Shown here one piece after another: positions 1 through 64,000 of a stretch of DNA of 64,000 bases. A model generated the notes under the pieces. The model had not been told where the DNA came from. It saw nothing but the letters and a program-made list of their open reading frames with translations, and ran no database searches. Made by a program: the position numbers and the translations under genes. Each line of letters starts with the position of its first letter. The first letter of the stretch is position 1. Source of the DNA: Solea solea (taxonomy: Eukaryota > Chordata > Actinopteri > Pleuronectiformes > Soleidae). The stretch covers positions 8,588,635 to 8,652,634 of the forward strand of contig NC_081153.1 of the NCBI RefSeq assembly GCF_958295425.1, read 5' to 3'.

Positions 1-445
1 TCTATTTAACATCTCTTGGAAATAATGAATTTACTCATTCAAAATTATATTAGCCTTTACAGATATGGTTGTAAATTAGTCGCTACATTGTGCACAAATT
101 TGCTCTTGTCATGATTTATATTATGTTTTGGATCAGGATAGTTTGCCATCTTTAAAAAGTGGTTCCTTTTATAGAAAGCTTGTCCTCAGAACTGTAGAAA
201 ACAGGAAAATAAAAGACTACGACGATATAAAAACTGGCTTTTTATATCGTCGTAGCCTTTTATTTTCCTTTTATGTTCCTTTTTTTATTGGAGTGTCAGT
301 GTTTTCATCACTGCTCAGTCAGGCAGAACATGAAGAGTGAACTCAAAAATCAATATCACAATATGAAACATGTTTTTTTTTGTGTAGCATTTTGATAAGA
401 CACTTTATGAATCTGAATCACACACTCACATGTTTCTCACCTCAG
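1..445 (+). other. myo1d intron, 3' part
   Basis: AT-rich DNA ending in a pyrimidine tract and CAG acceptor just before the exon at 446. No coding signal is seen; a 70-codon frame at 128-340 runs through the hairpin at 204-268 and has no protein-like character. Confidence 0.7.
204..268. repeat. near-perfect 30 bp inverted repeat (hairpin)
   Basis: The left arm (204-233) and right arm (239-268) are complementary at 29 of 30 positions, with a 5-base loop (234-238). If transcribed with myo1d it would fold into a long stem close to a splice acceptor. It could be a fold-back remnant of a transposon, a palindromic insertion, or a small-RNA precursor. The sequence alone does not decide. Confidence 0.85.
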
Positions 446-603
446 TTCACAGGACTGAGCGTGACCAGTGGGGTCGACCAGATGGTGGCGCTACACACGT
501 CTACACAGGATGATGTCCTGTTTTGTCTGCAGCGAGGGGAGCTGTGCCCCAACGAGGACCGAGTGGGCGAACTGGTGGGAATGCTGGTCGACTATTTTAC
601 ACG
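446..603 (+). CDS. myo1d: unconventional myosin Id, penultimate coding exon (TH1 tail)
   Basis: This exon begins after a CAG acceptor and reads in frame from FTGLSVTSG through VGELVGMLVDYFTR to a GTCAGT donor at 604. The pattern is typical of the class I myosin tail homology 1 (TH1) domain, a basic region that binds membrane phospholipids. MYO1D is a single-headed actin motor acting at membranes and in left-right asymmetry. The exon ends two bases into a codon, and the exon at 14566 supplies one base, so the two join in frame (DYFTR-IRKVQF). The motor head, IQ motifs and most of the tail lie left of the window. Class is secure. The choice of myo1d over myo1g rests on the C-terminus encoded by the next exon and on the convergent cdk5r1 neighbour, as in human 17q11.2. 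Confidence 0.85.
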
Positions 604-747
604 GTCAGTACCAACAGTTACTACTACTTTATAACACTAAAACAGACAATAATACTATCACCATATTCTCTTTCTGCTTAATCTTAACCTGGTGATGAGG
701 AATTTATCTTTTTACACATCTTTATGTTTCCAAAATGGAAACTGATG

Positions 748-1006
748 TCTGTAAACTGCTCACTCTCCCGCACCAAAGTCCATAGAGAAAATCTGTGTGT
801 TTTTAGCTCACATGGACACATGAGCTGCTGGTCTACTGCTGCCTCATTTTTGCTCAGTTTGAGCCACTTTGGAAAATCAGATTTTAAAGGATTTCAAACA
901 ATAAAGACAAAAAGAATACATTTTAAGTTACTTGATTAAGGCAGCAGTGTGCTGTGATCTAAAATCGCTATGGACTTTGGCGCAGACGTGTGAGCAGTTG
1001 ACAAAC
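748..1006. mobile_element. short inverted-repeat element, family 'CCAAAGTCCATAG'
   Basis: The left arm contains CACCAAAGTCCATAG and the right arm CTATGGACTTTGGCGC. The outer ends (GTAAACTGCTCAC and GTGAGCAGTTGACAAAC) also pair. The interior has no coding frame, so this looks like a non-autonomous terminal-inverted-repeat element. Related copies lie at 44466-44565, 50672-50990 and 52820-53122, with fragments near 54795 and 59255. Confidence 0.7.
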
Positions 1007-2934
1007 TTTAGATGAAGCAACAATCCTATTCTTAAGATATCGTAGACGCAAGCAGACACAGATTTGACACTTTTGTTATGTGGCTATAATCAGTTTTTCC
1101 CTGTGTCCCTGCTGGCAGGCATGTTAGCACTAACAGAGATTTTGGTGGGTTCGAGGTGAAGGTTAGCTATCAGTGTTTGTCAGTGCTTTATACAAACACA
1201 CTTCAAAAAATATCTATCTATCTCTTAGCTATAGCTATCTATCGTAGCTAGATTAGCTAGCCTAGCTATTGAACCTGCTATATACTCACAAAAACGCAAA
1301 ATAAAAGTAGTGACATGCTTTTAAGTCACAGTTTGAAAGTGGTAACTTTGGTACTAAGGACTGACATTAAACGCTAATACGGAATTTAACACCAACCCTA
1401 AAATGTCACAGTCTTTACCACAGTTATAGCTGTGATGACTTGAAAAAGAGACATGAATTACGAGTGCAATCAAAACGGCTGTACCCTTTTTTTTTTTATC
1501 TGTGGTGTAATTATGGGTATTTTAACTGGCGTGTCTGGTTAACCACTTTTGGTTAACCCCCTGCTTGCACTGATGACTGAATTTCGTTTTAATAAAATAA
1601 TTATTATGCAGATTTGATTGAGAATCAAACTCTCCAGTAGCTGATTTTACTGATTAGAACAGAAGAAGCGGAGTTAATTGGTGACATCAGGTGATGAAAT
1701 GATTGTCTGGTAAGAAAATACGCAGCATCCCTGTGGGTCTTTGTGCCACATGAATAAACAACACAGCATTAGACTCATTGTCGCTGGTCAGAGGCGTTTG
1801 GAGAAAAGCAGGTCTATTAATGCAGCATAACAATTGCACAAATCATATTCTTGGCATTTATCACTGTCATAGTTGTCGCCGTCTGCGCCTTTGCTCTGAA
1901 TAACTGCCGTGAAATGAATCAGTCACGCTGACATTTGGCGCATTTATCACTCTGAACCTGTTGTGTCGCCGCTGTTTATGAATCTGATTCACTTCCGCCC
2001 ACTTTTAGTCTCTGCCAGACTGGATTTGAATGGGGCACCCTGCAAGTTTTCACACAGAGCAGACTGTTTTGGTTGTGGTGATAATCGATGAGTGTGGGCA
2101 AGTTGTCGTAAGTCCAGCCCGCTGAGACGCAGCACTAAGTATTAGTCCTTTAAATCCTCGAAGAGTCACACGCAGTGACGCAGAGAGAGAGAGAGAGAGC
2201 GAAAAAAAGGTAAACAAACTTGCATCAGAGCTCATTTTGCGGATTTTCATTGTGTTTCAGCCAAAACACAAAAAAAATGTGCTTTTTTATGCTGTGATAA
2301 TTAGATAGATATATTTACTTTATCGATCAGACTCCGCAAAGTAAATAAAATAAGAAATTAAATCCAAAATAGACAGAACTATTAGAATAAAATACAGTAT
2401 AAAAGAACAATTAATGTTGATCAATTTTAGGGTCTTTTCACTTACATGATACAAAACACACAGATCATGTCATAAAGAAATAAACAATTTGTCATTATAG
2501 AGAAGTTGAGGAGTTTGTGTTAGTAATAATAATAATACTTTCACGTTTGCATCTGTTTTATCTGCAGGTAGGCATGAAATTAGAAACACTATACAGTTCA
2601 GTGACAACTTATAAAGTTTAGAGGCAACAATAAATATGACTGAACATTAAATGAACTATATAAGTAGTAGCTTAAACATTTGTAAATGAAAATAAACTCA
2701 AAAAACATAGGTCAATGTAGACATTTTTGCCCTGATTTCAACCACAATTTAAGTGACTTTATTGCGGGGGAATGGAATTCCATTTCCAATTCCTCCTTAC
2801 TTGATAATAATAATAGCAATAAAAGTCTAAAATCACTTAACATGAGACTTATAAAAGCATGAACCATAAAGTAATAAAAACTAGAGTTTGGTAAAACAAT
2901 GCATTTTAAAAGCACAATAAGATAGAACCACATT

Positions 2935-3560
2935 TCTGAGGAAGTTTAGGACTAAGATTTGAATTTTGGTGAAGTTAGGCATTAACTAGTCATGGTTAAG
3001 GCAAGGGCCTATGGTTATAATGGATAGAAATCTGAGAATGTGTATTCCAGGTATTACTTATTTTGTGGGGACACTCACATTATGGGGATAAAAAATGTAC
3101 CCATAATAAAAAAATAATACATATTAGGGTGAAGACATGTTAGGATGAGGGTAGAGTTAAGGTTAAGCTTAGGCCAGTACTAGTTATGGTTAAGGTTATG
3201 TCTCCAGGAAATGACTGTAATGTCTAAAGTCTCTAAAGTCATGGAAACCAGACTGTGTGTGTGTTCTTGTATGTAACTTTAAATGTTTTTGTTTTTTTTA
3301 GGATCAACACCTGATTTTATGGTTGGGGTTATAATTGGATTTATGTTGAGGGTTAAGTAAGAATGCTGTGTGAGTGTGTGTGTTCCTGTATGTGTGTCTT
3401 TGTGAGGACCAAAGACCGTATAAACCATAGGAAGTGAGAACATTTCTGAAAATAAGGACATTTTGTCTGCTCCCCACAACTTTAAAGGGCTTTTTTGGGG
3501 TTCAGCCCTGGTTTTAGGGTTAGAATTGTATTTAGGTTAAAGATAAGGCTATGTCTATGA
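2935..3560. repeat. dispersed repeat with GGTTAGGG-like tracts (copy 1)
   Basis: Imperfect GGTTAAGG and TTAGGGTTAG tracts alternate with blocks reading TGTGAGGACC, ATTATGGGGA and CTCCAGGAAATGA, separated by short GT runs. The same blocks in the same order recur at 53785-54310, and in part at 5610-5870, 32900-33540 and 35705-35820. No coding capacity is seen. Confidence 0.7.
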
Positions 3561-3961
3561 GTGTCCTCAGTAAGAATGCTGTGTGAGAATGTGTGTGTGA
3601 GAGCCTGCAGCAGCAGCGGCAGCTGTGCGGCTCTGGCCGGTGTTTGTCGGGCGTCAGAGAAGGAGAGACGACCATCAGGAGCGAGCTTCCGCTCTCCGCC
3701 TGTCTTTGTGCCGCCATCTGCGGTGAATGGAGGGCGGAGGGTTGTGGGGGGCGGGGGTTGTGACCTCTACAGAGCTACTCATTAAAAGCAGACTCATGAG
3801 ACAATGTCAGGGTTGAGCTGTGAAAGTGTGCGAGGAGGAGGAGGAGGAGGAAGACTCAAACACACACTCCTCTTGTGCTTCCTTCTGTCAGGAAGTCAGA
3901 TCACGGGCGAGTAACACGGGCGTCATTTTAGTTTGTGATGTGAAGTCAGACTGTGGCTCGC

Positions 3962-3962
<1 letters not shown>

Positions 3963-3992
<30 letters not shown>
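3963..3992. repeat. (GTT)n microsatellite
   Basis: About ten GTT units in a row, preceded by a short (GGA)n run at 3833-3850. Confidence 0.95.
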
Positions 3993-3993
<1 letters not shown>

Positions 3994-4234
3994 AATTGAA
4001 TCACTCTAATTCAAACCTGAGAGAGCTGACGTGGGAGTTTTTACAGATGAGAAGATGTTTGGTGGCAGTGGCACAGTTTGTTCGTTGTACAAAAACTGGG
4101 TCAGTGAAGGCAGCACAGGGTAAAATTGAACTTCAAAGACAGAAACACGTCCCTCCTCCATCTTCATCTGTCGCTCGTTCCTGTACATCCTCATGTGTCT
4201 GTAGGGCCTGTACACACGGGAATGAGTTCAGGAG

Positions 4235-4470
4235 AATCTGAAAAAGTTTTTATTCACATGGAAGCAGCTTTCTGGGAGCCCGAAAACACTATTTTTTTGG
4301 AAATGGTTCCTTCCCAGGCCACCCTGTTTTCGTGAAAACAACCAAATTATGCAATTTAGGGATTCACCAGTATTGTCGCCGTTTTCTTCTTGTGTTTGGT
4401 GTGTTTTTATGGTAGTGTTACAGCGCCACATACAGGCCTGGCATATGTACTACAGCATTTAGTGGAAAAC
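4235..4470. repeat. dispersed repeat, family 'CATACAGGCCTGGCATATGT' (copy 1)
   Basis: The end of this block reads ACAGCGCCACATACAGG followed by CTGGCATATGTACTACAGC. The same ending recurs at 21110-21165 and 34180-34225, each time after a CTTCTTGTGTTTG-like or T-rich stretch. The element is non-coding. Confidence 0.6.
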
Positions 4471-4825
4471 TTTTTTAAGAACAAAAAATAAAAAAAAGAT
4501 CGTATAGGGACACGTTTGTTTTGATGTGGATAAGACGTGAGTCTGAACTGTTACCATGAATGAAGTGTGTGTGTGTTTGGGAAGGGGGTGGCGGCCTCAT
4601 GGACCATCTGCTGGGACAGCTGGGGGAGCACAGGCAGGATTTAGGGTAAGATCTGCTTCAACCTCAAAGATTGAGGAGGATTCTTTACTTAAAAGGCAAT
4701 ATGGCGATGCTATGAGTCTGTTTTTAAATATATATTCTTTATATGAGCTGTGATGCTTGATCAAAAAATGTGCAGCTTTTAGTTTGTTGAACAAAGTGAA
4801 ATATATTTCTTCTCCTGTAAAACAT

Positions 4826-5100
4826 TTAAAGGTCCAGTGTGTCACATTTATAAGGCTTTGTTGGCAAACATTTAAATTGTTTGTGTGAGTGTATAATCAC
4901 TTTAAATAATTTTATTAAGCTTTATGTGTGTACTTATACATCTATGTATATATACTTACACATGTCCCAGTGTAGACAATTCTGTAGATAATAACAATTA
5001 GAATATAACCTCTAATATACAGTAATTCAAATATATTTACAGATGGAGTGGACATTTTAACCTATGTCCACATTGAGGGTCAGACACGTGTATATAATAT
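4826..5100 (+). mobile_element. TTAA-flanked MITE, degraded copy
   Basis: The left end reads TTTAAAGGTCCAGTGTG, the conserved terminus of a non-autonomous element found at six or more places in this window. The interior (AGTGTATAATCAC) is recognisable but decayed, and I could not place the right end precisely. Confidence 0.6.
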
Positions 5101-5585
5101 AAAATCCACAATAAATCAAGCTAAGTAAGATATATTAGTGAATGCATCATATTGATAAAATAAGTCAGTTGGTGTACTTAAAAAAAGAACATAACTGTAG
5201 AGGAGAGGTAATGAATTCAAAAATATTTTTCCCATTGAAATCAGCAGCAGAATAATGTGATTTTCATCCGTCTCAGTAGCTAATAATTTGCTGCACTCAT
5301 CATTAATACTAGATATATAAAGTTTAAAAAAAATACAGATTAAACCCCCTCTGGGTCCGGCTCTGTCTTTTTAGAGACACACAATCACATATTTTTCGTT
5401 TTCTCCCCCCCCCGTGTTTCCTCTCTTCTTCTTCCGCAGCAGTTCCTCTACTTCTTTATAAAACCTGCATTAATAGAAATCATCTGGGTCACCCTCAGAA
5501 AAAACGACATGATTTCATTAACCTCAAAGCATATGTTAGTGTGGTCTTGTGATGTGGCTTTAATGAACTCCCAAAGGGAAGTGAC

Positions 5586-5870
5586 CACACACACACACAC
5601 ACACAAAAACTTGTTTTTATATCTTAGAGGGGACACATCTTAGCCATAATGCATCACGTACTGTAGCACCTTACCCTAACCTTTACTATCACAACTAAGG
5701 GCCTAACCCTAACCCTTAACCTAACCACAATTCAAATCTTAGTCCTAAACTTAACCTGTTCCTCGAGTAGGTTCGGCCTCATCAGGACCAGGTTTTTGGT
5801 CTCCACTAGGACTACTGGTCCTGACAAGGTCAATGTTTATGCCAGGAAAAAGGTCCTATGGGGTTGGGTA
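5586..5870. repeat. (CA)n tract followed by GGTTAGGG-family repeat (copy 2, inverted)
   Basis: A ten-unit CA run (5586-5606) leads into CCCTAACC/CTTAACC tracts and a block ending AGGACCAGGTTTTTGGTCTC. That block recurs almost unchanged at 33450-33475. The CCCTAA runs are irregular and belong to this dispersed family, so they are not evidence of a telomere relic. Confidence 0.7.
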
Positions 5871-6459
5871 ACCCACACGTATAAACACAGCTACTGATGT
5901 GAAAAGAACTTGTTGACTTAGTTGTTCGACCTTGACGGACGTCAACAGTTTGTCAGGTTGTTGTCGGCTGCGGCGAAAATCGTCCGTCTCTGTTCTAGAT
6001 TCACTTTTTTTTAGGTCGTGAAAGGCGTCATCCTGAGCCTGAAATAGCCTCCTCCGTTTCTCTGCTGCCTCCCCTCTTTTTTCCCTCCCTCTGTGTCTGT
6101 CCTCAATGTGTTCATGTCTCTGACAGTCCTGCTGGCTGCAGTGACAGGACAGCAGAGGCTGCTCGACCTCCCGCTCAATTTACCCTCTCACTCTCCATTT
6201 ATGTCAGTGTTTTTTTTTTTTTTTGCTTTGATGTGGCTGTTGCTTTGGTTTCGATGCATGGCACGGAACCAGAGCCTGTGCACTTTTCATCATATGGATT
6301 GTAACTATGGCAACAGCTTTTAACCTGGGGTGGATGTATATAAAGACCTGACCTATTTACTTGTCTGTAAAAGCCGGCTCGGTCGTGTGGTTCACTGGTT
6401 TTTCCCCATTAAACCACAGAGCCTGAATCTATCTGTTGATTTTCTGTCTTAATCAAATG

Positions 6460-7125
6460 GTGCTTTTCCACTATACCGTTCGACTCTACTCGTTTTGGTA
6501 TGGTTTTCCATTACTATAGTACCTCCTCAACGTGGGCGGAGTCATCATACCACGGCTGCATGAAGCTGCTGTGACGTGACGTTTTATACGCGACACAAGC
6601 ACACAAAGTAGTGACTTGTAAAGTGGTTGTTTTCAGTGTAACCGAATCATTAGAATCAGTTCATTGAAAAGATTTGTTCACAGAATCGTTCAGTACTTCC
6701 CGACACGGTCACTGAACTGTGAATTACGACTGAACTGGTTGTGTTTCGGCTCACGATCAAACTGTGTAATGGAAAATAGCCAAAACAGGCCTCTCTTCAT
6801 CATATTTCCACCATGGTTCGGTTTGGTATGGTTTTGGAACGGTAAGGCTTGCATACCTGTACTTGGTAGCAGGTGTGGGCTGTGCCCGACATCATACCAG
6901 TGTGACAACAGACAACAATGGAGGACGTCCAACAGCTCTTTTTTGATCGATTTGTAGCTGTGCGTCTCAAAAGCTGTCAAGCTTTGCATGAGAACAGCGG
7001 TCGCAAAGTAGTCACGTCTTCCTGTTGCCCAATCAGCTGACTGTCGTGGGCGGAGCTACACTGTACTGTACCATAGTAGCCCAAGGGAAGGGTGCCAAAG
7101 AATCCCTAACCCTATACAAAAGTGC
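6460..7125. mobile_element. non-autonomous element, family 'CGACTCTACTCG'
   Basis: The block opens with TTTTCCACTATACCGTTCGA and CTCTACTCG, carries TTGGTATGGTTTTGGAACGG inside, and closes with GGCGGAGCTACACTGTACTG. Related sequence lies at 9055-9200, 27700-28080 and 46765-46945. It has no transposase frame. I believe it belongs to a common teleost DNA-transposon derivative but cannot name it. Confidence 0.55.
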
Positions 7126-7739
7126 TTGTTGACTATAAATAGTATTTTGTCATCGTTAGATTGTGTCGGCATCTTATTTGTTGATCTACTTCTGATTAGT
7201 TTGTCAGTTGAAAGTTAACAGGATCATCAAGTAACATCAAATCATAGATTAGTTGCTGACAGTCAACCACACTACAGTATACAATCAACAGAACTGTAAA
7301 TGTGTGTCAGGAGTGGACTATCAAAATAAAGTGTCACCTTAATGTGACCTCATGATACACGAAAAGAACAAACAAACATACAACAGCTATGTATCACAAC
7401 AGCTCCAACACAACAATAAATTCTACTTTTACTTTCCTGCAAAGTGAGAGAGTCGTTCTTTGTTCGGCGTCGATCTTGACAAAATTAACTTGGGGTCAGA
7501 CTCGCGTTCCCCTCACACCACGTGAGCCATCAAAGACAGAGAAAAGAGGATGACTCACTCCTGATTTCTGTGGCAGCTTGATTGAAAAATGTTTGTTTTT
7601 GTCGAGGTTCAACGAGGACACACACACACAAGCAGAGATCTAAATAAATAAAAAGCTCTTAAATCTAAAGAGTGAGGAGGATGGTGGTAAAGGAAGAGGG
7701 CAGGCAAATGTTTATTGCTAATTAAATGATCATTAGCAT

Positions 7740-7792
7740 TAGAAACAGGATGTAAATATATATGTATACATATGTATGTATGTATATATATG

Positions 7793-7825
<33 letters not shown>

Positions 7826-7830
7826 TTGAC
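7740..7830. repeat. TA/TATG low-complexity repeat
   Basis: Alternating TATG and TA dinucleotides end in a pure (AT)n run at about 7805-7826. Confidence 0.9.
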
Positions 7831-8204
7831 TTGACAGTAACAAGAGCATGTGACTTTCGTGTTTACTTGAACTGCTGAGATGCTTCATGTGTCCATTTGA
7901 CAAAAGCTCCATTCAGACAGGATTAATATTACAAGAGGAAGTGGGTCATAAAATACTGTGGTGTTTTAGCCACTGGCAAATTACACGGACGGTTTCACTA
8001 ATAGTCAACGATACAAACCATGTGACCTTCATTACAAGTGAGCTCAGTATTAAAGTGTTCTGGTAACTACTGTGTCTGACTTTTCCCTCACCACTTGAAG
8101 CTATAACACGTTTAAAGTAACGACAAACATGTGAATAGAATTTAAAAATAACAGGCATGTATTCCCTTTGGAGGCATACTGTATATGCTGCCAATAAATT
8201 CTTT

Positions 8205-8345
8205 CATAATCCATGAAACTTTTGATGATTTTCTCAATTAATCGGGTGGTTTGATCCACAAAATGTCAGAAAAAGTTGAAAAATGTCCCAAATCTCGAAA
8301 TAATGATTACAAATATTATGCTATTATGCTAAAGCTATTCTTTTT
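8205..8345. repeat. dispersed repeat, family 'AATTAATCG' (copy 1)
   Basis: Contains CTCAATTAATCGGGTGG, a CACAAAATGTCAGAAAA block and GTCCCAAATCTCGAAATAATG. This combination recurs at least seven more times in the window (26035, 32035, 37695, 42735, 43425, 45170 and 60020 regions). Confidence 0.6.
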
Positions 8346-9054
8346 CAGCGTTCACAGGCAGGTGAAATGCTGACCTCTGACACAGTTTGAATGTAAATAC
8401 GATGAGGGAGCAGCAGAGGTGAAGTGGAGAATTTAACCGTGTGATGACACAGGTGGGAAAGACGGTGAACACTCGCATCATATTTTTCTCATGAGCTCAT
8501 TCCCACACGTTCACATCAAAGACGTGGCCTCTGGCAGAGCGGGAGTTCTTTATAAAGACTGTATCCTCACTGTGCCTCCCACTCGCTCGCTGGTTCAATC
8601 CGCTCGAGCGGCATCACACACAGCCTCGTGGAAATTACGCTGAGCGATTCAGCTACTGACCTCGAGCACTGCGGCGGCATCAAAAGGCCTCTTTGTGGAT
8701 TCAAAACGTCGCACATGTGCTGCCTGTAAATTGACCACAGAGTGCGACAAATGGATTCCTCCGCCACAGAGTGACACTTGTGTTGAGCACTACACAGCAA
8801 TTTAACCGTTTAAACAACGGCTTTTATCTTCAGTCGGGCACATGTTTGGCTGCGCTGCCGGAGACAACAAAACACAAACAGCTGACTTGTGGGCTGAATG
8901 TTCCTGCTGTCCAACCCTATTACCGGAGGAGAAACGATGGTGGGTGAAACTGCCGGAACCGAAGACGAGGCAGCAATAAACGAGTTCTGTCCACTTACTG
9001 CAGTTTGAAAATCACCTGATGTTGAAAGAAAAACCCAGGCTTGGTGATGTTGGA

Positions 9055-9200
9055 CACTAATGCTGTGTTTCCATCATGTTACGGTCCGGTTTGGTTTGGA
9101 ATGGTAAAGCCCTGTGTCAGGCTTGCGTTTCGGCTGAGAACTGTAGGCAGGGTGTGGACTGTGCAACGTTGCAAGAAACGATGACATTTCCTAATGGAAA
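9055..9200. mobile_element. fragment of the 6460-7125 element family
   Basis: TTTCCATCATGTTACGGTCC, GGTTTGGTTTGGAATGG and CAGGGTGTGGACTGTGC parallel the interior of the element at 6460-7125. Confidence 0.5.
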
Positions 9201-9235
9201 CGTAAAAAAATATGTACCTGTACAAAACTGAAATA

Positions 9236-9395
9236 CACCACGTTTACATGGATCAGACACGTGATAGCCCTTCATATGATCTGAATGACGATCAGCACAA
9301 ACCCGCCCTCTCGTTCGGAAGGAAATTTGTTTCCGAATGGGCCGTATCGGCTTTTATTTCCGATTTCTTGTGTCCATGTAAACATAGCTAGTGTC
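9236..9395. mobile_element. MITE with TTTACATGGA ends
   Basis: About 150 bases are bounded by CGTTTACATGGA on the left and TCCATGTAAACATA on the right, a perfect 10 bp terminal inverted repeat. The interior is non-coding. This is typical of a small cut-and-paste derivative. Confidence 0.6.
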
Positions 9396-10059
9396 AAAAT
9401 AAAAGTCAATTTAACTACTTATGTTCACACTTAGTTAAAATGAACTCAAATCCCAATTGTATTTGACACTTTCAGCATTACTTTCACAAGGTATAATATT
9501 TATTGCATAGACGAAGACCGAAGATCATCTCTTCTGAGGTGAAACAGGTTCATTCTCTGTGATTATCGTCCAGTTACCATGAAGGACGTGCTGGAAGTCA
9601 CCCCCATAATTGTCATGTGGATACAAACATCTCTTCCCATTGATAATGGATTTGAGGAGAGGCTTGACTCTCTGTTTGCTTCCATCTGTCACTGATTCAC
9701 TGTTAAACTTTCTCATTAATGTGTCAGGAGTCTTGAAAATAATTGGTGTTAAGAAAATGATTGATTCCCCCGCTGTTTAACAACGTCACGGTTGGTGACA
9801 CACGTCGATGATTCAAGCCGTGAGCGTCGGCTTTGCATCTTATTCCACCTCTTATCAAAAGCCTCTCTACGTCTTGCTGCTTTTACAGTATGACTAAGTC
9901 TTTCCCAGAATCTCTAGTGGAGACGTTTTCCTGATGACGGTGGTGTTAATTATATCAGAGTGGATCAGAGGTGATCAACACTGTGATGGAAAAAGCAGAC
10001 CCTGCACTTCCCTCACCCATAACGCCTCACACCTGAAGACCCGAGTGCCCTCGGCCCAC

Positions 10060-10215
10060 GTTGCCCCCCCACACACAATGTAGGGAGATGATGCTGTTTC
10101 CCCAGTGATGGTTGCCAGGCAGCTGGGGAACCACTAATTATGATTGCTGGGGGAAAATTGCAGGGTTGTTTTGATGTGGGGCTGTCAGAAAGGGCAGTGT
10201 GGACAGACGGACGAA
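10060..10215. other. candidate conserved non-coding element
   Basis: A repeat-free, moderately GC-rich block includes a homeodomain-type core (ACTAATTATGATTG) between CAGCTGGGG and GCTGGGGG. Nothing codes here. The call is a guess from composition and motif clustering only. The block at 8550-8810 has similar character without a clear motif. Confidence 0.3.
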
Positions 10216-11879
10216 AAGACACAGCTGATTATGTGATGGCTTCCAGCTTTTTGCCTCTTTCAAATTGAACTGTAAGTTCTGCAACTTGCTGTCCACAGTT
10301 GTTGATGGATCAATCAGAACAAACTTGTGTTTTCTCTGACACTGATTATGTTATTAACCTTCACAAGAGCATTTTTCTTTTTCTTGTTATTGAGTGGAAA
10401 GATTTTTGTCCTCCAGGAGGAACAAAGCTGTTGTTAGCAGAAAGTTAGCAGAGATCTGAGATGACACATCATTCCCTGGGAGCGACTTCTGGCGTTGATC
10501 TGATTCCCCCATAATGCGGCACAAACAGCATCAGTAACACGGTGTAGCGCTCAGATCCTCGGCAACGCCTCGACACACGTCCGTCCTCTGCGACTCGGCT
10601 GCAAAATAAAACGGCCTGTAATTCCCCATAATGGAGACACCAGAAGCAGGTTTTCATGTCAGATTAGCAGCAGCCGGAATCATAGAGGGGATGAAGGATG
10701 GTGGCAGACAAATAAAAGATACGGGGAGCAGTTGAAGGTGGTTGGAAGAGTGGTGTGGTCCTCCAGGAGCTGCTGCTGCCCCAGATCTGTCTCCAGCTTC
10801 ACTCTCTGAATTATCCAAGTGCAGTTTGAGGGCTGGTTGGCAGACAGTCGACCGTGGGCTTTGTTTATGAACAGAATCCCAGTGCGCACACGCACACACA
10901 CACACACATCGATCACACGTATAAAACTGAAAAGAGAGACACATGTCAAAACAAGCAGTTTGTGCTGCCGCCTTCATTATGCCCGTGGAGGCCATTTTGA
11001 GTTTTAACGCTACACTTCATGTGACGCGAGCTCTCATGTAAACGCCCGTGTTCAGAGAACACAAGAGTCGAGAACAAAAAAATCGACTTAACTCGGATTT
11101 ACAGAAGCCGAGAGAAAATCTGTTGTTATTGTGTATTATATTATTTTAATGCACTTTCTGCTCTCAGTTTCTCAGAAATAACTTTCATTATAATTTCCTG
11201 ATCAGTATTAATCTGGCATCAGTGACTAATTATTACCAAATAATAATAACTATGACTAGAAAACAACAAGACTTTATGTTTCATATCTGACAAATTGCTT
11301 AAGATTGTTGCTACTATTTTTATTTATTTATGTAGTTAATTTATTGGGGGACAATGCAAACTCTTGTAGCACGACTCCAGCCTGCTATAAACACGCTGTT
11401 TAAACTGATGCTTTACATATAGAAATTATAGTTATTGCTAGTTTCCAACTCTTGTCCCGTGTTAAGCCTTTAAATAAATAAAAATCAAGCTCATGAGCAA
11501 TTGCAGATATGATACAAATAAGGACATTTAAATTAAAGTTACATCCAATAATGATGATGGTGTATTGTATTAACAGTCACCAACTCTTACTTTGTCAATA
11601 ACAAAGTCGCGTCTTATTGCAACACGAGGCTGCCGCAGTATGACAAACCTACTTCCTGTCAAAACAGGCTACTTCCTGTCCAAATAATTTACGGCAGTTT
11701 GGATAATCAAATAATGATATAGTTCCTTTTAGTAGTTATTGCTATCAAACATATACATGTTAGAGGTTAGCGGTTATTTTATGGCGGTTGGTAACACTTT
11801 TGCACATGCATTGAACGACTCAGGTTTTACGGAAACAGGACTGGGTAACAATAGTATGCTCACGGAGCAGGTAACGACC

Positions 11880-12240
11880 CAGCGAGCACCCAATAACAAC
11901 AGTAGAGGCTGCCCTTACCAGCCAGCATGTCCCTGTGGGTCCCATAAGGGTTATATTTGGGCTGACAGTATGGGTCCCAAGTGGATTTGTCTGTGGTTTT
12001 CTAATGTGGCCCCACCCATGCTTGCCCTCTTAATCCCCTTTCTAGGCTACCTGAGTACTAAGTGGGTGCTAAGTGAGCATGGGCTTGAAGTGGGCAAATT
12101 ATGCAGGTCCCATATGGTTTCAGTAACACGGGTGGGGCCACCATGGCAACCACGGACAAACCCACTCTGGACCTACTGTATATTGTCAGCTTGAATATGA
12201 GCCTCATGGGGCCCACATGTACATGCTGTCTGGGTTACTG
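11880..12240. repeat. degenerate minisatellite rich in TGGG / CCCAT
   Basis: Irregular units of about 25-40 bases carry CCCATAAGGG, ATGGGTCCCA, GGGCCCAC and CCCATATGG. The repetitive composition keeps one frame open for 151 codons at 11739-12194, but that frame has no protein-like pattern. Confidence 0.5.
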
Positions 12241-13159
12241 TGCCTGACTTTTGTGCACTAGATGCAGTGATGGAATTAGTTGTGGCGTTAAACTTACATT
12301 TTTGGACACAGTGTAACCATGGAGAATGTGTTGAACTTGCTTGAATTGATGGAACTGAAGGCCTCATATCAGCTGGTTGTTATCAATCCACGTTGCAACA
12401 ACTGTCACGACTGTAGCTGCCAAGTGACCAGCGTTTTAGCGGGAAATCAATCAGTTTCACTGCTCAACAGCTGTCCAGTGTTTGTCTGAGTGAGAGTATG
12501 GAGTTAATAATGGGTTTTGATTGTGGCTGTGAAATCTGTTAAACAGAAAGCTGAAGACAAATCTGTCTCACAGGTTTCATCTTTTCTCTCGCTGCAGCAG
12601 GAAACTGCACATTTCTGCAGCACAGACCTTCACAGACAGCAGAACATCCACTCTCCTCAGGCACAGCCCGGGGGGGCTTTTCCCGACATGCTGCGCCAGC
12701 GTCGGGTTTCACCAGCGCGATGAGATCAGTATCTCAAACGAATCTAACCCCTGCAGAGGCCATTGGGTTTCTGAGGCCGGACAGCTGGTTTAACGGGGTT
12801 CCAAGAGCCAAATGGTTCCGTGTAGAAGCAACAAGGCTGCACCTGTTGGAGTGACCTTCAGTGAAATGACCAGCAGCCCAGCTTTGGAAATGTCTAAAGG
12901 CTGAGAGCAAATTCTTTTAGCAGCAGGAAAGTAAATGGTGTGAATGACGAGCTTTTCTTCTGCAGGTTTCTAGTGACTACTGAGGTCAAACTTTGATGAT
13001 TCTATAGGAAAACAGTTATTTATTGTACTGTTGCGGTACTATGTTGGACTTTGGGTTTATTTTTGTATTTTAAAGTTTCGGTCATTAGTAGGTCACAGGT
13101 TGGGTTCAGCTCTGGTCGCACCAGGTTCAGTCAGGCCTCTGACGTTATTTTCATCATGG

Positions 13160-13655
13160 TTTACCAGTAGAAGGTCTACAACACGGTCTATGATGAATGG
13201 CTCGGAGACAGTGGCACTTCTAAAAAAACACTAGGTGGAGCTGGAGGTGTCAGAGCTGAAGATGCTGAGATTTTCTTGGGAGTGACCTGGATGGACAGGA
13301 TTAGAAATGAGCATATTCCAGCTCAGGTTCAACGGTTTGGGGATAAAGTAAAAGAGTCAAGGGGGAGATGGTTTGGTCACGTACAGAGGAGGGATAGGGA
13401 TTATATGGGACAAAGGATGTTGATGACTACAGAGAAAAGGTTCATGGATGGACATCAGGACAGTTAGTGGAAGAAGAAGCGACTGTCTGACCGAGCGAGG
13501 GGCCACACACAAGTAAACATCGGCCAGAATTGACACAGAAGCATGCAAAACAGACATTGATCGGCATGGACAAGCTCTGTTGAAAACAAATGCACATGGC
13601 CAGGAGAGGGTAAGAGAGGAGGGAGGACAAAGTGGTAGACAATGGATGGATGGAT
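13160..13655 (+). mobile_element. RTE-like LINE retrotransposon, degenerate 3' fragment
   Basis: Conceptual translation gives MMNGSETVALLKKH, then in another frame VTWMDRIRNEHIP, KVKESRGRWFGHVQRRD and YMGQRML. This matches the C-terminal region that follows the reverse transcriptase domain in RTE-type non-LTR elements, as I remember the family. Frameshifts break it, and the upstream endonuclease and reverse transcriptase core are absent. A short ATGG repeat tail at about 13645-13656 fits the usual 3' end of such elements. It is a dead copy. Confidence 0.7.
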
Positions 13656-14565
13656 GTTGTTAAAATATGTACCCCGAAATTGTAGGGGGAGCTCCATAGA
13701 GAAAAAGGAGAAACAGCGACCACTCTTGCAAAGTTCTGCTTTAATTCGGGTTCAAACACAGTTCGTCCACTGATGGAAAAACAACAACTCACTGAGAGAA
13801 AAATAACCTCACGTGCAGGAAAATCTGCGGTGCTCTCAGAGTCTCCCGGGCCTCCGACTGTGACATACTGTTGGCGCTCTGTGTGAACACTGCAGAGACG
13901 CCGTGTGCAGAGCCAGCTCTGTTTGGTGGAGCAGTGAGGTTTTCCTTAGCCAGACTGAGGCTGTAGGATCCCCGAGGGCTGAGAGGAAGCACAAACTTCA
14001 CACTGGATCATCTTCAGCTGACTGTGCAGTGACCAGGCACTGACCGAGCTTCTCCTCCTCATCCCTGCTGTCAGCAGCGAGGCTGGGTGGAGGACGCGGC
14101 ACCACCCCATCACTTATAATAATGAGATGCCAGAATTGTCCAAAAGAACAACAACAAACCTGCTGTTGTTGTTTTTTTGTGTTCCTTGTATCGTTAATTC
14201 AAATTTCTCTGGGGAGATTTTCATCAGGAACAAATGGGTTGATTTTGAAATGAGACAAAGACTAATTTTGCACATCGACAGAGACCTTTATATATGATAC
14301 ACAAGAGTTATTTTTGGTTGCAACCTCACTATTTACATAAACACCAGTGCAACTAAGCAAATAAATTATTAAGGACCAGTAAAAAATTGCTTCACGGCAA
14401 GAAACAGACAGTGTTCATAAAAAATGAGCTGATGCTCAGGGATTTTTACTTGAGAAAAGTAGGATTCAGAGTTGACCGCGGTCTAAAAAACAGGGACTCT
14501 GTTTTGGTAAATATGTCTTCACACAAAAGCACTAAATCAATCAATCTTTGTCTCTTGTTTTCCAG

Positions 14566-14728
14566 TATAAGAAAAGTCCAGTTTCCTGTGAAGGTGTGTC
14601 GTTCAGCCCTGCAGCTACACATGCGAGGGAAACCCAAGACGGTCACAGTGGAAGCCAAACCAGGTCAGACCAACGCAGACTTCAAGAAGAGCCCAGACGG
14701 TTTCATCCTGCTGGTTCCCGGCAACTAG
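14566..14728 (+). CDS. myo1d: unconventional myosin Id, last coding exon (C-terminus)
   Basis: After a TTTTCCAG acceptor the frame reads IRKVQFPVKVCRSALQLHMR, then a GKPKTVTVEAKPGQ segment, and ends in GFILLVPGN followed by TAG at 14726. The closing GFILxVPGN is the hallmark C-terminus of MYO1D, completing the lipid-binding TH1 tail. The phase matches the exon at 446-603, giving 106 visible residues of a protein that is usually about 1,000 residues long. There is no sign of a frameshift. The gene converges on cdk5r1, as in human. An overlapping 71-codon frame in this exon is a shadow. Confidence 0.9.
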
Positions 14729-15020
14729 AAGACGTTGGTCCAACCGAACCACCAGCAGAGTGAGCTCATGGAGCCTGGAAACATCTGGAGCTCCGGGTCT
14801 CCTGATCTGAACTGGTCAAAGTACCAGGGAGGAAACAAAGATCTGAGACCTGAGTCTGCTTCATTCTGAGCGACAGGGGGACGATGCTCAGTCATGCTGA
14901 GTAAACAAATCTGGGAAAATTAGATTTTTGAATTCACATTTTTGTTGATACTGTAGTTTTTAAAAGAAAAATGATATATGAAGTTATTTTATGAGAAAAA
15001 TAAAGAACAGAAATTGAATG
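14729..15020 (+). terminator. myo1d: myo1d 3' UTR with polyadenylation signal
   Basis: The UTR follows the TAG directly. An AATAAA hexamer sits at 14999-15004, about 270 bases downstream, and is the first good signal, so the message probably ends near 15020-15030. Confidence 0.7.
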
Positions 15021-16444
15021 TGTGGATCAAAATGTATAAAAATACCCTAATGCATATACAGGACGGATTATATAGTATATTCTGTAAAAAGCAAACTCTG
15101 CAGAGGCAGCAGAGATGTGACATTTACTCCATGTTGGTAGAAATAAACACAAAAAGAGCAGAAGAAAGTAATTTATTTGACGTTTACCTTATTATTCAGA
15201 GAGAGCAGGCTGCACATAGTGATCGGAATATTTTCTTTAAAAAAAAAAACACTCACGTAAGAGTCATTTCCTGTCTCGTCCCTTGTGTTGTGTCCCCCAT
15301 GGACACGATCAGCTGATGCAGATAAGCACACGGACGCTGCAGGCGTAGATTTGACAGGATTTCCGATGATTTGAGTCCAAAGCCGACGAGAAAATGTTGT
15401 TTTATCTGTTTGCGGAAATATCTGGATTTATTTACCCCTATTTAAAAACTTTATTAGTAAAGCCAAAATTCACAGATTAACAGTTTGCCTCAGTCAACTT
15501 TACAACCTGTGTCTTCAGACCCTGGTGGTGTGGAGAAAGATAATATGTTAAATACTGTGTCAGTTTTTATGCCTGAGTAAGAACAAAAATATGTTTTATT
15601 TCTTTCTATAACACCTTTCAGAATTACACAACGCTTAACATTACAAAAGTATTGATTCACCCAACAGAAATAGAAAAACAACAATGTTTAAAAAATTAAA
15701 TAAATATATGGGTGATACACTCTTATACTAATACCAATGCTTCTTTAAATTAATTTATGTTCTTTTTGTTGTTCCTTTGGTGTAAAGAGTTGTATAGAAC
15801 CAATCATTTAAGAAAAAAAGTAGTAAGTAGTATTTTAAATAATTGTTGACATTCTTATTGAAGATTAAATTCACTCAGGCCCAAAGTCAGGGTTGGGACC
15901 CATGGACGGGTCTCCGGGGATATTTTTCGGTCCCCAAGCAAATTTGCAGATTTTTCCCCAACCTTTTACTCAAGATTTATGTTTTTTTTAGTTTTTTAAT
16001 GTTTTAATAATTTACAGAACATCTCAGGGAAGTTATTCTGTTGTCCTTTGGTTCATTTAGTTTGTTATCTTTAAAAAGTGAAAGTTTGGTATAAATCAGT
16101 AAACATCTTTTCATCAATGTAAAGAACGTCTTCAGTCCAGATTAAAAGCAGAAGTCTGTATCCGCCTCTTCCTTTGAGGAAATCCTCTTGTTACAGTGTT
16201 ACAGTGCAGAGACAATAATCCAGGAATTCACATGTGAGTATCGGTCACCTTTAAGGCCTGACACGTCATCTATCAGCTGATTATTAAGCCGTCCTGACTT
16301 CCCCCCACAGGCCGTTTGACACCAATTCACACATCCATTCTTCCAAAGCTTACGACTCTCACGTGACTGTGACAAGACCTTGATGACCAGGTGACATCGA
16401 CGTATGAACGACCCAGAGGAAAAGCTGAGGTGAGGACGGTTGAC

Positions 16445-16560
16445 TGGAGAGGGGCAGCACAGTGGTGAAGTGTGGGGTGAAAGTGCATGTTCTCCCTGTG
16501 GATGTGTGAGGTTTCTCCAGGTTCTGCACTCTGATGGGGGTTATTATGTGGGTCGTATCC
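16445..16560 (+). mobile_element. degenerate tRNA-derived SINE fragment
   Basis: GGCAGCACAGTGGTGAAGTG and GTGCATGTTCTCCCTGTGGA resemble the common fish SINE body that reads GGCGGCACGGTGG and GCATGTTCTCCC. The promoter boxes are lost. Confidence 0.55.
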
Positions 16561-16789
16561 ACACAGAAACAGAACACTTTCCCTTTATGATCTTTTTCCT
16601 TTTCCTGTTCTTTAAATGTTTTCTGTAAACACAGTTTCAATAAATGTTTTTGTACACTTAAGTTTTCAAAAACAACCCTAACCCAGTTCTGTGTGGATAA
16701 TAAAGCAGAAATGATAGAAAATGTTTGCCGATTCTCTTAAACTCCTTCTGTACAAGCCCTGAATTCCCACAGCCCTATGATCCATATTT

Positions 16790-17140
16790 GTGTTTTTGGT
16801 GTAGAAGAGGTGGAGTATGAACGAGTGAATAACAAGCTAGGTTAGCTTAGATATCTATGTTAGGTTTTTGGTGTAGATAGCAAGCTAACTAGCTTAGATA
16901 AATATGTATTTCCTGTTTTTGGCATAGATAACAAGGCTGCTAACTAGGCTTTTGGTGTAGAAGATGAATGTATGAATGAATGAATAACAAGCTAGCTAGG
17001 TTATCTTAGAGATACAATGTTTTTGGTGCAGGAGATGAATGAGCTAGGCTAGCTTAGATATTTTCTTTTTATAGATATTTTTTGTTTTTGTTGTGAATAA
17101 CCTAACTACCTTAGCTAGGCTAGCTAAGGTAGTTAGGTTG
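16790..17140. repeat. irregular tandem repeat built on GCTAGGTTAGCTTAGATA
   Basis: Four to five imperfect units carry TTTTTGGTGTAGA, a GAATGAATAACAAGC stretch, and variants of CTAGGTTAGCTTAGATA. Unit length varies from about 60 to 110 bases. A short relative with CTAGCTAGCCTAGCTA occurs at 1205-1275 in the myo1d intron. Confidence 0.6.
17099..17139. repeat. perfect 19 bp palindrome
   Basis: AACCTAACTACCTTAGCTA (17099-17117) is mirrored exactly at 17121-17139 with a 3-base spacer. It closes the tandem array at 16790-17140. Confidence 0.9.
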
Positions 17141-17874
17141 TCTGTTTGTTTGTTTCAGGTAATTAACAACTCCTACAATACAAGAGGGCAGCCTGAACCA
17201 GACGGTTGCCAGTTCAAATCCTCAGTCAGGTCAAGGGTTGAGGTACGTCCAGACACAAAATATACACCTTGATAGAAAAATAAAAGAATAAATTAAGAAA
17301 TAACCAGTTATATAATGAAGGAATACACTGTAATATATTCCAGTTAAGTGTAGAATTATTTGTATAACTGCAGTTATAGAGACAATAAGAAATAAAACAT
17401 TAGAATGGTTTAGTTTGTTCAGGTTCATTGAGAAGTCATTATTCTGTAAACTGTGAGTAAACATCAGACACAAACAAACAAAAATCCTTGATAAATCTTT
17501 ACTCTTCTGCCGTTGAACAACAAACTGTTTGTGGACAAAATAAAGTTCAGTGTGTATGTAATTTAAAGTCTGAGTATGTCACATCTGTGACCTAAATTAA
17601 AATATTCCTCACACCTGCGGCCAAAACACGTGCGAATGATGGTGGTTTGTTTTCGCCTGAAATGCCACAGTTAGAACTGCACCAATCACAGGACTCGCTT
17701 GTCCTATCCGTCATATTCAACCACAAACAAAGATGACAGCAAAAAAAGAAACTATGACATATTTGTTTTCGCCAATTCCTTTAATCATCGATGTAAAAGC
17801 TGTGATTTGTAAATGAAGTGTGAGAGCAGCTTTTGGAGATGCAAATGTAAACATTTCCTCCGCAGCGCTACACC

Positions 17875-17877
<3 letters not shown>

Positions 17878-17918
<41 letters not shown>
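17878..17918. repeat. (GT)n microsatellite
   Basis: About twenty uninterrupted GT units. Confidence 0.97.
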
Positions 17919-19040
17919 TCAAAAGCAGATGAATGATTAATCATCACATCAGAACGAGGACAGTTTGCAGCGTCTCTGTCATAGGCATCAAACACTGGTC
18001 TCCCAAACAGAAACTGTGCTCTTTTACCTTTCTTAAATTATACATTTGTATCACAGACTGTTTATGAAAACAAAAATGTGTTCTTACTAAGTGAATTAGT
18101 AATAAATGTGTAGCTACTACTTCACACTTTATATTCCAGATTTTTTTTTTTTTTCACTAGTTTCAGCTCAACAAATTTACATTTTTAGAAAACAAATTTG
18201 AAAAACAAAACTGAAACTAATTTAAAGTGACACAGAAAATGTTTCCTGGGTGAATGTCACCAGCAGTGACATGATCAAACTTCTGCTTTTCAGGTCCATG
18301 CCACAAAAAGAACAACGTTCTACTTTATGGCAGACGTCCGAAGCTGTTACAGTTGGACTTGTAAGTGTGAACCGTTTGTCATCTACTGTATATCTAATGT
18401 GTTTGAGCCCCAATCAGATTTAGAATTATATACGATCAGAATCTGAACTTCCAGATCTAGTCTAGACTTCCATATAGATTGCTATAGTAACAGGCTACAC
18501 CCCCGGGAAAAACAAGTCACGTAAACAAAATAAACAAAATGGACGACAGAGAAATCTGTGTCTGTTTCTGTCCCACATGTTTATGTGCAGCTGTTTTTGA
18601 AGTTTTAAACTAGTGTCCCCCATCGTTTAACTCGTAGTCTCCCTGGATCTACATCGTTGTTGTCGTTCGAGTCGCACTGCAGGTCACAACCACTAAAAAT
18701 CAGATCAGAGTTGCATTCAAAACCACTTCCATAGGTGGTCTGATTCCACTTTGGAAAAAATGGGATCTCATGCATTCAGATGACATTTGTTAGTTTTTGG
18801 CTCCTCGTCAATTGCACGTGTTACGACGGTAACAAACAATACTGTTTACCAGCTGTTGGGGGAGCCAGAGAGCAAATACACCACATTATGTTAGTTTAAC
18901 ACTTGTGTTTAATTGTTTCCTTCTTCCTGCATCTTAAATCATGCTTCAATCTGTATCTGAACATCGTCATTTTTGCTTAGAGACATTAACTCACACCCAT
19001 CTTTGTTCTGCAGAAATGATCCTGGCGAGTGGGTTGGACA

Positions 19041-19070
19041 ACATCATCATCATCATCATCATCATCATTG
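19041..19070. repeat. (CAT)n microsatellite
   Basis: Nine CAT units. On the plus strand one frame reads as a histidine run, but it is not part of a supported gene. Confidence 0.95.
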
Positions 19071-19379
19071 TTCTCTCTACAGACAGAGGTGTGATTTTAA
19101 TTTGAAGCTTCTCTGTCTACGTGTTTGTTTCCTCATCAGTCACAGAAGCTGCTGCTGCTGCCAGTTTTTCCTCCACATAAATTTCCCTCCTCTTCTCTGA
19201 CAGCTCCTCTCAAACGTCATCATCAGTGTGAACAAAAACACACACACACGACTGAACGCAAGTACAAAATCCCTTTGATGACTTTTCTTTTGTTTTTATG
19301 TCTGTCTCAGATTGTTGTCGTTGTTTCTCGCTGCAGCTCTGAACAAACAGGACTCTGCGTCTTCTTAATCTAATTTATC

Positions 19380-19740
19380 ACGACTGGCAATTGTTGATGC
19401 AATCACTTAAAATCGCCGAGCAATTCCATTAGAAAAAAAGAAAAGAAGCCTGGCACCTGGTCCGTCTCTCTTTAGAGATTAGCAGCCAGGCAGCGAGGAT
19501 TTGGTAATGAGTTGGAGAGGATTTACCAGTGGGAATATAATATGTGTCCCAGAGCTGCTGTGTTTTTTCCCCATTTTAAATCCTCTCAGAGGCCGAGCGG
19601 CCACAGGTTTGGTGATCCTGCAGGTTCTCCAGCGTGGCTCCGTCATCACGGGCCGAGCAGAGGTCACATGCTGCAGATTACAGTAACATGAGGGGGCAGA
19701 TTGGTTTTTGCTCTGAATCAACATGCCATCAGTCTGAACG
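19380..19740. other. candidate conserved non-coding element
   Basis: A 360-base repeat-free stretch of balanced composition in otherwise AT-rich, repeat-laden DNA. It carries homeodomain-like cores (GGTAATGAG, CCATTAG) and paired CAGCCAGGCAGC words. Open frames on both strands here are chance. The call rests on composition only. Confidence 0.25.
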
Positions 19741-20879
19741 TTGACTAATCAGGGGGTTTAATTTTCATCCACGTCACCATGTGAACCTAGCGTTCGCACA
19801 CGTTAGGTCTGCAAAAAACTGTGACAGGAAAATACACTGAGACACTTCTGTGTCCTCTGAATATAAAGCTGCAGCCTGCAGACAGCTTAGATTAACGCAG
19901 CATAGCAAACACAGAGGGAAGCAGCTATAACAACTGAATTGGCTCCACAGGAAACCAAATTAAAAAAAAATTGTGTCACGATTTATGCCACATTTTGCAG
20001 AAAAGCAATTGATTTTCAGGTGTTTTGTCGCCAAATATATCACTTGTTTCTTTTTCAAATTTGTAACATTTGCCTGGAGGTTAATTTAATTCTCATTAGG
20101 ATTAAAATGAACATTTTGAACTTTATACAAATGAATGTTTTCACATCACTGGTCATGAGCCGGCGAATTTCCACTGGGATTCCAGTAATGCCTTATGAAG
20201 TGATTTAACAGCTCATATCTTCTGTTTTTACGACATGAAAAACTCCGTCTGTGAGTAGCACAAGTTGTGGCGGAATGGCTAAATTTTTCCCCTTGATTCC
20301 AGTATTTATTCTTAGCTAATTCCTCCATAATCCAGCATCATGTTTAACATAAGGACACGAGAGTAGTGTCATCTTTCTCTTTTAAAAAAAAGTCTGAATT
20401 TCCAGGATGGCTGGCACTCGTATTAATAGTAAAGAAACACGTTCAAAGATTTTATTCTCTTGTTAAGAAGCTAAAATCTTGGGCTTTAATGTCACAGCTG
20501 GTCACGCAACAGTTAATTCTCCCCGCTTTTACACTCAAATATACACCAAAACCTGATATTTTATGTAATTTATCTCGGTTTTTTTTTTGGTCTTTAAAAT
20601 GTTATTGAAGTTGAAACTCAAAAAACACGCGAAACAAAGACGACGTCGTCAGTGTTGCTACGACATTGTTGTTTTCCCAAAGTCGCAATTTGTTCATAAA
20701 TATGAAAACACCAGAGATTTCTTCTACTCTGGCAAAAATAACCTCTTCCATGTGGAGAAATACCATGAAAATCTTTTGCAGAACTCACCCTAGTGTGGAC
20801 AAACCCTTCGGTGATGTCCACACAAAAACCAGTCAAATCGTATTGGAGTTTCAGTCGTACAGAAACTGCCTTATTTTGG

Positions 20880-21200
20880 GACCTGGAACTGAAAAGCTAA
20901 AAAAATCTTAAAGCGACACCTTTGTGTTTTTGCGTAGACGACCGGAACACAACTTTGGGAAAACGATGACGTCATAATCACACGTCTCGTTTGCACTTGT
21001 TGTCGTCGTTGTCTTCTTGTGTTTGTGTCTTTTTCCTTTATGATAACTTTTATTTTCTTTATTCGGTTTCTGTGATTTTATACACTGTAATGTAAAAAAA
21101 GGCGGTTTTGGCGTAGCTACAGCACCACATACAGGTCTGGCATATGTACTACAGCGTTGAGGATTTTTTGAAATTATTTTTAATGAGTTTACGTAGAACG
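20880..21200. repeat. dispersed repeat, family 'CATACAGGCCTGGCATATGT' (copy 2)
   Basis: Ends with ACAGCACCACATACAGGTC and TGGCATATGTACTACAGC, matching 4411-4460 closely. A CTTCTTGTGTTTGTG block precedes it, as in copy 1. Confidence 0.6.
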
Positions 21201-21402
21201 TTTTAAAGACGACAAAGAAAAATATGGTTTACCCTTCGTTCCCTAACTTTCCTTCTGTATTAGCTGGCACTAATTTGACCTCTCTGTTGTTATGAAAAGC
21301 TTTGATGGGACGTCTGGTTGCTCTTCTCTGACTCTAACGTCCCCGCAGTATTTGTGGAGTTCCCTCTGGCGTTGCCCTTCACCAACACTTCTTCTGGGTG
21401 CA

Positions 21403-21433
21403 TGACTGAGTGAACCATCTGTTCACTCAGTCA
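21403..21433. repeat. perfect 13 bp inverted repeat
   Basis: TGACTGAGTGAAC and GTTCACTCAGTCA are separated by five bases (21416-21420). Confidence 0.9.
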
Positions 21434-22489
21434 CGATTTGCCAGCGACTCTCTGCTCCCCAAACTCCACACAGATCTGTGGGAAATAAACTGATATTATT
21501 CTTTTTGAAGCTCAGCTGCAGTTTAAAGTCTTTATTTTTGTCACCAGGGTAAAAAAAAGAAAAAAGAGAGAATATTTTTATTCTGACAGCAGAAGCAGAG
21601 TTTATGTTTCACACACATGCAGATGTAGGTCACAAAGCCGGTCACTGTATTTTATGAAGTGACTGTTCACACAGATTCAGATTTAGTAGCTTTTCGTTGT
21701 CATTTTAAAGCAGCGTGTGTTTGTTTGTTTTTTTCAGCTCCTTGTTTTTCATCCAGAAATGCTGACGACATGAAAATAAATACTGGAGATATAGCAGTTT
21801 CTTCTCCACTTGATCTATTTAGGACTAAAGTAACGGCACTGCTCTCATTTTGCGGCAGAGAGATAGTTTTTTACAAAATGTGAGACACGTTTAAGGCTGT
21901 TATTTTGTTCCTGTTTAGCCGCTGTAGCTTCCAGCATAAGTTAAAGTAAGACTGGTCAAAATGTCAACAAACCTTACCACAGTAACTCAAATTAGTCAAG
22001 TTAGTCAGAAAGAAAATGACAAACACACATCTATATACTGTATTTTATTGTTTTATTGTCCCTATTGTGACATTATAAGGTAATTGGCTAAATATTTCCA
22101 CACCAGTGATTTCAGAGATCGGGAGGGGGTTCGAGTTCGTTTGATGTGTTGCCTAAATCAGCAGTTGCCATGGTTACTATAAGTTGGTAGCAGGTTCAGG
22201 TTAGTGAGAGGAGGAGGTGACATTTACTGGCACATCTGCAGGACGTTGCACGGTTAAATCCTCGATTCCATGTTTGCTTTTGAGCGATATCGATATTCGA
22301 TACACAATCAATTTAAGTTACTTTTAAACACGTTTGCTCTCCAGAAACTGCTTTGAAATCTGTGTTAAATAATGTTTAATATCTAAATAATCCCTGTTCA
22401 TTATTTTAAAGCATTTTTGTTGACATACGCAGTAGTTTGTGATGATCGTGACCTACTAAATTGTTGAACTAATACACAGGATTGTGACA

Positions 22490-22518
22490 GAGTGTGTGTG
22501 TGTGGGGGGGGGGGGGGG
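22490..22518. repeat. (TG)n followed by a 15-base G run
   Basis: A GT run leads into fifteen consecutive G (22504-22518). A complementary run of twelve C lies 290 bases downstream (22808-22819). Confidence 0.95.
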
Positions 22519-23951
22519 TCGGGAGCGTGTTGATCCCAGAGGAACCACAAAAGCCAGTGAAGAGCAGCCGATGCTTTTAGGGCCAGTGGGAAAAACGCAG
22601 CGTTGCTATAGAAGTGTGACACTAGGAGGCAGAGAGCTGGGTGATTTGTGTCCTCAGAGAAGAGGAGGACGCTTCTGTGGCAGCCATCTGCACTGATTCT
22701 TCTCCATCTCACTTCTTCTGTCCTCTTCTTTTTAAAAATCTAAGTATCCTGGCCTCACCTCTGTCCTCTCTCTGTCCACTGACCTCGTCTCTGACCAGTA
22801 GCATATGCCCCCCCCCCCCACTGCACTCTGGATCCAACCCTGTGAACCGATTATAAATGGCATTTAAATAATCATTATCCAGTAACATTCGCAGAGACGC
22901 AGAGAGCAGACGAACGCAGTGAGACTCCACCAGTAAGCTGCTTTCACTGCAAAGCCATTTTTGAGTCTTAGTAGGTTTTTTTTATGGCCAAACATCTGTC
23001 CCAGGATGAAAGCTGAAGTCGAAACGTTGTGTTTCTGCTACATTTACTGTTGTTTTTCACACATTCAGTATCACTTTAAAGAAATTAGCTTCGCAAAAAA
23101 GGACAGAATATCAGTTAAGCACAAAATCTGAATCTATAAACCTGTCATGATATGCAACGTGTGAGTGTGTTTAAGTGTGGGCTCAATGATCTACGTCAGT
23201 GTTGAACAGTAAAAAGCACAATTGTTGGGGGCCCTGAGGGGACATTGGGCCTCAGACCATGACTGATTACATTTGTCCGGTTTTATGGGAGTTTCCTTAA
23301 ATTCTGTGATCACTGATGTAGCTTCACTCAAAGCTGCTCTCCCAGAAAAACATCGCTATTATACTTTTCTACAAAGCGTGGACATCTGTACGTCTCTTCT
23401 GTCCATGTTGCTGACAGAATCAAGTGTGTGACACTTTGTGCAAATTGTATTTGAAGCGTAACTCTCACCTGGAGGTGGAGATGTTGGTAGTAGTGCTACT
23501 CAGTGTGAGAAGTTGGAAGATTTGTTGTGAGGAAAGTTTCTATAATCCTAACACAAGCTGCAACATATAAACATATGGCAAGAAAAATGGTCACAAAGCA
23601 AACTTTGCAGTTTTACCAGTGTCATAACTCCCATTGGATGGTGTCCACTCATATGTGCTGTACAGAGGTCTCAAACCTGTGACCCATGGGCCACGTGTGG
23701 CCCACCACTTGAATGTTTGTTTTTGAAATTTATAGATTCATTTTACATCATAAATGTATCAGAACAAACACTTTTATTTTTAAATGATGTGAATTATCAT
23801 CGCGAGCATCGTTACTGCTATGTTTTAAAGATTTAAACTCATATTGGCCACTCCCATGGATTATATACCCGGAACGTTACTTACAAGTTCTGATGGAATA
23901 TAATCCAGCTCCTTGACTTCTGGTCGTTAAGGGGAAACTTGGACATTAGTG

Positions 23952-24026
23952 ACAGGGTTCCCGCGGATCCTTAAAAAGTCTTAAAAAGTCTTGAATTTAA
24001 CTTGCGTTGAGCTATAGGAACCCTGT
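23952..24026. mobile_element. 75 bp MITE with perfect 10 bp terminal inverted repeats
   Basis: ACAGGGTTCC at 23952 is matched by GGAACCCTGT ending at 24026. The interior includes CCTTAAAAAGTCTTAAAAAG, a phrase I recognise from repeats spread through fish genomes. It is probably an internally deleted DNA transposon. Confidence 0.65.
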
Positions 24027-24554
24027 GTAATTACGTTGTCTTTTAGTAGTTCTTGGGCAATTCTTAACTTAGCCTCACCTTTCAAACCAGAAGACTTTTT
24101 CCATTTTTATACACAGTCTATGAATATTAACCATGAAATGCGCTTAAGCTCAGTCAGGATTAGTTTGACATGTAGAGGTGAAGGTAAAGTAATTATTATC
24201 AGAGCTGTTACCAGAGATTATGGTGACGTTTACCTCGGTTAAAAAGGTACGGAAAAATTTGCCCAGGTTCCGTCATATCCTGTTTACAAGTCGTTTTACG
24301 CGGAATTTCAAGCAAGGTGGGGCTTAGAGAAGCATTGGCCCCTCCCACTTTTACTGAGATTTCTTAACCCCTGCGAAATAGCTATGAATATTCCAGATGT
24401 CCTGTGGTAAAATGACATTACTCCACCGACCCATGTCAAACTAATCCTGTCTGAATCGTGCTTTAGTCAGTTATACAGTTCATTTCCTGACAGTTTTTGC
24501 ACCTGTGGCGGCAGCAGAGAGCGCGCTGACGGACTGCACTCAGTGACAAACTCA

Positions 24555-24730
24555 GATGGGGAACAGCTCCTGCTGCCAGGAAGCCAAAAGGCCATCTGCA
24601 GCACAGGGCCATTGTGTCGCTGTGCATTAAGCCTTTTTTATGTGCAACATAAATTTACAGCCAGCCTTAAGTTAGCCGGCACTGTGGGCGGGAGAATATA
24701 TCACATGTAATGTGAGGGAGAATAAAGGCG
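24555..24730. other. candidate conserved non-coding element
   Basis: A repeat-free block with words such as GCCATCTGCAGCACAGGGCC and a CATTAAGCC / TTTATGTGCAACATAAA core. It lies just beyond the possible far end of the cdk5r1 transcript. Supported by composition only. Confidence 0.25.
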
Positions 24731-26034
24731 ACGGTGGTTAAAGTGTGTGAGCAGCTCTGCAGAAAAAAGACAGAGAGGTTTGGATTTCAGCTCAATACTT
24801 TATTAAATAATCCACATAGTAAACATCGTCATCATGAAAAAGAAAGAAAAAAATGAAACAATCACATTTATTTTTCTTCAAGTTTTTTTCCCCCCAATCA
24901 ACAGTAAATTGTACTTTTAGAGCGACGCACATTGAAGTGGCTTTACAAAAGTCACCCGAGGTCATGTGCCGTAACCACGGAAACTAGACTGTTTAATCTC
25001 AGTGTTAACGCCTGCCTTGTGATGTCACACAAGACAAGGAAAAAAAAAAAAGTGTGCTGACATCACTAGAATGTGAAGTCATTGGATTTTTTTGAAAATC
25101 TCTCTTCAGATGAAACTGCTACAGCGAGTGCGGACGCAGCCGGAGTCGGAGCAGCCTGCGACAAACGCCGCCGTGCACAATGGCCACCTTTGTGTTGCCA
25201 GCTGCCGCGCTCATGAAAACAGCTACTGATCCGGGTCTAACTCGATCATTTCTGTACATGAACTGTGTGAATCTGAGGGAGACATTTTCTTTACACATTT
25301 AGCTCCAAAAGACAACTGGACTGAAACATCAAAGCGGCCACGTGTAACTGAGCACAGTGAGTTTAACGCAAATGACGTGACGTCGTCATAACAAATGCAC
25401 ATGCTCTGCTACAGTGTCTCAGGAGCAAACCTGAGGAACATGAGAGTTGATAATTGTTCTACACATGGACAGAACCACCGTGATTAAATACTGTTGACAA
25501 CGTCACCATGTTTTCCAACCGAGAAACACTCCAATGAGACCAGGTTTTAAGTTAGTTTTCATTTACAACGTCACATATAAAATTCAAAACACGACTCGGT
25601 GTAAAAAAAACCAAAACAACATACACAAACAAACAAAAACATACAAAAAAAGTATCTAAACTACACTGCTGGCAGGCATGCTACTGCACAGCAAGACTGT
25701 TTTTATTTATTTTTTTTAATTCTCAATGGCTCTTTTTTGTTGCACACTCACATATTTTCTGTACATCATCATCATCATCGTCATCGTTGTCAGGCTCAGG
25801 CTTCACACTGACCGACAGCAGCAGCAGCAGCAAAGTGAAATAACACAACTCACAGAGCTATGGTGAATTTAACGAGAAGCAGGAGGCGTCTTTATGTTTC
25901 TATTACCGTCAAACAAATCCCATAAAAAACAAAAAACATCTATCTATTATCAATAGCTATATGAGAAACTGTATTAAGCTTGGATTTTGGTTCATTATGA
26001 TGCACGTTGGCAATATGTTTTGTTTATCATCGAT

Positions 26035-26290
26035 TATTAATCCATTTCTAAATGAATCGTCACTCATTTTGATCTCTGACCTTTTTTCAGCTTCTTGAAT
26101 GTGAATATTGTCTGGTTTCTTTGCTTGCTCCATATAACAAAGAAATCATTTCCAGTCACTGAGATCGTTCATGTTTGCATTTAAGGCTGCAATGATTATT
26201 TTATTAGTTGTTTGTTGCATAATATGTCGGAAAATGGTGAAAATTAGGTGTTCCCCAAACCTCAAAATCACTGTCTTTTAAAATATTTAC
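26035..26290. repeat. dispersed repeat, family 'AATTAATCG' (copy 2)
   Basis: Contains CGATTATTAATCC, CCATATAACAAAGAAATCAT, AAGGCTGCAATGATTATT and CCCCAAACCTCAAAATCA, in the order seen in the other copies. Confidence 0.7.
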
Positions 26291-26329
26291 ATTTATGAGG
26301 CTGAAATCTTAGAATAAATTCACTTAAAC

Positions 26330-26453
26330 CAGTGGTTTTCAAACGAGAAAATACTGAGCTCTTGAAGTAAGAGAGATAAGGTGATTTTCCTCCAAGTACC
26401 ACCACAGGAAGCTTGAGTACCACTGGTACAGGCACCACAGTTTGAGAACCATG
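26330..26453. mobile_element. hAT-like MITE
   Basis: CAGTGGTTTTCAAAC on the left and GTTTGAGAACCATGG on the right form the inverted ends typical of hAT-derived short elements in vertebrates. The interior is 95 bases with no frame. Confidence 0.6.
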
Positions 26454-27190
26454 GGATTCTGAGTATAAAAGAGTGTAGTTCTGCTACAATGATTTGTTGA
26501 CGGTAAGAAAAGCACAAAAAAACACCCGACCCTTAAATCCACATCACATTTTTCACACAAACTCAAAAACGTCTCTAAGACATAACCAGTCGAAGGCCCA
26601 TCTGAAATCTCATCCACAGAATGATGAAGTCCAGTTTGCACTCAAAGTCACATTTCAATCTCCCAAGTCTCAAAAATGGCCACAGGCATCATCATCATCA
26701 TGTGTCCGTCTGCCATCACTCACGTATAAGACCTCGGGGATGAAGCTGAGGGCTTTTGATTGGATGAACAGAATTAAAGCTCCAGCTGAGACGCAAGTTA
26801 ATTGGCTTTGTTCTGTAAAACGATTGGAGGAGCAGCAGCTCAATGACAGATCAAACAGATGCTACAGGCAGAGGAGGACAGTTGCTGTTTTTTCATCAAC
26901 GCATATTTGACAAATTGTGTAAAAGCTTGATTGGACTTAAATGACCGCAGCTCCTTGCTGTCTGCGTCACCGAATGAGAACCTGCAGCCGCACTGTAACG
27001 TCTGATTTGATTAGGGTGCTGGGCCGCGGTGGACGGACTGGTGGAAGCAGATGTTGCCCTTAACTTTGACCCACATTCACGACCAACAGCGATGCCAACA
27101 AACAGCCCCATTCTGCCCTTCCTCGTCCTGACAATGGCTGGCGGGTGTGGGGCGTCAAATCAAATGAAATAGTCAGGGAACAACAGCTGA

Positions 27191-27191
27191 G

Positions 27192-27227
<36 letters not shown>

Positions 27228-27242
27228 GGAGGGAGGGAGGGA
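27191..27242. repeat. (GT)n and (GGGA)n microsatellites
   Basis: A GT run of about 14 units (27191-27218) is followed by GAGAGAGGGAGGGAGGGAGG. Confidence 0.95.
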
Positions 27243-27699
27243 CGGGTAGAGTTGGAGTTGAGTCAAGAGACAAGTGTCCTTTTTAAAGCCCGTGTCAGGA
27301 GAGACAGCGAAAAAAAAGAGAGAGAGAGGTCCAGTCCCATTTCTGATTTTTACCCCAAGAAAATTAGTTTGTTTGCAAAGATGTCCGAAAATGTCCTCCA
27401 AGCCTGGGAAAACTGACTGACCAGCTTAATTACATTAGCTAATCAGTGTTAGCTTTAATTATGACAGTTACATTAGCTTAGCTATAAAACATGCTAAACA
27501 ATGTCAGCCTCATGATGCTAGCTAATCAATATAAGCTAACCGGCTTCACGGCAGTAACATTAGCTTCCTTGGATTTGGTTAATCTGGGACTTATCGCATT
27601 GCCCTCTCTAGTTTAGAATGCTAATTAGCACCATTTCAACAAGAAGTGGGACATTTTACGTTGACATGTTAACACACAAAGATTGAGGAGTCGGGCTAA

Positions 27700-28080
27700 G
27701 TGGTAGCGGCAAGGGCTGGAATAGGACTGAGCCTGATATAGCGATTTCCCCTTATACAGTTCTAGCACGACTTGACTCGGCTCTACACATTGAGGAGGTA
27801 CTATTAAGTAAAGAGAGCTGGAGCTTGAACTGTTTACCGTATAAGCCACAACAAGAAGAAGCACAAAATGGCTGCCAGTTGAAACTCAAGACACAGAGAC
27901 AGCAGCAATGTTTCACTTCACTCTGAGCCTGAATCACTGCCTCTGCTTTTCGCTCATCGACTGGTGGAGATTCTCTGAGTGAGCACAAAGGCAGGTTTGA
28001 CTCTAACAGGCCTGGATCGGCTCTAACAGGCCTCTGCTTTGTCAGAGCCGAGCCACAACTGTAACAAGAAGTGCGACACC
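27700..28080. mobile_element. non-autonomous element, family 'CGACTCTACTCG' (copy 3)
   Basis: The left part reads CTTATACAGTTCTAGCACGA and CTTGACTCGGCTCTAC. The right part reads TCAGAGCCGAGCCACAACTG, so the ends are roughly inverted. It is non-coding. Confidence 0.55.
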
Positions 28081-28264
28081 GTTGAATCTCCTCAGCTTTT
28101 GAACCATTTTCTCATTCTGCGCTCCCTCTTTCTGTTTGATTGGGTGGTGGGATTAGGACTAGATTTCCCCAAGGAGAAAGTATTTATATGCATGTGTGCG
28201 TAAATGTCACTTCTTATAGGATTTTTGTTTAATATAAGCTATGACCTTGTGGGTAAATGTACTG

Positions 28265-28440
28265 AACACTGTTGTGACACAGAGCCGAGCGCCTGCCACG
28301 TGAAGGAGGGGAAAAAAAACCTCCAGATGCCAAAAGACAATGAGATTAAAGCTTTGCCACATGCTATTGTGGGCATCATCACATGGTGGTGGAAGTCAGC
28401 CACTGCATTCATAATCTGTGGTTCCCATCATGGGTGTTAG
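28265..28440. other. candidate conserved block, possibly cdk5r1 3' UTR
   Basis: A repeat-free block with ATGCCAAAAGACAATGAG and GTGGGCATCATCACATGG. It lies just beyond the first minus-strand AATAAA (28659-28664) of the cdk5r1 transcript, so it is UTR only if the message runs further. Confidence 0.25.
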
Positions 28441-28658
28441 TGTCCTAGATTAAGTTGCAAGGAATTTTTTGTCAAATTCCCAAAGGAAGGCCAGCTCGTA
28501 GACATGTGCTACTTGTTTGAAATGTGTGGTTAAATCTGAAGTAACAAAGGTTCAGAATCAATGAGATTTCTGGGACTTTCTGGGAAGAAAATGCAAAAAT
28601 CCACTAAAAATCTCAACTCAACCATGTAATCTGCAGCAATAAATATGTACTTGCTTTG

Positions 28659-28664
28659 TTTATT
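28659..28664 (-). terminator. cdk5r1: possible cdk5r1 polyadenylation signal
   Basis: TTTATT on the plus strand reads AATAAA on the cdk5r1 strand and would give a 3' UTR of about 1.45 kb. A second AATAAA at about 24797, in a context that also looks like a transcript end, would extend it to about 5.3 kb. Confidence 0.35.
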
Positions 28665-30113
28665 CATCCTTTTATGCACCAAGAGCCTCTGCTATGACCT
28701 GCTTTTAAAAGTACACTTTTCTTTTCTCAATGTAATATTGGGTTCGACCTCTGACATAAATAAAAAAACATAGGAAATGGAGATTAAATCTACCGAAGCA
28801 GGGACTAATTAAGCAAAATATGTAGATTTGAGGGAGGGGCAAACAACTTCCTGTCCCTGTAAGTGTCTTGATGTTCAAGACAAATGGTTGCCATCACTTG
28901 TTTAATCCATAGAAATACGTATTTAATGAAAATATTAGTCTCTGCTACAACTTCTCGGACAAACATCAAACAGTACTAGCCAATTATGGATCACGACTAC
29001 TCATTGCGATCTTTCGCCAAATCTTTCCCCTTAAAGCACAAACACTTCCCACTTCCTCTGCTTCCCAACATCATCAAACTAGGTCTTTTTTTGATTGTGA
29101 GTGAGACCCCTTGAGGCAGAAATGACATACTGTGTATATAAATGTGTTTCAAGTGCACACGTGTGTTTGGGTCTCTGGATAAGAGTGCGGTGAAGCTGCT
29201 GAGTGGACGAGAGGAGGGGGGCAGAAGGTGAGAGCGGGGGCGGGGAGGGGAGGGTAATCTGTTAATCTCATTAATACCACGGCTGTGGGCGCTCTGTCAA
29301 CAAAACGCAGGGATACAAAGGACGGGGTAAACAGCTGATGACCCCGGCTGCCGTCCACCACACTACACACAAACTCGTCAAGAATTCTGTAATTCTGTAT
29401 CCCCCAAGAAACTCTCCTCAGATTAGATACGATGTAAACACAGAAAAGTTTGGCGGCAGGTTTGAACGAGTAAAGATAAAAACCAGCAACTGTCCCCTTG
29501 ACCCCCAAAAGGCTCCACAAAACAAAAAGCCTGTTCTCTTTGCATTGCTGATTACACATTGCACAGCAGGACCAGTGGGACCAAGCGTGGACTTCTCAGC
29601 TGTTCCCGTCAGTCTGAGTCACTCTTCACCGCAGGGACGAAACTCGCAGTGGATGCCAACATGTGTCCATGTATCGTCCAGGAAAATAACTGCGGCATGT
29701 GAGGACCAGTCTGAATCCACGTGGATGTTTTAGAGAAAGATCCTTAATGGTGGTGATGACGGAGAAGATTCAGGTTCTGGGAGTGTGGATTCACAGAGGC
29801 AGCTGGGATCACTGGGAGCAGCCGCATGGGGTCAGATGGTGGGACAGGTGGACCAAATGGTTCCTCGTGTTGTGCAAACGCAAGTGGATATTCCAGGAGT
29901 AAAGCTTGTGTTTATGAGATGGTAATCAAATAATCTTCAGTGGGAAAGTTTCTATCTGGGGATGGAATGAATAAATAAGGTCTGCTGTCAAGATCCCTTT
30001 GCTTCTGCATCAGCAGAGAAAAGGAACGGAGATGTGTACTTGGACAAAAGTGTGTGCAAGTATTTCTGTGCGTGAGACACAAGAAGGCATGAGGTCAGCG
30101 GAGATGGCTCGTC

Positions 30114-31106
30114 TCACCGATCCAGAACCCGACTATAATCCTGAGGGCCACAGCCGCCTTCACTCTTCAGTTCGGCAAATACTTGCGTGAAAAAGTGTGG
30201 GTCGGCGTTGATTCGCAGCATCTTCGCGCTGGTGGCGTCGATGATGGCGAGGCATCGGTCCCAGAAGGCCTCCTTACCCGCCTCCACCAGGAAGGGCTTG
30301 AGCGGGTACGAGATCTCGTTGCCCATGTAGGAGTAGGACAGGTAGAGGCAGGTGAGCAGGATGGCCTGCAGCTCGTGCTCTGACGCCACCAGGTCGCCGT
30401 CCACGACGTCCCGACACAGCATGTAGACGAAGACCACATTGGCAGGCGTGACGAAGGCCTGGTCCTGCCAGCCCTGCAGCAGCAGCGAGCGGTCCACGGC
30501 CCGCAGCCACAGCACCGGGTCGGCCGGGGACAGATGTTTCAGGCGGTAGCAGCGACAGCACAGGAACTCTCCCAGGCAGCGCAGGAGCTCGCTGGTGGAA
30601 GCCTGGACAATGACACGCTTAGGAGACGACGTCAACACGTTCTGAGGAGCTTTTTTCACAGACGAGAGCTGCTGGGGTTTGCTGTAGGCGTATCCGTGCC
30701 CCTGACCCATCCCCAGCCCATACCCAAGCCCCAGACCTAGTCCTGCTGGGCCCTCGTAGCTGGAGAGGTTGGCACACGACAGCGACTTCTTCACATTCTC
30801 GCGGTTGAGGTGCAGCACAGAGTCCTTCTGGTAGATGTTGATGTTGTTGTTGTTGTTAAGTGGCTCCCCGAGGGCCGTCGGAACACCGCAGCCTTTCTTG
30901 GTGTTGCCTTTCTTCTTCGTCGAGGCCACCAGTCGCTTCCATGTCAGTGCTGGGAGGAAGATGGACTGGCCCCTCTTTAGCCCGCGGTCTTTCTGGCTGT
31001 TGAGAGAGCGGCTGCTGATGCTCGGGTAGTGGCTGAGCGAGCCAGGACGGTTGTCATAGTAGCCTGATTTGCGAGAGTCAGGTGACAGAGACAGTACAGT
31101 GCCCAT
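30114..31106 (-). CDS. cdk5r1: cyclin-dependent kinase 5 activator 1 (p35)
   Basis: A single exon encodes 330 residues from ATG at 31106 to TGA at 30114-30116. The protein binds and activates Cdk5 in neurons at the plasma membrane. The start MGTVLSLSP gives the N-myristoylation glycine. [11 protein letters not shown] (106-116) and SSVKKAP (148-154) are family landmarks. The cyclin-box-like activator domain covers about residues 163-312 ([51 protein letters not shown]). Human p35 has 307 residues. The extra length here lies mostly in a poly-asparagine stretch (84-88) and a glycine/tyrosine-rich insert (119-140), which replaces the proline-rich linker of mammals. The single coding exon and convergence with myo1d match human. 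The ohnolog (1a or 1b) cannot be decided. Confidence 0.95.
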
Positions 31107-31554
31107 GGTGAGTCACAACTCCAGATGTGAGACAGTCGTACTGAGTTGTGCAGAGAAATAACCCCTGGTTTTTTTTTCTCTCCTCTCTTTTATATCTGTG
31201 TTTGCAGGAGACGGGACGAGGCGAGTGGTGCAGACATGTCAGGATGAGGAGAATGTCAGCATCTACACCGCTTTAATTTCCTACAACAATCAAACACACA
31301 GAGAGAGGTTATTGTCACAAATATACAGTTTTCTACTCAATTCAATATCTATACTGAAGTATATTTAAATTATGTCACAGTTATATTTTGTAGTTACGTC
31401 AGTTACGTCACATTTCGCGGCACATATTTATATTTTACAAACCGCATATAAGCAAAAATGCATCACTTTAAATACGGTTATTGAGTAATTTAAAGGTTTA
31501 ATTTAGAAATTTGTGAAGGAAGCATTTATGGTTATGGTTTTTCATTGCATTTTC

Positions 31555-31745
31555 ACGTGCTGCTGTGGATCAGTGGGCAGCTACTAACTGGGAAGTCAGG
31601 GTCTGATCCCCGACTGTGCTGGTCTACATGCTTATGTGTTTGAATCACGCCTGGCTGCTGAGAGATGGCGTGAGTGTCGTGTTAACGTGCTTTGATTGAT
31701 GACCAAGACTAGAAAAGTGCTACGTTAATACAAACCATTTACCAT
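31555..31745 (+). mobile_element. tRNA-derived SINE, decayed
   Basis: CAGTGGGCAGCTACTAACTG and GTCAGGGTCTGATCCCCGAC resemble the tRNA-like head with a B-box-like segment. The tail reads ACTAGAAAAGTGCTACGTTA then CCATTTACCATTTA, the usual end of a teleost SINE. It lies in the presumed cdk5r1 UTR intron. Confidence 0.65.
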
Positions 31746-32034
31746 TTAATCTCAATGGAACTTTTGGGTTAAATAAAAAGATTAAGATCCTTAATTCTGA
31801 ATTCTAAACTGTTCCATGTTTCTCCTGATACACAAATATTTTTAAACATTAAAGAGTATATATATGCAAAAATAAGCAGCGAGCGTTTAAAACAGATGCT
31901 CCCTCTCTCACACACATTCACTCACATCCATTGTGAGCTGAACTCATTTACCACAACATAAACATAAACATAAACAAACACCATGTGAAGGCTGTAATTT
32001 CAATTAGAAATTGTAAATAAACTGAACAATTATC

Positions 32035-32215
32035 AGTAGGACTGCAACAATTCAATAATAATTCAACACTTATTAGTAAAGTTTCTCTGATTTTTCAGCT
32101 TCTTTGATGTGAATATTTCCTGTTTTCTTTTTCAAGAAATTGATCAAACTTTATCATTTTCTGACATTTTACGGACCAAACAATTACTCAGTTAATCTAG
32201 AAAATATAACCTAAT
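32035..32215. repeat. dispersed repeat, family 'AATTAATCG' (copy 3)
   Basis: ACTGCAACAATTCAATAATA, TCTTTGATGTGAATATTTCC and TTTTACGGACCAAACAATTA match the other copies. Confidence 0.65.
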
Positions 32216-32769
32216 TATGAGAGATATTAGTATTTCAGTGTAACGTCCAGTTTCTTTCATCTCTGTTTACATTTAATTTGCAATTCAGTGAATTAATTAC
32301 ATACAGATGCTTTATTTTTTGAAATAAAAACTCACCTGTGTTGATGCTCTCGCCCCTTTTTTATTTTAACCGCAGTCCTTGATGCAAAATAAGCGCAACA
32401 AATGCGCCGTTTGTGCAGCTGCAGCGTGTGAGTGGACACGCGGAGCAGAGTGATGGTCAGTGATGGTCAGTGTGGAGACTCGGAGCGTGCAGGTGTCATC
32501 CTCCGCTGCTCCTCACACCCTCACCACAGCGGTGAAGAAGATGATGACGGTGAGAGGCTTCATTGTGTTTAATAGTCTCTCCATGTCTGAGGTCACAAAC
32601 AACAAACGCAACTTTTTCACAGAGTATTTTCAGTCAAATCCATGATTTCACCGGAGCAGATGATCCGTGCGTAAAAGTCTCAGCGCGCACCGCGAACCTG
32701 CGCACAGCGAGAGCTGCTGAAGCTCATTGACCGACGATCAGCGTCTGCAGCCCGGACCCACTGAGCCTG

Positions 32770-32771
32770 TG

Positions 32772-32810
<39 letters not shown>

Positions 32811-32855
32811 CCCACCCCTGCTGTTAAAATACTGAGAGAGAGAGAGAGAGAGACT
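32770..32855. repeat. (TC)n and (AG)n microsatellites near the cdk5r1 promoter
   Basis: A pyrimidine run of about 17 TC units (32772-32808) is followed 25 bases later by (GA)n (32834-32853). The two are complementary and could fold. Confidence 0.9.
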
Positions 32856-32899
32856 CCTCACTTCACCTCCCACTGACAAAGACTCCTCCTAACACGCAC

Positions 32900-33540
32900 A
32901 CACTTGATTTTATACCGTAGTGAGGACACTTCATAGACATAATGTATTCCCTAGTCCCCTTACCCTTAACCTTAACCTAACCCTAAAACCAGGTCCTAAC
33001 TCCTGAAAAAGCACTTTAAAGATGTGAGGACCAGACAAAATGTCCTTACAAAGATAGGTTTTTTATGGGGTTTTTTTGGACCTCACAAATATATAAACAC
33101 AAGAACACACACATACAGTATTTATTGCTGCTGATGTCCTGAACCAGTTCGATTTAGATTCACAAGGTCCCGATTTGATTCAGTTTTAGATTTGATTTGA
33201 CAAGATATTTACGCAAAAGTTTCCCTGGTCACGCAAGACTATCATTTAAGTAAATAAATCCTTAACCTAAATCCATTACTAACCCTAAAACCAAGTTTTA
33301 ACCCTGGAAAAGCTTTTTAAAGTTGTGAAGACCAGACAAAATGTTCTCACTCTCTGTGGTTTATACTTAACAATAACCAGTTAACGCCTAACCCTAACCT
33401 AATCTTAGCCCTCAACCTAACCAGTTCCTCAGAAATTAGGTTCTTCCTCATTAGGACCAGGTTTTTGGTCTCCATGAGGACAACTGGTACTGACAAGGTC
33501 AATGTTTATAACATAAAATGGTCCTAAAGAGATAACAAAC
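32900..33540. repeat. dispersed repeat with GGTTAGGG-like tracts (copies 3 and 4)
   Basis: Two adjacent inverted copies with CCTTAACCTAACCCTAAAAC, GTGAGGACCAGACAAAATGT and AGGACCAGGTTTTTGGTCTC, matching 5700-5820 and 3400-3540. Confidence 0.7.
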
Positions 33541-33584
33541 ACACACAGAGAGAATTGAGCCTTACCATGAAATTATCTAAAGAC

Positions 33585-33700
33585 TTAAAGGTCCAGTGTG
33601 CACACATTGGAAACATCTAGTGGTGAAAGTGCAGATTGCAGCGACACTAACTGTTTTAGTGGCAGAAATAACACAGTGTAGCTTTAAAAGACACCTGCGT
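33585..33700 (-). mobile_element. TTAA-flanked MITE, truncated
   Basis: Starts TTAAAGGTCCAGTGTG, followed by AACATCTAGTGGTGAAAGTG and CAGATTGCAG, the family's right end in reverse. The far end is lost in CTTTAAAAG. Confidence 0.7.
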
Positions 33701-34044
33701 CTCCAGTGAACGTCTCTGCTCTCACTCCACCTCTGAAAACAGAAACAAACGCAGCAGAAGAATATTGTGATAATAAAATAACGTGCTAATGTTGCAGAAA
33801 GTGCACAAGGACCAATAAAGACATAATGACTTGAAAGAATAAAAGTCCCTGAGAAGCCGAGTGCAGACAGGTGAAATTATACAGGAACATTAATGCACAA
33901 ATGTTACATATTCATTTTCTCTCTGTCGTTTTTTACGAGACTCAGAACAGCTCATATATAAATATATATAAACACATTTATTCTTGACTTTTATTTATTA
34001 ATCTGCCTATTTTCTCCGATTTTATTCCGTTTTATTCTAGATTA

Positions 34045-34240
34045 TGTCTCTCAGTGTCCTACCTTTTTTCGAGAACAAGATTATAATATTATTTTTCATT
34101 TTTGTACATTTTGAACTGATATTTTGGAGCCATAATAAGCTTGTTTTCCCGTTTTTAGTGTATTTCTGTGTGTGGCACAGTTACAGCGCCGCACACAGGT
34201 CTGGCATGTGTACTACAGTATTTAAAGTCATTGCATTAAT
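34045..34240. repeat. dispersed repeat, family 'CATACAGGCCTGGCATATGT' (copy 3)
   Basis: GTTACAGCGCCGCACACAGG and CTGGCATGTGTACTACAG match copies 1 and 2. Confidence 0.6.
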
Positions 34241-35704
34241 AGCTTGTATTCCAACAATAAAGGCATAGCAAATGATTTATTATACATTCAAACAATGCCT
34301 AATGATGAATGTATTACAATTATGAGAAAGTTGTGGATATTTTGTGATATTCATTTACACCACGTTGTTTCTTCCAGGTCAAAAGCTCCGGCGTCTTCCC
34401 TGGAATGTTGACGACGTCAAAGGAAAACCTTAAAGACGTCTCCAGGAAAAGAAGAAGATAATGTTGATTGTGGGGAATTCCCTAAAGAGAGTTAGAGGTA
34501 AACAAACAAAACCATGAGATAAGAAGGACTAGGATTACGTACGTCAGGAAACACATGACACCACGGAAACAACCGCTACTGCACCACATTTCTCTATAAC
34601 TGTGTCCTAATTGTCTTTTTTTCCACAGATGGCAGAACCGAGCTTGCAGAGGAGGCTGTGCATGAAGTGTGTTTGCTGAGTTCAAACTCCAAACAAAAGA
34701 AGAAGAAGATGATAAGACAGGTTAGGCTGCTATGACATCATCATTGTACATCCACAGCGTTTTGTGGCATTTTTACATTTTCTTTGAAAAAATTATCCCC
34801 AGTCCTTTCTTATGTCAGTGAGATTACAGTTAATGTTTGGACCTAACGTCGTCCTCCGAGAATGTTCTGCAGACTCACCTGACGTCTGTGGCTGGTACAG
34901 ACAACACAAGTTTACACACTGGAGCTTTAAATCCAGCCTCAAAATTAGAGCAGAAATGAGAGAAATGAGGGCAGTAACGGAGTGGTAGAAGAGGACAGAG
35001 AGAGAGATGGAGAGATGGAGAGATGAGAATGAGGTGAAAAAGGAGAAGAGGATTGGTGAGAGACGGTCGCTGCAGCTGCAGAACGAGGACAGAGAGCTGA
35101 GCTGTGGTTCACCTGACGACACATCTGTCTCTGTCTGACTCAACCAGACGCTCTAATCTTCCCTCTTTAAGAACACACGACACACCGGGGACACTGAGGG
35201 ATTATGGGACATTTCGGGCCAGTTTAAGGCATTTATTAAACAGGGCACATTTAAAAGTTTTTAAGCTAAGGGTTTTCCTTAAAAAGATATATTTACGCTT
35301 GAATGGTCTCTGACAATCACATCACTGAACCTTCATGGTTTGTGTCTCATAATTATGACTTTGTGTCTCAGTGCCGTGGATGAATTTAACTGCATTTAAG
35401 GTTCTTCAATAAATAAATGATATATTTTTAATGATAATAAATGTATGTAATTATAATTCTGAGCCACAGTCTGAGGATTCACTGCATTTATATTCACTCA
35501 CGTAGAAAAACCCAGACGACAAAGTATGAAAGTCTGTGTTTTTATGAATGACATCGTTCTGTTTTCAGGATTTGCTTTTTGAATGACAAAGGCCAAAAGA
35601 CGGCAAACACTGCCCTCTAGTGGACAAATAGTTTTTTTTTTGTTTTTTTTTAAAGCTCTCTTAATTATTATGTGAAAGGATTTGGTCACTAATCATCACA
35701 AACT

Positions 35705-35820
35705 AAAACTAACCTCCTTTCTGAGGAACTGGTTAAGTTAAGAGCCACGATTTGACTTATGGTTATTGTTAAGGATGAACTGGTCATGATTAAGGTTAGT
35801 GAAAAGGCTCAGTTTAGTTT
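35705..35820. repeat. dispersed repeat with GGTTAGGG-like tracts (fragment)
   Basis: TTTCTGAGGAACTGGTTAAG and TGGTTATTGTTAAGG correspond to blocks at 53870-53910 and 2938-3000. Confidence 0.5.
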
Positions 35821-36035
35821 GTCAGTGTGTCTGTGGATTATGTTGTTTGGGAGTTGATTTTGTGCTGAAAATTAATCAATAAATATTATAATAATAATAA
35901 TAATAATAACAATAACTAATACACTTTTAAGTTGGTATATTACTGTAACTGGTTCTTCCAAAATCTTAATATGTGACAAAAAGAGACTTCAGTGTTTATT
36001 GACCTTTACATTTTCTGGAACTCACTTTTTGGTGT

Positions 36036-36125
36036 TCATTCATTCATTCATTCATCGTCTACCGATTTATCCTCCACATGAGGGTGAATGGCATGGTCAC
36101 ATCCTGGACAGGTCACGTTCAATTT
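36036..36125 (+). mobile_element. teleost interspersed-repeat fragment
   Basis: A (CATT)n run leads to CATCGTCTACCGATTTATCC, TCCACATGAGGGTGAATGG and CATCCTGGACAGGTCACG. These are phrases of a widespread fish repeat that I recognise but cannot name with certainty. Confidence 0.55.
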
Positions 36126-36374
36126 CATAATTATGACTTAGTATCTCATGATTTTTTTTGATTCTTTTTTCCCACAGACGGCAGAAACAAGCTTCTATAG
36201 GAGGATGTGCATGAAGTGTGTTTGCTGTGTTCAAACTCCAAACAAAAGAAGACGGTAAGAGAAAGTTATAAATTATAACCCATAAGAGAGGTTAGGCTAT
36301 GACATTATCGTTTTCCGAAAATTGTGTATTAGTTGTACATCCAGTTAACTTAATCCCAATCTGAGTATTTTATA

Positions 36375-36475
36375 TTTCCCCACACACACACAGTCGAAGT
36401 GGAATCCGAACCTGTGACCTTCTTGCTATGAGGCAACAAAGCTAGCCCCTGCTTCAACACATGACCCTGTCTTCC
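36375..36475 (-). mobile_element. tRNA-derived SINE fragment, inverted
   Basis: On the minus strand it reads GGGGCTAGCTTTGTTGCCTC, then ATAGCAAGAAGGTCACAGG and TTCGGATTCC, the tRNA-like head and B box of the common fish SINE. Confidence 0.6.
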
Positions 36476-37694
36476 GATTAATTTTAGACAAATCACATCT
36501 TAAATTCTTGTTTGCTTGTCATGAAAAACTTTGTGAATGCAGATTTAAATTTGATTTTGTTTCTTATGCATTTTCATCCGTTTTTACTTTCACTCATTTT
36601 AATATTGTACTTTTAATCAACTTGCTTGTTTCATTTTTAACAGTTCTCTTACCTGATTATGACGATAACGCACTTTGTAACACTATTCAAAACGTTTCCA
36701 TATAAATTGTTTATTATTACATCATTATTATTATTACTGTTGTTATTTAAAAAAGGAACATGTTTATTAGCACTTTCTTGTTGAAGCAGGGAGCAGTCAC
36801 ACAGGTCAGAGAGTTGATGCCGTGAACTCAAAGCAGTTTACACTTTGTCAGCTCTTCACACGCTGATTTATTTGTGAACATCACCACAATATCAACACTG
36901 ATCAACACATAAGTCTCGTCTTTCTCTAATGGTTGAAACCTTACGGCAGTGCGTGAAATATTATGGTTCACTCAGCGCCTCTCGATTGAGTTTTATTTGT
37001 TGAAATAATGTTAAAATGTTCTCTGTCCAAACTGTGTCTCTGGCGCCGCCGTGACACACACTGATGACAAACACATCTGTACATTCAGAACCTTTAAAAA
37101 CGCACAACACTGTGTGCAAAAGTCTCAGGCCACCGTTAGATTTGTTGTTTTTATCAAAAATAATAGAATGACCACACAGTGACATCACTTGAACACTTTA
37201 ACAAACCGGGAACCTGAAATGTTTGCATTTGCAAGACGTGGTGATGTGTTAAGATGTCGCTGAGATTAACATCTGAACCTAAATGGGACTGAACCATGTC
37301 CAACCATAATCTGGATGAAACAGATGTAATTTCTTACATTGCTTTAGCCCATTATTACAGAGTAAATATGGGAAACATGAGTGCCGTTTTTATAATAAAG
37401 CATATTTAGTCTCACCCACTCTTACACTCCCAACAACAGCAGCACGACCCCGACTCTCTTAAACCTGGAGAGGAACCTAAATTCATAAGGATGCACCGAT
37501 ACCGACAGTGAGCTGAGCAGCAGTAAGCAGATGTGTCGCAATAACTCAGCAGTTTGTAAAGACTTAAGAGACTGTAAAGACACGAAAACACAGGAACATG
37601 ACATCACAGGAAAGGATTTGCCACTAAATATTAAGCTTTATTCATTTAAATCAAATTCTTTTTGAAAGGGGACTGTAAATGTTTAAGCGGTAAT

Positions 37695-37862
37695 GGTATT
37701 TTCCTAATTAATTGAGTATTGGTTTGGTCCAGAAAATGTTGAAAAATGGAAATGACGTTCTCAGATGTTTTTCAGTAATCATTTTTGACCCCACTAAAAC
37801 AGAATAATCATTGATCGAAATAATTTAATTGATTAATTAAATAATCGTTGCAGCCCTGATTT
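37695..37862. repeat. dispersed repeat, family 'AATTAATCG' (copy 4)
   Basis: CTAATTAATTGAGTATTGG, CCAGAAAATGTTGAAAAATG and AATCGTTGCAGCCCTGA are family landmarks. GCAGCCCT marks the element's end. Confidence 0.65.
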
Positions 37863-38350
37863 TGTTCAGTCAAAATGAAGTAAATAAAATTAGTTTAACA
37901 TTATTTTTTGCTGTAATTGTATTATTAAATACTAATTTAAGTAGTCGTACTTGTGGCATCAGTGCATCTCTACATGTTGACAAATATCTGCCGTGAATTA
38001 CACCAGGTTTATTCATGACATACCCGTGTTGTGTGAGTTTAACTCTTTGACCAACGTTCAGTCACATTATTCCAACCCAAACGTCTATGATGACAGAATT
38101 TGTCAGACATAAAAACAACAAAGCTGCTAGTGACCTCAGACTTTAGGTCTGGTGACCTCAGACAACCTCAGACTTTCAACACAGTGCTGTAATTTTGTTC
38201 CTCCATGTGAATTAGCAAAGAGCGGTGGTGAAGTGGGTTCTGATCCAGGAAGCATTTTAATGCCACACTAACGTGGCGCTGTCCACCTGGGGTCAGATCT
38301 CTCAGGACAGACGTTCATTTAATACCAGATGGTTTAACTTCACACAAGTC

Positions 38351-41149
38351 TCATTTCACTTTGTTTTCCTCCTCTATCACTACTATCTGGATGCCAGACA
38401 ACTGTCCGCTGGCGTCCAGCTCCAGCCCCTGAACCCCTTCAGTCTGCTCCTCCTGCATTTGGCACTGAGGCTCCTCCCCCTCGGGAGCCATTTTCACCTC
38501 CATGGCACTCTGAACGACCATGGAGGCTGCGTCTGTGCCCGAGTCTCCGCTCAGCTGCAGCTCCATCACTCCCACAGTCTGCTCCACCGGCGTCGGGTTG
38601 ATCTCGATGACCGTGTGTTCCTGACCAGATTCCACCTCGCTCTGGACTAGCATGGTGCCGTCCATCACCTGACCCTCTATGGGAACCACCTCTGTGCTGC
38701 TGCCCTGCTGGCTCAGGTGCACCAGCTCTACAGGGCTCATCATTGTCCCCAGCTGGCTGGAGTCCTGCATGGCAGCGGTGGTGCCCACCAGTGTGAGCCC
38801 CGAGGACGGGTGTAAGGTGATGGTGTCTGACTTTCCGTCTCCGGCCACCATGTAGCGAGTGAAGAGCTGTGACCCGGCGGGAAGCAGCGTGACGGTGTTT
38901 GAGGACTGGGCGAGGGAGGCAATGGGCAAACCCGCCACAGTGAAGGGCTGACCGACGGAGGACAGTGAGATGGGGGACAGGACGGTGAACTGCTGCGGGT
39001 GCAGGGTGGTCTGCTGGTTGACGGGGGAGGTCAGGAGCGTGGTGGTGGAGGCGGGTCTGTGGAGGCGAGGCCGCTTGGTTTGACGTTTGGGGGTTTTGCT
39101 TTTGGCCGGTTGTGGGCAGGAGAGAAGAGCTCGAACATGCTGCTGCTTCCTCTGCTGTTCCAGCTGCACTTCCAGACCTGCACACAGAACACAGTCAACA
39201 CCCAGTCAGTTCTGCCGGAGCTGTGAGTGCCCCCTGCTGACCCACTACATTAAAAACCAGCTCGTTAGCTCTGACTGAAAGCATGGCTGCCAGCGGAGAT
39301 ACAAGGAAAAATAGATTTGAGCCACTTAAAGGTACAGTGTGTAAAATGTAATGGTGAAGTTTCATGTTGCAGCTGAATATCCTTCACTTCACTCTTCTCT
39401 TCCAAGTGTGTTGGAGAAACAGTGTAGCCTTCAGTTAGCATCGAAGGTGGTGTTTAGTTTGTCCACTGTTGACAAGACTCGCCAAATAGAATATCTGGCA
39501 GCTTGAGTCTCCGGTTCTATGGTTGTTTTAACTGTCTTCTTGAAGAAAACAGTGAATATTTGGGGTTGAACAAGCTCCGTTCAGGCATAACGAGAGCAAG
39601 AAGAACCTCCCGGAAGGCCGTGTTTGCTGTGTACTCACTGCTGAGTGTGCTGAGGATCTGCTGCTGGCTGGGATCTGTCTGCTGCCTCCTCCTCTCCAGC
39701 ACGTTCTTCACCAAGTCCAGCAGGCCGAAGACTTGAGCCAGGTTACTGAGCACCGCCACCTCTACCAGACAGGAATCTGGGATCAGTGCGGCAATCAATT
39801 AAAGGGTCATGTGATCAGTCAGAAAGGAAAGGAACAAATTCAGCCGTTGTACATTTTATTCAGTGACGACTCTGATAGAAACCAGCAGCGGCGGCGGACA
39901 TTTTAAATTGTCCCGCTGTTGATTGTTTGTTTTTTTCATCCATCAGCTTAAAACCGGCTGTTGAATTTGTTCTTCCTCTCCCTTTATTCGTGCAAATGTA
40001 CGACTCATTTTTATTTGCTTACCTCACAAGTTCACTGCTCATTTTCCTTGATTACACACGTGACAGAGCCAGCCCTAACACTGACAACACTTTCTAAATG
40101 GACTGCGTCTGTGATTGGCTGTTATGGCTGCGCACTGTAGCTACAGCACAGGGAAAACGGAGACCATGTTCTCTATGTTCCTTAAAACGAGGGATTGAGC
40201 TCGTTTGTCTGTCTGTTTTATTGTGTTTAGAGGATGTAGGACATATTTTTATACTTATGAGGTTAGAGTTGTGGGTTCTTGTTTACATTCTCATTCAAAA
40301 GGTTTGGTCTTTGTGAACAGAAACGATAACGTAACATCATTCCTTTGTCTGAAAACAGGCTATGTGAAGCAAAACTATCAGCCCTGACTGAGAGAGCGTT
40401 TGTGCGGTATACAGCAGCAGAGCAGGGGCGGGAGGAGACTAGAAATGTTTATCCTGTCAAACTGTTGAACGAGCAGTAGAATTCACTTCTGAATCTTTTC
40501 TGTGTCTTGCTTGCTTTTATAGCTCAATGTTATGTTGCCTCTGTCTGTCTTGACATGAAACAAATCACTTCCTGTGTGCAGGAATGTTGCCAGGCATCTC
40601 AATACTGCTTATACTGACATAAATGGAGAGAGAGTTATGTGGAGCTGATAGACTTAATCAGCACGGTGGGAACTTATGTAACAATGATTTCAATCCAACA
40701 GACATTTTTCTATATATATGCTGTAAGTCTACAAACTACAGCTTTAAAACTCACATGCTGTAAGCGAGAAAATGCACATAAAGTTAAGAATCATGCAGAT
40801 CATTAGTGCTACAAAATCTACAATTGACCATAAATACACAAAGTGGACAATGGAAAGTGTTTACAATGTCTTTTCGTCGTTGTTTTAGTGGTTAACCCCG
40901 AGGGATTCAACATGGCCTAAATAGAAAAAGCATTTAAATGTAAGTGCCGTGAGGAGACAGAAATGGAACACTGCTAAATCCCTCTGAGCACAAACTCTAT
41001 AATTCACTATGTGTGTTGTTAATTATTATTTAAAAAGAAGGAAAAGGTGTCAATGAAGATTTATTCACAACTTTTTTTTTTGCTGCTGTGATGTCATGGT
41101 GAGTCTCACACACACATGCTCTGTAATGATAATGATATTCCCAGCAGAA

Positions 41150-41182
<33 letters not shown>

Positions 41183-41916
41183 GGCATCATTGTGTACCTG
41201 TGTCCTGTAAAGCAGCCAGATTCCTGAGCTGCTGGACACCGTTCAGCAGCTCCAGCAGCTCTGTGCTGATGTTGGTCACCACTTCACCCAGCAAACCCAC
41301 GTCAGCGATTCCCTTCCAGAAGTTCAATGTGTCCTCTGTGACAGACAGACGGACAGAAATGTGGCACATGTCAGTGTGTTTTTACATACGATCTTCCACA
41401 GCAGGTCTGTGCTGGCGTGCGTGTGTCTGACCTGAGATCTCGTTAGATTCCTTCTTGTCAACAGACTCCTGTGACACTGAGCTCCAGTCTGTTTTAACAG
41501 TCACAGCTTCTGCTCTGTCCTCACCCACTGTCACACCATCACCCAGAACCACCTGAGCTGCAGTTCATGAAGGAAAGAGAACATTTTCATACGTGATAAC
41601 AACAAACTATAATTCAGTCTAAGTGTGAGCATTCTAACAGATATTGTTCTCCTTACAGGCTAACAAGTCGACCACCGACATGACAGTCATCATATCAGTC
41701 CTGTTGGTTGATGTAACTGGTGTGCTCTCACCTTGAGACGATGTGGGCGTGGTCAGTCCGCTGCCGTCTGGGGGAAACCGCGTGTTATTGATGAGCAAGT
41801 CAAACTTGGTGCTGCGGCACGTGTTGGTGCACAGAGTGCTGTGCTGGTAAAAGTCCAGCTGACCTGAATCCATCATTTTTCTGGAAAGGAGAAATCATAC
41901 AGTCAGTGGTACATTT

Positions 41917-41949
<33 letters not shown>

Positions 41950-44312
41950 CGTGAGGCCTGGAATCATAATTATCATCTCATTTACAGCACAGATGTTACA
42001 GAGCAGCATGTTGTTAGTGCGTTGATATAAAGCTACACGGAATGTTTTGTCGTTTCAGATTTAACATTCACACTGTCTGTGTGTGATGGCCTACATGTAA
42101 CCTGTGATGAAGATGACTAATAGGTGAGAAGACTGAAGTCCCCTGACCTGAGCATGACTCCGCCCATCCTGATGGCTCTCTTCCAGTCTTTCAGAGTGGC
42201 CTTTCCAGAGATGTGCACAAACTGCTTGGGGCTGATGAGCTGGTCTTCATACTGGAGCAGAGAGTGTGGGTTCAGTGACTGTGACTGAGGTCAGTAACAT
42301 CAGTTTTTCCCCTTCTAAAGATGGCAAGTACAAATGTGTCCACAGTGTCTAATTTACATAATTTCCAGGACTACTACTTCCATTTTATGCATGTTTTTAA
42401 AACATATACACATAAATCTTAACTAAACGTTTGGAAAAAATTAATCTGGGGACCCAAAAAATGTCCCGTGACCCATTTGTGGGTACTGACCCAGTTTTTT
42501 GGGAAACACTGCTGTACATCAGCGTTAGATAGAGAACATGACCTCAAAGCTAAGGTCTTGAACTTCATAATGTCATAATACAATGAAGCTGATTAAGTGG
42601 TTAAGAAAAATAAAACAGGCATATAAAGCAAAAAGATAGATTAAGTGTTTTATTTTATCTTACTTCATTTTACTTGCTAGATAAAATAAGAATAGTTGTG
42701 CCGTTTTCTTTTTCCTCTAACTCATTTTGTTTGAGGTGCATTGATCAACTATTTTGAGTCTTTTTTTTCATAATTAGGACATGTTTTCTGATTTTTCAGC
42801 TTCTAATATGTGTGAATATTTTCAGTTTTTTTTGCTCCATATAACAAAGAAATCATTAAAACTGAATCATGTTGTTTTTTGGACAAAACAAGACACTTGA
42901 GAACATCATCATTTCATGGTTTGGGAAACACCGGCCAAAATTTTCAGACATTTTATGGACCAAACAACTCATCAATTATTGGAGATCAAAAAACCACTGG
43001 TGATAGGAGTGGTGTTGCACTAATTTAGTTCCTTTTTGTTTTTTAGCTTCAGCGTCTTCTTTAAAAACAATAATTAATCAACCTACCTTCACACATTTTA
43101 CGTTGATTCCTGGACACACAAATTTCTTCACAAGCAGCACAGCTTTACAGTCGCCACACGTTATGGGACAACCGAGTTCTACTTCGTCTCCGTCTGCTTT
43201 GTCTGGAGAAAAAAAAGGAAAGTAAAGATACACAAATTAAACATGAAGAGACTGTACTGTAGCAATAAAAATGCTGTCCCAACAACAACAAACAACCTCT
43301 TACCTGCATGAGCTTCGACTGCTATGACAGCTGCATCTGTTTCAGCAGATTCATCTCTGAGAAAAGACAAAAAAAATAAAGGGATAGTTCAGGTGTTCAA
43401 ACACAGCAAGATCCCCAGATATAACTGATAACTAAAATATTTTCATAATCAATTAATCCGACGATTCTTTTCTCGATTAATTGCGTACTTTCATAAAATT
43501 TCATAAAATGTTGAAAAAGGGTTACCAAACCTGGAAATGATGATCAAATGTCTTGTTTTGTCCAAAAACCAAAATCATTCAGTTTTAATGATTTCTTTGT
43601 CATATGGAGCAAAGAAAACAGAAAATATTCACGTTTAAGAAGCTGAAAAATCATAAAGCTTAACCACTCAAACTGATCAATCGATTATCAGAATAGTTGA
43701 TAATAATCACTGCAGCCCTAGACTAAAACAGTAGGCAGAATAATCTGCTACCTCCTTGGCTTCTATGCGCCTTCTCCAACTATTATTTTTTTATGTTTAC
43801 TTATTTCGCACAATAAAGAAAACGTATTTCTAAAGCTGCTGCGACACACACATTAAAAATATTGTGATAACAATAGAAGAGATTTAATGAAAAACATCGC
43901 TTATTGGCCCAAACACTCCCGATACATCTGGCAAAAGGTCCACTATTGTGCATCCCTCGTCTTTACTGCTTTATTAGGTTACCCCTCACTTAGTTTTCAA
44001 ACTGGGCCCTATGTTTAAAATGTGAGCGCAGTCTCGCGTGATCTCACGTAGTCTCACGAAGAAGAACAGACTTTGAGTGACACTACTGACTCTTACGATA
44101 ACAATCCGAGCCATTTATGATATAACTATTCATATTAATAGACATAGGACCCAGATCGAAAAATACCAGAATTCCCATTTGACGACATACCCAGTCGTGA
44201 TTGGCTGGAGTTGGAGGATGACCTGAGTCTTATTGGGGTCATTCTCCCCGTCAGCTTTCACCATCACCACCTCCCCCATGGACACCGTGACCTCGTCTGT
44301 GGTCGCCATCAT
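38351..44312 (-). CDS. gmeb1: glucocorticoid modulatory element-binding protein 1
   Basis: Nine coding exons join in frame to 585 residues: 44191-44312, 43304-43356, 43087-43202, 42148-42251, 41732-41880, 41432-41557, 41198-41335, 39639-39761 and 38351-39177. All have GT-AG borders. The protein is a nuclear DNA-binding factor that modulates glucocorticoid-receptor target genes. The N-terminus (EVTVSMGEVVMVKADG, KTQVILQLQP) is specific to GMEB1 rather than GMEB2. The SAND domain covers about residues 71-160 and carries the DNA-contact motif KDWK (118-121). A cysteine cluster follows it (LCTNTCRSTKFD). Next come the helical oligomerisation segments FWKGIADVGLLGEVV and VAVLSNLAQVFGLLDLVKNV, then KRPRLHRPAST and an acidic glutamine-rich tail. 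The start is MMATTDEV, and either methionine (44312 or 44309) could serve. The length is close to human GMEB1. Neighbouring rab42 matches human 1p35.3. Confidence 0.93.
39326..39500 (-). mobile_element. TTAA-flanked MITE in a gmeb1 intron
   Basis: Starts TTAAAGGTACAGTGTG. The interior CAGCTGAATATCCTTCACTT and GTAGCCTTCAG is the reverse of the copy at 54600-54650. It lies between the last two gmeb1 exons. Confidence 0.7.
41152..41181. repeat. (GT)n microsatellite beside a gmeb1 splice donor
   Basis: About fifteen GT units. On the gmeb1 transcript this reads as (AC)n beginning 16 bases inside the intron after the exon at 41198-41335. Confidence 0.95.
41920..41949. repeat. (CA)n microsatellite upstream of a gmeb1 splice acceptor
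   Basis: About fourteen CA units, which read as (GU)n on the gmeb1 transcript and end about 40 bases before the exon at 41732-41880, the second SAND exon. Confidence 0.95.
42735..42990. repeat. dispersed repeat, family 'AATTAATCG' (copy 5)
   Basis: CCATATAACAAAGAAATCAT, TGTTTTTTGGACAAAACAAG and TTTTATGGACCAAACAACTC are shared with the next copy at 43425. Both lie in gmeb1 introns in opposite orientation. Confidence 0.7.
43425..43725. repeat. dispersed repeat, family 'AATTAATCG' (copy 6, the fullest)
   Basis: Runs from AATCAATTAATCCGACGATT through GTCTTGTTTTGTCCAAAAAC and AAGAAGCTGAAAAATC to ACTGCAGCCCTAG. It is the most complete copy in the window, about 300 bases and non-coding. Confidence 0.75.
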
Positions 44313-44694
44313 GCTAAGAGTAGTCTCGACAGAGAGGCTGCTTTCACGGGACAGCTGTCCAGGAGTGTGTTCATCTGAAAAAAAAGAGGGCAAATAATGA
44401 AAGGTGAACGTCTAAGATAAAAACCTGCCAGCGGACAACCTTTTCTTAGAATACGGAGACATTTGTCAACCACTCACTCTCCGCCCTCAGAGTCCATAGA
44501 GATAATTGATGTTTTTAGCTCGTGAAAACACAGGAGGTGCTGGTCTACTGTTCTAAATAAGCATCTAATCAGACACTACTTTTTTTATATTAAATACACC
44601 CCTAGTCAGTAATTCATGCAAATTCATTTCAAATAACCAGGATGATCCCTTTGACTAAAACTACAACTACAAACTTACAATTAATGAGTTTAGT

Positions 44695-44726
44695 GCCATT
44701 ACACTACGTCAATGTAGTGTAATGGC
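44695..44726. repeat. perfect 13 bp inverted repeat
   Basis: GCCATTACACTAC and GTAGTGTAATGGC are separated by six bases. The repeat lies between the gmeb1 first coding exon and its promoter. Confidence 0.9.
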
Positions 44727-45169
44727 AAACTATCGTGATCCATATCAGGATATAAATTGTGACAAGAACAAATTTGTGCAACATGTAAAGATTAATTTAC
44801 AGCCTGTAACACCCAATTTCATTTTTTTATTTGGTTAATGAATCATTTCCAAGAGATGTTTGGTAAATGTATTATTATTAATTAAACGATTAATTAACTA
44901 TAAGTAGATGTAAGTAATAGAAGTTGAGACAAATGCAAAATAGACATGTAAACATATTATTTTAAATATAAAATATGATTATTATATTAATCAACTGTTT
45001 TATGAATTGTGCATTGTTCAAGTAATTTTGTTCTTTAAAAAAAACACGATAAATTCAGTATTGATATTTCATACTTTTCTGTTTCTACATGTTTATTTTG
45101 CATTTATCTCATATCTTCTATTATTTATATCTACTATAGGGCCGAAACTATAGTATAAATTTATATTTA

Positions 45170-45290
45170 GAACTATTTTGATAATCGATTAATCTGTTTG
45201 CTTTTTGCATCATTAAAACGAGATTTCTCTGACCTTTCAGTTTCTTAAATGTGAATAATTTTTATGTTTCTAAATATAAAATATGAGATA
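45170..45290. repeat. dispersed repeat, family 'AATTAATCG' (fragment)
   Basis: TTGATAATCGATTAATCTG and CAGTTTCTTAAATGTGAATA are family phrases. The fragment lies in the gmeb1 5' UTR intron. Confidence 0.5.
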
Positions 45291-45699
45291 AATGCAAAAT
45301 AAACATGTAGCCTAAACAGAAAAATTTAAATATATTAAATGATATATATTTTTAACTCTTAAAAGAGACTTGTTTATTTCAAATAATTTGAAATTAAGGC
45401 TCCTGTGATGAGCTCTTTTATCACCAGACCACACTCGTCTTATCTCGTTTAAATTAATCCACCCGCTTTTTTTCTTTTCTTTTTTTTTTAAGGGTCAACT
45501 TTAGCGCAAAAGTGACAACGTAAGTGCGACAATTTCAAGAAATGAGAGCCGCAATTACGTGGTTTATCGAGCCACCGCTGAGTGACGCGGGATAAAAACA
45601 GCCCGCTCACATTCACGTTTAAACGCTATAGTTGAATTCACAATGAATGCGTGTATTTTAGTAAAGTTGAGCGGGGTTTTCTCAAGGCGTCCGTGGGCA

Positions 45700-46250
45700 G
45701 CGGAGCTCACTCGGCTCATCAGCGGCGATACAAGCAGCCATTGTGGCTCACGCACAAGGGCGTAACTCGAGAGTAGCGTGAATATGGGTGACAACGTGAA
45801 CTATAGTGGCCCACGCAGGTTTGGCTCGGCACTTAGAATGTGGCGGTTACGTGCCGCTCGACTATGAACCGTACGTCCTTTCGTAACTGTGCATTTTAAC
45901 TCTCCGCTCCCCCTCAAAATGACGTCTCCCTGTGCGGCGGCACGTACAGCAAACAACGGCACGGCGGCGGCGCCGCTGCTGCTCCTCCATTCCGCGCGAG
46001 CCTGTCTCGCGCTGCCCCGACTCCGCTTTTTCACCCGATACCCGCGGATTAAACAACCGCCCGCCGCGTACGACCGGCTAAAATTAACCGTGAACCACAT
46101 TTGAATCGGTACATGGAGGAAATGAGCGTATCCTTACCGTTTTAAGAGGTGAAACGCATCCCTTAGATTGTGGGGAGCTGCGGCGCATGCGCACTTCCGC
46201 TCATGAAGCTTGACTTCCTGCTGATCTGTGCCCGCTCTTGTGAACCAGAA
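45700..46250 (-). promoter_or_regulatory. gmeb1: gmeb1 CpG-rich promoter with NRF1 and ETS sites
   Basis: GC content and CpG density rise sharply from about 45700 to 46200 against AT-rich flanks. A perfect NRF1 palindrome GCGCATGCGC sits at 46183-46192, followed at once by an ETS-type site (CACTTCCGC; AGCGGAAGTG on the gene strand). No TATA box is seen, so this is a housekeeping-type promoter. Confidence 0.7.
46138..46190 (-). other. gmeb1: probable non-coding first exon of gmeb1
   Basis: On the minus strand a donor CTTAAAACG/GTAAGGATAC lies just inside the promoter CpG block. The exon with the start codon (44191-44374) opens with a TTTTTCAG acceptor 62 bases before its ATG. A UTR intron of about 1.76 kb would join them. 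The 5' limit is unknown. Confidence 0.55.
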
Positions 46251-46764
46251 CCACTTTTTTTTCCAAATTCAACTGCATTTCACTTCATTTTAAATGACTC
46301 TGGTTTTCACTGTGTGCGAAACAAGAGTGTGTTTAATATTATACACATATTTTAATACAATACACAGCGTTTTAACGAGTTTCATGAGATAATATTGGTG
46401 TTTAATTTGTGAAACAATAGTAGTACACTGGATATGAAGCACTGAGATGTACTGGCGCTTTTTCCTTATTCAAATATTGAGACTTTACACATTGCCTTTG
46501 CTAAATGTAGGAGATTAATGCACATTTCCAGGATGTTGACTGCTCTAGTTCTGATCTATATCTAGTGTGATGTGTTTTGTGTCAGTACATGACTCTTCCA
46601 GTGGTCATGAAGACAATGCCATGTTTACAGAAAACAAGGATAAAGATCCTATATAGGGTATGATCTGTTTGCAGATAGATAAGCCCCGATGTTATTAGTG
46701 TTTCAGAAGGTATTTCATGGTTCATGAATTAATTCACGTTTCATGAGATGGTTAAGTATCATGA

Positions 46765-46945
46765 ATGCTTAAAGGTGCTTTTTTATTATACAGTTGTAGC
46801 ACTACTCTGCTCGACTCCACTCTACTCGGTTTGTTATCAGACAAGTCATATTGGTCAGAGCAGGTACCAGGAACTATCACTAATGGAAAAGAAAAAAACC
46901 CAGAGTAGAGTTCTGCCAGAACAATATACCCAATAAGGTCCTTAT
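46765..46945. mobile_element. fragment of the 'CGACTCTACTCG' element family
   Basis: TTATACAGTTGTAGCACTAC, TGCTCGACTCCACTCTACTC and GAGCAGGTACCAGGAAC parallel 6470-6520 and 27740-27800. Confidence 0.5.
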
Positions 46946-47289
46946 CTTTTTTGTTTTCAAAAAGTTTTCCATAAAAACACAGCACTGTTTCAAAAAAGTG
47001 TCTCATCAGTAGAAAATCTTGGTGGAGTATGTATGTCCAGCCTGTATATGGTGCTGTAACACTGCCACAGAAATACAACACAAATAGAAAAGAAGGAGAA
47101 ATGACATTTTGTGAGATTGCACTGGAAATTCAAGTTGGAAATTCCAACTACAAATAAAATGCAGTATTACACAAGTGCTGGCATTATGCACTAACTGTCA
47201 TGTTTCTTTTGCAGCATGAACAGACAAGCCAGCATTTTGTGCTTTGAGTTGGAGCTTTACTGCATAATGAAGACGAACAACAACCTTTC

Positions 47290-47554
47290 TGGCCTGTGAA
47301 GGCCGCCGTAGCTTCCCTAAGGAGGAGGAAACTATTGAGAGGTCAAATGATGAGAGGTAAGTGAACTCTAGGATGGTATTTATTCAGAACAACCTCCAAG
47401 CTATATTCTGGGATACTACTTGTGCATAAAAAGCAGCTAACTAGCATCACCATTGAACAGATTATCGTCACAACGACAACAACGAATGGCCACACAGCAC
47501 ATCAGTCTACAGAAACCATTAGATATAACAACATTTTACATACTGTACCTTTAA
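47290..47554 (+). mobile_element. TTAA-flanked MITE, 3' part
   Basis: Ends ACATTTTACATACTGTACC then TTTAA, the family's right terminus. GGCCTGTGAAGGCCGCCGTA near the start is also familiar from fish copies. A chance acceptor and donor near 47216 and 47356 give it an exon-like look, but no frame continues. Confidence 0.6.
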
Positions 47555-48662
47555 AATGACCTAAAACATGTAATTAGTGGAACTGAAATACAATACTTGA
47601 CCAATGTATTTCAAGTAAATCTACTTTACCAAGTCATCTACAATTTCTGCATTATTTCCATAATGATATTTCACTGACTACGAATTTTTTTATTGAACAC
47701 TTTGTGGGGGCGCCAGGACAGTAGATCACTGGCAGCCCGGTTTGGCAAAAATTATGCTTCCGAAATCTTTTGATGGCGATTCCGCTGGATATGCAGCTTA
47801 CGCCGCAACTCCAGTGCCAATCATAGCAGAAGCCCTTTTTAACCTGAGTCCTTGAATGCGTCATTATATATGGAAGCACAACATGTTGCTCAGTCAGAGG
47901 TTGAAAAACCAACAACATCAACCACAACATTATTCACGGTATTTTTGTATTCACGATGTACATGAAGACGTTTTTGCACAGAAATATATATGTATCAGTG
48001 ATTTAATCCTGGTCTGAGAGCGGCTTTCTGTGTAGATTTAATATCCGAAAGGCATTATGGGCAAAGGGGCGGGGCTTCTAACTACACGGTGCTGCGTTCA
48101 TGTAATGCAGGGACTTTTTAGTATCTCCAACTCCAAAAAAACATCATATATCAATGAATACAATAAAATAAAACAAAGCAACATCAAAACATTTACTATA
48201 TTATATAATTGGAAGACTTCCTCTAATTGTATGAATTTAATTTTTTTTTTATTGACAGCCATAAATAAATAGATAAATAAAAAACTCCAAACTAGGTCAT
48301 GATGATCCTCCTTCAACATGTCAGAAGAGGGCGCCAAACCTTGTTAAAAATGACACAGCCAGGACAAACATTATTCACTGGGCATCTATTTATTCAATTT
48401 TTTTTTAACCAATCAGTAAAATCACATCAGATAAAGGACTCCCTTATACATAATATAGAAAATAAATAACATTTATTTTAATAAAGCTGTGAAATGTGAG
48501 TGTGTGTGTGTGGGGCTGGAAGGTTCCAGGATGACCACAGTTCGACAGTGGGTTGATCTGATCTTTCCAGTGGGATGACGTAAAGCCTTCAAAATCACAG
48601 TTCGACATTTTACGGAACATGCTCATTTGCTGTCTTTCTGAGAGTGAGCAGAGCAAATAAGA

Positions 48663-48664
<2 letters not shown>

Positions 48665-48739
<75 letters not shown>

Positions 48740-48750
48740 TGTATATAAAT
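48665..48750. repeat. (AT)n microsatellite
   Basis: About 30 pure AT units followed by GTATATATAC variants. The tract is self-complementary. Confidence 0.97.
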
Positions 48751-49148
48751 GAGCTGCTCCTTTTTCGAGGTTTTACTAACAAAGAAGATTGGCTCTTCTA
48801 ACTCTAAGATTACAAGTGGAGTCTAAATTTTGGATATAGAAATAAGCATAATATCGAGTCCTTCAAAAAGCGGATTTGTCCTTTAGGCTGTCAGTCAATT
48901 GTCTTGCCTGTGCAGCGTTCAGGAGATGGACAATCGTATTTATGGGCGTACAGTTTGCTATAAACAGCGTCTCGAGTACAAATTACAGTGACAGATATCA
49001 TGCAGTGTAACCCTGTTTACATGAGACACGCAAGACGTGTTAAACACAGTCAGACCAGCAGGTGGCGACAAACACCGAATGTTAACATCTGATTGTCAAA
49101 CTATCCAAAACAATTAAGACAAAAAAAAACAACATATTGTAAAAATTG

Positions 49149-49650
49149 CAGTGGTTCTCAAAGTCAGGACCATGGGTTTACTGTCATGGTAGTTGAGAAC
49201 GGTCTTGGTCTACGTTCGTCTTACTCCGTTTTTGTTTAATAATGGGTGTCAAAGCGCTCGCCATCCACACTACCTCGGCATTTAAGAGCTCCAAAATGGC
49301 AACGTTTAAAACATGCCAATGGCTCTGTTTCATTTTCATTTGAAAGTTCCCCCGCATTCACTTCCTGTTTGGTTCTTGTCTGCCATGATTTGACTATCAG
49401 CTGTTCAATCCTTTGTTATTTCTCGTCAGTAAAACTCTCTGTAACTATGGAAACACCCACAGAAGAGAATTAGCTTCCTGTTCACGCCCTTAATGACACC
49501 ATGATATACATTTTAAGCGCATAAGTTTGGTTAAAGCACTAATTTGGATGCAGTACTTTCTCTTTTTTTAACCTAAAAACTCAATTTTAAATGAAAACCC
49601 AGTAGAGTGGATGTAGCCTTGCTCTCCAGACCGGTCTTGAGAACCATTTG
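49149..49650. mobile_element. hAT-like non-autonomous element
   Basis: CAGTGGTTCTCAAAG on the left and CTTGAGAACCATTTG on the right are near-perfect inverted ends. The 470-base interior has no transposase frame. Its coding-like 75-codon frame (49246-49473) starts inside and is not conserved in any way I can see. Confidence 0.55.
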
Positions 49651-49831
49651 TTATACCTCTGTTATACAGTAAACTATATATAAATCTGACTATATAACAT
49701 GAGGTGGAAGAATATTGTAGCAGGAAGTAAAATATACAGATAAAGGGTTGTTGCAAGTGTTTTACAATACATTCCTTGCCAAATATAAGCTGCGAGTGAG
49801 AACCGTACAGTCACCATACATACAGCATTTA

Positions 49832-49930
49832 TTAAAGGTACAGTGTGTAAGATGTATTGGCAGAGTTGTGTGTGTGGTTCCTCCTAAATAAGAAATCATT
49901 GCAGCTGAATTTTACACACTGGACCTTTAA
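49832..49930. mobile_element. 99 bp TTAA-flanked MITE with both ends
   Basis: Bounded by TTAAAGGTACAGTGTGTAA and TTTTACACACTGGACCTTTAA-type termini. A TTAA at each outer edge is the target duplication used by piggyBac-type transposons. It is the shortest complete copy in the window. Confidence 0.75.
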
Positions 49931-50671
49931 CTCAAAGGGGAGAGAGAGAAAAAAGAAAGTGAGCTTCATCACATAAAAGAGAATCTCTTGCTGGTTGCAG
50001 TGAGTGTGTGAGAGGTCAAAGCTCAGGATCAGTGGATTAACAGCCAAAAGAGCCAAAAGAAAGACTGGAGATTTGAAAACAAACACGGTTGGTTCTCTGC
50101 GTTGAAGGTAGTTAAACAGCTGTTGTCAGACCATCACGTCACAAAACGAGGCTCAACCTACAGTTACGGAAACACGTCAATTCTTCATTTTCAGGCGATA
50201 ATAAACATAATTTTTAGTATTGCATTTGATTATTATTTTTTTTTTTAATTCTACACATGGCACCTTTGAATAAAACGCGTGTCCTTCTATGATCATGAGT
50301 TTATAATGAGTCGCTGCACGTTTGTTAGCTAAAGCACGATTGAGCTTTTGAGTCAAAAAAAATCACAAAATGAAAGTGAAACTACCTTTTCTTGCACATT
50401 TTTACTAATACTGATGAGATTATTAAAACTGACAGATTAACCTCTGACATATCTGATGTCTTATTTCTGTTAATGCTATATATTACAGATACCTAAATAT
50501 TCTCATTACAACTGGATAATTCAGGGTGTTTGGTGTGAGGTGCTGAAACAGTCGGCGCTGACGTCGCCATGTTCGACTCACAAAATTCTTATAGTCATAG
50601 AATCATTGTTTGGGTGATTCTGGGGCATCTTCAGAATGTGTCAGACACTTTTGCTTGACGTTAAACAGCCC

Positions 50672-50990
50672 TTTCCTGACAGAAAATGGAAGTTTGTGTC
50701 ATTTTGTAAACCACTCACTCCCCCACACCAAATTCCATTGTGAAATTGCACAAGTTTACATCACAGCACACAGGTGTTGTCGATCCACTGCTGCCCTTAT
50801 CAGTAATCTCACATGTGTTATTTTGTCAATTCGGTGTTTGAATAATTTGCCACAGATTTACCTCTGAGACACAAACTCACCAAACATGGCAGCAATAGAC
50901 CAGCAGCTCCTGTGTCCCTGTGAGCTAAAATGACTGATTTTCTCTATGGGGTTTGGTGCAGGAGGCCGAGTGTCTTTCAAACTTCAATTG
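50672..50990. mobile_element. inverted-repeat element, family 'CCAAAGTCCATAG' (copy 2)
   Basis: Left CCACTCACTCCCCCACACCA and right TCTCTATGGGGTTTGGTGCA are diverged inverted ends. ATAGACCAGCAGCTCCTGTG is shared with 820-840 in reverse. Confidence 0.65.
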
Positions 50991-51762
50991 CCAGCCAGAA
51001 AAGGCGATGTAGCAGCGAGATAAAGCTGCAAACACATTCTTGAGATACTGCAGACCTAAGCAGGTGTAGATCTTATTAGGTGGATAAAATCTGTTTTTCC
51101 AGCAAAGTCAGCCCTGAGTGTGTGTCAGGACCTCATCAAACCTGAACTATCACTTTAACTAGAAATAATCTCTATTATAATTTTTTTTATACATAATCTT
51201 ACTCATGTATTAACAGAGGTTAGAGTCAGTTTTGGCGTAAGTGCATGTACAGATTACAGTAGCAGGGGGAGCACATTGATTTCATACGGTGACGCTTATT
51301 ACAGAGTGCACTGTGTCTGTTCACACTATTATATGATGGATTTGCATTGAGTGACCTTCTATGCTTTTGTCTCTACAGTGTTCACTATTATTTACAGTAG
51401 TACAGTCATTATGGGGTGGCAGGCAAAGCAAACGTGGACAGGAAGAAACCACACGGACTGGAGCGAGGCCAGACCACAGTGTCCTCAAGAGTTCTGACCA
51501 CAAGCACGCTCAGCCTCCACGTGGTTTCTGTGTCCACGAGTCCAGAAACGACCGCATTCATGTGGACACAACTTGGTTTCAACGATACACGCCACGACGT
51601 TCACGAACCCCTACGTTTAACAGAATCTCAGAGGACACGAAGCACAAAGGTGAGGAAGTGACGGATGATGACATCACTGTGTGCCGACTTTGTTTTGATG
51701 GACGACGACGACGGCGAGATGAAGGTCGGCCGTCGGCGTGATGGCACAGAGAGAGTTCTCAG

Positions 51763-54059
51763 TCAGCAGTGGCAGCCCTTTTCGGCCGACGCAGTCGCCA
51801 GCTCCTCCTCTTCGTCAGCCGGGTAGAGGACCTTGGCGGTGAGGCCACTCTTCACGCCGTCCCACCCGTCGCGCGTGACAATCTCCCCCATCTTCATCAG
51901 CTCGTAGATGTCTCTGGTCAGCAGCTCAAAAGCGCGGTCCACGTTGCTGTTGCACTTGGCCGAGGTCTCCACGTAGCGGATGCCCAGCTCGGCCGCCAGC
52001 TGCTCCGCCTCGTCCCGCGTCACCTTGCGGTCCTTGTTCAGGTCGCTCTTGTGGCCGATGAGGATGTAGACCATGTGGTGGGGCAGGATGTGCTCGCTCA
52101 CCTCCTTGTGCCACTCCCTCACGTGCTCAAAGGTTTTGTGGTTGGTGAGGTCAAAGACGAGCAGCCCGCCAACAGAGTTACGGTAGTACGAGGTCGTGAT
52201 GGACCTTGAAGGAAGAGAGACAACATTAATGAAGATAATCTACCAATGCTGGATACGTAAATAAATACCTTAACACTGACTAACTGTAATGTGCCTTAAA
52301 ACAAGAAAAAACAGAGCCAAAAACTAGGCACAACTGGCCAAAATTTAAGAAATATTTTCTAAAAATGGGTCTTAAAGAATTTATACCTTTAGATTTCCTT
52401 ATATTTGAACACAGACCAAACCATGAAGTGAACTTTAAGTCTGTATTAAAGTTCAAAGTAAGCTGTAATGCAAAAACCTTTCTTTTCACGGAAAAGAACA
52501 AGAACATTTTCCCAGAAACAATCAGTTTTTGCAGTGTAAGAGTTGTTTTTTTTTAGATTTTGGCACAAGTCTCAACTCATCTGGACCAAGTTAATCCTCA
52601 AACCTGTCTCAAGTTAGTCCAAAATCAAGTCCTAAATCATTTAAGACAGGTCAAAGTCAAACCTCATGTATAAAACCAATCCAAGTCAAATGTGTTTTGA
52701 CATGTGATTGTATGAGACACTGAGACATAGTCACATGTCTCAGCGTCTCAACATGACTACAGGTGATTTTAGCCACACATGTTTTTAAGATAATAAAAAT
52801 ATCTTAAGAATATGTCCCTCACTAAACAGCCTTTTCCAGAAGGAAACTGAAGAGTCCTCTCTCCCTGCACCAAGGTCCATAGAGAAAATGGGCGTTTTGA
52901 GCTCATAGAGACACATAAGTTCCTGGTCTACTGCAGCCTCATTTTGAACTTTTATGCCAGTTAATTAATACAGAACAAAGGACTTAAAATGCAGAAATAA
53001 CTGAATAACCTATATAAATGTAATGATGGAGGCAGCAGTGGATCATCAACACTCCTGTCTGCTGTGGTGTAAAAACGCTGTTTTTCTCTATGGACTTTGG
53101 TGCAGGGAGTGATTGCTTTACGATATATATAATATATATATATCATATATAATATATAATTACAATCACGGTATTTGGAACAATATTTTTTACAACAATT
53201 TCACAATAAAAGTGTTGGATTTGATATGAAACAATATAGTCGGAATCGGGGATGCAAGATGAATCTATAAATAATAAAAAAACATTAGAAATACAGAAAT
53301 ACCTGATTATAGCTTGATATTAAGTGGGAGGCCACAGGTTTGACACCTCTGCTTTAAAGTTAAGAGCAGTTTCATTTGGTTTGACCCAGAGACCACATCA
53401 TGGATACCATGACAGAGTCTGATTTGACCAAAAAGAATTTGATATCTAGCTCAAAAATTAAGATATCCTTTAATTTTTGCCTCAATGAAAGTAATTAAAT
53501 CAGTGGAATTAGTTAAATTGCCCCAGACCAGGATCTTCAGGTCCCATCAGAAGAGTCCTGGACTACTTTTAGAACAGTAGACTTTTTAACACACACACGC
53601 TGGCTCTATGTGTCTGTAATGATGACAGCAAGAACAAAATGACTGCTTTATTCCACAAACACAAGGTGAACGAGTGAAGTGAAGGAAAACCCCATCAGAC
53701 GCTGGAGGAGATCTGAGAGACGATCCATGAAAGAGAAGAAGCAACAGATGAAAGAAGAAGAGAAACACACATCTCTGTCTGTCTGTGTGGGTTCTTGTAT
53801 TTGTTACCTCTTTAGGGGCTTTTCTGGACCAGTAGTCCTCATGGAGACCAAAACTTGGTTCTAATGAGGCAGAACCTCATTTCTGAGGAACTACATTTAT
53901 GGTTAAGGTTAAGTTTAGGGATAAGGCTTTGTTTATACTGTTCAGGGGAATATAACAGGAAATGAGGACAGTTTAGATGGTCCCCCTGATTCTTTTGAGG
54001 CTCGGTTTTAGGGTTTGAAATTAGGTTTTGGTTAAATATTATGCATTTAGTTTGCTGTT

Positions 54060-54105
<46 letters not shown>

Positions 54106-55735
54106 TGTGTATGTTTTGTTGCAGGTATTACTCATTTTGTCACAGTTTTCACATAATAGGGACTTGTCTTCCTTATGGGGACAAAAATCATGTCCCCATA
54201 ATGTAAATGATTACATTTTAAGGTAGAAACATGTTATAGTAGTAGTTATGGTTAAAGTCTCCAGGAAATGAATGTAAATCATGGAGACCAGATTGTGTGT
54301 GTGTGTGTTGCCCTGGAGACAGTGACGAGCTGCTGTACCAGGGACTCAACCATCCATGTGTCCCAGATATGAATCTTCCCATCATCCGTGAACGGATGAA
54401 ACGAGTCACCCCGTCTTCACTCACACCAACCATGTGAGTTAAATCATATTAAATGTTTTTGTTTTTCATCTCCACCTCACATTGACCTTTTTATATTTAT
54501 ATTATCTATATCAGGAGGCGGCCATTTTGGACCACCATTTTTTTTTTTTTTTTTTTACAGTAGCCCACAATGGACAAAGTCAACATGTTCTGATGCTGAC
54601 TGAAGGCTACAAAAGTGAAGAGGTGAGGAATATTCAGCTGCAGCATGAAATTGTACACACTGTGCCTTTAAAACTATGTTAAATCTGTCCACACTCGCAC
54701 TGCCTCCATCAGTAACTTAAAAATTTGTTATTTTGTGATTTTTTTTTGCTTGAAATCTTTCTTAAACGTAAAAAAGAAGCAGCTCATGAGATAAAAACAC
54801 TGGACTTTGGTGCAGGAGAGTGAGCATTGTAATTAACAATCTCTGCTGCTGCCTGTATAAATGACATTGTAGTTCTATAAACATGTCATCACTGATAACT
54901 TGATACAGCTGTTACACCTCCCTCTTGTCCTTTCTCTCCCCCAAATTTCCTTTCACCCCAACCCGTCGAGGCAGATGGCTGCAAATCTTTGTGTGTGGTT
55001 CTGTCAGAGAATTCTTCCACTGATGCCTTGTGTTTGCTCATTGTGTGAACTGTTGTGTTTCTCTTCTCTCTATAATATTGAACAGGTTTCTGCCTCACTA
55101 TATACAGTGTCTTGAGATAATGTAAGTTGTGATTTGGCGTTATACAAATATAATAGAAATGAATTGTGCAAAATGTTACTTTCCAGCAGGAAATGGCTCT
55201 AACAAAAAGATATTTTTTAAAAACCCAGATTTAGATATAGACACCACATCTCTCTGTATGTGTTGCCGTGGAGACTGTGGACTGTAGGCTGCTGTGTGAC
55301 GGAATAAAAAAAGGGGCCTAAATATGAGGAGGCTGCTCATCATCTGTGAATGGATGCAGTGATTCACAGTCACTCAGACCAGAATCTGTGTTTAACCATT
55401 TTATTCTCAATGTTTCCACTCCGTTACACCACAATGGACACAAAAGAATCACTCCGCGCTTCGTTATTATTTCATTAAACATCTCTCTCTGATCGTTCAG
55501 ATTTTTTTAAAGGTTCTTACCTGAAGCGCTCCTGGCCTGCCGTGTCCCAGAGCTGCAGCTTTATCTTCACCCCGGGTTCGATGTCGAGGGAGCGGGCGTA
55601 GAAATCCACGCCGACCGTGGGATCCGCCACATCACTGTAGATCCCGTCCGTGAAGCGCTTCAGCAGCGACGACTTCCCCACCGTGGAGTCCCCGAGCAGG
55701 ATGATCCTGAACTGGTATTGCCACAAAATATCCAT
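51763..55735 (-). CDS. rab42: Rab42 small GTPase
   Basis: Two exons (55521-55735 and 51763-52204) encode 218 residues. The intron is about 3.3 kb, with donor GTAAGA after GAGCGCTTCAG and a CAAG acceptor. Rab proteins cycle between GDP and GTP on membranes to direct vesicle traffic. All nucleotide-binding motifs are intact: GDSTVGKS (15-22), switch I T40, WDTAGQE (63-69) with the catalytic glutamine 68, GHKSD (122-126) and ETSAK (151-155). The C-terminus is CHC (216-218), a double geranylgeranylation signal. The nearest families are Rab39 and Rab42. [10 protein letters not shown] and the adjacent gmeb1 and snoRNA host gene favour rab42, as at human 1p35.3. Start: [10 protein letters not shown], the only upstream methionine compatible with Rab length. 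A (GT)n run lies 50-80 bases upstream of the ATG. Confidence 0.9.
52820..53122. mobile_element. inverted-repeat element, family 'CCAAAGTCCATAG' (copy 3)
   Basis: CCCTGCACCAAGGTCCATAG on the left and CTATGGACTTTGGTGCAGGG on the right are inverted ends differing at one base. The element lies inside the rab42 intron. Confidence 0.75.
53785..54310. repeat. dispersed repeat with GGTTAGGG-like tracts (copy 5)
   Basis: Blocks GAGGAACTACATTTATGGTT, AGGTATTACTCATTTTGTC, CTTATGGGGACAAAAATCAT and GTCTCCAGGAAATGAATG occur in the same order as at 2938-3260. A (GT)n run of about 19 units (54064-54102) sits in the middle. It lies in the rab42 intron. Confidence 0.75.
54515..54671 (+). mobile_element. TTAA-flanked MITE, 3' part
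   Basis: GGCGGCCATTTTGGACCACC, a long T run, TACAGTAGCCCACAATGGAC and the end ACACACTGTGCCTTTAA. It lies in the rab42 intron. Confidence 0.7.
54905..55165 (+). mobile_element. teleost retroelement 3'-end fragment
   Basis: Phrases CCAACCCGTCGAGGCAGATG, TGTTTGCTCATTGTG, GTGTCTTGAGATAATGTAAG and GTGATTTGGCGTTATACAAA are those of a widespread fish LINE/SINE tail, ending in an ATAGAAATGAAT-like tail. It lies in the rab42 intron. Confidence 0.65.
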
Positions 55736-56164
55736 GGCATGACGAGAGGACAGGGTGTCAAAGAACTGTCTCCGTCTCTGTCTCCCTCTGTGTGTGTGTG
55801 TGTGTGTGTGTGTGAGAAACAAAGCCCTGTGTGGAGCTGTGTTTACATGGAGCTCAGTCTTCTTCTTCTACTGCTGCTCACGGAGCGGCCGCAGCACTGG
55901 TCATGTGACTCCCTCACCTTTAGCTCCACTCCTATAAAACCCGCTGAATGAGTCGATTGTGTGTTAAGAAATGTTTGCAGGATAATCTGGATTTAAAGTC
56001 ACACGGAAACACAGCTGAGGTTTTATTGTTACTGTTCTAATTGCTGTTGATGTTGTGCACAGTCAGTCTTTTGTCTCTGTCGCGAGGCTCAGTCTGATTT
56101 GGTCATTTTTAATATAAGCACTGACGTGAAACTGCGATATTTAACAACTGTTTGCTAAAGCAGA

Positions 56165-56196
<32 letters not shown>

Positions 56197-56526
56197 TACA
56201 CAGAGGAGGAGACAGGCTGCTGTCCGTGGTTCTGAAGTGGGACAACAGACACCCCACTTCCGGCTTTGCTCTCGCTCCATAATGTCATTATTGTGTCACT
56301 ATAAACATATAATTATGTATTTTCTGTCAATATGTACTTCTATTTAAAAAGTGTTGCATTAAAAAGTAAAAAAAAAGCCCGAAATACAACGGATTCGTAA
56401 AAAAATAAAGTTAGAACACTACATCTCCCATCATGCAAGTGGTGCGCGCGTGACCTACCCGGGCCAATCAGAGAGCAGCTGCTCGGAACTAGCCTGTATA
56501 AAATGGGATGGGAACCGCCTTCCGTT
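55736..56526. promoter_or_regulatory. divergent promoter interval, rab42 (-) and snoRNA host gene (+)
   Basis: About 0.8 kb separates the rab42 ATG from the snoRNA-host start. It contains a (GT)n run (55788-55814), a (CACG)n/(CA)n run (56165-56198), a CACGGAGCGGCCGCAGC block near rab42, and, close to the host gene, ACTACATCTCCCATCATGCA (56411-56430, ZNF143-type) and GGGCCAATCAG (56461-56471, CCAAT box). Confidence 0.6.
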
Positions 56527-56538
56527 CTCTTCTTCTTC
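56497..56538 (+). promoter_or_regulatory. TATA box and 5'-TOP start of the snoRNA host gene
   Basis: TATAAAA at 56497-56503 is followed 24 bases downstream by a pyrimidine run TTCTCTTCTTCTTC (56525-56538). Starting at the C at 56527 would give a terminal oligopyrimidine leader, the standard start of vertebrate snoRNA host genes. Confidence 0.7.
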
Positions 56539-57436
56539 ATGTTCTCCGTGAGGTGGAACCCAACCTGACATTTGACAATGGTAAGACTTTAGAGAAACAT
56601 CTGTTTGATTTACACACTAATATTTACTCTGCACACGTTTTTAATGCCTCATGAAACTCCATGGAATTTATGCTTTATGTTTGCTAGCTATGTGAATACT
56701 AAGTGTGCTGACATGACTAGCAAAAGCGGCCTGGTGTGGTCAGAAGGGCCCGGTCACTGCTCACCTTAGCATTTTAACAACGTTATATTACACGTATTAA
56801 ATAACGTGAAACTATTTTACGTGTACATATGCGTCAGCTGAAGGCAGCGAACACCGGTCCTGGTTATTAGAAACTGGTTAGCAGTAGCTAACTTTTATAT
56901 TGCTAGACGTGGGTTGACCACGTGGTAGTTTTTTTTTTTTTTTTTTTTTTTTCCTTGCACAAACTACATTGAAACATTTTTCGTACACCTGTTAGATTGA
57001 ATGCCTATTTTTTGCAAACTACCTTGTAAGTGCGAAAGACCAATAAACGACCAGATTTTTATTTTTTAATGACATTATCTGGAAAGTATGCAATAAGAAT
57101 TTATAGCATCACCAAGGACTCGAGTTTTGTGGAAACGTCTTGCATTGAGTTTTGATTTAGTAGTTCCAGGATTCTTTTTCCTGTTTATCCAATAGTTTCA
57201 ACTTTTAACATTTTAGGTAATTCCAAGTATGGACTGTGTATATGACCTAGATTATTGGATTATTAATGTTATGGTGTCATGTTTTTCACTTTATTATAGT
57301 GAATACTGGAATGTAACATTTGTTTCTAATGAGTACTTGCTGTATTCTCTCCAGGTTAAACCAGTCATGGCTCAATCAAACCACTCCCAGTGTGGAAGAC
57401 TGCATCCAAAACCGGTAAGATGACTCGATTATGGTT

Positions 57437-57572
57437 AATGCTGTGTAGCAACAGGCTCCGATCGAAGCCGCTCATGCTCTCATGTAGCACTGAATGGTCA
57501 ATACGAAGCCGAGATGAAGACTTTCACCGACGGTCGCTGTTCAGTTTCAAAGTAACTGTTTCAGCAACATTT
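57437..57572 (+). ncRNA. candidate H/ACA snoRNA (intron 2)
   Basis: The 5' hairpin pairs ATGCTGTGT with ATGTAGCAC-type sequence (with G-U pairs) below an unpaired pocket, and GGCTCC with GAAGCC above it. The hinge ATACGA (57501-57506) fits the H box ANANNA. A weaker 3' hairpin (GCCGAGATG with TGTTTCAGC, ACTTT with AAAGT) precedes ACA at 57567-57569, three bases from the proposed end. The length of 136 is typical. It would guide pseudouridylation, but no target was assigned. Confidence 0.5.
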
Positions 57573-57814
57573 TGGGAAAGGACATCTGCTCTAATGTATG
57601 GTCAAAATTTGTGTTTTCGTCTACTAAATCTGCAGTAGATGCAGTGGACTAAAATCGAATGAATTTTTTTTTTTTTAAGTCGAATCATTTAACCTTTTAT
57701 AAATACAATGACTGTCTCTCTGCAGGTTTTTGTTTTTGGATGACACAGAGCCCAAAGTAGAGGAACAACGTCACTTAAATGTAAGTTCTTGAGTCCTATT
57801 TTAATTGTATAATT

Positions 57815-57883
57815 CTGGCTGTGATGACAAACTTGCCCTCACTGAAATAGGTCTGATTGAGACACTTAATGGAACTGAGCCAC
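57815..57883 (+). ncRNA. candidate C/D box snoRNA, copy a (intron 3)
   Basis: C box GTGATGA (57821-57827) and D box CTGA (57875-57878) are brought together by a TGGC/GCCA terminal stem. There is an internal D' box CTGA (57842-57845) and a weak C' (TGATTGA). The 10 bases ACTTGCCCTC upstream of D' are complementary to GAGGGCAAGT in vertebrate 18S rRNA, just before the universally conserved GTGCCAGCAGCCGC. That suggests a guide for 2'-O-methylation there. It lies 149 bases from the next splice acceptor. Confidence 0.7.
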
Positions 57884-58121
57884 AACAAAAACATGTTAAT
57901 TTGAGTAGCAATGGGGTTTTAAACTGTAAAATAACCAGCTGCAGTAGATGCAGTGGACTAAAATCTAATGAGTTTTTTTCTTTTTTAAGTTGAATCATTT
58001 AACCTTTTCTAAATAAAACTGTCTCTCTGTAGGCTTTCATTTTTGGATGACACGGAACCCAAAGTAGAGGAACAACATCACTTAAATGTAAGTTCTTGAG
58101 TCCTATTTTAATTGTATAATT

Positions 58122-58190
58122 CTGGCTGTGATGACAAACTTGCCCTCACTGAAATAGGTCTGATTGAGACACTTAATGGAACTGAGCCAC
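58122..58190 (+). ncRNA. candidate C/D box snoRNA, copy b (intron 4)
   Basis: Identical to copy a across all 69 bases, with C box at 58128-58134 and D box at 58182-58185. It ends about 70 bases before the exon-5 acceptor, the spacing favoured for intronic C/D snoRNA processing. This copy therefore keeps the ancestral placement. Confidence 0.7.
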
Positions 58191-58357
58191 AACAAAAACA
58201 TTTTAATTTGAGTAGCAATGGGGTTTTAAACTGTAAAATAACCAGCTGGTGCTCTCTTTAGGTGACCATGACTGAAAAACAAGTGGCCAGATGAGGATGA
58301 CTGGTGTGAAGGTAAGATTAAACTTGACTTGGATCGTATTAACTGGAGTTATAAGTT

Positions 58358-58491
58358 CCAGCATGCTATCCTAAGGACCTGGGCTTGTTCCGTAGTTCAA
58401 GGTTCTCCATGTGCATGCAAGAAAACAGAGGATGGTCTTTGGCTGTTGTGGCTCTTTGTGTCATCTATAGTCACTCAACTGTCCTACATGC
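58358..58491 (+). ncRNA. candidate H/ACA snoRNA (intron 5)
   Basis: The first hairpin is closed by GCATGC (58361-58366) with GCATGC (58413-58418). Hinge AGAAAA (58420-58425) fits the H box ANANNA. The second hairpin is closed by GGATGG (58430-58435) with CTGTCC (58479-58484), using G-U pairs. ACA at 58486-58488 lies three bases from the proposed end. Architecture and length (about 134) fit the class well. Human SNHG12 carries SNORA44, SNORA61 and SNORA16A, but I cannot say which this would be. Confidence 0.6.
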
Positions 58492-58655
58492 ACATCCTGT
58501 CAAGGTTATGATTCTAATGTGTTTTACTTATTTCCAGACATTACTCAGGCTCATGAGTTGAAGTTCTTCAGGCTGTTTTGGCTCTATGGTCGTCTTCCTA
58601 GTTTAAAGGTATGTGAAAAGTTTAACGTTTGTTTATCAAATGGCTGTAAACTGCT

Positions 58656-58729
58656 CTGATCTATGATGATCACTAAATAATATTATGTGGACTGTTGGAT
58701 GAAGCTTGCGGATATGGGACTGAGATCAG
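58656..58729 (+). ncRNA. candidate C/D box snoRNA (intron 6)
   Basis: C box ATGATGA (58663-58669) and D box CTGA (58720-58723) are closed by a perfect six-base stem CTGATC/GATCAG. The guide stretch before the D box is GCTTGCGGATATGGGA. It ends 72 bases before the exon-7 acceptor, the usual spacing. It is a plausible counterpart of SNORD99, the C/D RNA of human SNHG12, but that is inferred from position only. Confidence 0.7.
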
Positions 58730-58906
58730 GCAAAGATTCTCCAGAATGTTGCAGGAGATTTAACTGCATAGTAATTTTTTTTTTTTTGGTTTTCACTTCA
58801 GGTGAGGATGTGTTGGACCACAGGAAGTCTGGACCTGCTGCAGGCCCTGGAAGAAACATGTAGACTGTCATGTAAATGAGTGCAGAGATGGAACTGTTTA
58901 AAGAGA

Positions 58907-58912
58907 AATAAA
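58907..58912 (+). terminator. polyadenylation signal of the snoRNA host gene
   Basis: AATAAA in GAGAAATAAAAGTTTG, about 105 bases into the last exon. The transcript would end near 58930, facing the ctps1 3' end. Confidence 0.75.
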
Positions 58913-59163
58913 AGTTTGAAACATGAATACATTTCTTTAATCTTTACATTGGAGCTTTGAAAGGTTGTCTATCATGTAGCAGAACCAAAACATAAGGCCA
59001 CAGGAGCAAATGACTCAATCTGACATGCAATTTTCATAAGTTAGTGAACATCAGTGACATAACATTTGCAGTCAAAAATTAATGCAATAGTACAGTAATC
59101 TTAATGAAGACATTTTAGCCTTCAGTGTGCAAGCTAAAGAACTTTAACGTGAGTAATTCAATT

Positions 59164-59169
59164 TTTATT
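59164..59169 (-). terminator. ctps1: probable ctps1 polyadenylation signal
   Basis: TTTATT on the plus strand reads AATAAA for ctps1, about 285 bases beyond the stop codon. The two convergent transcripts would end within about 230 bases of each other. Confidence 0.6.
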
Positions 59170-59451
59170 CTGTACAAGTTAAACAAAACACATTTGAGAA
59201 CATTTCATGGTTTGGAAACATCTTTACTATAGAGAAAATGTTACTGTTGCATCATGGGCTTTGGTGCAGGAGGGTGTATGGTTAACCTTAGGCTTTCAGT
59301 TGGAAAATAGTGACTCGCACAGATTTCTAAGCAGAATTACTTTAGTGGCTAAGATCCATTTGTCGCAGCTAGGAGTCTCAGTGAGTGTCCATGTCAAGAG
59401 TCAGTTCTTTCCAGCGCCTCGTACAACCGCACAGAAAGGAGTGAGTTGAGA

Positions 59452-64000
<4,549 letters not shown>

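What the first reader, a model, noticed from the sequence alone, without database searches (positions are those of the whole stretch)
56527..58930. Compact snoRNA host gene with a snoRNA-like sequence in five of its six introns
Seven short exons without a common frame, a TATA plus TOP start, and two H/ACA-like and three C/D-like sequences in consecutive introns. This is seen directly as motif pairs, stems and splice sites. The host-gene interpretation follows from the known organisation of vertebrate SNHG genes. Orthology to SNHG12 is inferred from rab42/gmeb1 linkage.
Basis: partly seen in the sequence, partly recalled or inferred. Interest (0 to 1): 0.75.

Follow-up and report, generated by a model that had tools for sequence, protein, structure and literature searches.

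The report
Fish SNHG12-like snoRNA host gene
A short, apparently non-coding fish gene that looks like human SNHG12 carries five small guide RNAs for ribosome modification in its introns, two of them copies of a guide that sits in another gene, PUM1, in chicken and apparently in humans.

Summary
In a teleost genome, a seven-exon gene without a long reading frame lies at 56527-58930 (+). Rfam models match a snoRNA in each of introns 2-6: SNORA16, SNORD103/85, an identical second SNORD103/85, SNORA44 and SNORD99. I detected none in intron 1. Human SNHG12 hosts SNORA44, SNORA61, SNORA16A and SNORD99, so three of its four families are shared. Linkage to rab42-like exons, U11 and gmeb1 agrees. The SNORD103 and SNORD99 guides pair with printed 18S and 28S strings in the expected register.

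In chicken it is predicted in PUM1 introns, and in human it is listed with the PUM1 locus. In this fish the only two matches in the genome search are here, and the pum1 region, 5.5 Mb away on the same contig, has none. A 309-bp exon-plus-intron tandem duplication made the second copy; the snoRNA half is nearly identical while the exon half has diverged.

A new member of a known kind with a modest evolutionary twist. No expression data were available.

The parts
56464..56503 (+). core promoter motifs: CCAAT at 56464, TATAAAA at 56497-56503, 30 nt upstream of the proposed start
56527..56580 (+). exon 1, beginning with a TOP-like pyrimidine run CTCTTCTTCTTC; start site inferred, not mapped
56581..57354 (+). 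intron 1, 774 bp, no snoRNA found
57355..57414 (+). exon 2
57451..57587 (+). SNORA16 (H/ACA) in intron 2; H box AGATGA, ACA at 57582-57584 (both read by eye)
57630..57938 (+). first unit of a tandem duplication (end of intron 2, exon 3, most of intron 3)
57726..57780 (+). exon 3
57814..57884 (+). SNORD103/85 copy 1 (C/D) in intron 3; ends 148 nt before the 3' splice site
57939..58248 (+). second unit of the tandem duplication
58033..58087 (+). exon 4, duplicate of exon 3 (49 of 55 positions equal)
58121..58191 (+). SNORD103/85 copy 2 (C/D) in intron 4, identical to copy 1; ends 70 nt before the 3' splice site
58262..58311 (+). exon 5
58359..58491 (+). SNORA44 (H/ACA) in intron 5; H box AGAAAA, ACA at 58486-58488 (both read by eye)
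58538..58608 (+). exon 6
58655..58731 (+). SNORD99 (C/D) in intron 6; ends 70 nt before the 3' splice site
58802..58930 (+). exon 7 with AATAAA at 58907; 3' end approximate

Best explanation
This is the teleost orthologue of SNHG12. RNA polymerase II starts at a TATA/TOP-type promoter. The pre-RNA is spliced and the spliced RNA is non-coding. Exonucleases trim each debranched intron 2-6 down to a protected snoRNP: SNORA16 and SNORA44 (pseudouridine guides), SNORD99 (guide for a 28S A, human A2774) and two identical SNORD103/85 RNAs (guide for an 18S G at position 552 of the printed reference, human G601 by recalled numbering). SNORD103/85, housed in PUM1 in chicken and apparently in human, has only this detectable host in this fish, and a local 309-bp tandem duplication doubled it. 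Shown here: gene anatomy in sequence, family matches, guide pairing with printed rRNA strings, linkage, genome-wide search result, no match around pum1. Inferred: transcription start, splicing, processing, and modification.
For: Rfam matches in five consecutive introns. Genome searches with RF00188, RF00190, RF00608 and RF00405 return 2, 1, 1 and 1 matches, all five in this gene. SNORD103 guide: 10 Watson-Crick pairs, D'+2 to D'+11, with the printed 18S conserved region, D'+5 on G552; 2 of 20000 shuffled guides reach 10 pairs with that 43-nt string. SNORD99 guide: 13 pairs (12 Watson-Crick, one G-U) with a printed 28S primer, D+5 on an A; in a control with 21 of the 22 guide letters, 3 of 20000 shuffles reach 11 Watson-Crick pairs. 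The strings were chosen because these targets were recalled, so this is a check of a named target, not a search of whole rRNA. Human 28S Am2774 is assigned to SNORD99 (passages), with SNHG12 named beside it in one. Chicken table: HBII-251/U103, 18S G, PUM1 introns 9, 12 and 21 (passage). Human SNHG12 content (passages). Linkage: Ras-family exons that I read as rab42, U11 at 47706-47840, gmeb1.
Against: SNORD103 and SNORA44 score below Rfam gathering scores (41.2 against 45, 52.6 against 55). Folding z-scores are weak for the SNORA16 5' hairpin (-0.87) and for both C/D RNAs (-0.45, 0.29), clear for the other three hairpins (-2.80, -3.02, -2.31). SNORA61 was not found in the gene, and its genome-wide search did not complete. 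The far-side neighbour is a CTP synthase gene, not what I recall beside human SNHG12. The chicken table puts an RNA with the ACA44 target in RPL21 (passage), so hosts of this set are not fixed. A zebrafish promoter paper found no enrichment of TATA boxes at either start type in its dual-initiation promoters, the class to which it assigns zebrafish snoRNA host genes (passages). No RNA data.
Confidence: 0.93

Rival explanations
1. A protein-coding gene that happens to carry intronic snoRNAs, like a ribosomal-protein host gene.
For: TOP-like start, as ribosomal-protein genes have (PMC6954239, passages).
Against: The longest ATG frame is 29 aa, no longer than in shuffled RNA. The duplicated exons 3 and 4 differ at 6 of 55 positions while the following intron part differs at 1 of 161.
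Confidence: 0.03
2. A degenerate host gene: the snoRNA sequences are relics and are not processed.
For: Two families are below Rfam gathering scores.
Against: The C/D boxes and guides are intact, and these are the only matches of their families in the genome searches, so relics would leave the sites without guides of these families.
Confidence: 0.03
3. The SNORD103-like pair is not the main guide for that site, and another SNORD103 of this fish was missed elsewhere, for example by the search filter or in an assembly gap.
For: Sub-threshold score; the genome search scored only 57 of 62085 candidates.
Against: Same 18S guide and D' register. No RF00188 match at E up to 1 in 50 kb around pum1 or 50 kb around pum2. 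The exact core pattern occurs 3 times in the genome, two of them here; the third has no CTGA directly after the guide.
Confidence: 0.06

Closest known systems
Human SNHG12
   Same: Multi-exon non-coding host; hosts SNORA16A, SNORA44 and SNORD99 (passages); linkage to RAB42, RNU11 and GMEB1 (human order recalled).
   Different: Human also hosts SNORA61, not found here; this gene hosts two SNORD103/85, which the human list lacks.
PUM1 as host of SNORD103/SNORD85 (chicken GGgCD15; human SNORD85, SNORD103A, SNORD103B)
   Same: Same C/D family and 18S guide, also in several copies. pum1 and this gene lie on the same contig in this fish.
   Different: The host here is the SNHG12-like gene; the fish pum1 region has no match.
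snoRNA host changes and 'constrained drift' (PMC3511168; PMC3349704)
   Same: Both say that snoRNAs can lie in different host genes in different species (passages).

Membership tests
SNHG12 | Spliced non-coding host RNA | tested here: inconclusive
   Seven GT-AG exons and a longest ATG frame of 29 aa; splicing and conservation of frames not observed
SNHG12 | Hosts SNORA16A, SNORA44, SNORA61, SNORD99 | tested here: inconclusive
   Three of four families present; SNORA61 not found in 54000-62000
SNHG12 | Genomic linkage to RAB42, RNU11, GMEB1 | tested here: met
   Ras-family exons read as rab42, U11, gmeb1; the other flank is CTP synthase
SNHG12 | 5'-TOP start site | not testable with these tools
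   Pyrimidine run at 56527 and TATA 30 nt upstream; no start-site data
SNORD103/SNORD85 (RF00188) | C and D boxes with terminal stem | tested here: met
   C box GTGATGA at 57821, D box at 57875, stem 4; copy 2 likewise at 58128 and 58182
SNORD103/SNORD85 (RF00188) | Guide upstream of D' for the 18S G | tested here: met
   10 Watson-Crick pairs, D'+5 on G552 of the printed 18S region; fish rRNA itself not examined
SNORD103/SNORD85 (RF00188) | Rfam score | tested here: inconclusive
   E 4.4e-6 but 41.2 bits against a gathering score of 45
SNORD99 (RF00608) | C/D boxes, stem, guide for 28S A2774 | tested here: met
   68.7 bits over gathering 60; stem 7; 13 pairs with a printed 28S string
SNORA16 (RF00190) | Two hairpins, H box, ACA box, Rfam gathering score | tested here: met
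   84.5 bits over 35; both hairpins fold, the 5' one no better than many shuffles (38 of 200); boxes read
SNORA44 (RF00405) | Two hairpins, H box, ACA box | tested here: met
   Folds with z -3.02 and -2.31; boxes read; 52.6 bits against gathering 55
Box C/D and H/ACA snoRNA generally | Mature RNA bound by fibrillarin or dyskerin | not testable with these tools
   no RNA data

The most novel reading that the evidence does not exclude
In this fish lineage the guide for 18S G601 (SNORD103/85) has a different host: it was lost from pum1, or was never there, and is made only from SNHG12. There a tandem exon-intron duplication, followed by gene conversion over the snoRNA half, keeps two identical copies. 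Modification of the 18S G601 and 28S A2774 sites and of the SNORA16 and SNORA44 targets would then all depend on one TOP-type promoter.
Probability: 0.65. Interest if true: 0.4.

Novelty: new member of a known kind. Interest (0 to 1): 0.33.

Why it matters
SNHG12 is much studied in human cancer as a long non-coding RNA. A fish gene that shares its intronic snoRNAs, while its joined exons hold no long frame and its duplicated exons differ more than its duplicated snoRNAs, fits the view that the snoRNAs are the conserved product. The SNORD103 difference gives a concrete case for testing how snoRNAs change hosts: outgroup fish and shark genomes would show whether PUM1 or SNHG12 is the older home. 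The two copies, identical in RNA but 148 nt and 70 nt from their 3' splice sites, are a natural test of the spacing preference of intronic C/D snoRNAs.

Tried and rejected
Intron 1 snoRNA: rejected. Rfam at E up to 10 gave four matches, all on the minus strand and all below gathering scores. A relaxed C/D rule and a naive H/ACA rule gave none there; the same H/ACA rule gives one candidate in intron 2 and four overlapping ones in intron 5.

Coding gene: rejected by frame length.

Other SNORD103 copies: C1:5544215 matches the core pattern, but no CTGA follows the guide directly and I saw no stemmed D box by eye. Around pum1 and pum2 (50 kb each), cmscan at E up to 1 gave 17 and 5 matches, none reaching its gathering score and none RF00188.

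gmeb1 by Pfam and by solved structures: no hit; it was named.

rRNA strings in viral contigs: 0 matches. The 15-base guide pattern there gave 35 stretches, L001-L035, which I take as chance and did not use.

Literature: seven topic searches listed 20 of 33, 20 of 126, 20 of 72, 6 of 6, 12 of 26, 33 of 33 and 10 of 120 papers. No listed title or shown abstract describes SNORD103 in a fish SNHG12. I read passages only, so this is weak evidence of absence. Two further searches were for rRNA strings. The zebrafish rRNA methylation paper PMC7668251 is not held.

SNORA61 genome-wide: not completed. That RF00420 is SNORA61 is recalled.

Full report
The window is from a ray-finned fish. The reading frame at 38357-39205 (-) has 85 protein hits; the 18 that carry a name are all from fish, 9 of them called glucocorticoid modulatory element-binding protein 1, and the best named ones are from Paralichthys and Siganus, which are percomorphs (taxonomy recalled). 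Pfam and solved structures gave nothing for it. The host genome is held as G000, 642 Mb, and the window is contig C40:8588635-8652634.

Anatomy. Seven exons with GT-AG boundaries read out cleanly. The promoter has CCAAT, TATAAAA and a pyrimidine run 30 nt after the start of the TATA box. The exons are 50-71 nt except the last (129 nt to an approximate end), and the joined RNA of 474 nt has no ATG frame longer than 29 aa, which is what shuffled RNA gives. Splicing and the start site are inferred from sequence.

snoRNAs. Rfam models match one snoRNA in each of introns 2-6 and nothing credible in intron 1. SNORA16 and SNORD99 pass the gathering scores; SNORA44 and both SNORD103 fall 2.4 and 3.8 bits short, with E-values of 4.4e-9 and 4.4e-6 for the 8-kb search. 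The five genome-wide matches of these four families all lie in this gene. The tool scores only the best candidates (57 of 62085, 43 of 51350, 60 of 150445 and 42 of 57945), so divergent copies could be missed. SNORD103 copy 2 and SNORD99 both end 70 nt before the 3' splice site; copy 1 ends 148 nt before it. That C/D snoRNAs prefer about 70 nt is recalled, not from a call.

Targets. The eukaryotic 18S region TGGAGGGCAAGTCTGG... is printed as positions 547-589 (PMC3940700, passage). Both SNORD103 copies pair with it over 10 Watson-Crick pairs and place D'+5 on G552. That this is human G601 is by recalled numbering. A printed 28S primer (PMC9402732, passage) pairs with the SNORD99 guide over 13 positions, 12 Watson-Crick and one G-U, with D+5 on an A. 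Human 28S Am2774 is assigned to SNORD99 in two papers (PMC8393311 and PMC5597630, passages). The rRNA of this fish was not examined, and the targets of SNORA16 and SNORA44 were not tested.

Orthology. Human SNHG12 hosts SNORA44, SNORA61, SNORA16A and SNORD99 (PMC7154078, passages). Here three of these four families are present. Upstream lie Ras-family exons that I read as rab42, a U11 gene and gmeb1, in the order I recall for human. Downstream is a CTP synthase gene, which I do not recall beside human SNHG12.

The extra family. In chicken, HBII-251/U103 is predicted in PUM1 introns 9, 12 and 21 (PMC2653536, passage). In human, SNORD85, SNORD103A and SNORD103B are listed with PUM1 at 1p35.2 (PMC9152224, passage); that they are intronic there is recalled. 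In this fish, pumilio exons lie on C40 and C36. The C40 exon matches PUM1 above PUM2 among solved structures, and its other exons read like PUM1 by recalled sequence. The C36 exons read like PUM2 by recalled sequence. I took 50 kb around each, covering the exons that I recognised; whether every 5' exon is inside was not shown. A cmscan of these found no SNORD103, a text search for its guide found none, and a strict C/D rule found none on either strand of the 50 kb around pum1. So the host of this snoRNA differs between this fish and chicken. Which state is older cannot be told from one fish. Host changes of this sort are already described in general (PMC3511168, PMC3349704, passages).

The duplication. 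A unit of about 309 bp (end of intron 2, exon 3, most of intron 3) is repeated head to tail at 94.6% identity over 313 columns. Divergence is uneven: 6 of 93 compared positions in the intron end (4 gap columns left out) and 6 of 55 in the exon differ, but 1 of 161 in the snoRNA half; for 12 of 148 against 1 of 161, Fisher p = 0.001. The cut between the two parts was chosen after seeing the alignment, so the p-value is generous. Because the intron on both sides of the snoRNA is as unchanged as the snoRNA itself, gene conversion is a better reading than selection on the RNA alone; it is inference.

Verdict. It is an expected gene, with a host difference for SNORD103 that specialists in snoRNA evolution would like to date.

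Noticed in passing
window 47706-47840 (-): U11 spliceosomal RNA gene, 108.1 bits over a gathering score of 39, between gmeb1 and the rab42-like exons.
   Followed up: partly
window 30114-31106 (-): Intact 330-aa reading frame of the CDK5 activator family (Pfam PF03261, 333 bits).
   Followed up: partly
window 57630-58248: The two duplicate units diverge unevenly: 6 of 55 differences in the exon, 1 of 161 in the snoRNA half, suggesting gene conversion.
   Followed up: partly
window 763-949, 44464-44550, 50706-50964, 52858-53121: Dispersed repeats 69-84% alike, in both orientations, probably a mobile element family.
   Followed up: no
L054 6911-7082 (+): Weak SCARNA7-like match, 29.4 bits against a gathering score of 65, in the stretch upstream of pum1.
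   Followed up: no
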